41,694 nt of DNA from assembly GCA_000371745.1 (NCBI GenBank), contig AQUH01000004.1:1-41694 (forward strand). The letters are read 5' to 3'. Below are positions 1-41,694 of this stretch, piece after piece (within the stretch, counting starts at the first letter, position 1; each line of letters starts with the position of its first letter). The notes beneath the pieces were generated by a model. It searched no databases and was not told where the DNA came from. It saw only the letters and a program-made list of their open reading frames with translations. The stretch is from an alpha proteobacterium SCGC AAA280-B11. Its GTDB lineage: Bacteria > Pseudomonadota > Alphaproteobacteria > Pelagibacterales > Pelagibacteraceae. The position numbers were made by a program, and so were the translations under genes.

Positions 1-435
1 TTTTTTTTATTAATGGCAGCAAGAAATGAACACATTGTTAACAAAATAAATTTTTATCTTAAAAAAAACTTTATTATAGTTTGTGATAGATTTTTTTATT
101 CGACTTTAGCTTACCAACATTATTTGGAGGGTATGGATAAAAAATTTATATTTAATATTCAAAAAAAAATTTTTAATAAAGTTCATCCAAATATTACTTT
201 TTTGATTGATTTAAATAAAAAAGAATCAAAATCTAGAATTAAAAAAAGATCAAAAAGAACAAACAGATTCGATAGATTATCAAATTATCATTTTAACAAA
301 ATAAGAAACGGTTTTTTAAAAATATCTAAAATTTATAAAAATAAAATAATTTTAATTAATGGTAGTAAATCGATGTATGAAATTAAGAATGAAATCAATA
401 ACAAAACTTTAAAACTATTAAATGCAAAACGTTAA
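1..435 (+). CDS. tmk: thymidylate kinase, 5' end missing
   Basis: Phosphorylates dTMP to dTDP in the cytoplasm for DNA synthesis. The frame is open to the left edge (FFLLMAARNEH...), so the first visible ATG at base 13 is internal; the P-loop half lies outside the window. Visible family marks are the region matching LLxxAxRxEHV, the CDRFFYSTLAYQ segment (DRY/F-STLAYQG motif that contacts dTMP), the LID-like stretch KKRSKRTNRFD and the FLIDL strand. The 3' end overlaps holB by 14 bases. The tmk-holB pair is a common bacterial arrangement and supports both calls. Confidence 0.93.
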   Translation, partial: FFLLMAARNEHIVNKINFYLKKNFIIVCDRFFYSTLAYQHYLEGMDKKFIFNIQKKIFNKVHPNITFLIDLNKKESKSRIKKRSKRTNRFDRLSNYHFNKIRNGFLKISKIYKNKIILINGSKSMYEIKNEINNKTLKLLNAKR

Positions 436-1363
436 TTTTTTAAATATTGAGGAATTAAATAAATCTCAGAGGTTATTATACGGTCATGATGATTTATTTA
501 AAAAACTAACAAGTTTATACAAAATAAAAAAGCTACCTAATAAGATTATATTTAGTGGTTTCGATGGAGTAGGGAAGGCTACTTTTGTTTATCATTTAAT
601 AAATGCTATTTTATCAAGCCAAGAAGAGAATTCTTATAATCTTTCTGAAAAAAAAATTTTAGAAACCAATAAAAGTTATTTAGATTTGATTAATAATGTT
701 AATTTTAATTTAAAGCATTTAAAAGTAGATGATTCTAAAAAAATAATTTCAATAGAAGAAACTAGAGAAATAATAGATTTTTTTAATAAATCATCAATTA
801 ATAATAAGCCAAAAATTTTTTTTCTAGAAGGCGCAGAAAATCTTAATAAAAGCTCCTCAAACTCAATCTTAAAAGTTTTAGAAGAATTACCAGAAAATAA
901 TTATTTTTTTATTTCTCATATTGAAAATAAAAAATTATTGGAAACAATTAAATCCAGATGTTTTAACTGTAGACTTTTTGTTAGTTCCAAGGAAAGTCAA
1001 ATTATAAAAAAAAAGTTAATAGCTCAATATGACGCTAGTGACACTATTATTCCCAATTTAACGCCTGGAATAAACCTTAAAATAAGTCTTTTGTTTAAAG
1101 AACTAGACCTACATAAAAAAGATTTTTCAACAAAAATACTAGCTATCCAAAGTTATTATTTAGAAGAAAAATATAATAAAGTATTAGATTTAATGCATGT
1201 ATATATTGAAAATTACTTCGCTAATAATATAGAAAAAAATAATTTTTTTAAAAATTTTAGAATAAGAAATAAAATTAATAATATTATTCATAATATTAAT
1301 TCAATTAATAACGAGATTAAAAGTAGTTTTTATGAAATTAATCTTTTACTAGGCATCAAATAA
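422..1363 (+). CDS. holB: DNA polymerase III delta' subunit
   Basis: Clamp-loader subunit of the replicative polymerase. The 313-residue product has a Walker A-like GFDGVGKATF at about residues 46-55, a DNA polymerase III delta'-type segment SSSNSILKVLEELPENNYFF (normally NALLKTLEEPP) near residue 140, and an SRC sensor in KSRCFNCRLF. The zinc module of gamma/tau is not evident. It starts inside the end of tmk and its stop shares one base with the metG start, so it is surely part of the same transcript. The C-terminal third is poorly conserved and extremely rich in Asn, Ile and Lys, as expected from the base composition. Confidence 0.88.
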   Translation: MQNVNFLNIEELNKSQRLLYGHDDLFKKLTSLYKIKKLPNKIIFSGFDGVGKATFVYHLINAILSSQEENSYNLSEKKILETNKSYLDLINNVNFNLKHLKVDDSKKIISIEETREIIDFFNKSSINNKPKIFFLEGAENLNKSSSNSILKVLEELPENNYFFISHIENKKLLETIKSRCFNCRLFVSSKESQIIKKKLIAQYDASDTIIPNLTPGINLKISLLFKELDLHKKDFSTKILAIQSYYLEEKYNKVLDLMHVYIENYFANNIEKNNFFKNFRIRNKINNIIHNINSINNEIKSSFYEINLLLGIK

Positions 1364-2884
1364 TGAAAAATTTTTACCTCACTACACCTATTTATTACCC
1401 TTCAGCAAAACCACATATGGGCCATGCTTATTCGAGTATATCAGCTGATGTCATAGCGAGATTTAAAAGAATTGAAGGCTATAAAGTCAATTTTTTAACA
1501 GGAACGGACGAGCACGGTCTTAAAATCCAAAGAGCTGCCGAACAAAAAAAAAAAAATCCAAAAGATTTTTGCGATGAAATTTCTAAAAACTTTATTGATC
1601 TTGCAAAAAAATTAAATCTTACAAATACTGATTTTATAAGAACTACAGAAGCTAGACACAAAAAAACTGTTACTAAACTGTGGAGTATTCTTGAAGAGAA
1701 AAAAGAAATTTATATTTCTAAATATTCTGGATGGTATTCCGTATCTGATGAAGCATTTTATACAGAGGACGAAATTGAAACTAAATCTGATCTTAAAATT
1801 TCTAAGATCTCAGGATCCAAAGTTGAGTGGATGGAAGAAGAATCTTATTTTTTTAGACTTTCAAAATGGCAAGAACCTTTATTAAAATATTATGAAGATA
1901 ATCCTAATTTTATTTCTCCAACAAGTAGAAAGAATGAAGTTATCAGTTTTGTTAAAAGTGGACTAAAAGATCTTTCAATTAGCAGAACTTCTTTTAAGTG
2001 GGGCATACCAGTTCCAAATAATGATAAGCATATAATCTATGTTTGGCTTGACGCTCTCACTAACTACATAAGCGCTTTGAATTATTTTGAAAAAGATAAT
2101 AAAAATGAATTTTGGCCTGCAGATGTTCATATTATAGGAAAAGATATTATTAGATTCCATTGTGTTTATTGGCCAGCTTTTCTATTGGCGGCTGGGATTT
2201 CTCCACCAAAAAAAAGTTTTTGCTCATGGGTGGATTCTTTCTGGAGAGGAAAAAATGTCTAAATCAAAAGGAAATATTTTAGATCCTTTAGAGATTATTG
2301 AAAATTACGGCCTAGATGAAATTAGATATTATTTAATGAAAGAAGTTATTTATGGCGAGGATGGAAAAATAACACCGGAAAATTTAATTAATTGCATTAA
2401 TAGCGATTTAGCCAACAATATTGGAAATTTATATCAAAGAGTAACTTCAATTCTTCATAGTAAGTTAAATTCTACAATACCAAATTGCCAGCCAAATGAA
2501 AATTCTGACATAAAAATATTAAATTTAGTTGAAGAGAATTTAAATACACTAATTAATACTTTTAATAAATTTGAAATTCACAATTATTTGAAAAATATTA
2601 TTCAATTATGTTCTGAAGTTAATAAATATGTAAATGATTCTGCTCCTTGGTCTATTAAAGAGGACAATCTGCAAAAAAGAAACGTAATAATATATGTGGT
2701 TTTAGATTTTATTAGAAAAGTATCTATACTACTTCAACCAATTATACCTGAAAAAACTAAAATAATACTAGATTCATTAGATGTTAATGAAAATGACAGA
2801 TTTATAAAAAATATAAATAAAAATTTTGCTCTTACGCATGGTAATAAAATTAAAAAAATAAATATTTTATTTAAAAAACAATGA
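1363..2884 (+). CDS. metG: methionine--tRNA ligase, frame broken by one base
   Basis: Charges tRNA-Met. Two frames together make one enzyme. The first (1363-2262) carries the class I HMGH signature at residues 18-21, TDEHG and the YVWLDAL region. It should run on into VFAHGWILSGEEKMSKSKGN, but the KMSKS motif (bases 2252-2266) and everything after it lie in the next frame, up to 2884. The frames cross at an A8 run (2208-2215): with seven A the reading is PPKKVFAHGW. Corrected, the protein is about 506 residues, the usual size of the short MetG type without the zinc-knuckle insert and without the C-terminal tRNA-binding domain. The gene is essential, so sequencing error or slippage is more likely than true loss. 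It overlaps tatD by four bases (ATGA). Confidence 0.9.
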
Positions 2885-3651
2885 TTGTAGATTCGCATTG
2901 CCACCTTGATTACGAACCTTTAATTAATAATATTGATCAAGTTTTAATAAACGCTAAAAAAAATAATATTACAAAATTACTAACTATTGGTACAAGTTTT
3001 GAAAGCTCTATTAAAGTTTTAGATATAGTTGGAAAATACGAAAATATTTATGGCGCGATAGGTATTCATCCTAATTCCACAACTGGAAATTTAGATAAAT
3101 TAATCAGTATTCTCGAACTTAAAAAAAAAAGTAAAAAAATAATAGCTTTTGGCGAAACGGGTTTGGATTATTTTTATAAACACAGTAAAAAAAATGATCA
3201 GATCGTTTCATTTGAAAAACATGTTGAATTTTCTACAGTTGAGGGTGTACCTGTGATTGTTCATACAAGAGAAGCCGATGATGACACTATTTCTGTTATT
3301 AAAAAAAACTTCGTTAAGACAAATTTTTTAATACACTGTTTTACTGGATCATTAGATTTTGCAAAAAAATTACTAGATTTGAATTGTTTAATATCATTCA
3401 GCGGAATAATAACTTTCAAAAAATCAGAAGAATTAAGAAAAGTTGTAAAATATGTGCCTTTGGACAGAATGTTAATAGAGACAGATTCTCCTTATTTAAG
3501 TCCTGATCCATTCCGAGGCAAGAGCAATGAGCCTGCGTATGTAAAAATTGTTGCTGAAACCGTTGCATTAATTAAACAAACAAATTTTGATTTAGTTGCA
3601 AATTCTACAACAGATAATTTTCATAAATTGTTTTTTAATGAAAAAAACTAA
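2881..3651 (+). CDS. tatD: TatD family metal-dependent hydrolase/DNase
   Basis: Amidohydrolase-fold enzyme of the TatD family; members act as 3'-5' DNases or RNases in the cytoplasm. The 256-residue length is typical. Metal ligands are visible in order: DSHCHLD at the N terminus, GETGLDY (Glu), PVIVHTREAD (His), IHCFTGS (His) and IETDSPYL (Asp). The start is coupled to the metG stop (ATGA), and metG-tatD-metallohydrolase is a widespread bacterial order. Its end overlaps the next gene by 14 bases. The family is sure; the physiological substrate is not. Confidence 0.93.
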   Translation: MIVDSHCHLDYEPLINNIDQVLINAKKNNITKLLTIGTSFESSIKVLDIVGKYENIYGAIGIHPNSTTGNLDKLISILELKKKSKKIIAFGETGLDYFYKHSKKNDQIVSFEKHVEFSTVEGVPVIVHTREADDDTISVIKKNFVKTNFLIHCFTGSLDFAKKLLDLNCLISFSGIITFKKSEELRKVVKYVPLDRMLIETDSPYLSPDPFRGKSNEPAYVKIVAETVALIKQTNFDLVANSTTDNFHKLFFNEKN

Positions 3652-4423
3652 AGTAATTTTATTAGGAAGCGGAAGTTCTTTAGGTGTTCCAAGAATAGAT
3701 GGTTATTGGGGTAAAGTTAATAAAAAAAATAAAAAAAATCATAGAATGAGATGCTCGTTATTTATCAGGTATAAAGGAATGAATATAATTATAGACACAT
3801 CACCAGATATAAAAAATCAAGTTCTTAAAAATAAAATTAAAAAAATTGATTTCGTTATTTATACTCATGATCATGCAGATCAAACCCATGGAATCAATGA
3901 ACTTAGACCATTTTTTTGGCTTAATAAAAAAAAAATACCAATCTACGCTGACAAAGAAACATCAAGTTATTTAATGCGTTCTTTTAAATATCTATTTGTG
4001 AAGCAAAGCAAATATTATAAACCCATATTAAAGATGAATATTATTAAGAATAATTTTTATTTAAAAAAAAATAAAAATTTTATTCAGATAAAAAAAATAG
4101 AAGTCAAACATGGGGACATAAATGCTAATGGATATTTATTTAATAATATAGCTTACATTAGTGACTGTAGCTCAATATCAAGTAAATCATTAAAAAAGCT
4201 TATCAATTTAAAATTATTAATTATAGATTGTTTAAAATTTAAAGCTCACGCTACTCATTTAAATTTTAAAAAATGCTTATCTTATATAAAAATATTAAAA
4301 CCAAAAAAAACTATACTTACTAATTTACACAGCGATATAGATTATTTATCATTTAAGAAAAAATTATCAAAAATATCTAAAACAATAACTCCTGGCTACG
4401 ATGGACTTAAGGTTGTTATTTAA
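3638..4423 (+). CDS. MBL-fold metallohydrolase, PhnP-like
   Basis: Metallo-beta-lactamase-fold hydrolase related to PhnP (cyclic phosphate phosphodiesterase) proteins that follow tatD in many proteobacteria. The N terminus has LGSGSSLGVPRI, the family's G-S-G-(T/S)-S-x-G-x-P signature. The metal site is THDHAD at about residues 76-81, with later ligands likely in VKHGD, ISDCSS and the ATHLNF/LHSD region. I chose the ATG at 3638 (MKKTKVILLGSG) because an upstream start at 3596 only adds a stretch antisense in phase to the tatD end and no family sequence. 261 residues. It is translationally linked to the genes on both sides. The exact substrate is unknown. Confidence 0.85.
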   Translation: MKKTKVILLGSGSSLGVPRIDGYWGKVNKKNKKNHRMRCSLFIRYKGMNIIIDTSPDIKNQVLKNKIKKIDFVIYTHDHADQTHGINELRPFFWLNKKKIPIYADKETSSYLMRSFKYLFVKQSKYYKPILKMNIIKNNFYLKKNKNFIQIKKIEVKHGDINANGYLFNNIAYISDCSSISSKSLKKLINLKLLIIDCLKFKAHATHLNFKKCLSYIKILKPKKTILTNLHSDIDYLSFKKKLSKISKTITPGYDGLKVVI

Positions 4424-6531
4424 TGAGTAAAAAAAAAGAAATAGCAATATTATTACCTAATAAAGAAGATTATTCAAAAAATAATGCTGCTGCTGCTTCA
4501 ATTTGGGTAAAAGATTTTAATAGGGGTGAACTATTTAATAAAACAACAATTTTCGGTGTGGCTAAATCTTTACCTTATTTATCAAAAAATTTTATTAATT
4601 TAAATAATAAATTTTTAATAGGTAATAGTTATTTTTATTTAAAAAGTTTTATAAAAAGATTACCAAAAAATACAAAAATAATAGAAATTCACAACAGGCC
4701 GCATTTTTTTTTAATTCTTAAAAAAAAAATTCCTAATATAAAATTTATATTGGTATTTCATAATGATCCTAATTTATTAAGAGGATCAAAAACAATTAAT
4801 GAAAAAATAAAAATTTTAGAAAGTTGTGATGAAATTATTTTTGCAAGTTCTTATATCAAAGAAAGATTTTATTATAATTTAAAAAACACATTAAACCAGA
4901 AGGGAAATGTAGTTTATCCCTCAACCAATTATTATAATCATAATTTTAATAAAAAAATTCAAAAGGAAAAAATTATTATTTTTGTTGGAAAAATGAATTC
5001 CTCTAAGGGTTATAATATTTTTGGTGAGGCAGCTCTTAAAGTTTTAAACAAGTATAAAGATTGGCAAGTTATAATTGCTGGTAATGAAAAAAGAGAAACT
5101 TATAACTTTTACCATAAGAGACTTAAATTCTATAAATGGATTTCCCATAATAAAATTATTAATCTTTATAAAAAGTCCTCTATTTCTATCGTTCCATCTG
5201 TCTGGGAAGAGCCTTTTGGTCGAACAGCCATGGAATCCTCAGATATGGGTAATGCTGTAATAACATCCGGAAGGGGTGGATTAAAAGAAACATCCTTTAA
5301 ACCAATTATTCTTAAAAAATTAGATGCAATTTCTATTGAAAATGAAATTATAAAATTGATTAAAAGTCCAAAATTATTAAGAAAAATACAAAATTTTAAC
5401 TATAAAAATAAAAAAATTAATTACATAGATAATCTTAATTTAATAAATTCCATAAAAAAAAAGCTTCTTTTAAATAAAAAAAAAAATCTTATTAATTCTA
5501 TTAATAGAATATTACATATTTCAAATTTTGATGAAAAAACTCATCATAGATTATTTAATATTAATTTAGCCAATAAAATTAGCAATGGATTTGCTAAAAA
5601 TAAAATTTCGATAATTAATTTTAGTGATAGATCTTATGTAAAAAGTAAATTTTTTTTATATGCTTTAGAAAATGAAGTTAAAAATATTCTTAAAAATTAT
5701 AATCCTAATCTAATTTTATTAGGCCATACAAATTTATTGTCATTATCTTTTTTGCAGGAAATCAAATTTTACAATCCAGGTTTAAGAATAGCCTTTTGGT
5801 ACGAAGACTCTGTTAATAAAAATGGACCAGATTTTAATAAAAATATATCCTTTTTAGAGAAGTATAAATCAGTTGTTGATCAGTATTTTGTAACAACTAA
5901 CAAATATCACGTTCAAGCCTCAATACCTAAAAATAAATTAAATTATATCCCTGTACCATGTTCAGCATCAACGGAAAATCTAGATTTATACAAAACTAAA
6001 AATCATGAATTTGATATTTTTTTTGCATCCAGTCACGGGGTAAACAGGGGGGTTCTTAAAAAAAATAAAATAGATGAAAGATATAACTTTTTAAAATTGC
6101 TAATAGAAAAATCTAAAAATATTACTTATAATATATTTGGTTACGATAATATTTCTCCTGTATGGGGTGATAAATTTTATGATGAAATTTCAAAATGTAA
6201 ATTTGGGCTAAATTTGAGCAGGGGAAAACCTACAAAACATTACTCTAGCAACAGAATCGCTACATTGATTGCTAATGGGATCCCTACTTTAATAGATCAA
6301 AATACTAAATTTAACGATTTTTTTTCCAATAATGAAGTAATTTTTTATAAAAATATTGATGATTTAATTGTTAAAATTAATTTTTATAAAAAAAATGAAA
6401 ATGCAAGAAAAAAAATAGGGTTTAATGGAAAGAAAAAGTACTTCAAAATATTTAACAATCAAATTGTTGCTGATTATATTCTTTCTAAAACTTTGAAAAC
6501 GAAACCTAATTTTAAATATATATGGGAGTAA
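4423..6531 (+). CDS. fused double glycosyltransferase (GT4-like plus CgeB-like)
   Basis: A 702-residue protein with two GT-B type units. The N-terminal half (about 1-330) is a GT4-like transferase: FVGKMNSSKGYNIF, a nucleotide-sugar region, and VPSVWEEPFGRTAMESSDMG with the E-x7-E pattern. The second half (about 365-700) starts again with ILHISNFD and ends in NLSRGKPTKHYSSNRI...IANGIPTLID, which resembles the Glyco_trans_1_2/CgeB group. No membrane segment is seen. It probably adds sugars to surface polysaccharide or lipid; donor and acceptor cannot be read from sequence. It is the last gene of the plus-strand operon (TAATG overlap with the previous gene), an odd companion for replication and translation genes, and it ends next to the accessory block. 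Confidence 0.8.
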   Translation: MSKKKEIAILLPNKEDYSKNNAAAASIWVKDFNRGELFNKTTIFGVAKSLPYLSKNFINLNNKFLIGNSYFYLKSFIKRLPKNTKIIEIHNRPHFFLILKKKIPNIKFILVFHNDPNLLRGSKTINEKIKILESCDEIIFASSYIKERFYYNLKNTLNQKGNVVYPSTNYYNHNFNKKIQKEKIIIFVGKMNSSKGYNIFGEAALKVLNKYKDWQVIIAGNEKRETYNFYHKRLKFYKWISHNKIINLYKKSSISIVPSVWEEPFGRTAMESSDMGNAVITSGRGGLKETSFKPIILKKLDAISIENEIIKLIKSPKLLRKIQNFNYKNKKINYIDNLNLINSIKKKLLLNKKKNLINSINRILHISNFDEKTHHRLFNINLANKISNGFAKNKISIINFSDRSYVKSKFFLYALENEVKNILKNYNPNLILLGHTNLLSLSFLQEIKFYNPGLRIAFWYEDSVNKNGPDFNKNISFLEKYKSVVDQYFVTTNKYHVQASIPKNKLNYIPVPCSASTENLDLYKTKNHEFDIFFASSHGVNRGVLKKNKIDERYNFLKLLIEKSKNITYNIFGYDNISPVWGDKFYDEISKCKFGLNLSRGKPTKHYSSNRIATLIANGIPTLIDQNTKFNDFFSNNEVIFYKNIDDLIVKINFYKKNENARKKIGFNGKKKYFKIFNNQIVADYILSKTLKTKPNFKYIWE

Positions 6532-6543
6532 TACTAGATAACT

Positions 6544-6562
6544 AACATTATAAATGTTTTTT
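6544..6562 (+). terminator. intrinsic terminator of the tmk-glycosyltransferase operon
   Basis: AACATT and AATGTT form a perfect 6-bp stem around a 3-base ATA loop, followed by a T run (6557-6562). It lies 13 bases after the glycosyltransferase stop. The stem is AT-rich, so it is weak by usual rules. It abuts the convergent end of the recombinase gene. Confidence 0.5.
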
Positions 6563-7478
6563 ATAAATCTATTTTTGATAAAGCGTTATTTTTAAATAAA
6601 TTAGACTCCTTTATGTACCTTCTTACCATTTGAGTAGTTTTGTGGCCTGTCATATTCATAATACTTTTTTCATCAGCACCTGATCCTGCCGCTACTGTTG
6701 CAAAACCAGATCTTAAACTATGTCCTGAGTATTTTTTTGGATCAAATCCAGCTACAGATAAATATTTTTTAATTAAAATTGCTACCATTTTATCTGAGAT
6801 ATTAAAGACAAAGCCTTTTTTTGATTTAGAGATTTCAATCCATTTTTTTAAAAAAATAACAGGGCAAAAATTCTCATCTTTAAAATAGGGTATAGCCTTA
6901 ATCATACCTTCTCCAGATTGGTCAGTTTTTGATCTTTTGATAAAAATTTTTACACCTTCTTTTGTGAACTCCAAGTCTTCATGATCAATATTAACAAGCT
7001 CAGATCTTCTAAAGCCACCTGAAAATCCAATTAATATTAAGGCTTTGTCTCTATCCTTTCTTGATTCATCTTTTTCCGATTTTTCAATAATATTAATAAT
7101 TTCCTTTAATTCATTAATTAAAATTGGTTTTTTAGATTTCTGAAATACGCCCTTTTTTCTTTGTATCCCCATTAAATTTTCAATAATAAGTGGGTGCTTA
7201 ATATCTATATAGTGCCCTTTAACCTTGTGAATTACACTAATAGAAGCCAGTCTACGTTTTAACGTGCTTACTTTTGAATTTGATGACAGGTGAGTAATAT
7301 AGAAAGAAACGACTTTTGGCTGAGCTGGCAACGCACTAAAATTGTTTTTTTTGCAAAAATCAACAAAATGGTTAAAGTCAGATTTGTAAGCTCTAATTGT
7401 ATTGGCTGATTTGGAGGATTTAATATTGTCTAATGTCTCAATCTCAATAGAACTTAAATCTTTTACTAAATTTGACAT
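6561..7478 (-). CDS. tyrosine recombinase / integrase
   Basis: Site-specific recombinase of the tyrosine family. In the 305-residue version the N-terminal SAM-like DNA-binding domain (about 20-105) has the SANTIRAYKSDFNHFVDFC pattern. The catalytic domain holds Arg157 (GGFRRSE), Lys184 (SKTDQ), His253 and Arg256 (HSLR), His279 (TGHK) and nucleophile Tyr288 (VRRYIK), so the full R-K-H-R-H-Y set is present. I start it at 7478 (MSNLVKDL) because a longer frame from 7523 would run through a TTGACA promoter and a palindrome just upstream. It resembles phage/island integrases such as those acting on dispersed attachment sites more than XerC/D, whose sequences are more strongly conserved. No tRNA adjoins it, so the target site is unclear. 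Confidence 0.92.
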   Translation of the reverse strand: MSNLVKDLSSIEIETLDNIKSSKSANTIRAYKSDFNHFVDFCKKNNFSALPAQPKVVSFYITHLSSNSKVSTLKRRLASISVIHKVKGHYIDIKHPLIIENLMGIQRKKGVFQKSKKPILINELKEIINIIEKSEKDESRKDRDKALILIGFSGGFRRSELVNIDHEDLEFTKEGVKIFIKRSKTDQSGEGMIKAIPYFKDENFCPVIFLKKWIEISKSKKGFVFNISDKMVAILIKKYLSVAGFDPKKYSGHSLRSGFATVAAGSGADEKSIMNMTGHKTTQMVRRYIKESNLFKNNALSKIDL

Positions 7479-7482
7479 AAAT

Positions 7483-7507
7483 TTCCGATAACCATTAATT
7501 ATCGGAA
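7483..7507. promoter_or_regulatory. perfect palindrome at the integrase start of transcription
   Basis: TTCCGATAA and TTATCGGAA form a perfect 9-bp inverted repeat around a 7-base spacer. It abuts the predicted -10 box on one side and ends four bases before the integrase ATG on the other. The position suits an operator for autoregulation or for a separate repressor. The 9-7-9 geometry is also that of a tyrosine-recombinase core site. Confidence 0.6.
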
Positions 7508-7536
7508 CTATTAATACAACCATAAATTGATGTCAA
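7508..7536 (-). promoter_or_regulatory. sigma-70-type promoter of the integrase
   Basis: On the minus strand a perfect -35 TTGACA (7531-7536) is followed after 17 bases by TAATAG (7508-7513) as a weak -10. The start of transcription would fall inside the adjoining palindrome, about 20-25 bases before the ATG at 7478. Confidence 0.5.
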
Positions 7537-7566
7537 TATCTAACAAAAGAGTTATTTATCATTATA

Positions 7567-7938
7567 ATGCATCTAAAATTCGATAACTTTGAACTTAAGC
7601 TTAATCTAGATAACTCTCAAACAGCACTCAAATTAGCCAAATTAAGCTCATTTAAAGCCCAAATAAACACTTGGGGCGAAGAGATATACTTCGAGACCAC
7701 TAATCTAGGCATTAAACCAGATAAAAACGCTAGAGATATAGTCACTTTTGGTGAAGTTGCTTATTGGTGTGAAGGCAATTCAATAGCAATTGGCTTTGGA
7801 AAAACACCAGTTTCTATAGAAAACGAAATAAGACTAGTCTCAAAAGTTAATATTTTCGCAACTTTTATCACATCTTCAAAAGTACTTAATAATCTCAAAA
7901 AGCTTAATAATAATGATAAAATAAGTATCATAATTTAA
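7567..7938 (+). CDS. cyclophilin-like fold protein (Cyclophil_like, TM1367 type)
   Basis: A 123-residue protein matching the small cyclophilin-like family (formerly DUF369): NTWGEEIYFET, then DIVTFGEVAYWCEGNSIAIGFGKTPVS and ENEIRLVSKVNIFA, close to the family pattern of a GD-x-AYWPxG turn followed by FGPTP. The family shares the cyclophilin barrel, but its function is not established and prolyl isomerase residues are not obvious. No signal peptide or Shine-Dalgarno site is seen. It is transcribed divergently from the integrase, 88 bases away, and convergently to the next gene. It may be a chromosomal gene caught between accessory genes or cargo. Confidence 0.8.
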   Translation: MHLKFDNFELKLNLDNSQTALKLAKLSSFKAQINTWGEEIYFETTNLGIKPDKNARDIVTFGEVAYWCEGNSIAIGFGKTPVSIENEIRLVSKVNIFATFITSSKVLNNLKKLNNNDKISIII

Positions 7939-8031
7939 ATAGTTAAGTTTATATAAAAAGCTATTTAAAACATGTATTTAGTTATAATACTTAAAGTATC
8001 ACTTTATGTTATAGTAACTATTTAAATACAG

Positions 8032-8538
8032 TTAATAATAATGTCTTTTTGGCTTTTGAATCCTCCATTCTTGAGTACTGCCTAATCTGCCCTTATTGAT
8101 AGGCTCAAAAGGGTTAACCCAACCTCCATAAATAGACCAATCTTTCTTAGGCGTTGTAAAGTTGAATTTAATCTCTTTCTTCTTTAACTTTTCACGCTCC
8201 TTTTCAAGTTGAGCCTCACGTTCAGCTTCACGTTTCTTTTGGTAAGCATATAAATCATCATAAGAAGTATCGATCTTTTTAACTTCTTCCTTTGAATCGG
8301 AAACTTCAATGGCGGGTTTTTTAGCTTTTTTACCAGTCATTGATTCATATAAAGATGGATCATTAACTTCCATATAAGGTCCCCATTTTTCAATTAATTG
8401 ATTATGAGTATCTTTTATGAGCTGATTAAAAGTTGGCTTTGTTTTGACACGGCACATGCTTTTGTAACGAGGATTTGATAAAAAAACCCTTTTATTACGA
8501 GCATAATAACCGATTTTGGATGGATGTATTTTTTTCAT
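8032..8538 (-). CDS. uncharacterised protein with charged coiled-coil segment
   Basis: I do not recognise this 168-residue protein. The first half is basic (KIHPSKIGYYARNKR..., a LIKDTHNQLIEKWGPYM segment). Residues about 100-125 are a Glu/Lys/Arg-rich stretch (KKREAEREAQLEKEREKL) that should form a helix or coiled coil. The C terminus is aromatic and basic, ending KPKRHYY. No signal peptide or membrane segment. It starts in an ATGA overlap with the preceding minus-strand gene and has a full AGGAGG site, so the two are surely co-translated. Neighbourhood suggests phage or island origin. Confidence 0.72.
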   Translation of the reverse strand: MKKIHPSKIGYYARNKRVFLSNPRYKSMCRVKTKPTFNQLIKDTHNQLIEKWGPYMEVNDPSLYESMTGKKAKKPAIEVSDSKEEVKKIDTSYDDLYAYQKKREAEREAQLEKEREKLKKKEIKFNFTTPKKDWSIYGGWVNPFEPINKGRLGSTQEWRIQKPKRHYY

Positions 8539-9104
8539 TTTCTACCTCCTTTTTTTCTTTTTTTCTGAGCTTTTAAAAGAAGTTCCTCATACAATTGAAC
8601 TCTGCCAATTAATCTTCCCTCGATGGTATTCAATTTCAATAAAGAGCTTCCGGCATTGGAATCTCTTGTGAATGCCACACCAATTAAAGATTGATTTTTT
8701 AGAACTTTATTCTGATCACCTTCTTTAAAATCAGAATGAGTTATTTTATCAGAGGCTTTAGGTTTGTAAGAGTCTGCATCAAATTCTAGAATTTCATTTC
8801 CATAAATTCCGGTTTCTATGACACCAACCCTTCTCAATCTCCATAATAACTCTATAAGTTTTATAAAGATTTCCTCTTCATACGCCCCAAATGGTTTGTA
8901 CACTTTAAACATGCTACTTTTGAAAGTATTAAATTCTTCAATACTTTCTCCAATAATCACATGTTTTTCTGCTGTTAGGCCATGAGTTAAAGCATTGCCA
9001 CTCACCTTCTCTTTTCCAGATACAGTTCTAGGGCCAGTGCTTTTCTTGGCGTTTTGTCTATTAGCTCTAACCTTGTTGTTAGAGACTACTTTTAGTTTAG
9101 TCAT
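8535..9104 (-). CDS. conserved hypothetical protein with STGPRT...NALTHGLTA motif
   Basis: The 189-residue product begins with a strongly patterned segment, RANRQNAKKSTGPRT then GKEKVSGNALTHGLTAEK at about residues 12-45. This pattern (A-N-x2-N-A-x2-STGPRT-x2-G-K-x5-NAL-x-HGL) recurs in hypothetical proteins of planctomycetes and alphaproteobacteria; no function is known to me. The rest has a helical LIELLWRLRRVGVIE region and a basic tail (KAQKKRKKGGRK). The start at 9104 (MTKLKV) is preferred over 9143 because GGAG lies 5 bases upstream. Downstream partner: the 8032-8538 gene. The basic ends suggest nucleic acid binding, which is inference only. Confidence 0.75.
   Translation of the reverse strand: MTKLKVVSNNKVRANRQNAKKSTGPRTVSGKEKVSGNALTHGLTAEKHVIIGESIEEFNTFKSSMFKVYKPFGAYEEEIFIKLIELLWRLRRVGVIETGIYGNEILEFDADSYKPKASDKITHSDFKEGDQNKVLKNQSLIGVAFTRDSNAGSSLLKLNTIEGRLIGRVQLYEELLLKAQKKRKKGGRK
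8545..8550 (-). promoter_or_regulatory. consensus Shine-Dalgarno site
   Basis: Minus-strand AGGAGG lies 6 bases before the ATG at 8538 and inside the end of the preceding gene. Most genes in this window show no such site, so it supports a foreign origin and a high translation rate for the 8032-8538 gene. Confidence 0.75.
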
Positions 9105-9386
9105 AATTGCTCCATAATAATTTGATCCAAACGCGCAACCCACATGGCTAACGCTTTCGCGATCAAAAAGTTTAGTAATTTAAGGGCCACCAGAGACTGG
9201 TAAAAATTTAAGGCCGCATAGTTTGGAGTAACTATGTAACTAAAGCTAAAAATAATTTAGCAATACATACATGATAAGCTACCGACTGACTCCGTGTCAA
9301 CACCATCAAAAATCTTTCATTTTCAATGGTTTTTTCAATTTCTTATGGGAGGATATAGGATGAGTTTGAAGGTTATGGCGACTGGA
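9105..9386. other. GC-richer non-coding stretch with several hairpins
   Basis: No convincing gene fills this gap between the helicase stop and the 9104 start. By my count 9121-9240 has 50 G/C of 120 (about 42%). It contains successive perfect hairpins: ACCAG/CTGGT with a 3-base loop (9189-9201), CATAGTT/AACTATG with a 6-base loop (9217-9236) and GCTAAA/TTTAGC with a 5-base loop (9245-9261). TTTAAGG occurs twice (9179-9185 region and 9208-9213 region). It may be a 5' leader of the minus-strand pair, a small RNA gene or a recombination site. It does not match tRNA, tmRNA, RNase P or SRP RNA as far as I can judge. Confidence 0.4.
9110..9113 (-). promoter_or_regulatory. Shine-Dalgarno site deciding the start at 9104
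   Basis: Minus-strand GGAG is 5 bases before ATG 9104 and would be internal if translation began at 9143. Confidence 0.6.
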
Positions 9387-9455
9387 TTAAGACTTTTTAA
9401 ATTTGTTTTTAAATATTTTTGTATAATTCTGACCTCTTTGCAAACCTGTTCCTAA
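9360..9455 (+). CDS. possible 31-residue peptide
   Basis: An ATG at 9360 follows GGGAGG (9347-9352) at a 7-base spacing and opens a 31-codon frame, MSLKVMATGLRLFK..., with a hydrophobic C-terminal half (FVFKYFCIIL). It runs antisense into the 3' end of the helicase gene. The strong ribosome site is the only positive sign. It could be a small membrane peptide or the stump of a gene cut by insertion. No homologue is recognised. Confidence 0.15.
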   Translation: MSLKVMATGLRLFKFVFKYFCIILTSLQTCS

Positions 9456-11960
9456 AAAGTCACCCCATCCAACCCATGATTTAGAGTAAAATCTTGATGG
9501 GCTTTTGGGTATATCATTAGGAAAATTTTTATCTTTACTGAATAGAGAATATTCTAATTTTGATTTGATATTAAAATTTTTTATTTTGTTTTTTGCTTTA
9601 TTGTATGAAAGATAATTACATCCCAAAAATGTCGATAAGCCTTCCCACTTCTCTCTATAATATTTTTCTGGACTTACTGGAATATTGGGAGGAAAATTAT
9701 TAGACTTACTAAAAAGATACCATTCTTTTTGGTTCTTTAATTTAAATTTTTGAATAATATTTTTTGCATTTTCATAAGGTAAAAAATCTTTTTTATGTAC
9801 ATTGCCAGTTCCTAAAAAATCGCCCCAATTTGTCCACTCTTTAATATAAATTCTATGTGGAATACTTGAAACGTCTTTTGGTAATAATTTTTTTTTTGAA
9901 TAATTCATCCACTCTTCATAACTTTTTATTTTTAAAGATTGAGCATATTTTTTTGCTTCCTCATAAGATCTCCAGTTTCCAAATGCTACTCTGTCCCAAA
10001 CTTTTAATTGAATTGACTTGTTAAATTCTTCTTCATTAACTTTTGTAAGAACGTTTATTTTTGTAATACCATCTACTGGCGATCCGCCTTTAGGTATTGT
10101 TCCACTGCTTACAGCTCTTAAATATTCTATAATTCTTGTATCTTGTGTCGCTAAAGCTCTAATCGTTGCTACAATTTCTTCAAACGCTGTATCTTTTGCA
10201 GCTTCAGTTGCGTTTTCATTTTCAGGAATAATTAATGGAATAAGAATGTAACCAAACTTTTTTCCAGGTGATAATCTTAAAGCACGTCCTGCTGCTTGCA
10301 CAATATCTACTTTTGATTTCTTTGGATCTGTAAAGACCACACAATCTATTGCTGGAAGATCAACTCCTTCTGTAAGACATCTTGAATTTGTCATTAAACC
10401 TTTTGACTCTGCAAACTCTCTCATTTGTGATGATCTTTGATTAGTTGGCATATCTCCACTCACATGGAATGCTTTTAAATTTCCATACTCTGGATAAACC
10501 TTTGAGATTAGTTCTTGTTGAGCTTTAAAGTTATTGGCACGTCTTATTGATGAGTGAAATGAAATTGCATTTCTTATTCCAAGTTTTTTAATTGCTTTTC
10601 TTAACGCTAAAGCAGTTGCAAATTCTCTTGCCTTTATGTCATCAATTTCTTTTTTTATTTGTATGAATTTATTGTCGGTATAGATCGCCTCTATTTCAGG
10701 TTCACTAATTCCAAACGTTATTATCTTGTAATCTGAAATGATGGGCGGTTTTGCTTCAATAGCTTCTTTAAAACTTAGTTGATAAATAAGATCGCCATAG
10801 TCTCTAGGGTCATCCATTGAAAGATATTCTTCCTTATCACCTCTAAATAATCTCTCCGTTGCCGTCATAAACAGTCGATGCTTGATCTTAATATTCTTTT
10901 GATGAATTAAATGCGCCATTGGTTTTGAACCAAGCCCAACTGTCTTATGAGCTTCATCCATGATGCCAAGATCAAATGTAAAACCTTTAGATCCAGCTGC
11001 AGTTACTTTTCCAGATTGATATGTTGTAAATACTATCTTTGTATTTGCTTTAGATTTTAGAAACTTCTTAATTTCATTCTTATCTGTAGTTACATCAATT
11101 CCAAGTTCGTAAATATTGCTTACAAAATCATCCTGATCATCGCTAACTGTTTGATCTGAACATACACATAACCAATCGGGTTTTATTCCAGCAATTAAAT
11201 ATTCACGTGTCCAAACTTTTAATGTTTGTTGAAGTAGCGCTAGAGATGGTACGGCAATTAAAACTGATTTAGCTTTAAGTCTATTTGCAATCCAGAAAGC
11301 TGTTAAAGATTTCCCTGTTCCGCAAGGCATGATGACCTTGCCACGTTCTTTGGTTTTAAAGTATTCAATAGTTTTATTAATTGCTTTTACTTGATGAGGT
11401 CTTGGGGAAAGAGCTTTAGGTATAATTACTTTACCTTCGGTCTTTGCTTTAATTAAATTCCAACGTTCAAGATTATTATCATCTAATTCAAGAAAACTTT
11501 CTAAAGTTACAAAGCTTACGCCTTTTAATAATTTTGTTTTTAATGGTGGTTTATCAGCTGTGGTCATAACAAGACCAAGTGAAATATTTTTACAATTATT
11601 GAATGTTAAATTTGCAAAAGTTGCTAGATCACCTTTGATAGTAAGAGTATCTTTTGGATCTGATCTGTATTTAGATTGAATGGCCCAGTACTTATTATCA
11701 AAGGTTTCTGCAATTAAATCTATTCCTTCATCAGTGTTTGGTAGATTGAGTTTTCTTTTTAAATCTTCTTTAACTTCCTTTAATAGCCAAACATTCTTTA
11801 ATTTAGTCTGATATTCTGGAGTTGTTTGAAGAAAGTATTTACAAACGTTTTCAAATATATCGCCTGCAAATTTTGCCTGCCCTGATTTAGTAAGTTCTTC
11901 TAGCTTCTTATTTAAATCACTCCAGCTATTTGAGCTGGATATGAGTTTTAGGGATTGCAT
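9387..11960 (-). CDS. restriction-type nuclease fused to SF2 helicase with C-terminal repeats
   Basis: An 857-residue, probably cytoplasmic DNA enzyme in three parts. (1) Residues about 25-150: PD-(D/E)xK, Mrr-like nuclease with Glu37 (GDIFE), Asp81 (DEGIDLIAE) and QSK at 95-97 (YWAIQSKY). (2) About 180-580: superfamily 2 helicase/translocase with RPHQ, Walker A GTGKS (214-218), DEAH (335-338), MTAT, and motifs V-VI in TEGVDLPA and QAAGRALR. (3) About 660-840: three 55-60-residue repeats ending in W-x2-WGDFLGTG or a variant. It resembles the nuclease-helicase part of single-chain restriction enzymes (COG4889-like), but no methyltransferase domain or neighbour is present. Its start directly adjoins the stop of the upstream gene. 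A role in defence or island maintenance is inferred. Confidence 0.85.
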   Translation of the reverse strand: MQSLKLISSSNSWSDLNKKLEELTKSGQAKFAGDIFENVCKYFLQTTPEYQTKLKNVWLLKEVKEDLKRKLNLPNTDEGIDLIAETFDNKYWAIQSKYRSDPKDTLTIKGDLATFANLTFNNCKNISLGLVMTTADKPPLKTKLLKGVSFVTLESFLELDDNNLERWNLIKAKTEGKVIIPKALSPRPHQVKAINKTIEYFKTKERGKVIMPCGTGKSLTAFWIANRLKAKSVLIAVPSLALLQQTLKVWTREYLIAGIKPDWLCVCSDQTVSDDQDDFVSNIYELGIDVTTDKNEIKKFLKSKANTKIVFTTYQSGKVTAAGSKGFTFDLGIMDEAHKTVGLGSKPMAHLIHQKNIKIKHRLFMTATERLFRGDKEEYLSMDDPRDYGDLIYQLSFKEAIEAKPPIISDYKIITFGISEPEIEAIYTDNKFIQIKKEIDDIKAREFATALALRKAIKKLGIRNAISFHSSIRRANNFKAQQELISKVYPEYGNLKAFHVSGDMPTNQRSSQMREFAESKGLMTNSRCLTEGVDLPAIDCVVFTDPKKSKVDIVQAAGRALRLSPGKKFGYILIPLIIPENENATEAAKDTAFEEIVATIRALATQDTRIIEYLRAVSSGTIPKGGSPVDGITKINVLTKVNEEEFNKSIQLKVWDRVAFGNWRSYEEAKKYAQSLKIKSYEEWMNYSKKKLLPKDVSSIPHRIYIKEWTNWGDFLGTGNVHKKDFLPYENAKNIIQKFKLKNQKEWYLFSKSNNFPPNIPVSPEKYYREKWEGLSTFLGCNYLSYNKAKNKIKNFNIKSKLEYSLFSKDKNFPNDIPKSPSRFYSKSWVGWGDFLGTGLQRGQNYTKIFKNKFKKS
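9441..9971 (-). repeat. three tandem protein repeats at the helicase C terminus
   Basis: Each repeat reads roughly: aromatic-x2-A-K ... L/F-x-I/L-K-S/N-x2-E-W/Y ... S-K-x5-P-x-D/N-I-P-x2-P-x3-Y-x4-W-x2-W/L-x2-F-L-G. Copies end at WTNWGDFLGTG, WEGLSTFLGC and WVGWGDFLGTG; the middle copy is the most diverged. The pattern matches what I know as the phage-integrase repeat unit, common in algal and marine bacterial proteins; the assignment is from memory of the motif. Confidence 0.7.
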
Positions 11961-12332
11961 TTATTTTTTTACACAAGGAAATGTTATATATTCAAGATTG
12001 TCTATTTTATCCAATTCACCTTTTGAATTTTTTACATAAAAATCGTTGGATTTAAATAGACCGATTAATCTTCCGATTTCACTTTTAGATTTTAAATTTA
12101 TCCAACACCTTTTATCTTTTTCTTTGTATTCATCAACATTCGCATAAGACATTGCTAGAGAATAAAGTTTACCATCTTGACCTTTTACAGCATCAACTTT
12201 CGTAATAGTTAGTGCAAAACCAAAATATTTTGAACTGCCACCAGTTATATCTCCTGTCACATAATAGTCCGCTCTCGCTCCACTACTCATCAACAACATT
12301 CCAGATACTAGGAAGATGATTGTACGGGTCAT
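11961..12332 (-). CDS. exported protein of unknown function
   Basis: A 123-residue protein with a clear signal peptide: basic MTR, a hydrophobic core (IIFLVSGMLLM) and a likely cut after SGARA near residue 21. The mature part is a small, probably beta-rich domain of about 100 residues with two Cys (RCWINLK and the FPCVKK end) that could pair in the periplasm. I do not recognise the family. Its stop is immediately followed by the helicase ATG (0-base gap), and it follows the 12333-12656 gene with no gap, so all are likely one transcript. Confidence 0.75.
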   Translation of the reverse strand: MTRTIIFLVSGMLLMSSGARADYYVTGDITGGSSKYFGFALTITKVDAVKGQDGKLYSLAMSYANVDEYKEKDKRCWINLKSKSEIGRLIGLFKSNDFYVKNSKGELDKIDNLEYITFPCVKK

Positions 12333-12656
12333 TTATCCTTTGTACTTAATTTTAAAAGTTTCAGGATATCGTTTTCTTTGATCCTCACAGTAAGAGTAGC
12401 TATCAATATATGATTTCATTTTTGTTTTGATTTTTAAATTTTTATTACCTAGATCCTTAATCATTTGTGCCTCTGTATAGTTTAAATCGCGATTATATCT
12501 TTCTGCAAATATATGATCAGCACATTTTTCTAAAGCATCTTTTTCGGAACTAGAAAAAAATTGTAAATATACAAACAGCGTAAGTAGCAAAATTAATAAA
12601 AACCACCTATACTTCATAAATCTGGATCCTAATTTATAATAAATATTTTTATTCAT
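12333..12656 (-). CDS. small membrane-anchored protein of unknown function
   Basis: A 107-residue product with one hydrophobic segment (FLLILLLTLFVYLQFF, about residues 19-34) preceded by basic residues, so an N-in anchor or uncleaved signal is likely. The soluble part of about 70 residues has two Cys (EKCADHIF and YCEDQRK) and is highly charged. An alternative start is the Met at residue 14 (MKYRWF), which leaves a cleaner N-terminal anchor. No family recognised. It is abutted by the next gene with no gap and sits 28 bases after the 326-residue gene. Confidence 0.68.
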   Translation of the reverse strand: MNKNIYYKLGSRFMKYRWFLLILLLTLFVYLQFFSSSEKDALEKCADHIFAERYNRDLNYTEAQMIKDLGNKNLKIKTKMKSYIDSYSYCEDQRKRYPETFKIKYKG

Positions 12657-12684
12657 TCTATAATCTCAATCAAGGTTCTGGTCA

Positions 12685-13665
12685 TTAGAAACAGCTCAAC
12701 ATATTTGCATGATATTGGCAATTCATTGGTGCTCTTGTAGCAGGTCTTTGCGGTGACATCATTCTCAGTCCACTTTCCATTAGTGCCAAACTATCTGCTG
12801 TGTTAGCAGCTATAGCTTGTTGTTGTGCTGCATACGCTTGCATAATTGCTGCATTGGTTTGAGCATTAGCTAACTTTTCTCTTGAGGCGGCATTTACTTT
12901 AGCCAAATCAGCATTTGCTTTTGCTAATTGTTTTTGAAGCTCAAGTTTTTCTAATTCAATCTCTGCAGTATAGATTTTAAATATACAATCTTTAAAATTA
13001 TCAGATCCTTTTCTAAAGCCATATTTCTCATTACAAATATAAGCTCTTCGATCGTCAGGTGACATTTTGGCTATTTTATCAGCTGCCTGTTTTGCTTCAG
13101 TTTCTAATTTCTTTTTACTAGCTTCAACTAAATCTTGTTTCTTTTTTTGCTCCGCTAGATCTTTCTTTTCTTGTTCTAATAAGCAATTATTGTATTTTTC
13201 AGTTCCCTTTGTATATCCCCAATTACATTTTCCTGCATAAAGTTTTTCTAGTTCATTAGTTCTTAATTGTTTTTTTTTGTTTATTTCATCTTTTAATTCT
13301 TTATCTAATTCAACTTGAAATAACCTAATTTCATTTTTAGACTCAAGGTAAACTTTTTCAACTGCTTCTTCTCTTTCTTTAATAAACTTTGGATTAGCGC
13401 TTAATGACTTTTTTCTCCCAAAAAAAGATTGGTTTTCGGGATCATCTTGCATTCCTTTGTTATAGTATGTTGACTCAACATTTTCTATTTTTTGGTAAAC
13501 TGATCTTGGTATTAAAATGCCATTATTACCACATCCAGCATTTTTTTCGTGCATGTCGGCAAAATGCTTATCAGTATAATAACAGTACATATATTGTGTT
13601 TCAGAAAATGAAGGTTTACTAAACACCAAAAACAATAATCCTAATCCCCAAAATATCTTCTTCAT
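12685..13665 (-). CDS. exported coiled-coil protein with Cys-pair motifs
   Basis: A 326-residue protein with a signal peptide (MKKIFWGLGLLFLVFS..., cut near SFS-E, residue 21). The middle (about 100-280) is Lys/Glu/Ala/Gln-rich and should form long coiled coils. It has two copies of a Cys-bounded motif, CNWGYTKGTEKYNNC (about 148-162) and CNEKYGFRKGSDNFKDC (about 211-227), a C-x(2-4)-G-[YF]-x-K-G-[TS]-x2-[YF]-x2-C pattern seen in other alphaproteobacterial envelope proteins. The C terminus has Ala/Gln repeats (AQTNAAIMQAYAAQQQ) and ends in CF. It is the first gene of a minus-strand series leading to the helicase. Function unknown; periplasm or outer surface inferred. Confidence 0.78.
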   Translation of the reverse strand: MKKIFWGLGLLFLVFSKPSFSETQYMYCYYTDKHFADMHEKNAGCGNNGILIPRSVYQKIENVESTYYNKGMQDDPENQSFFGRKKSLSANPKFIKEREEAVEKVYLESKNEIRLFQVELDKELKDEINKKKQLRTNELEKLYAGKCNWGYTKGTEKYNNCLLEQEKKDLAEQKKKQDLVEASKKKLETEAKQAADKIAKMSPDDRRAYICNEKYGFRKGSDNFKDCIFKIYTAEIELEKLELQKQLAKANADLAKVNAASREKLANAQTNAAIMQAYAAQQQAIAANTADSLALMESGLRMMSPQRPATRAPMNCQYHANMLSCF

Positions 13666-13666
13666 T

Positions 13667-13691
13667 CTAGATTCAGTTTACCAAAATCTAG
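13667..13691 (-). promoter_or_regulatory. hairpin covering the ribosome site of the exported coiled-coil gene
   Basis: CTAGATT and AATCTAG make a perfect 7-bp stem around an 11-base loop and end one base before the ATG at 13665. The hairpin occupies the place of a Shine-Dalgarno site, so it could control translation; it could equally be an operator. Confidence 0.4.
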
Positions 13692-13783
13692 GTGTGGAGA
13701 TATGTAAAAAAAAGAGACTTAATTAGATCATTTTCTTAGCAAAAAACTTAATTATATAATAAAGGACTATTAAATTAATAATA

Positions 13784-14647
13784 ATGTCCATTTTAAATAG
13801 CATTAGCATCGTAATAATTTTTAGCATCACTTGGTCCAGTGCCTTTATTGTGGGAAAAATAGGCTTATTTTACATAAATGAATACGCTTTACTCTCATCT
13901 CGTTTCTTTATTGCATCTCTAATACTACTGCCAATCTGGCTTATTAAGAGAAATATTAAAAATAAAAAAAAGATAATAAAAGACGGAATAATATTGGGGT
14001 TGTTAAATAATGTGATTTATTTAGGGCTTATTTTTTCTTCTTTAAATTATATTTCTCCAGAACTAGTGACAATAATTGCAAGTTGCTCCCCTTTTATAAC
14101 ATGCATTATTGTATGGATTACAAAAGTTGAAAAATTTAGTTACACAGTTTTGCTTGGAATAATATTAGGTTTTCTTGGGGTTTTATTAATAACTACTTAT
14201 CGCCCTATTGGAAGCATTGAACCTATTGGGATTTTGCAAGCATTTATAGGAACTATAGGGTTTTCATTTGGAACCATATATTATAAAAAAAATTCCGTAA
14301 CTCATAATCCTCAGCTTATAAATTTTTGGCAATCGCTTACTGCTGCTGTGGTCTTGCTACCGTTTGCCTTGTATTTCACTAAAGCAAACACGATGATTAC
14401 AAAAGAATTAATTTTAGCAATTTTATATTTAGTCTTCGTAGTAACTATTGGAAGTATGTGGTTGTGGTTAATTATTATTAAAAACTTAGGGGCGTCCGTA
14501 GCCTCTAGCGCGCATCTTTTAAATCCAGCTATTGGGTTAATATTAGCCTATATTTTCTTTCAAAAAGAATTTTTGCTTACAGATTGGATTGGAATTTTAG
14601 TAATAACCGCTGGACTTTTTATAGTCACACGTTTTAAAAAAAAATAA
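13784..14647 (+). CDS. EamA-family (DMT) transporter
   Basis: Inner-membrane transporter of the drug/metabolite superfamily. The 287 residues form about ten hydrophobic segments in two EamA repeats (about 5-135 and 150-285). Typical marks are TWSSAFIVGKIGL near the start, a short basic loop (KRNIKNKKKIIK), LGFLGVLLI and the repeat-2 equivalents SSAHLLNPAIGLI and WIGILVITAGLFIV. The substrate cannot be predicted; amino acids or related metabolites are common. A TATAAT-like box at 13755-13760 lies upstream, but its -35 is poor. It converges on the next gene with a 9-base gap. Confidence 0.88.
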   Translation: MSILNSISIVIIFSITWSSAFIVGKIGLFYINEYALLSSRFFIASLILLPIWLIKRNIKNKKKIIKDGIILGLLNNVIYLGLIFSSLNYISPELVTIIASCSPFITCIIVWITKVEKFSYTVLLGIILGFLGVLLITTYRPIGSIEPIGILQAFIGTIGFSFGTIYYKKNSVTHNPQLINFWQSLTAAVVLLPFALYFTKANTMITKELILAILYLVFVVTIGSMWLWLIIIKNLGASVASSAHLLNPAIGLILAYIFFQKEFLLTDWIGILVITAGLFIVTRFKKK

Positions 14648-14656
14648 TAGAAATAT

Positions 14657-15265
14657 CTATTTAAGCTCCCCTATTGCTCCAACAGAAATAATAAATTTCA
14701 TAGCATCTTCAAAATTCATATTTAAATAAATAATATCTTTTTTTGGAATTAAAACTAAAAAACCACTAGTTGGATTTGGAGTTGTTGGAATAAAAACATT
14801 CACTAAGGTGTCATTAATTTTTGATGATATTTGTTTACTATTCTCATTTGTGGCAAATCCTACAGCCCAAGATCCAGATCTTGGAAACTCAATAAGAACT
14901 ACTTTTTTATTGCTAGAGCCATCTTCAGCGGATTGAAAACTTTTAGTAAATTGAGTTGCTCCTGAATAAACTGAACGCAATACGGGCACTTTTTGTAATA
15001 ATTGTTCACCTAATATCAAAATTTTTTTTCCAAAATAACTCAATGAAACAAAGCCTATAAGCACTGTGATTAAAACAGCTATCAAAATTTCTAATCCTGG
15101 AATTCTAAAAGGAAGATACTTGTTAGGATTAATTGCATCCGGAACAATACGAGAAAAAACGTCTATAACTAAAAATGTTAGATATACCGTTATAAATATT
15201 GGTATTAATGTTATTATACCTGCTAAAAAATAGTTTCTAATTTTTGTTATTAAAGATGATTTCAT
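14657..15265 (-). CDS. DUF502 family membrane protein
   Basis: A 202-residue membrane protein. It has two N-terminal transmembrane segments (YFLAGIITLIPIFITVYLTFLVID and ILIAVLITVLIGFVSLSYFG) and a soluble domain with the DUF502 marks VPVLRSVYSGATQFTKSF, VVLIEFPRSGSWAVGFATN and VFIPTTPNPTSGFLVLIPK. The family is widespread in proteobacteria and plants; its molecular function is not established. It is divergent from the M48 protease gene (59 bases between starts) and convergent with the transporter. Confidence 0.9.
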   Translation of the reverse strand: MKSSLITKIRNYFLAGIITLIPIFITVYLTFLVIDVFSRIVPDAINPNKYLPFRIPGLEILIAVLITVLIGFVSLSYFGKKILILGEQLLQKVPVLRSVYSGATQFTKSFQSAEDGSSNKKVVLIEFPRSGSWAVGFATNENSKQISSKINDTLVNVFIPTTPNPTSGFLVLIPKKDIIYLNMNFEDAMKFIISVGAIGELK

Positions 15266-15324
15266 GATAACTTTTAAAATATTAACATTTTATTATTAAA
15301 ATTTATAACTAAAATTTAAAAAAA

Positions 15325-16149
15325 ATGAATAGAAGAGATTTTTTATCTATATCAAGCTGTTGCTGTGGTGGTTTTTTATTAGCTGGATGTGCCACTGCTC
15401 CTCTCACAGGAAGGCAACAATTAACAATATTGCCTGAGTCTATGATTAATAGTCAAGCAATTGGCGCTTACAAGCAAGTAAAATCTAAAGCACGATTAAT
15501 TACTGATAAAGATAAATTGGATCCAATAATAGCTGTTGGAAATAAAATTGAAAAAGCAATTAAACATTATTTCAAAAGCAAAAGTTTAAAAGATCCTACA
15601 GAAAATTATGAGTGGGAGTATATTTTAATTGATGAGCCAAAAACACTTAATGCCTGGTGTATGCCTGGAGGAAAAATTGCAGTTTATACAGGAATTCTTG
15701 AAATCACAAAAGATGACGATGGTCTTGCTATTGTTATGGGGCATGAAATTGGACATGCTGTTGCTAGACACTCACTAGAAAGAGCCAGTGCAGCTTTAGC
15801 AGTGAACGTTGGCGCTATTGCTGCAGACATATTTACTGGTGGAGCAGTCAGTAGAACTATGAACACTGTCGGGCAAACGGGTTTTGATCCAATAAGTATC
15901 GGTATTTTTAATCCTTTTAGTCGTCAACAAGAGTCTGAGGCTGATTATCTTGGAATAATTTTTGCAAATCTTTGTGGCTACGATATTTCAGCGTCCATTA
16001 AAGTTTGGGAACGTATGCAGGAAAAAATGAAAGGAAAAGAAATTCCTCAATTTTTAAGTACCCACCCTTCTTCCGGAACAAGAATTAATGATTTAAGATT
16101 TTTGATTCCTAAAGTTAAAATTGAATACCCTAAAATTGAAAATCTCTAG
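15325..16149 (+). CDS. M48 family lipoprotein metallopeptidase
   Basis: Periplasmic zinc protease of the M48 (LoiP/YggG-like) group, thought to act in envelope quality control. The N terminus has MNRRDFL, a Cys-rich hydrophobic stretch and a lipobox LAGC (Cys22); the paired Arg resembles a Tat signal. The zinc site is HEIGH at 140-144 with a downstream Glu in QQESEADYLG. STHPSSGTRINDL near the C terminus is also typical of the family. The 274-residue length fits. A good intrinsic terminator follows directly. Outer-membrane anchoring is inferred from the lipobox. Confidence 0.92.
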   Translation: MNRRDFLSISSCCCGGFLLAGCATAPLTGRQQLTILPESMINSQAIGAYKQVKSKARLITDKDKLDPIIAVGNKIEKAIKHYFKSKSLKDPTENYEWEYILIDEPKTLNAWCMPGGKIAVYTGILEITKDDDGLAIVMGHEIGHAVARHSLERASAALAVNVGAIAADIFTGGAVSRTMNTVGQTGFDPISIGIFNPFSRQQESEADYLGIIFANLCGYDISASIKVWERMQEKMKGKEIPQFLSTHPSSGTRINDLRFLIPKVKIEYPKIENL

Positions 16150-16176
16150 ATTACTAATTAAATAGTAATTTTTATT
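16150..16176 (+). terminator. intrinsic terminator of the M48 protease gene
   Basis: ATTACTA and TAGTAAT form a perfect 7-bp stem around a 6-base loop and are followed by TTTTATT. It begins one base after the stop codon. The other strand has no T tract, so it works for plus-strand transcripts only. Confidence 0.65.
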
Positions 16177-16186
16177 ATCAGATTTA

Positions 16187-16262
<76 letters not shown>

Positions 16263-16308
16263 ATAAAGAGAGATCTATATAGATTACCCTTGATTTGAAA
16301 GCAATAAT

Positions 16309-17424
16309 TTAATCATTCCAAGCAAATAATTCAAAATGTTTTTTATAAAACTCATCAAATTTATTTTCTTTAATTGAAATACGAATTTTTTTCATCAAAT
16401 CTTGGTAAAAAGCAATGTTATGCCAAGTTAACAACATTGAACCCAATATCTCATTTGAATTGACCAAATGATTTAAATAATTTCTAGAATAAGAATTGGA
16501 TGCTGGGCAATCTATTGATTTATCCAAAGGATTTTCGTCTTTAGCATATTTTGCATTTCTAATATTAATCTTTCCTTGCCATGTAAATGCAAGACCGGTT
16601 CTTCCTGATCTTGTAGGTAGAACACAATCAAACATATCTATACCACGTTTAACAGCTCCTAAGATATCTTGGGGCATTCCTACACCCATCAAATAATGAG
16701 GTTTTTCTTTTGGAAGAATATCACTAACCGCATCTACAGCATCAAACATTTCTGATTGATTTTCTCCAACAGCTAATCCACCAAGAGCATATCCATCAAA
16801 ATCTATATCTATTAATCTCATTAAACATTCTCTTCTTAAATCTTTAAAAATTCCACCTTGGGTAATTCCAAACAACCATTTAGACTCTTGATTACCAAAT
16901 TTCTTTTTACATCTATCAGCCCATCTTAATGAAAGATTCATAGAATTTTTTATCTTTTCTTTATCAGAGGAATATTTAGGGCACTCATCTAAAACCATTA
17001 CAATATCAGAATTTAAATCAAGTTGAATTTGTATGCTTTCTTCAGGAGTTAAAAAAAATTTCTTACCGTCTATATGAGAATTAAAAGTCACTCCTTCCTC
17101 TGTAACTTTAGAAATTTTAGACAAAGACATAACCTGAAATCCACCAGAATCTGTAAGGATTGGAATATCACAATTCATGAACTCATGAAGACCTCCAGCT
17201 TGTTTTATCCTGTCAATTCCAGGCCTTAACATTAAATGATATGTGTTTCCTAAAATGATTTGTGATCCAGTTTTTTTGACTTGATCAACATACATTGCCT
17301 TTACAGTGGCAGCCGTACCAACGGGCATAAAAGCAGGCGTGTCTATTACTCCTCTACTAGTAGTAATTTTTCCAAGGCGAGCACCACTATTTTCATTTAA
17401 TAAATTAAATGAAATTGATTTCAT
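16309..17424 (-). CDS. tgt: tRNA-guanine(34) transglycosylase, zinc site altered
   Basis: Exchanges guanine 34 for preQ1 in tRNAs with GUN anticodons, the entry step of queuosine in tRNA. The 371-residue length and core motifs fit: DSGGFQVMSL (general base Asp), GITQGG, GYALGGLAVGE, the nucleophile region DMFDCVLPTR and KINIRNAKY. Aligned by eye to the E. coli enzyme, the CxCxxC zinc motif reads I304-x-C306-x2-S309 (in SIDCPASNSYSR), while His335 is kept; two of four ligands are lost. It overlaps nothing; the cyclophilin gene starts 13 bases upstream of its ATG, so they are likely one operon. Confidence 0.94.
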   Translation of the reverse strand: MKSISFNLLNENSGARLGKITTSRGVIDTPAFMPVGTAATVKAMYVDQVKKTGSQIILGNTYHLMLRPGIDRIKQAGGLHEFMNCDIPILTDSGGFQVMSLSKISKVTEEGVTFNSHIDGKKFFLTPEESIQIQLDLNSDIVMVLDECPKYSSDKEKIKNSMNLSLRWADRCKKKFGNQESKWLFGITQGGIFKDLRRECLMRLIDIDFDGYALGGLAVGENQSEMFDAVDAVSDILPKEKPHYLMGVGMPQDILGAVKRGIDMFDCVLPTRSGRTGLAFTWQGKINIRNAKYAKDENPLDKSIDCPASNSYSRNYLNHLVNSNEILGSMLLTWHNIAFYQDLMKKIRISIKENKFDEFYKKHFELFAWND

Positions 17425-17437
17425 TACGATTTTTATT

Positions 17438-18001
17438 TTATTTCTCTGATCTAAAACTTATTATGATATCTGGATTACTAACGGCACCTGATCCGGGAAC
17501 ACCTCTTTTTATTTTATCAACAAATTCCATTCCAGATACAACTTTTCCAAACACAGTATAATTTCTGTCCAAGAAAGGATGTGAATCAAAACAAATAAAA
17601 AACTGACTATTAGCGCTATCTGGACTTTGCGATCTTGCCATAGATAAAGTTCCTCTTTGATGAGGAATGTTATTAAATTCGGCTTTTAAATCTGGAAAGT
17701 CAGAGCCACCTGTTCCAACCATTTGAGAATTAAATTCAGCTTTTGTATTTCCAAATTTAACATCTCCTGTTTGAGCCATAAAACCATCTATTACTCTATG
17801 AAAAGCAACACCGTCATATTTTCCAGAATCAGCCAGTTCTTTAATTCTTTTAACGTGGTTTGGAGAGATCTCATCATAAAGTTCAATTTTAACTTCACCG
17901 TGTTTTAATTTCATTATCATAAAAGTTCTTTCTTTAGATTTAACATTGTTTGAAAATACAAATAAAAATAAGGTTAAAGTGTAAATGATTTTTTTAAACA
18001 T
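17438..18001 (-). CDS. ppiA: peptidylprolyl isomerase, cyclophilin type, exported
   Basis: Catalyses cis-trans isomerisation of proline bonds. The 187-residue product has an N-terminal signal (IIYTLTLFLFVFS, cut near VKS) and so should act in the periplasm. The cyclophilin core is clear: YDGVAFHRVIDGFMAQTGD, GTLSMARS, NSANSQFFICF-type (DSANSQFFICF) and LDRNYTVFGKVVSGME. Its ATG overlaps the coaD stop by one base, and tgt follows after 13 bases, so coaD-ppi-tgt read as one operon. The symbol is by function; ppiA versus ppiB naming is uncertain. Confidence 0.9.
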   Translation of the reverse strand: MFKKIIYTLTLFLFVFSNNVKSKERTFMIMKLKHGEVKIELYDEISPNHVKRIKELADSGKYDGVAFHRVIDGFMAQTGDVKFGNTKAEFNSQMVGTGGSDFPDLKAEFNNIPHQRGTLSMARSQSPDSANSQFFICFDSHPFLDRNYTVFGKVVSGMEFVDKIKRGVPGSGAVSNPDIIISFRSEK

Positions 18002-18495
18002 TATTTAAATTTAGATTTTAGAGATTTAATAACAATGTTCGGTACAAATTGCACCAAATCTCCTTTTAAAGATGCAATTTCTTTGACAAAATTTGAAGAA
18101 ATAATTTGGTTTTTAATGTCAGCCATTAAAAAAACGGTCTGTAAACTATCATTTAATTTATAATTCATACCCGCTAACTGAAATTCATATTCAAAGTCAG
18201 AGGCAACTCTTAACCCTCTAAAAATAACATTAGCAGAAATTTTTTTACAAAAATTTGTTGTTAATCCAGAAAATGACACAACTTTAATTTTATTTTTAAC
18301 GTTAAGGGGAAAATCAGCTAAAACTTTTTTAATTAAATTAATTCTTTCTGAGGTAGAAAAAATTGTTTTTTTATTATTGCTTAATGGAACACCTATATAT
18401 AATTGATCCACCATACTGCTAGCTCTTTTAATAATATCAATATGACCAAAGGTTATTGGATCAAATGTTCCAGGATATAAACCTATTCTTTTCAT
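18001..18495 (-). CDS. coaD: phosphopantetheine adenylyltransferase
   Basis: Fourth-step enzyme of coenzyme A synthesis, joining 4'-phosphopantetheine and ATP. The 164-residue protein starts [20 protein letters not shown], containing the TFDP and GHxxI nucleotidyltransferase motif, and has the later [13 protein letters not shown] and [15 protein letters not shown] marks (ISSTxVRE in the family). I start at 18495; the frame can be extended to 18546 but that would read through the tRNA-Pro gene. It overlaps the cyclophilin start by one base (TAATG). Confidence 0.96.
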
Positions 18496-18502
18496 TTTTA
18501 TA

Positions 18503-18579
<77 letters not shown>

Positions 18580-18664
18580 AAACTGTGCTGTTATACAACT
18601 TAATTAATTTATTTAAAAGAAATACTAATCAATAAAACTTTAGATTAATTGAGTAATACTTTAG

Positions 18665-18694
18665 TTTTCTATAGAAAAATTTAAGATTTATAAT
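18665..18694 (+). promoter_or_regulatory. promoter with palindrome before the IscU-like gene
   Basis: TATAAT (18689-18694) would start transcription about 16 bases before the ATG at 18717. The -35 region is covered by a perfect 14-bp palindrome, TTTTCTATAGAAAA (18665-18678). The -35 hexamer itself is poor, as expected for an activated or repressed promoter. An iron- or redox-responsive regulator is possible but the motif is not one I recognise. Confidence 0.4.
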
Positions 18695-18716
18695 AATATT
18701 TTTTATATTACCTTAT

Positions 18717-19109
18717 ATGGAAAAAAAACTTTCAAAACACGCTAGTAATCTTAAAAATTACGGAAAATTAAAAAAATTTACACATAAATGTATTTATAAA
18801 AATCATACTTGTGGTGATAAAATTAAAATTTATTTAAAAATTAAGGAAAGCATTGTTAAAAAGATTTCTTACAAAACAGAATGTTGCTTAATATGTAGTG
18901 CCTCTTCAAGTATTTTTAGTAATTGCATAAAAAATAAAGATATTAACAAAGTATTAATTTTCTCAAAAAAATTTATTAAATTAATTTTTAGCAAAAATTT
19001 TAATTTAAATGGAAAATGGAAAGAGTTTAATTTTTTATTAAAAAAAAGTTATTTTAATAGAAAGAACTGTATTTTAGTACCTTTTAATGCTTTAATAAAA
19101 ATTAAATAA
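18717..19109 (+). CDS. IscU/SufU-like iron-sulfur scaffold protein
   Basis: A 130-residue protein resembling the NifU N-terminal/IscU/SufU fold. The three cluster-ligand positions appear in order: Cys32 in THTCGD-like HTCGDKIKIYL, Cys57 or Cys60 in TECCLICSASSS (family GCxxSxASxS), and Cys118 in RKNCILVPFNAL (family RxxCxxL). The rest is very basic and diverged. It may assemble or carry Fe-S clusters, or be a remote member with a sulfur-acceptor role like SufE/SufU. It is followed after 3 bases by the glutathione peroxidase gene and is divergent from tRNA-Pro, with a palindrome-bearing promoter. Confidence 0.75.
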   Translation: MEKKLSKHASNLKNYGKLKKFTHKCIYKNHTCGDKIKIYLKIKESIVKKISYKTECCLICSASSSIFSNCIKNKDINKVLIFSKKFIKLIFSKNFNLNGKWKEFNFLLKKSYFNRKNCILVPFNALIKIK

Positions 19110-19112
19110 CTA

Positions 19113-19664
19113 ATGAAAAAAAATATTATTTATTTTATCATAATATCAATGATTTTTTTTACAAAAAATATAAACGCCGAAAATACAAAAACTCTGTATG
19201 ATTTTTCATTTAATAACATAGATGGTAAAAAATATTTACTATCACAGCATAAAAATAAAGTTGTTTTAATTGTAAATGTTGCGAGTCAATGTGGGTTTAC
19301 TAAGCAATATGCAGATTTACAGATTTTGTGGGATAAATATAAAAATAAAAATTTTGTAATTATTGGCGTTCCTTCAAATGATTTTGGAAATCAAGAGCCT
19401 GGAACAAATAGTGAAATAAAAAATTTCTGTGAAACAAACTTCAATATATCATTTCCAATAATGGAAAAAGCAGTTGTTAAGGGAAAAGATGCTCATCCTT
19501 TTTATAAATGGGCTAAAGAAACTTACGGTAGCGCAGCAGAGCCAAAATGGAATTTTCATAAAATTTTAATTGATAAGAATGGTAAAATTATTGATACTTT
19601 CATCTCGACCACTAATCCTCAGAGTGATAAAGTTATTAAGGCTATAGAAAAAAATCTTAACTAG
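19113..19664 (+). CDS. gpx: glutathione peroxidase, exported
   Basis: Thiol peroxidase that reduces hydrogen or lipid peroxides. The 183-residue product has a signal peptide (IIYFIIISMIFF, cut near NINA-E, residue 22), so it should work in the periplasm. Catalytic residues are visible: Cys60 in NVASQCGFTKQY (Cys rather than selenocysteine), Gln in DFGNQEPG and Trp/Asn in PKWNFHK. The domain GVPSNDFGNQEPG is highly typical. It is in an operon with the IscU-like gene, suggesting an oxidative stress or iron-sulfur link (inference). Confidence 0.93.
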   Translation: MKKNIIYFIIISMIFFTKNINAENTKTLYDFSFNNIDGKKYLLSQHKNKVVLIVNVASQCGFTKQYADLQILWDKYKNKNFVIIGVPSNDFGNQEPGTNSEIKNFCETNFNISFPIMEKAVVKGKDAHPFYKWAKETYGSAAEPKWNFHKILIDKNGKIIDTFISTTNPQSDKVIKAIEKNLN

Positions 19665-19675
19665 TAGTTTCGTTG

Positions 19676-19750
19676 TGGCGGTCCCTAGGGGAATCGAACC
19701 CCTCTTTCATGGATGAAAACCACGTGTCCTAACCGATAGACGAAGGGACC
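19676..19750 (-). tRNA. tRNA-Glu (anticodon TTC)
   Basis: Minus-strand cloverleaf of 75 bases: acceptor GGTCCCT/AGGGACC, D arm with TATCGGTTAGGA, anticodon stem CGTGG/CCATG with loop TTTTCAT giving TTC, T arm GAGGGG-TTCGATT-CCCCT, encoded CCA (19676-19678). It converges on the peroxidase gene with 11 bases between them. Confidence 0.97.
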
Positions 19751-19791
19751 TTGAGAATGAAGTTATTTAGATTGTTTAATAATAATAATCA

Positions 19792-19810
19792 ACAATTATG
19801 TGAAAATTGT
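19792..19810 (-). terminator. possible weak terminator after recJ
   Basis: ACAATT and AATTGT pair around a 7-base loop, 18 bases past the recJ stop, with a T/A-rich stretch following on the minus strand. There is no continuous T run, so the call is weak. Confidence 0.25.
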
Positions 19811-19827
19811 ATTTAACTTGATATTTT

Positions 19828-21579
19828 TTAATGCGTTAAAGAAATATCTTCAATAACAAATTCGATAACTCTTTGTTTATTCCAATCATTGCAACTAAGT
19901 TTTCCAGCTATATGAAATTTATGGTTTTTAAAATTTTTAAGATAATCAATTACTTTTTCTTTATTATTTTTAAAACAAATTCCATGCAAATAAAGACTAC
20001 TACTATTTTTAAATAAAACTTTTAATAAAAAATCATTTTCAAAATTAATTTTAATCATTGTTAAATCTTCAACAATAAATTTAGGCTCAGAATTCCCCGA
20101 ACCAAAAGGTCCTAATTTACTTACTTCTTCATAGGTTTTTTCGTTAACGGCATTAGCTGATAAAATACTATCTATCTCTATAAAGTTATTTTGAACAAAG
20201 TTAGGTTTTGATGACTTAAATTTAGATATTAAAAAATTTTTAAGATCTTCAATCTTATTTTCTTCAATGCTGAATCCAGCAGCCATCTTATGACCCCCTC
20301 CTTTTATTACAATTCCATTTTGTTTAGCTGCTAAAATAGTAAGACCAATATCAAATCCAAAAATAGATCTGCATGAGCCTTTTGCAATATTATTAGTAGA
20401 TGAAATTACTATAGTGGGTTTAAGAAATCTTTCTTTAATTCTACTAGCAATAATACCTATCAATCCTTCGTGCCAAAACTTATTGGCTATTAATATTATT
20501 TCGTTAGTATTTTCTTTTTCAGCTAATAAATAAGCTTCGTTTAAAATATCTTCTTCGATTGATTTTCTTTTTTTATTCAAAGAATCTAATGTTGTTGCTA
20601 TTTCGTAACTTTTTTTGGGGTCGTTCGTTGTAAGTAAATTAGCTCCAAGATCAGACTGCCCTATTCTTCCACCCGCATTGATCCTAGGGCCTAATAAAAA
20701 ACCAATATGATAAGTATCTGGGCTTTCCTTTAGGTCAGAGACATCCATTAGAGTTTTAATGCCTAAATTTTTTCTCTTCTTTAATATTTGTATTCCTTGA
20801 TAAACAAATGCTCTATTTAGATCTATTAATGGCACAACGTCGCAAATTGTGCCTAAAGCAACCAAATCTAAAAAATCATATAAATCTGGTTCATTAATTT
20901 TTTTGTCATTATAAAATTTACTTTCTCTAAGTGAGCGATTTAAAGCGACAATAAATAAAAAAGAAACTCCTGCTGCGCATAAATAACCAAGGTTAGATTT
21001 ATCTTCTAATTGATTTGGATTTACTAAGGCTTTGCATTTAGGAAGTTTAATTTCTGCTTGGTGATGATCAATAACTAAAACGTCAATATTATTTTGATTA
21101 GCATAGTCAAGAGCTTCGAATGATGATGTTCCGCAATCAACTGTTATTAAGAATTGACCTTTTTTATCAATAATATTTTTTAATGAACTAACGGATGGCC
21201 CATAGCCATCAATTTGTCGGTCTGGAATATAAATAAAAAAATTTGAGTATATATTTTTTAAAAAATTAACAATAATTGCTGTTGAAGATGCTCCATCCAC
21301 ATCATAGTCACCTAAAATACAAATTCTCTTATTCTCTTTAATAGCTTTTACAAGAGTTTCAACTGCAAGATCCATATCTTTTAAGACACTTGGATTTGGC
21401 ATGAATTCTTTAATCTTTGGATTTAAATAGGACTGGCAGTTCTCAGGTGCAATTTTTCTTATAGACAAAAGTTTAGATAAAAAATTATCAATTCCTAATT
21501 TTTGAGAAATTTCTAAAGCTAAATTTTCGTTATAATTAGATAATATCCATTCTTTACCAGTTACCGACTGGTATTTCAT
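19828..21579 (-). CDS. recJ: single-stranded-DNA-specific exonuclease RecJ
   Basis: 5'-3' exonuclease on single-stranded DNA used in recombination and mismatch repair. The 583-residue length is typical. DHH phosphoesterase motifs are clear: LGDYDVDGASSTAI (motif I), TVDCGTSS, VIDHHQAE (DHH motif), and NPNQLEDKSNLGYLCAAGV. The DHHA1 motif GGGHKMAAGFSI follows near residue 430, then the OB-like C-terminal domain with LGPFGSGNSEPKF. Its ATG overlaps glpX by four bases, in a recJ-glpX-hom operon order common in alphaproteobacteria. Confidence 0.96.
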   Translation of the reverse strand: MKYQSVTGKEWILSNYNENLALEISQKLGIDNFLSKLLSIRKIAPENCQSYLNPKIKEFMPNPSVLKDMDLAVETLVKAIKENKRICILGDYDVDGASSTAIIVNFLKNIYSNFFIYIPDRQIDGYGPSVSSLKNIIDKKGQFLITVDCGTSSFEALDYANQNNIDVLVIDHHQAEIKLPKCKALVNPNQLEDKSNLGYLCAAGVSFLFIVALNRSLRESKFYNDKKINEPDLYDFLDLVALGTICDVVPLIDLNRAFVYQGIQILKKRKNLGIKTLMDVSDLKESPDTYHIGFLLGPRINAGGRIGQSDLGANLLTTNDPKKSYEIATTLDSLNKKRKSIEEDILNEAYLLAEKENTNEIILIANKFWHEGLIGIIASRIKERFLKPTIVISSTNNIAKGSCRSIFGFDIGLTILAAKQNGIVIKGGGHKMAAGFSIEENKIEDLKNFLISKFKSSKPNFVQNNFIEIDSILSANAVNEKTYEEVSKLGPFGSGNSEPKFIVEDLTMIKINFENDFLLKVLFKNSSSLYLHGICFKNNKEKVIDYLKNFKNHKFHIAGKLSCNDWNKQRVIEFVIEDISLTH

Positions 21580-22523
21580 ATTTTAAATTTATTTATAATT
21601 TTTTTATTAAGTTTAGATGCATGGTGTAAAACATAGGTTTCGGATTGATAAAAACCATTATCTAAAATATTAATACCTTGAAGCAAATCTCCACCTGTAA
21701 CTCCTGTTGCGCAAAATAAAACATCATCTCTAACTATGTCGTTAATATAGTATTTTTTTTTAAGATCCTTTATTCCCATTTTTTTTGCCTTTTCAATTTC
21801 ATGGTCATTACTTAGAACTAATCTTGCCTGAAATTGACCACCTAAACATTTAATAGCAGCAGCAGCAAGAACACCTTCAGGCGCTCCTCCTATGCCTAAA
21901 TATATATCTACATTAAATTCTTCTATACCTGCATAAATAGCACCCGCTACATCACCATCTGAAATAAATTTAATTTTAGTCCCAAGCTTCTTGGCATCAT
22001 TAACTATATGATCATGCCTTTCTCTTTCTAAAAGACATATTGTTAACTTATCTGGTGTTGTATTTTTAAAATCAGCTAAATTTTTGAGATTTTTTGTTAT
22101 TCCAAAATCAAGATCTATAACCCCTTCTTTAATATTTTTTCCAACCGCTATCTTCTCCATATAAGTATCTGGTGCATGTAATAAATTGTCCTTCTTTGAT
22201 ACTGCAAGAACTGACATTGCGTTTGGTAAATTTTTTGCAGTTAAATTTGTACCCTCTAGTGGATCAACGGCTATATCCAATTCTTCTCCAACTCCTGTTC
22301 CTACTAATTCATTAATATAAAGCATTGGTGCTTCGTCCATCTCTCCTTCTCCTATGACAATTTTTCCTTTCATGGGAATATTATTGAGAAACAGTCTCAT
22401 TTTATCGACAGCTGCTTGATCGGCTGCAATTTTGTCGCCTTTGCCTTTTAATAATGATGATGCGTAAGCAGCTTCGCTAGTGGTTTTTACAAATAAATCT
22501 ACAAATCCATTGTTGATAATCAT
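21576..22523 (-). CDS. glpX: fructose-1,6-bisphosphatase, class II
   Basis: Gluconeogenic phosphatase making fructose 6-phosphate. The 315-residue product has GEGEMDEAPMLY, the metal-binding AVDPLEGTNLTAK, GDVAGAIYAG, GIGGAPEGVLAAAAI and CATGVTGGDLL, all GlpX marks. It overlaps recJ and hom by four bases each (ATGA-type junctions), so it lies inside a coupled operon. No class I enzyme is in the window. It probably also serves as sedoheptulose-bisphosphatase in some organisms; that cannot be judged here. Confidence 0.95.
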   Translation of the reverse strand: MIINNGFVDLFVKTTSEAAYASSLLKGKGDKIAADQAAVDKMRLFLNNIPMKGKIVIGEGEMDEAPMLYINELVGTGVGEELDIAVDPLEGTNLTAKNLPNAMSVLAVSKKDNLLHAPDTYMEKIAVGKNIKEGVIDLDFGITKNLKNLADFKNTTPDKLTICLLERERHDHIVNDAKKLGTKIKFISDGDVAGAIYAGIEEFNVDIYLGIGGAPEGVLAAAAIKCLGGQFQARLVLSNDHEIEKAKKMGIKDLKKKYYINDIVRDDVLFCATGVTGGDLLQGINILDNGFYQSETYVLHHASKLNKKIINKFKI

Positions 22524-23827
22524 AATTTCTTTTCATTTCTAATTCTGATCATCGTAATTTTTTTGCTAATAAATTTTTCCTTTGAAATTTTCTTTAAAGC
22601 TAATTTCATATCTTTCTCTTTAGCGTTATGAGTAATAATAACTAAATTAGCATATTTAGGATTGTTTAAAGGCTTTTGTAATATGCTTTGAATTGAAATC
22701 TTATATGTAGATAAAATAGAAGTAATTTTAGATAAAACTCCAGGCTTATCTTTTACAACTATCCTTAAATAAAACTTACAAATGTGATTATCGAAATCAC
22801 ACATTTTAAACTCTTTTGCATCAGAGTAATTAAATCCAAATGGTAAACTTACATTTCCTTTAAGAATTGCATTTAAATCTGAAACAACAGAGGAAGTTGT
22901 CGGTCCTTTTCCAGCACCCAGTCCTTGATAAACTATTTTGCCAATTGGATTTCCTTCGATCATAATTGCATTATTTGCACCATTGATCTTAGCAAGATCA
23001 GAATCTTTTGAAATTAAACAAGGATGGACTCTTTGTTTAATTTTGCCATCAATAATTTCAGAAATTCCAAGAAGTTTGATTTTATATTTAAACTTATGGG
23101 CATACTCAACATCTTCTAAATCAATCTGTTCAATTCCTTCTGTTAAAAAACTCTTATTAATTATTTTAGTTTTAAAACACAGAGCGCTTAATATGGATAT
23201 TTTTGATTTTACATCATCGCCATTAAGATCAAGCCTTGGATTAGTTTCAGCATAACCAAGTCTTTGTGCATTTAATAAAATCTCTTTAAAACTTTTTTTA
23301 GTTCTTTCAATTTCAGTTAAAATAAAATTCGTCGTTCCGTTTAATATTCCATAAATATGAAATAATTTATTACCAACTAAGCTTTCTTTTATTGATTTAA
23401 TAATGGGTATTCCACCACCAACCGAGGCTTCAAATAGTAGATTAACTGAATTATTCTCAGCAATTTTTGCAAGCTCATTACCATGTTTAAATATTAAAGC
23501 TTTATTCGCTGTAATAAAATGTTTGTTATTTTTTAATGCAGCAAATGCTAATTTTTTTGCAATTCCATCGGGTCCACCTATTAACTCAATAATAATATCT
23601 ACATCGTTTTTTTTAACTAAAGATAAAGGATTCTTAACCCACATCTTTTTTGGAATGCTAAATCCTCTTTTTTTATTAATTGCTCTAGCGGAAATATATT
23701 TTACTTGATAAGTCGAATTTGTATTTTTCTCGATAACTTTCTTGTTCTTAAGTAAATGTCGATAAACTTCTGAACCAATGTTTCCAAGACCAACAATTGC
23801 AATATTATAATTATCTTTAAAATTCAT
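22520..23827 (-). CDS. hom: homoserine dehydrogenase
   Basis: Reduces aspartate semialdehyde to homoserine for threonine and methionine synthesis. The 435-residue single-function form has an N-terminal NAD(P) fold (VGLGNIGSEV), a catalytic domain with ITANKALIFKHG, FEASVGGGIPIIKS, GILNGTTNFIL and YAETNPRLDLNGDD, and a C-terminal ACT domain (VVKDKPGVLSKITSIL, about 355-430) for feedback control by threonine. It shares one base with argC upstream and four with glpX downstream. Confidence 0.96.
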   Translation of the reverse strand: MNFKDNYNIAIVGLGNIGSEVYRHLLKNKKVIEKNTNSTYQVKYISARAINKKRGFSIPKKMWVKNPLSLVKKNDVDIIIELIGGPDGIAKKLAFAALKNNKHFITANKALIFKHGNELAKIAENNSVNLLFEASVGGGIPIIKSIKESLVGNKLFHIYGILNGTTNFILTEIERTKKSFKEILLNAQRLGYAETNPRLDLNGDDVKSKISILSALCFKTKIINKSFLTEGIEQIDLEDVEYAHKFKYKIKLLGISEIIDGKIKQRVHPCLISKDSDLAKINGANNAIMIEGNPIGKIVYQGLGAGKGPTTSSVVSDLNAILKGNVSLPFGFNYSDAKEFKMCDFDNHICKFYLRIVVKDKPGVLSKITSILSTYKISIQSILQKPLNNPKYANLVIITHNAKEKDMKLALKKISKEKFISKKITMIRIRNEKKL

Positions 23828-24858
23828 TATTCTAATCCTACAGTTTCTTTCAAACCTAATCTTATATTCATATTTTGAACTGCCTGCCCTGCAGCTCCTT
23901 TAACTAAATTATCAATAGAACTTACAATAATTAATTGATTTTTATTTCTTCCAGAGAAAACATTAATATTACAATTATTAGTATTATTAACATTGTTTGT
24001 GTTTACAAATTTTCCGTATGGTAAAACTTTTACAAAATTGCTTTTTTTGTAAAATTTACTCAAATATTGATGAACTTTTTTCACGCTAATATTTTTTTTA
24101 AGATCGGCGTATATTGTCGTCACTATACCTCTAAAAGTTGGAATTAAATGAGGAGTAAATTCAACTTTTAAATCGCTAGAAACTTTTCCAAACAATTTTA
24201 AACCCTGATCAATTTCAGGCATGTGTCTATGATTACCCACACCATAAGCTGCAATATTTTTATTAATATTAGGATAGAGTTTTTTATCAGCAGTTTTTTT
24301 GCCAGCTCCAGAATAACCAGATTTAGAATCTATAATTATTTTTGAAGTTTTAATTGTTTTATTTAACAATAAAGGAATAAGGGCTAGTTGAGCTGATGTT
24401 GGATAGCACCCTGGACAAGAAATTATATTACTTTTTTCAATATCTTTTCTTGCAAATTCAGAAAGTCCATAAACAGAATATTTTTGATTATCGACCGCAT
24501 AATGTTTTAGTCCGTACCATTTTTCATAAACCTTAACATCTGAAAATCTAAAATCAGCTGATAAATCAATTAAAATTTGATGAGGAGAAATATTATTAGA
24601 CAATAATTGCGCTTCTCCATGTGGCAATGCAGAAAAAATTATATCAACGTCACTTAAATCTACTTTTTTAACATCAGATATTAAAGGTAATTTTTTTTTA
24701 ATCTTATTTTTTAAAAAAGAATTAACTGATTTTCCAATAGATCCTCTTGAGCACAAGTATTTAAGATTAATAAATTTATGATTACTTAATATTTTAGTAA
24801 GTTCTAAACCAACAAATCCTGAGGCTCCATTAATTAAAACGTTATATTTTTCAGACAT
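23827..24858 (-). CDS. argC: N-acetyl-gamma-glutamyl-phosphate reductase
   Basis: Third step of arginine synthesis, NADPH-dependent. The 343 residues fit the long ArgC type. INGASGFVGLELTKIL is the nucleotide-binding loop, FSALPHGEAQ and IDLSADFRF follow, and the catalytic Cys lies in SCPGCYPTSAQLALIPLL (about 145-160). SGYSGAGKK and VGNHRHMPEIDQ are also diagnostic. It lies 57 bases downstream of rpsI and touches hom by one base; rplM-rpsI-argC may be a single transcript. Confidence 0.95.
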   Translation of the reverse strand: MSEKYNVLINGASGFVGLELTKILSNHKFINLKYLCSRGSIGKSVNSFLKNKIKKKLPLISDVKKVDLSDVDIIFSALPHGEAQLLSNNISPHQILIDLSADFRFSDVKVYEKWYGLKHYAVDNQKYSVYGLSEFARKDIEKSNIISCPGCYPTSAQLALIPLLLNKTIKTSKIIIDSKSGYSGAGKKTADKKLYPNINKNIAAYGVGNHRHMPEIDQGLKLFGKVSSDLKVEFTPHLIPTFRGIVTTIYADLKKNISVKKVHQYLSKFYKKSNFVKVLPYGKFVNTNNVNNTNNCNINVFSGRNKNQLIIVSSIDNLVKGAAGQAVQNMNIRLGLKETVGLE

Positions 24859-24915
24859 GATCTGTATTTATAAGAAGTTGTAAATGACTTAAAGAATAAA
24901 ATTAGTCTATGTAGA

Positions 24916-25326
24916 CTAACGTTTAGAGAACTGGAATCTTCTTCTAGCTTTTTTCTGACCGTATTTTTTTCTTTCAACTTTTCTTGAATCTCTTGTTAAT
25001 AACTTTTCTTTTTTTAATGTCTTTCTTAATGTTCCATCTAAAACAAACAAAGCTTTAGATATACCTAAAGACACAGCTCCAGCTTGACCAGTTAAACCAC
25101 CACCTTTAACAGTGCAATTAACATCGTATCCATTATTTTTATTTATTACATTAAATGGCTTTTCAATACTAAGTTGTAAAACTGGGCGTTTAAAATATTC
25201 ATTATATTTTTTTCCGTTTACTATGATAGTTCCAGAACCTGCTTTTAACCAAACTCTAGCTATAGAGCTTTTTCTTTTTCCAGTTGCGTAAAATCTATTG
25301 TCTGAAACAGCTAAACTTTGAACCAT
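24916..25326 (-). CDS. rpsI: 30S ribosomal protein S9
   Basis: Small-subunit protein whose C-terminal tail reaches the P-site tRNA. The 136-residue length and sequence ([58 protein letters not shown]) are clear; the tail ends RRRFQFSKR with the near-invariant SKR. The start [19 protein letters not shown] is an N-terminal extension usual in alphaproteobacteria. It follows rplM with a 4-base gap. Confidence 0.97.
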
Positions 25327-25330
25327 ATAA

Positions 25331-25786
25331 TTAATTTAAAGAATTTTTTTTATTTCTAGATTTAAAATCAAAGTCTACAGCCTTTTGCGTTTCATGAGGA
25401 TGTTTATCATCATTATAAACTTTTAAATTTCCTAATTGTTTTCTACCTAGTGGTCCTCTTGGCAACATTCTCTTAACAGCTAGTTTAATAATTCTAGATG
25501 GATCTTTTTGAAGAATTTTATCAGGAGTAGTTTCTTTAATACCACCTGGAAAGCCAGTGTGCTTATAATAAATCTTTTTAGAAAATTTTTTACCTGTAAA
25601 TTTAATTTTTCTTGCATTAGTTACAATCACAAAATCACCATCATCCATATTTGGAGTAAAGCTAGTTTTTTTTGTTCCTCTTAAAATCTTAGTAATTTCA
25701 GAAGCTAATCTGCCAACAATTAAGTTTGTTGCATCAATCTTGTACCAGTTTTTTTTAACTTCTTTTTTTTTTATAAATTCAGTCAT
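25331..25786 (-). CDS. rplM: 50S ribosomal protein L13
   Basis: Early-assembly large-subunit protein. The 151 residues contain [46 protein letters not shown] and [21 protein letters not shown], all hallmarks of L13. It is first in the rplM-rpsI operon and is preceded by a strong promoter only a few bases upstream, implying a very short leader. Confidence 0.97.
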
Positions 25787-25800
25787 AAAGGAACGGAATA

Positions 25801-25827
25801 AATATATTTTGCCTATAATTATGTCAA
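25801..25827 (-). promoter_or_regulatory. promoter of rplM-rpsI
   Basis: Minus-strand TTGACA (25822-25827) is a perfect -35. TATATT (25801-25806) lies 15 bases on, or TATTTA (25799-25804) 17 bases on. Transcription would start within about ten bases of the rplM ATG at 25786, so the mRNA is nearly leaderless, in line with the missing Shine-Dalgarno site. Confidence 0.6.
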
Positions 25828-25847
25828 ATAGATTAAGGTAATTTTTA

Positions 25848-26873
25848 TTATTTTTTGGAGATTGATACTTGATAAAATAGATAAATTATCGAAAAAAGTA
25901 AAAAAATTGAACCTAGTTGATGAAGACTGGCAATATATATTTTATGACCACTAATTAAAACCAGAATACCAAGAAGTGCTTGAAAGATTATTGCTGATAA
26001 GACAATTAACAAATACTTTAAATTAATAATTTTTTTTTTCTCCAAGTAAAAGAAAATAAAAATAAAAAATAATATTATAAAATAAGCAACAATCCTGTGT
26101 AAGAATTGAACATGGGAAGGACTAGAATAAGATTTTGAATTTAAAAATTCTTTAATCAAAACATCATCTGGTACAAAATTTCCATTCATTAACGGCCAGG
26201 TTTGGTATATTTTTGCAGCATCAAGTCCAGAAACAAAAGCTCCAATTGCGATTTGAAAAAAAACAATAATTAGAAAAGAAAGAATTAAATAAGAATAAAA
26301 ATTTAGATTAATTTTTTTAATATCTCTAAATAAAATAGAAAAAAATAGTAATGATAAAATAATTTGAGCTCCTAATAAATGAGCTGACAATCTAAAATGG
26401 CTAACATCCGTATTTGTGATTAAACCGCTTTTAACCATATACCAACCTAAAAAACCCTGAAAAAAAAATAATGAAGAGATTATTGAATAAAATAAAATTT
26501 GTTTAAAATTAAAAATTTTTTTTATAAGAAAATATATGAAGGGTAGAATAAATACTAAAGAAGCTAATCTTGCTAATAATCGATGAATATATTCCCACCA
26601 AAAAATATATTTAAATTCAGCCAAGGACATTCCAAAATTAATTTTTTTGTATTGAGGAATCTCTTTGTATAAAGCAAAATAATATTGCCATTTCTTATCT
26701 GTTAGTGGAGGTAAAATTCCACTAAACAATTCCCAATTAGTTATTGAAAGTCCAGATTCTGTTAATCGTGTAAGGCCACCAACAAAGATAAGTGATGAAA
26801 CTAAAAATAAAGATAAATACAACCAAATAGTAACATGAGTATTATTTTTATTTAGATTATTTGTATTTAACAT
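25848..26873 (-). CDS. ctaA: heme A synthase (COX15/CtaA)
   Basis: Inner-membrane enzyme that oxidises heme O to heme A for the aa3-type cytochrome oxidase. The 341 residues hold about eight membrane helices. Diagnostic pieces are FVGGLTRLTESGLSI at the first helix, ITNWELFSGILPPL, WEYIHRLLARL (heme ligand His), VDRNVSHFRLSAHL-type (TNTDVSHFRLSAHL), ALVSGLDAAKIYQTWPLM-like GAFVSGLDAAKIYQTWPLMNG, and HRIVAYF and HQLGSIFLL (further His ligands). It matches the alphaproteobacterial/mitochondrial type. It is divergent from the chorismate mutase gene. Confidence 0.95.
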   Translation of the reverse strand: MLNTNNLNKNNTHVTIWLYLSLFLVSSLIFVGGLTRLTESGLSITNWELFSGILPPLTDKKWQYYFALYKEIPQYKKINFGMSLAEFKYIFWWEYIHRLLARLASLVFILPFIYFLIKKIFNFKQILFYSIISSLFFFQGFLGWYMVKSGLITNTDVSHFRLSAHLLGAQIILSLLFFSILFRDIKKINLNFYSYLILSFLIIVFFQIAIGAFVSGLDAAKIYQTWPLMNGNFVPDDVLIKEFLNSKSYSSPSHVQFLHRIVAYFIILFFIFIFFYLEKKKIINLKYLLIVLSAIIFQALLGILVLISGHKIYIASLHQLGSIFLLFSIIYLFYQVSISKK

Positions 26874-26916
26874 TATAAATTAGTACTTAACTTATCTTTA
26901 TTTTAAAACAGTTTTA

Positions 26917-27189
26917 ATGTCGCAAAGAAAAATTATAAAAATTCGTTCTACTATTGATGCTATTGATAAGCAAATTGTTAAACTGCTTGGTCTAAGAAAG
27001 AAGCAAGTTTTGAAAATTGCTAAGTATAAGAATAAAAAAACTATCGTTGATAAAAAAAGAATTAATCAAGTAATGAAAAAAATTAAAGCTGAAGCCAAAA
27101 AAAATAAAGTTGATTTTTCGTTAGTAAAAGATTTTTGGGATAAATTAATTAAATATTCTATAAAATTAGAAAAAAAAATAGTTAAGTAA
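26917..27189 (+). CDS. chorismate mutase, AroQ type
   Basis: Small all-helical chorismate mutase that makes prephenate for Phe and Tyr. The 90-residue product carries RSTIDAIDKQIVKLLGLRKKQVLKIAKYK (the R-x3-D-x-ID-x3-L-x2-R pattern of helix 1 with the first active-site Arg and Lys) and the second helix VKDFWDKLIKYSIKLE. As a free-standing minimal domain it is comparable to alphaproteobacterial monofunctional mutases. It faces rpmG convergently with a 3-base gap. Confidence 0.87.
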   Translation: MSQRKIIKIRSTIDAIDKQIVKLLGLRKKQVLKIAKYKNKKTIVDKKRINQVMKKIKAEAKKNKVDFSLVKDFWDKLIKYSIKLEKKIVK

Positions 27190-27192
27190 GAG

Positions 27193-27384
27193 CTACTTGC
27201 TATGTGGAGGAAGTTTTTTTTCTACAAACCATTCATGTTTACGTGTTGAGGGATTGTATTTCTTAACTCTTAATTTTATTTTAGCCTTTTCACCTGCTGT
27301 AGGTTTTTTTACATAATAATTAAAAGCGCTATTTGGTTTTAATTCAGGAACTAATCTTACTTTTATCGATGTTTTTTTAGCCAT
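27193..27384 (-). CDS. rpmG: 50S ribosomal protein L33
   Basis: Large-subunit protein near the E site. The 63-residue product has AKKTSIKVRLVPELKPNSAF, YYVKKPT, then LRVKKYNPSTRKHEWFVEKKL, matching L33 (family LxKFDPxxRKHVxYKE). It lacks the CxxC pairs of the zinc-binding type, so it is the zinc-independent form. It has a somewhat longer middle and tail than the E. coli protein. Its ATG abuts the merR stop directly. Confidence 0.88.
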   Translation of the reverse strand: MAKKTSIKVRLVPELKPNSAFNYYVKKPTAGEKAKIKLRVKKYNPSTRKHEWFVEKKLPPHSK

Positions 27385-27771
27385 TTAAGAGAGATTTTTT
27401 AATTCAGTAATAATTTTTTTAATTCTAATTAGCTTTTCTTTTTTATCAAATAAATTGTTAGTGCTTATATCTTTTCTCTCAAAATCGTCAACTTCAATAT
27501 CATTTATATTATTTTCTATTATTTTTTTAGCACCCTTTATGGTCAAGCCTTTATCTTTTAAAAGATAATGAATTTTTTTTAAAAGCTTAATATTTTCTTG
27601 CGTATAATATCTTCTACCTTTAGCTCTTAATTTCGGTCTTAATTGTGGAAACTCTTTCTCCCAAAATCTTAAAATATAAGTCTTTGCCTTGCCCGTTTCT
27701 AACTCAATAAGATTTAGTTCTTTGGCTACCTCGCCTATCGTTTTTAAAGCTTCAGCTGACTTCTCCGACAT
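27385..27771 (-). CDS. MerR family transcriptional regulator
   Basis: A 128-residue DNA-binding protein with an N-terminal MerR helix-turn-helix and wing: TIGEVAKELNL, ILRFWEKEFPQLRP (the R-x-W-E-x2-F-x2-L pattern) and GRRYYTQENIKLLKKIHYLLKDKGLTIKGAKKII. A short helical tail follows, with no obvious metal- or drug-binding Cys. The ihfA-merR order is conserved in alphaproteobacteria. Its start lies 20 bases inside the end of ihfA; target genes are unknown. Confidence 0.9.
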   Translation of the reverse strand: MSEKSAEALKTIGEVAKELNLIELETGKAKTYILRFWEKEFPQLRPKLRAKGRRYYTQENIKLLKKIHYLLKDKGLTIKGAKKIIENNINDIEVDDFERKDISTNNLFDKKEKLIRIKKIITELKNLS

Positions 27772-28063
27772 TTATATTTTTATTAATTTTATTTTTTAAA
27801 ATTTTAGAAGGCTTAAAAGTGACTACAACCCTGCTTGATATAACCTTTTTTTCTTTAGTTTTTGGATTTCTTCCTATTCTTTCATTTTTATAACGAATAT
27901 TAAACGAACCAAAATTAGCTATTTTGACTTTATTCTTTTTTTCAAGCTGCAAAGAAATAAACTCAAAAATATCATCAATAAAATTTGAAGCTTCTACTTT
28001 TGAAATACCCAGTTCTTTATAAACTAGATCAGATAAATATTGTCTTGTGATTGCAGTTGTCAC
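27752..28063 (-). CDS. ihfA: integration host factor subunit alpha
   Basis: DNA-bending protein that pairs with IhfB and shapes recombination, replication and transcription complexes. The 103 residues show SDLVYKELGISKVEASNFIDDIFEFI, KIANFGSFNIRYKNERIGRNPKTKEKKVISSRVVVTFKPSK; the RIGRNPKT arm with intercalating Pro is intact. It lies between plsX (10 bases upstream) and merR (20-base overlap). As a usual cofactor of tyrosine recombinases it could assist the integrase at 6561, which is inference. Confidence 0.94.
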   Translation of the reverse strand: MTTAITRQYLSDLVYKELGISKVEASNFIDDIFEFISLQLEKKNKVKIANFGSFNIRYKNERIGRNPKTKEKKVISSRVVVTFKPSKILKNKINKNINVGEVS

Positions 28064-28073
28064 AAATTTTTAT

Positions 28074-29072
28074 TTATAAATTTTTTTGTATTTGATCCTG
28101 TAAATTACCATCTAAAATATCATAGCACAATTTAATAGAATGATAAAAACCAATATAATCTGTGCTCCCGTGACTTTTTACAACCGGTGATGTAAGTCCT
28201 AAAAATATTCCTCCATTATATTTTCTTGGATCTAGATCGTTTTTAATGCTGTTAAAAATTTTAAATGACAATAAATAAATAAATTTTGAATACCAAGTTT
28301 TAACAAATTTTTCTTTAACAAGAGCTGCAATATATTTAGCAGTACCTTCTGCTGTCTTTAAAGCTATATTACCTGAAAATCCATCCGTAACTATTACGTC
28401 TACATTGCCATCTTTTATATGATTTCCTTCTATGAAGCCGGTAAATGAAAAACTATCACTATTAATCTGTTTTAATTCGTGCAAACTTTTCTTTAATAGA
28501 TCGCTTCCTTTGCTTTCTTCACTTCCAATATTTAATAATGCAACAGTTGGTTTATCTTTTTTGAAAACTGCCCTATACAAAGCTGCTCCTAATTTGGAAA
28601 AATCTACTAAATTTTTTATACTACAGTCAATATTTGCGCCTAAATCTAGAACAACACTTAATCCTTTGTGTGATGGCCACATAGACGCTAAAGCAGGTTT
28701 GTCTATACCTTCTATTTTATCCAAAATTAATCTGGACATTACAAGCAATGCCGCAGTATTGCCTGCTGATATTGCTATGTCGGCATTTTTGTTTTTTAAA
28801 GCTGTCAAAGCTAACCACATGCTAGAATTTTTTCCATTTTTAACAGCCTCTAAAGGAGACTCGTGGTCTAAAACTTTTTCATTTGTATGAACAATAGTAC
28901 TTGCAGTACCAACTAAAGGATATTTTTCTAAAATAGGATTTATCAGGTCTCTATTTCCAAATACTAGAAATTTTAAATCTTGATTACCTTGTAGGAATAA
29001 ATCTAAACCTTTAATAACTTTTAAGGGAGATTCATCTCCACCCATTGCATCAACTGCAACTGTAAATTTCAT
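28074..29072 (-). CDS. plsX: phosphate acyltransferase PlsX
   Basis: Makes acyl-phosphate from acyl-ACP for phospholipid synthesis. The 332 residues include VDAMGGDESPLKVI, AGNTAALLVMSRL, MWPSHKGLSVVLDLGAN, ALLNIGSEESKGSDL, DVIVTDGFSGNIALKTAEG and GIFLGLTSPVVKSHGS, all PlsX marks. It lies in the conserved rpmF-plsX-ihfA order, 24 bases downstream of rpmF. Confidence 0.96.
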   Translation of the reverse strand: MKFTVAVDAMGGDESPLKVIKGLDLFLQGNQDLKFLVFGNRDLINPILEKYPLVGTASTIVHTNEKVLDHESPLEAVKNGKNSSMWLALTALKNKNADIAISAGNTAALLVMSRLILDKIEGIDKPALASMWPSHKGLSVVLDLGANIDCSIKNLVDFSKLGAALYRAVFKKDKPTVALLNIGSEESKGSDLLKKSLHELKQINSDSFSFTGFIEGNHIKDGNVDVIVTDGFSGNIALKTAEGTAKYIAALVKEKFVKTWYSKFIYLLSFKIFNSIKNDLDPRKYNGGIFLGLTSPVVKSHGSTDYIGFYHSIKLCYDILDGNLQDQIQKNL

Positions 29073-29096
29073 TTAAATAATTAAATATTTATTGAT

Positions 29097-29276
29097 TTAA
29101 GCTTTAGGCTTAAAAATTTGTTTACCATTATAGATTCCGGTTTTTTCATCTACGTGATGCGGAAGTCTATATTCACCACTTTTTTTATCTTCTATAACGT
29201 TTGCAAAATTTACAGCGTGATGAGATCTTCTTAAATTTCTTCTAGCTTTCGACGTTTTGCGCTTAGGTACAGCCAT
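29097..29276 (-). CDS. rpmF: 50S ribosomal protein L32
   Basis: Only 59 residues: MAVPKRKTSKARRNLRRSHH at the start is the L32 signature, then VIEDKKSGEYRLPHHVDEKTGIYNGK, which fits the family pattern ahead of plsX. It lacks the zinc Cys pairs, as usual in alphaproteobacteria. The start codon is at 29276, and it is the first gene of the rpmF-plsX-ihfA-merR-rpmG series. The 149 bases between it and bamE must contain both divergent promoters; I see no clear one. Confidence 0.96.
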   Translation of the reverse strand: MAVPKRKTSKARRNLRRSHHAVNFANVIEDKKSGEYRLPHHVDEKTGIYNGKQIFKPKA

Positions 29277-29425
29277 TTAAATAATAATAATGTTAAAACA
29301 AGGCATCTCAATATCATTTGTAAGCAATAAATCAACATTGTTAATAATCATTGATTAGATAGTAAAATTTTATAAATAAATTCTAATTTAGTAAAATTAA
29401 CTAATTATGATAGTGTTTTTTAGCA

Positions 29426-29875
29426 ATGAAAATTTCATTATATAAATATATTTCAATATTTTTATTTTTATATTCCTGCAACACAATTGATGAACTTCAT
29501 GGAATTGATAATTTAAAACTTCAATCAGAATCTCTTAAAATAAACACCACAAATTCTAATGATGTATTAAATTTAATTGGCCCCCCACAAAGCATAGGAC
29601 TTAAAAATGAAAATATTTGGTATTATAACGAAGTTCATCAAACCAGAAGTAAGTTTGGTGAAAAAATTATCACTGAAAGTAACACCCTAAGATTAGAGTT
29701 TGATAATCTTGGCATACTTAGAAAGCTTAATTTTTTAGATAAAAATGCTCTAAGCAAAAATACATTCAACGAAGAGCAAACTTTAAGCCTTGGAAAAGAC
29801 TCAAGTTTTTTATCTAGTTTTTTAGCAAGTATGAGACAACGAGCTAAAAACTATGGAAAAGCTAACGAGCAATAA
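29426..29875 (+). CDS. bamE: BamE/SmpA-like outer-membrane assembly lipoprotein
   Basis: Lipoprotein of the Bam complex that inserts outer-membrane proteins. The 149 residues begin with a lipoprotein signal ending in the lipobox LYSC, lipid Cys near residue 18. The SmpA/OmlA domain follows: [18 protein letters not shown] (V-x2-LGxPx) and [16 protein letters not shown], then [17 protein letters not shown]. The C-terminal 40 residues are low-complexity and not part of the fold. It is divergent from rpmF, and its last 14 bases overlap the convergent hppA. Confidence 0.87.
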
Positions 29876-31964
29876 TCGCAAGCAATAATAAAGCTACAAT
29901 ATTTGTAATCTTAATCATTGGATTAACTGCCGGACCAGCTGTATCTTTATAAGGATCTCCAACTGTATCTCCTGTTACCGCAGCTTTGTGAGCATCGGAA
30001 CCTTTTCCACCATGATGTCCGTCTTCAATATATTTCTTTGCATTATCCCATGCACCGCCGCCAGCTGTCATTGATACTGCTAAGAAAAATCCAGTAACAA
30101 TTACTCCAAGCAACATAGCTCCTAAAGCGGATAAAGCTGAAGAAGTTCCTGCAATTTTATAAATTATAATATAAAGAACTATTGGAGACAAAACCGGTAA
30201 CAAAGAAGGAATAATCATTTCTTTGATTGCAGCTTTAGTTAAAATATCTACAGCATTTCTGTAATCTGGTTTCTGTTTATTTTTCATAATACCAGGCCAT
30301 TTTTTAAACTGTCTTCTAACTTCAATAACTACAGCTCCTCCTGCTCTTCCAACTGCTTGCATTCCCATAGAAGCAAATAGATATGGAAGTAAACCTCCAA
30401 TTAACAAACCGATAACAACGTATGGATTTGATAAATCAAAATTTACAACAATTCCCTTTAATGCTGACCCTTGAGTTAAAGAAAAATGTTTAATGTCTTC
30501 TGTGTAAGCAGCAAATAAAACTAAAGCTCCAAGACCAGCAGAACCGATTGCATATCCTTTTGTTATAGCTTTTGTAGTATTTCCAACTGCATCAAGAGCG
30601 TCAGTAACTTTTCTAACATTAGCAGGTAAGTTACTCATTTGTGCTATTCCTCCAGCATTATCTGTAACTGGTCCATACGCATCTAAAGCAACTACCATTC
30701 CTGTTAATGCTAACATTGTAGTAACGGCAATTGCAATTCCATACAAGCCAGCGATCAAATAAGTTGATAAAATTCCAGCTACAATAATTAAAGCTGGTAA
30801 TGCTGTTGCTTCCATTGATACAGCCAAACCTTGAATTACGTTTGTACCATGTCCTGTTGTTGAAGACTTCGCGATTGATTTAACAGGGTTATAAGCTGTG
30901 CTAGTGTAATATTCCGTAACCCAAATTAACAATCCTGTAATCACTAGACCAATTACTCCGCAATAATACAATTTAAGTCCAGTAAAACTAAGAGTTCCTA
31001 CTTTATATACTTTAGTTAATCCAATAACATGCTGAGTAACCGGATATAAAACTATCAAAGATAAAATCGCTGAAACGATAAAACCTTTGTATAAAGCACC
31101 CATAATACTTTTATTAGATCCTAATCTTACAAAGTAAGTTCCAATAATAGATGTAATTAAACAGCTACCCGCAATTGATAATGGGTAAATAAGCATGCTT
31201 AAATTTCCAGAGAAAAATATTGATGCCAAAACCATAGTAGCAACAATTGTAACGGCATAAGTTTCAAATAAATCTGCAGCCATTCCAGCGCAATCTCCTA
31301 CGTTATCACCCACATTGTCAGCTATAACCGCTGGATTTCTAGGATCATCCTCAGGGATTCCGGCTTCAACTTTTCCAACTAAGTCAGCACCAACGTCTGC
31401 TCCTTTAGTAAAAATTCCCCCACCTAATCTTGCGAAAATTGAAATTAATGAAGCACCAAATCCTAATGCTACAAGAGCATTTGAAATTTCTCTTTCATTA
31501 ATTTTTAATTCTAAAAGTATCCAGTAATAAACAGCGATGGCAAGTAAAGCTAAACCAGCAACTAACATTCCTGTTAAAGCACCTGACTTGAAAGATATTC
31601 TTAAACCTTCTGCTAAACTTTTTCTTGAAGCCTCAGCAGTTCTTACGTTAGCTTGTACTGAAATTAACATTCCAGCATAGCCTGCTATTCCTGATAAAAA
31701 AGCTCCAATAAAATAACCAAGTCCAACCCAAGCACTAAATAAATAAATTACAACAACAAGAACTACCGCACCAACAATTGCTATAGTTGTGTACTGACGA
31801 TTTAAATATGCTCTAGCTCCTATTTGAATAGCACCAGCAATTTCTTTCATTCTTGCATTTCCTGAACTTGCTGACAAAATTTGAACGCCAGTTATATAAG
31901 CAAAAATAATTGATATAATTCCACTAAGGATTATTAAATTTAATACGAAACTTGGATTAAGCAT
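29862..31964 (-). CDS. hppA: proton-translocating pyrophosphatase, potassium-independent
   Basis: Inner-membrane ion pump using pyrophosphate to export protons. The 700 residues have about 16 membrane helices. The substrate loops are intact: [40 protein letters not shown], and the last loop with [17 protein letters not shown]. The cation selector reads [10 protein letters not shown]: Lys rather than Ala after GNTT marks the potassium-independent H+-PPase class. Common in SAR11-like bacteria as an energy-saving system. An inverted repeat lies about 40 bases upstream of its start. Confidence 0.96.
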
Positions 31965-32001
31965 AATTATAGACTTTTAGTTGGTTAGGTTAACGAGAAC
32001 C

Positions 32002-32021
32002 ATGTAATTGCCAAATTACAT
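32002..32021. promoter_or_regulatory. inverted repeat upstream of hppA
   Basis: ATGTAATT and AATTACAT form a perfect 8-bp inverted repeat around GCCA, 37 bases before the hppA ATG. There is no T run on the hppA-facing side, so it is more likely an operator or 5' leader hairpin than the nusB terminator. Confidence 0.4.
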
Positions 32022-32080
32022 CAATAAAATCAATCTTTTTTATTCAAAAATCTTTAAATTAAATAGAAAACTTTGCGTAA

Positions 32081-32461
32081 TTAAACGCTTTTTGCAATTT
32101 TATCTAGAACTGCATTAATAATGTTCTTTTGTTTGTCATTGAGAAACATTTTAGTAATTTTTAAATACTCATCAATCACAACCTTGAATGGTGTCTTTTT
32201 GTAAAAGAAAATTTCATAAATTGCAGATTTTAATATTATAGAAAATATTATTTCAAAGTTCTTAAGATCAAATTTTTTATCTAAAAAATTTATTAGTTTT
32301 TCCTCTAATAAAGAATTATTTTCTATTACTCCATTGCAGATTTTTTTTATGAATCTTTTGTAAGGATTCTTAAAATCAAATAATAATTTTTCTTGGTTTA
32401 TATAATGACTATACAGAAGTTGTACTATTATTAATCTTGAAGTATTTTTAACGTTAGTCAT
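32081..32461 (-). CDS. nusB: transcription antitermination factor NusB
   Basis: RNA-binding antitermination factor acting with NusE on rRNA operons. The short 126-residue protein has an all-helical NusB fold. Visible marks are SRLIIVQLLYSHYI near the N terminus (R-x2-A-hQ-hLY in the family), LKSAIYEIFFYKKTPFKVVIDEYLKITKMF and KQKNIINAVLDKIAK, the latter matching VINEhhxhAkxa and FVNAVLDxhA. Location after ribH, with one shared base, is the classical ribH-nusB pair. Confidence 0.9.
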   Translation of the reverse strand: MTNVKNTSRLIIVQLLYSHYINQEKLLFDFKNPYKRFIKKICNGVIENNSLLEEKLINFLDKKFDLKNFEIIFSIILKSAIYEIFFYKKTPFKVVIDEYLKITKMFLNDKQKNIINAVLDKIAKSV

Positions 32462-32883
32462 TAATGTTTATAAATAGAATTATAAACACTCAATGCAGCG
32501 TGGGTAGCTTCTCCACCTTTATTTTTTAATTTAGGATCGCACCTAACTTCTGCTTGTTTTGGGGTATTACAATTTAATACACCGTTAGAAACTGGAACAT
32601 TATATTTTATAGAAATTTCTAACAATTTATCTGATACGGACTGACTAATAATATCAAAGTGTGGAGTTTCGCCTTTAATTATACATCCAAGAGCTATGCA
32701 AAAAGCGTATTTCTTATCTTTTAACAATATATTTAATAGTTGTGGTATCTCATAAGCTCCTGTCACTGAATAATGTCTAACATCAAATAATTTTTTATCT
32801 AATTTTTTTAAGGCACCAGCTAAAAGTTGTTTTTCAAAATTTTTATAGAATGATGAACTAATTATTAATACTTTTTTTTTCAT
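32461..32883 (-). CDS. ribH: 6,7-dimethyl-8-ribityllumazine synthase
   Basis: Penultimate step of riboflavin synthesis, condensing the ribityl-uracil with dihydroxybutanone phosphate. The 140 residues include SSFYKNFEKQLLAGAL, VTGAYEIPQLLN (family GAFEIP), ALGCIIKGETPHFDIIS and VPVSNGVLNCNTPKQAEVR, with GGEATHAAL near the end. Its start overlaps ribB by four bases and its stop overlaps nusB by one. Confidence 0.95.
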   Translation of the reverse strand: MKKKVLIISSSFYKNFEKQLLAGALKKLDKKLFDVRHYSVTGAYEIPQLLNILLKDKKYAFCIALGCIIKGETPHFDIISQSVSDKLLEISIKYNVPVSNGVLNCNTPKQAEVRCDPKLKNKGGEATHAALSVYNSIYKH

Positions 32884-33935
32884 TTAATAAACTCTTGTTT
32901 GACGATTTTTATACCAAAGCCATCTAAGCCTATTATATTTTTTTTAGACTTAGATATTAAAATCATTTTTCTAATATTTAAACTTCTCAAAATTTGAGCA
33001 CCAATACCGTAATTTCTTAAACTGCTTTCTTTCTTTTTATTAAGATTATTTTTAACTAATTCATCTCTTATTATAATCAAAATACAATTCTTGTATTTTT
33101 TATAATAATTAAGTGTTTTGTTAATAGATAGATTTTCTTTATTTTTTGATAAAAAACTAGTTACAATATTTGAAGAAATAACTCTAACTCTAGGTACAAT
33201 TTTTTTATCTTGAGCTTTGATTAAAGCAATGTGCTCTTTGCCATCTAATTTATTCTCATAAATTTTGACTTGATAAGTATCCTTTTTTCCAATTTTTACT
33301 TGTTCAATTCTTTTTAGTTTTATTAAACTTTCTTTTTTTAACCTGTAAGCAATTAAATCTTCAATTCTTGCTATATTTAAATTAAATTTTTTAGCATAGT
33401 TAAAAAGGTGTCTTCCTTTTGCCATTGAACCGTCTGTGTTCATTATTTCGCAAATGACTCCGCTTGAACCGCAACCTGAAAGTTTTGCTATGTCAACAGA
33501 TGCCTCCGTGTGCCCTGCTCTTTCAAGTACTCCTCCATCTTTAGCTATTAGAGGAAAAATATGTCCAGGCGTAGATATGTCTTTTTTTTTAACATTTTTT
33601 TTAATTGCTGTTTTAATTGTATGAGCTCTGTCTTTTGCAGATATACCTGTTGTGACTCCTTTTCGTGCTTCTATAGAAATAGTAAATGCAGTTTGTAATC
33701 TAGAAGAATTTCTACTTGGCATCAGAGATAAATTTAGTGCTTTCGCTTTATTCTTATCAATTGCTAGACAAATTAAACCTCTACCGTGCGTTGCCATAAA
33801 ATTTATCTTTTTATGATCAATCTTTGACGCTGGAATAACTAGATCACCTTCGTTTTCTCTATTTTTATCATCCATTAAAATAAAAATTTTTCCTTTTTTT
33901 GCATCCTGAATAATTTTTTTAATTGAAGAAAACAT
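32880..33935 (-). CDS. ribB: 3,4-dihydroxy-2-butanone 4-phosphate synthase with degenerate RibA domain
   Basis: The first 200 residues are a complete RibB enzyme: DDKNRENEGDLVIPA, MATHGRGLICLAI, TAFTISIEARKGVTTGISAKDRA, PGHIFPLIAKDGGVLERAGHTEA and VICEIMNTDGSMA. The C-terminal 150 residues align with GTP cyclohydrolase II by their last part (LRNYGIGAQILRSL, GLDGFGIKI). However, the zinc CLTGDxF...RCDCG motif is replaced by SSNIVTSFLSKNKEN (about 254-268), and RQEGRGIGL by RDELVKNN. The RibA half is therefore inactive, as in RibBX-type proteins; a real RibA must lie elsewhere. It overlaps ribH by four bases. Confidence 0.92.
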   Translation of the reverse strand: MFSSIKKIIQDAKKGKIFILMDDKNRENEGDLVIPASKIDHKKINFMATHGRGLICLAIDKNKAKALNLSLMPSRNSSRLQTAFTISIEARKGVTTGISAKDRAHTIKTAIKKNVKKKDISTPGHIFPLIAKDGGVLERAGHTEASVDIAKLSGCGSSGVICEIMNTDGSMAKGRHLFNYAKKFNLNIARIEDLIAYRLKKESLIKLKRIEQVKIGKKDTYQVKIYENKLDGKEHIALIKAQDKKIVPRVRVISSNIVTSFLSKNKENLSINKTLNYYKKYKNCILIIIRDELVKNNLNKKKESSLRNYGIGAQILRSLNIRKMILISKSKKNIIGLDGFGIKIVKQEFIK

Positions 33936-33937
33936 AT

Positions 33938-34531
33938 TTATTTTTTTAATAAAGTTTTAGCTATTAAATCAATCTCAACATTAACGTAATTATTTTTTTT
34001 TAATTTTAATAAATTTGTATTTTGAAGTGTATGAGGAATAATCACAACTTTAAATTTATTAGGAAAAATTTTAGCAATGGTTAAAGACACTCCATTAATT
34101 GCTATAGACCCCTTTTCAATTAGAAATTTTTTAAATTTTTTAGGTATATTAAAAATTATAATCCAACTTTTCTTATTGTTAGAATTAATACTTAAAACTT
34201 TTATTGTTGTATCTACGTGTCCTTGAACAAAATGACCTGCAAACTCATCACCATATTTCAATGATTTTTCTAGATTTATTACATCACCAGATTTTAAATG
34301 CTTAAAAGCGGATGTGATAACCGTATGATTTGATAAATAAAAAAATAATTCATTCCTTTTCTTATTTTTAATAATTTTTGTTAAAGTTAAACAAACTCCA
34401 GAACATGCAATGGAAGTTCCAATATCTTTTTTAGTAAAACTTAGATTTGAAATAACCGATAAATAGTAACCATTATTTTTTTTTTGTAATTCTTTAATAA
34501 TACCAATATTTTTTATTATGCCAGTAAACAT
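33938..34531 (-). CDS. ribE: riboflavin synthase, alpha chain
   Basis: Dismutates two lumazine molecules into riboflavin. The 197 residues have the usual internal duplication: MFTGIIKNIGIIKEL opens repeat 1, with DIGTSIACSGVCLTL; repeat 2 has HFVQGHVDTTIKVL and EKGSIAINGVSLTIA near residue 140. It sits two bases upstream of ribB on the minus strand and 8 bases downstream of ribD. The symbol is ribE in most proteobacteria, ribC in some. Confidence 0.95.
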   Translation of the reverse strand: MFTGIIKNIGIIKELQKKNNGYYLSVISNLSFTKKDIGTSIACSGVCLTLTKIIKNKKRNELFFYLSNHTVITSAFKHLKSGDVINLEKSLKYGDEFAGHFVQGHVDTTIKVLSINSNNKKSWIIIFNIPKKFKKFLIEKGSIAINGVSLTIAKIFPNKFKVVIIPHTLQNTNLLKLKKNNYVNVEIDLIAKTLLKK

Positions 34532-34539
34532 AAATTTAA

Positions 34540-35643
34540 TTATTTTTGAAATACAGTTAAATTGTTATTTTTTAAATAAATCTGCTGCATTATTTTATTG
34601 TTCTTAAATCTCTTCATTAAAATCATATAAATATTTTTAAAAGAGTGTGATGATTTCTTATTTGTAATTTCATCATTTTTAAAAAAATAAAAAATATCTA
34701 TAAGATTTAAGTCGATAAATTTTTTTATAGTATTAAGGCCCCCTTCTATTAAGACATTCTTGTAACCCAATAAACCAATGGTAACTAGGATTTCTTTGCA
34801 GTCTATTTGTTTATTTTTATTTAGTGGCAAATAAATTAAGTAAATATTTTTATTTTTAAGGTAATTAATTTTATTATTATTTTTATTCGAATAAAAAATA
34901 TAAGTTTTAATTTTTTTAGCAGATAATATTAATTTTGAATTTCTATTAATTTTAAGATTTGGATCAATTATAAATCGGGAAGGATTAGATTGAGTAAGTC
35001 CGCTAATACGACAATTTAATAATGGATTATCCTTATTGTGCGTATTAACTCCAATTAGTATAGCATTGATTTCAGAGCGCAAAACATGAGTTAATTTTTT
35101 TGAATAAATGTTTGTTATTTGCCGTCTATTTTTAATAAAAGAATAATAATTTTTTGAAGTTGCAACTTTTGCATAAACTTTTGGTAAAAAATTTTTATTA
35201 AAATCATTGTAAATTTTATAGAAATTATTTTTATAAATATTATTAATTTTATTAATTTTTATTTTATTATTCTGCAAAAATTCAAGACCTTTTCCTTGTA
35301 CTCTTGGATCATTATCTGTTTCGGAATAGTAAAGATTCTTTACATTTTTATTAACTATAAACTTTGTACAAGGTGGATTTTTTCCTTGATGATGACAAGG
35401 TTCTAAAGAAACGTAACAATCTAAATTATTATTTTTTTTTAAATTAACCAGAGCTGAATATTCACCGTGTGGACTCCCTCCAATACCCGTTACGCCGTAA
35501 GATATAATTTTATCTTTTTTACAAACTAGACAACCAACTGAAGGATTGATGCCTGTCATATTATTATGAACATTGGCTAAATTAAAAGCCAAGTTCATAT
35601 AATAAGACTTAATAAACTTAGTTTTATTTTTTTGAAGGGACAT
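34540..35643 (-). CDS. ribD: bifunctional riboflavin deaminase/reductase RibD
   Basis: Deaminates and then reduces the pyrimidine intermediate. The N-terminal deaminase domain (about 15-150) has the zinc site: HGE at residues 59-61 instead of the usual HAE, then [17 protein letters not shown] with Cys83 and Cys92. The C-terminal reductase (about 160-365) has [31 protein letters not shown] and [16 protein letters not shown]. It overlaps the end of nrdR by 20 bases. The Ala-to-Gly change next to the catalytic Glu is conservative. Confidence 0.94.
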
Positions 35644-36082
35644 TAAGTTGGTCTACAAATTGCTCAAAATCTTTCGCCTCTTTAAAATTAGTATATACAG
35701 AAGCAAAACGAACATAGGCAACAGGATCTAGTTCTTTGAGACCTTCCATTACATATTTTCCAATCGTGCTAGATAATATTTCGGCCTGACCTAAATCTTC
35801 TAAATTTCTGTAAATCTTGGAAATAAATTTTTCTATTGTATCGCTATCAACGGGTCTTTTTCTTAGTGCAATATTAATAGATTTAGCTAATTTTTCTCTA
35901 TCAAAAGTAGATTTTCTTCCATTTTTTTTAACAACAATTAATTCTCTAAGCTGAACTCTTTCAAAAGTAGTAAATCTTTGCTTACAGCTACACTCTCTTC
36001 TTCTTCTAATAACAGTTCCATCTTCTGTAGGTCTTGAGTCAATGACTGAAGTTTCTTTATCTTTGCAAAATGGACAAATCAT
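35624..36082 (-). CDS. nrdR: transcriptional repressor NrdR
   Basis: ATP/dATP-sensing repressor of ribonucleotide reductase genes. The 152 residues start with a zinc ribbon ([17 protein letters not shown], then [12 protein letters not shown]) and continue into an ATP-cone domain ([18 protein letters not shown]...[11 protein letters not shown]). RRRRECS is the basic DNA-binding stretch. It lies 5 bases upstream of... that is, after glyA on the transcript, and overlaps ribD by 20 bases; glyA-nrdR-ribD is a familiar order in proteobacteria. Confidence 0.96.
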
Positions 36083-36087
36083 AAAAA

Positions 36088-37386
36088 TTAAAAGTTATAG
36101 ATTGGAAAATTAGCACACAATTTTTTTACTTTTTCTTGAACTTCTTTTTCAACTTCATTACTTTTGTTATTAATTAGACCTTTCAAAACTTGATCTATCA
36201 GGTTTCCAACTGTTTTAAATTCATTTGTAGAAAATCCTCTTGTAGTGCACGCTGGAGTTCCAAGTCTTATTCCTGAGGTAATCCAAGGTTTTTGATCATC
36301 ATAAGGAATACCATTTTTATTGCATGTTATGTTCGCTCTTCCTAAAGAATCTGAGGCATCTTTTCCGGTAAGTTTAAAAGGTCTTAAATCTATGAGTATT
36401 AAATGTGTATCAGTTCCTCCTGAGAAAATTGTATAACCTAAATTTTTTAAAGTTTCTGAAAGTGCTTGAGCATTAGCTACTACTGATTTTGTGTAGGATT
36501 TAAAATTCTCTGATAAAGCTTCTTTAAAACAGACAGCTTTAGCGGCTATTACATGCATTAGTGGTCCGCCTTGTAGACCAGGAAAAACCGCTGAATTCAT
36601 TTTTTTTGCCAACTCTTCATTATTAGTAAGTATCAAACCTCCTCGTGGCCCCCTCAAAACTTTATGTGTGGTAGAAGTGACTACATCGGCATATTCAATT
36701 GGATTTGGATATGCTCCTCCGGCAACTAAGCCTGAAAAATGAGCCATATCAACTAGTAGATAAGCACCAACTTCTTTTGCAATATCTTTAAAAATTTTAA
36801 AATCGATAATTCTTGAATAGGCGCTTCCTCCTGCAATAATTAATTTTGGCTTATGTTTAATTGCCAGTTCTTTAACTGAATTGTAATCAATTAAACCGTT
36901 ATCTTTTCTGACTCCATACGCAATAGCATTAAACCACTTTCCAGACATAGCAGGCGCTGCTCCATGGGTTAAATGACCTCCTTGATCAATACCCATTCCT
37001 AAAATTGTATCTCCTGGCTTAATCAATGCTAAAAATACAGCTGCATTTGCTTGTGCACCTGAATGGGGCTGAACATTTGCAAAATTACAATTAAATAATT
37101 TTTTTACTCTCTCAATAGCTAAGTCTTCAGCAATATCAACGAATTCGCAACCTCCATAATATCTTTTACCGCTATAACCTTCGGCATACTTATTTGTTAA
37201 TACGGATCCTTGCGCCTCTAAAACTGCTCTTGAAACAATATTTTCAGAAGCAATTAACTCAATGTGATTTTGCTGGCGTGAGAATTCTTTTTGAATTGAA
37301 TTGTAAATATCTGGATCTGAATTTTTTAAATTAGAATTAAAAAAATCTTCAATATATTTTTTGTCAATTTTATTATCCAAGCTCAT
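36088..37386 (-). CDS. glyA: serine hydroxymethyltransferase
   Basis: PLP enzyme interconverting serine and glycine and loading tetrahydrofolate. The 432 residues include [66 protein letters not shown] and the PLP-lysine motif [16 protein letters not shown] (Lys near 243). It follows rpiB after 2 bases and precedes nrdR by 5. No glycine riboswitch fits into the short upstream space. Confidence 0.97.
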
Positions 37387-37388
37387 AT

Positions 37389-37832
37389 TTATTTATCTAA
37401 TTTTTTTACTCTTGCTGTATGTCTGCCACCTTCAAATTTTGTACTAATAAAAGTATTTATAATTTTTTGCGCGTTTTTAAAATGAATTAATCTAGCGCCA
37501 AGACATAATACATTAGCATTATTATGCTTTCTAGCTAAAGATGCTGATATTTGATTATAACAAACAGCTGCTCTTATTTTCTTAAACCTATTTGCCGCAA
37601 TAGAAACTCCTATACCTGAACCACAAATTAATATTCCAAAAGAAGATTTTTTTCTTACCAATAACGCAAGTTTTTTTGCGTAATCTGGGTAATCAACTCT
37701 TTCGTCTGAGAAGGTACCAAGATCTAATGATTTGATTTTAGATTTATTTAGAAAAATTTTAACTTTTTCTTTCATTAAAAAACCAGCGTGATCTGAGGCT
37801 ATAACGATGGATTTAGTTAAAGATTTGGACAC
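37389..37832 (-). CDS. rpiB: ribose-5-phosphate isomerase B
   Basis: Interconverts ribose 5-phosphate and ribulose 5-phosphate in the pentose phosphate pathway; its product feeds RibB. The 147 residues include [45 protein letters not shown] (active-site Cys region), [27 protein letters not shown] and [14 protein letters not shown]. It precedes glyA by 2 bases, a frequent rpiB-glyA pairing, and follows hemA after 63 bases. Confidence 0.96.
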
Positions 37833-37895
37833 ACCAGTTAATTACCAACTTCAAAATAGCTTGTATATTAAAAAGATAATTAATAATTTTATATA

Positions 37896-39116
37896 TTAAG
37901 CCGCTCTTGAAAGTTTCAATTCTCTCCAAATTTCATTGAGCGCATTAACAAGAAATTCTAACTTAGAATCATCATGCAAAGGAGTTGGAGTAAACCTAAG
38001 TCTCTCTAGTCCCCTAGGAACAGTTGGATAATTAATTGGCTGAACATATATTGAATAATCGTTAAGCAAAATATCAGAGATTTCCTTACATCTAACAGGG
38101 TCCTTTACTAATAAAGGAACTATGTGACTATTATTTTTAATAATTGGCAAATTATGAGCCAACATCAATTTTTTTAATTTGTTTGCTCTTTCATAAAGAG
38201 CTTCTCTTAAACTATGATTATTTTTTACATAACGAATGCTTGCGACTGCGGCAGCAGCTAAACTTGGTGGCAAAGAAGTTGTAAAAATAAAACCTGGAGC
38301 AAAAGATCTTATTACATCAATAATATTAGATTTTGCTGTAATATATCCTCCCATTAGTCCAAAGCCTTTTGCAAGTGTACCTTCAATAATATCAATCTCA
38401 GATGTTAGGCCTAGCTGTTCTGATAAACCTCCTCCATTATTTCCATAAAGTCCTACTCCATGAACCTCATCTAGATAAGTTAGTGCATTATATTTTTTTG
38501 AAATTTCAATTATTTTTTTTATTGGTGCAAAATCACCATCCATTGAATAAACAGATTCAAATGCAACAATTTTTGGATGTTCTTTATTAGAATTTTTTAA
38601 AAGATATTCAAGATGGTCAACGTCATTATGTTTCCAGATAAATTTATCAGAATTACCTTTTCTAATACCTTCAATCATTGATGCGTGATTATTTTCATCT
38701 GAGAAAATAATACATTTAGGTAAAAATTTAGCTAACGTACTTAGTGCGCACTCATTTGCAATGTAACCGGAAGTAAAAATTAAAGCTCCATCTTTATTAT
38801 GAAATCTTGCTAGCTCATTTTCTAATTCAACATGATAATTTGAAGTACCAGAAATATTTCTTGTTCCTCCAGCACCAGCACCTACTAAATTTACAGCATT
38901 TACAAATGCATCAACAACTAATGGGTTCTGCCCCATTCCTAAATAATCATTGCTACACCAGATAGTTACATCTGATTTAATGCCGTATTGATTATTATAA
39001 ACTGCTTTAGGAAACTCACCTTTTTTTCGAGTAATGTTATTAAAAACTCTATAACGACCTTCTTGTCTTAGATCTTTCAATGCGCTGTTAAAAATAAGAT
39101 CGTAATCTATGCTCAT
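37896..39116 (-). CDS. hemA: 5-aminolevulinate synthase
   Basis: PLP enzyme making 5-aminolevulinate from glycine and succinyl-CoA, the C4 (Shemin) route typical of alphaproteobacteria. The 406 residues include VTIWCSNDYLGMGQNP, GAGAGGTRNISGTSNYHVELE, YLDEVHGVGLYG and the PLP-lysine region GTLAKGFGLMGGY (near 247). RFTPTPLHDD near the C terminus is also typical. It is divergent from hemB, 78 bases apart, so both can be controlled from one regulatory space. Confidence 0.97.
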   Translation of the reverse strand: MSIDYDLIFNSALKDLRQEGRYRVFNNITRKKGEFPKAVYNNQYGIKSDVTIWCSNDYLGMGQNPLVVDAFVNAVNLVGAGAGGTRNISGTSNYHVELENELARFHNKDGALIFTSGYIANECALSTLAKFLPKCIIFSDENNHASMIEGIRKGNSDKFIWKHNDVDHLEYLLKNSNKEHPKIVAFESVYSMDGDFAPIKKIIEISKKYNALTYLDEVHGVGLYGNNGGGLSEQLGLTSEIDIIEGTLAKGFGLMGGYITAKSNIIDVIRSFAPGFIFTTSLPPSLAAAAVASIRYVKNNHSLREALYERANKLKKLMLAHNLPIIKNNSHIVPLLVKDPVRCKEISDILLNDYSIYVQPINYPTVPRGLERLRFTPTPLHDDSKLEFLVNALNEIWRELKLSRAA

Positions 39117-39194
39117 AACTAATATTATCCTATAGAAAATACTTTTTTCAAATATATACTTTTGCTGTATTGTCGCATTAAATATTAAATTCTC

Positions 39195-40178
39195 ATGAAG
39201 TTTCCTAGTACTAGATTAAGAAGAAATAGAAAGTCAGAATGGTCTAGACGACTAATAAATGACACCTACCTTGATAAATCTGATTTTATATTACCTATTT
39301 TTGTTTGCGAAGGTAAAAACCAGAAGCAAGAAATCAGATCGATGCCTGGGATTTTTAGATATTCCATAGATAGACTAGATGAAATAATTTCAAGAGCTTC
39401 AAAAAATGAAATACCTGCTGTTGCTATTTTTCCACTAATTGAAAGCTCTAAAAAAAATAATAAAGGAACTGAGGCTTTAAATAAAAATAATGTAATTTGT
39501 AATGCAATATACCAAGTAAAAAAAATAAATAAAAATATCGGCGTTATGTGTGATGTAGCGTTAGATCCTTACACTTCTCATGGTCACGATGGTCTTATTA
39601 TCAATAATGAAATTGATAATGATGAAACCAACAAAATTTTAATTAAACAAGCTTTAGTACAGGCCCAGGCAGGTTGCGATATTATTGCTCCATCCGACAT
39701 GATGGATGGAAGAATTGGTTTAATAAGAGATGCTCTAGAAAAAAATAAATTTTTTAATGTTCAAATATTATCTTATGCCGTTAAATATGCTTCTAATTTC
39801 TACTCCCCCTTTAGAGAAGCTGTAGGCACATCTTCAACTCTTAAATCTGATAAAAAAACTTATCAAATGGATTATAAAAATTCAGAGGAAGCTCTATTAG
39901 AAGTTAAATTAGATCTAGATGAAGGAGCTGATTTTGTAATGGTTAAACCAGCTTTAGCATATCTTGATATTATTTATAAAATTAAACAAAAATTTAATGT
40001 ACCAGTTTTTGCTTACAATGTTTCTGGTGAATATAGCTTGATCAAAAATGGCATTAAATCATCATTGGTAACTGAAGATATTATTCTTGAAGTAATTTAT
40101 AGTTTCAAAAGAGCCGGAGCGAATGCAATTGTTTCATACTTTGCAAACGAAGTAATAGAAAAATACCTATCAAGATAA
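39195..40178 (+). CDS. hemB: porphobilinogen synthase (5-aminolevulinate dehydratase)
   Basis: Condenses two aminolevulinates to porphobilinogen. The 327 residues contain FPSTRLRRNRKSEWSRRL, DVALDPYTSHGHDGLI, DIIAPSDMMDGRIGLIRDAL, the first Schiff-base Lys region (ILSYAVKYASNFYSPFREA) and the second in DFVMVKPALAYLDII, then YNVSGEYSLI. The metal site DPYTSHGHDG lacks the Cys triad of zinc-dependent enzymes, so a magnesium-type enzyme is likely. It is divergent from hemA, and its stop overlaps the next gene by 9 bases. Confidence 0.97.
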   Translation: MKFPSTRLRRNRKSEWSRRLINDTYLDKSDFILPIFVCEGKNQKQEIRSMPGIFRYSIDRLDEIISRASKNEIPAVAIFPLIESSKKNNKGTEALNKNNVICNAIYQVKKINKNIGVMCDVALDPYTSHGHDGLIINNEIDNDETNKILIKQALVQAQAGCDIIAPSDMMDGRIGLIRDALEKNKFFNVQILSYAVKYASNFYSPFREAVGTSSTLKSDKKTYQMDYKNSEEALLEVKLDLDEGADFVMVKPALAYLDIIYKIKQKFNVPVFAYNVSGEYSLIKNGIKSSLVTEDIILEVIYSFKRAGANAIVSYFANEVIEKYLSR

Positions 40179-40622
40179 TTTTTTATATTTGCTCGCAAAA
40201 TAGATTAAAGGTTTTTCTACTTTTTTTAATTTAAATTTTAAAACTTTTGCAACAAAGAATAAATGATCACCAATATTTATTTTCTTAATTGTTTTACAAT
40301 TAAGCTCAGCAAGATTATTTTTTAATAAATTTTTTACTATAATTGAATTTTTTTTTACTTCATTTTTTGATGAAAAATAATTTGAAACTTCAATTTGTTT
40401 TTCCGATAAAATATAGATATTAAAAAATTTTAAATTACTAAATTTTTTAAAACTAGAAGTTGTTTTGTCCAAACTCCAGGAAATATAAGTAGGCTTTAAA
40501 GATATTGAGACAAAAGAATTAACCGTAATTCCTTTAACAAAATTATTTTTGTCATGTTTAGCAACAACTGTAATTCCAGTTGCGTATTTTGATAAAACTT
40601 TTTTATATTTAGAAATATTCAT
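40170..40622 (-). CDS. flavin reductase-like domain protein
   Basis: A 150-residue protein of the flavin reductase-like (FMN-binding split barrel) family. YKKVLSKYATGITVVAKHD at the start matches the FRxAMxxxxTGVTVVT opening; then GITVNSFVSISLKPTYISWSLDKTTSS (family SxxSVSLDPPLVLVxLxxxSxS) and FNIYILSEKQIEVSNYFSSK (FxVNVLxxxQxxxSxxFA); INIGDHLFFVAKVLKF gives the GDHxxhxGxV motif. The ATG at 40622 is chosen over 40655: it begins right at the family core and leaves a 4-base gap to parC instead of a 29-base overlap. Substrate partner unknown. Confidence 0.87.
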   Translation of the reverse strand: MNISKYKKVLSKYATGITVVAKHDKNNFVKGITVNSFVSISLKPTYISWSLDKTTSSFKKFSNLKFFNIYILSEKQIEVSNYFSSKNEVKKNSIIVKNLLKNNLAELNCKTIKKINIGDHLFFVAKVLKFKLKKVEKPLIYFASKYKKLS

Positions 40623-40626
40623 AGCA

Positions 40627-41694
40627 TTACAAATGACATCTAATATTATTTTCAAAATTTCTATTCATAATCTGATTTTTATAACTCTTAATAACTTTTC
40701 CTGACTGAGCTCTTTTTCCGTAATTATTCTCAATTGTAGATTTATCAAACAAAGTTTTGTCCATTTGATCTTTGATAACTGACTTTGAATTAAATGCTGT
40801 GGCATTAATAACTTTTAGAGATTTGCCTTTTACTAGAATAACGCCTCTACCCTTATCTAACTTTGGAAGTTCATTAATATCAAAGGCTAACATCTTATTT
40901 TTTCCATCTGAGTCACAAATAATTGCAACAGAATCTGAATCTTTAACCACTTTAGAAATTCCAATAACAATGTCTTCACCTTTTACATTTACTACTTTTT
41001 TTCCAGTCTTTTTATTAGTTTCAAGACTTTTCTCTAAGGCAATAAAACCGTATCCACTTTTAGTATAAATAAAAATTTCACTCTCGCTATCAAATTTAAA
41101 ACTATCAATAATTTTTTCATTATCAGCAAGTGATAAATAGGAAGAGATAGGCCTTCCCGTTGAAGATCCTGTTAAAATATTATCTGCTTCGATTGTGTAA
41201 AATTTACCAAAATTTGATGCAAATATGATTTTATCATTAGATCGCGCATGAATTAATAATGCGCTATTTTGATTTCCAATTTGGTCTTCGAGATTTTTGA
41301 CAAAAGATTTTTGTGATTTAATAAAACCATTTTTAAGTACAGTAATTGTAAGAGGATCATCAGATTTGATCTCATTATCAAAGGCTTCTTCGTTCACACT
41401 GCCAAATTTATCTAATTTGGTTCTTCTTTTGCCTAATAAGGGATCGTCTTTAAATTTTTTGATCAAAAAATCTATTTCATTATCTATCTCTTTTTTTTGC
41501 AAAGATTTAGAAGATAGTAATTTTGTCAAAAAGTTTTTTTCAGATAATAAATCTTTATATTCCTGCTTAATTTCTTTTTCTTCTAATTTCCTAAGATTTC
41601 TTAAGCGCATATCTAAAATTGCATTTACTTGATTTTGGGTAAATTTAAATTTTTTTATTAATTGCAATTTTGGATCTTCTGCATTTCTAATAAT
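40627..41694 (-). CDS. parC: DNA topoisomerase IV subunit A, 5' part missing
   Basis: Breakage-reunion subunit of the decatenating topoisomerase IV. The frame is open to the right edge (IIRNAEDPKLQLIKKF), so the catalytic Tyr domain lies outside; about 355 C-terminal residues are seen. The hinge NQVNAILDMRLRNLRKLEEKEI is the conserved segment after the coiled coil, followed by DDPLTITVLKNGFIKSQK and a diverged beta-pinwheel (VVNVKGEDIVIGISKVV, GRGVILVKGKSLKVINATAF). The absence of a GyrA-box and the short end favour ParC over GyrA. A gap of 4 bases separates it from the flavin reductase-like gene. Confidence 0.88.
   Translation of the reverse strand: MIRNAEDPKLQLIKKFKFTQNQVNAILDMRLRNLRKLEEKEIKQEYKDLLSEKNFLTKLLSSKSLQKKEIDNEIDFLIKKFKDDPLLGKRRTKLDKFGSVNEEAFDNEIKSDDPLTITVLKNGFIKSQKSFVKNLEDQIGNQNSALLIHARSNDKIIFASNFGKFYTIEADNILTGSSTGRPISSYLSLADNEKIIDSFKFDSESEIFIYTKSGYGFIALEKSLETNKKTGKKVVNVKGEDIVIGISKVVKDSDSVAIICDSDGKNKMLAFDINELPKLDKGRGVILVKGKSLKVINATAFNSKSVIKDQMDKTLFDKSTIENNYGKRAQSGKVIKSYKNQIMNRNFENNIRCHL

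Follow-up and report, generated by a model that had tools for sequence, protein, structure and literature searches.

What is the role of a perfect palindrome that lies across the expected transcription start of a tyrosine recombinase gene in SAR11, a group that ranks among the planet's most abundant bacteria? The question is raised by a window of 41,694 nucleotides, the whole stretch of DNA analyzed here, from the alpha proteobacterium SCGC AAA280-B11 (contig AQUH01000004.1 of assembly GCA_000371745.1), which we take to be a SAR11 organism and probably a freshwater Fonsibacter. The preliminary description of this locus considered the palindrome to be either an operator or a recombinase core site that would tie integration to expression. 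We propose, with a probability that we put at about 0.87, that it serves as dif for an Xer system with one recombinase in the Pelagibacteraceae (SAR11). The relevant features of the window are as follows.

7483..7507, minus strand: proposed dif site, class A, TTCCGATAA-TTAATGG-TTATCGGAA, with perfect 9-bp arms that are conserved across loci
7508..7513, minus strand: −10 element TAATAG, abutting the palindrome
7531..7536, minus strand: −35 element TTGACA, 17 bp from the −10 element
6561..7478, minus strand: single tyrosine recombinase of 305 aa, the proposed one-recombinase Xer (Pfam, alignment, conserved start)
4501..9000, no strand: replication-terminus switch; across the site, GC skew goes from positive to negative and the strand bias of genes from plus to minus (window skew and ORF orientation)

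The Palindrome and Its Promoter

The 9-7-9 palindrome is indeed perfect, and its promoter context is as originally described, on the minus strand: TTGACA, 17 nt, TAATAG, the palindrome, ATTT and then the ATG of the recombinase gene at 7478, such that only 4 nt separate palindrome and start codon. A longer ORF call (start 7523) would cross the palindrome; relatives conserve the start at 7478. With up to three mismatches allowed, there is one copy of the palindrome in the window and one in the 672-kb draft genome. The argument that such a palindrome is unlikely by chance proved to be weak, as the window contains 20 palindromes with perfect 9-bp arms and spacers of 4–10 (shuffled mean 8.6, maximum 23), and the single one observed with at least three G/C per arm compares with an expected 0.53. 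We therefore rejected improbability as proof of function, and the significance of the palindrome comes from its conservation between relatives rather than from the statistics of an AT-rich window alone.

Conservation and the Two Site Classes

The preliminary description had made a functional role depend on conservation next to homologous genes, and the palindrome or a counterpart, termed class B, adjoins the homologous recombinase at 85/85 of the loci compared (51 class A and 34 class B). The identical 25-mer is found directly upstream of the start codon in homologues with 63–87% protein identity and diverged flanking DNA, and the arms extend to 11-7-11 in G004 and L028. Throughout the SAR11-family genomes the site is essentially exact, occurs once per genome and lies beside the recombinase gene, while the few sites with two mismatches elsewhere in these genomes resemble chance matches. 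It is palindromic, non-coding, of low GC content and present once per chromosome, which are the properties by which single-recombinase Xer/dif sites (about 28–31 bp) are recognized. Across 50 class A loci, arms and center hold 1.77–1.93 of 2 bits of information, compared to 0.6–0.7 in the flanks, and the asymmetric 7-bp center is conserved as strongly as the arms.

The promoter is also conserved. In the 84 loci scored it directly abuts the site, with a −10-like hexamer that abuts or nearly abuts the arm, a −35 element that is TTGACA in 68 and TTGACT in 15, and a 17-bp spacing in 73. This constant distance to the −10 element is what would be expected if the palindrome were only an operator, at which the recombinase or some other regulator controls the gene and no crossover takes place, and a single copy per genome at a position inside the promoter would also fit. 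Nevertheless, we consider this to be very unlikely, given an asymmetric center that is as conserved as the arms, the location of the site at a skew switch in all nine genomes sampled, and the presence of the same arms in phages upstream of terL, away from any recombinase gene (see below for both).

In other genomes class A is replaced by class B, with the consensus ACTAATGATAA-TTAATTG-TTATCAATAGT. Across the 85 loci, site class requires a single change on the recombinase tree, compared to 22 changes for genus, and since class splits exactly with recombinase phylogeny, site and gene travel as one module. All 34 class B proteins have an insert after residue 225 together with Gln at 230, and none of the 51 class A proteins do (0/51), which is the behavior that would be expected of a recognition pair. 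There are also exchanges within genera. In g1, which we take to be the freshwater group LD12/Fonsibacter, site class and recombinase type are swapped together in L203 (G011) relative to L002-L005 with the genus-type −35/−10 promoter kept, and in g9 the site class and recombinase are jointly swapped between G020 and G032, again with retention of the genus-type promoter. These swaps look as if they arose by in-place replacement through recombination.

The Recombinase and Its Relatives

The catalytic residues of the recombinase (R157, K184, H253, R256, H279, and Y288) are invariant in an alignment of 24 relatives. One ortholog, with 55–87% identity, is present in 11/11 closed genomes of the Pelagibacteraceae (SAR11) family and is the only tyrosine recombinase in eight of them; the other three encode one or more additional tyrosine recombinases, all non-orthologous. 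Counting against a family-wide dif system are some nearly complete drafts, such as G023 (99% complete), that contain neither the recombinase gene nor the site. Draft incompleteness accounts for some of the absences of gene and site, but perhaps not for all of them.

By profile scoring the protein falls far under every Xer equivalog cut-off, with an XerS model score of 54 of 267 bits, and a search of the PDB matched XerH with only E = 0.0078. The nearest solved structures are Cre and XerD by sequence and Cre by fold, the latter using a predicted structure of moderate confidence (mean pLDDT 73). In a tree that included E. coli XerC/XerD and plasmid and viral recombinases, and that left out XerL, XerS, and XerH, the SAR11 recombinase joins the plasmid and viral recombinases with 100/100 support.

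Such relationships, with related proteins on plasmids and viral contigs and a gene that both Pfam and PHROGs label as a phage integrase, would suit a prophage or genomic island with its integrase and attachment site, and the preliminary description had likewise taken the gene for a mobile-element integrase. That the locus is of this type is highly improbable and for practical purposes refuted: a single ortholog is found family-wide in a constant place at the terminus, there is no other Xer in the genome, and there can be no attL/attR pair because each genome has one copy of the site. The recombinase gene is chromosomal, present in single copy, of Xer type and located at the terminus, and the site is therefore best read as dif rather than as an attachment site. 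The idea that integration is tied to expression was accordingly not supported.

The Site Lies at the Replication Terminus

With skew taken from 20-kb samples rather than from whole chromosomes, the cumulative-skew maximum (40 kb either side) is at most 2.4 kb from the site in 9/9 closed genomes sampled, with offsets of +2370, −2097, −1501, −1867, −1858, −1034, +548, −2078, and +1062. The distance from the site to dnaA is 0.42–0.58 of the circle in 11/11 closed genomes, and in the closed genome G004, where dnaA is at base 382, the 20-kb skew changes from +0.12 to −0.07 at the site. The FtsK gamma domain is present in 12/12 genomes. We also examined the octamer GCAGGTGG as a possible FtsK-orienting sequence (8 closed genomes, L085-L164), and it was not accepted as such since its 31:1 orientation toward the site within 120 kb becomes 4:9 further out, leaving the dif reading with no established FtsK-orienting motif, a point against it.

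Immediately to the left of the terminus in the window is an AT-rich block (13-6531, plus strand, about 24–26% GC) of plus-strand ORFs, the last of which encodes a two-domain glycosyltransferase, and this block may be a variable surface-polysaccharide region. Also beside the terminus, on the minus strand, is the gene for an 857-aa protein (9387-11960) with Mrr-type nuclease, ResIII and helicase domains and with weak integrase-type repeats near the C-terminus, which is possibly a restriction or defense gene. Between the recombinase region and this helicase gene are two overlapping minus-strand ORFs (8032-8538 and 8535-9143) that had no Pfam or NCBIfam match.

Comparison With Known Xer Systems and Cre

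Genomes of the sister family (f2), which belongs to the same order, usually have two weaker recombinase matches each. These group with XerC and XerD of E. coli (100/100), and a canonical dif, TTCGTATAA-TATATA-TTATGTNAAAT, is present in 12/20 genomes with a variant in one more (e.g., L207, L210-L212). In the Pelagibacteraceae-like family we found neither a recurrent canonical dif with a 6-bp center nor an XerC and XerD pair. As XerCD and canonical dif are kept in the sister family, it is specifically from the Pelagibacteraceae-like family that XerCD has been lost. The SAR11 system shares with XerCD/dif the terminus location, the inner ATAA/TTAT of the arms and the presence of FtsK gamma, but uses one recombinase, in a separate clade (100/100), rather than two.

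Precedents for gene-linked single-recombinase systems near the replication terminus are XerS/difSL and XerH/difH (PMC5357621, PMC2731167). These systems, of streptococci and lactococci and of Helicobacter and Campylobacter, respectively, have in common with that of SAR11 a single recombinase and a gene-adjacent dif near the terminus. The SAR11 recombinase is nevertheless shorter (about 305 aa vs 354–362 for XerS/XerH) and is set apart from XerS by its weak XerS model score, the center of its site is 7 bp compared to 11 bp in difSL, and, unlike the XerS and XerH systems, it has near-perfect symmetric arms, a site in the promoter of the gene and two interchangeable site classes. The XerL/dif system of the Legionellales was likewise a single-recombinase system overlooked by homology searches and was exposed by the dif-mimicking element LME-1 (PMC9765430). 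SAR11 resembles it in having a single recombinase missed by homology and mobile elements with a dif mimic, while dif is more than 400 kb from xerL in Legionella and 4 bp from the recombinase gene in SAR11.

Cre/lox of phage P1 is similar in that one recombinase acts with a near-symmetric site that has a short asymmetric center, although the geometry is 13-8-13 in loxP and 11-7-11 in the SAR11 site. Cre is only about 20% identical to the SAR11 recombinase, which is chromosomal, at the terminus and family-wide, and the plasmid Cre-like resolvases are 35–42% identical to it.

Proposed Mechanism and Origin

The suggestion of a recombinase core site has thus held up, with support from conserved arms and center, single copy, terminus location, the co-inheritance of site class with the recombinase and the absence of XerC/XerD and canonical dif, all of them read from sequence. 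From the same data we infer binding, cleavage, dimer resolution, FtsK control, autoregulation and plasmid origin. In the proposed mechanism, recombinase molecules would occupy the arms of both dif copies on a chromosome dimer, the two copies would pair at the terminus, and strand exchange across the 7-bp center would yield monomers, probably at the septum and with the FtsK gamma domain that SAR11 genomes have kept. Since the site is over the transcription start, autorepression is predicted, with bound recombinase perhaps repressing its own gene. Such autoregulation is plausible and compatible with a dif role, given the promoter that directly abuts the site in the 84 loci scored.

A plasmid- or phage-type recombinase-plus-site module seems to have replaced XerCD/dif in the Pelagibacteraceae. 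A 7-bp-spacer site is present just upstream of the recombinase gene in plasmid relatives from Alicyclobacillus dauci, Protochlamydia pPNK, and Hymenobacter and in viral contig L257, and was not seen in the other relatives examined. In view of the relatives that have a similar upstream site, the module is probably of plasmid or phage origin and took over from XerCD. A pattern search of viral contigs for the SAR11 recombinase gave no relative, and the SAR11 gene itself was absent. Two viral contigs found by way of the site, L257 and L282, encode 35–42% relatives of the SAR11 recombinase and are possible relatives of the donor of the module. The same perfect arms are at 7536-7560 in L257 (recombinase relative at 6514-7521) and at 1769-1793 in L282 (recombinase relative at 363-1358).

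Dif-Like Sites in Pelagiphages

The HTVC010P-type pelagiphages are among the most abundant viruses of the ocean and are regarded as strictly lytic. The exact arms of the site are present in at least 120 IMG/VR contigs, and of the 95 low-GC contigs that contain them, 66 share a terminase gene roughly 350–540 bp from the site, the terminase being about 60% identical to that of HTVC010P-type pelagiphages. Contigs were also drawn by terminase alone, not by site, giving 86 close relatives. An ATAA-N7-TTAT palindrome (at least 8/11) is located at most 1 kb upstream of terL in 44/86 of these, compared to 1.9 in shuffles (maximum 5), and the phage palindromes cluster 300–500 bp upstream of terL; these counts leave out spacer-6 phage matches, which are mostly a terminator-like hairpin at about −550. 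Exact class A halves are found in 22/63 HTVC010P-like, 22/23 freshwater, and 1/35 distant-terminase loci. Many phage loci have two sites in tandem at a distance of 29 bp, one class-A-like and the other class-B-like, and in L333-L335 a class-A-like site is next to one that matches the host class B site exactly, host center included.

Dif-like phage sites, often in tandem, were seen in L370-L479 (upstream of terL), L333-L335, L342-L348, and L546. Isolates HTVC010P, HTVC100P, HTVC035P, and HTVC106P have full or partial dif-like versions, and HTVC028P, which has an integrase, has no dif-like site in the corresponding region. The same arms, with ATATATA/ATATATC-type centers, also occur in GC-rich (about 60%) viral contigs (L236, L330, L240, L277, L247, and L258), where they fall within long open frames of about 380–423 codons.

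The HTVC010P-type pelagiphages have been described as lytic because neither an integrase nor any other lysogeny gene is found in them (PMC6811365, PMC8163748). Their dif-like sites suggest the use of the host recombinase, and the presence of such a site where the element has no integrase of its own is a property by which an IMEX, an element that exploits the host Xer, is recognized. We tentatively propose, at a little under even odds, that these phages use the host Xer by means of tandem mimics of both host dif classes, either to integrate or recombine at the terminus of the host or to resolve phage genomes. No prophage was found at the host dif; TerL relatives are present in 8/397 genomes, and in the six genomes where both genes were located the terL relative never adjoins the recombinase. 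Integration is for this reason put forward as a hypothesis, with resolution by the host recombinase as the main alternative. In that case the host recombinase would act on the sites upstream of terL to circularize the phage genome or resolve its multimers, or the sites would be signals of the phage's own, and they would not direct integration at the host dif. A parallel for genome circularization and resolution is found in P1, where loxP is near pac. The lack of a prophage at the host dif and the position of most sites 300–500 bp upstream of terL favor this alternative. Against it are the tandem pairs of a class A and a class B type, which correspond to the two host classes, and the site in L333-L335 that is identical to host class B down to its center, and on balance we regard it as somewhat less likely than not.

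Implications for SAR11 and Its Phages

Pelagibacter ubique has been cited as a case in which genome streamlining removed dif/Xer (PMC2731167), and we found no report of a SAR11 dif/Xer system in the open-access literature. The published view is that Pelagibacter is without dif/Xer. If our reading is true, SAR11 did not lose dif/Xer but exchanged it for a compact module of plasmid type, with a single site common to gene, promoter and dif. The site would then be an exact terminus marker for SAR11 genomes, and the paired swaps of site and recombinase between genera represent a natural experiment in how specific these recombinases are. With the pelagiphage copies, the strictly lytic status of HTVC010P-type phages can be tested directly, in part from deposited reads, and if these phages do use the host Xer then the two-class site polymorphism of SAR11 may in part be a host response to phage mimics.
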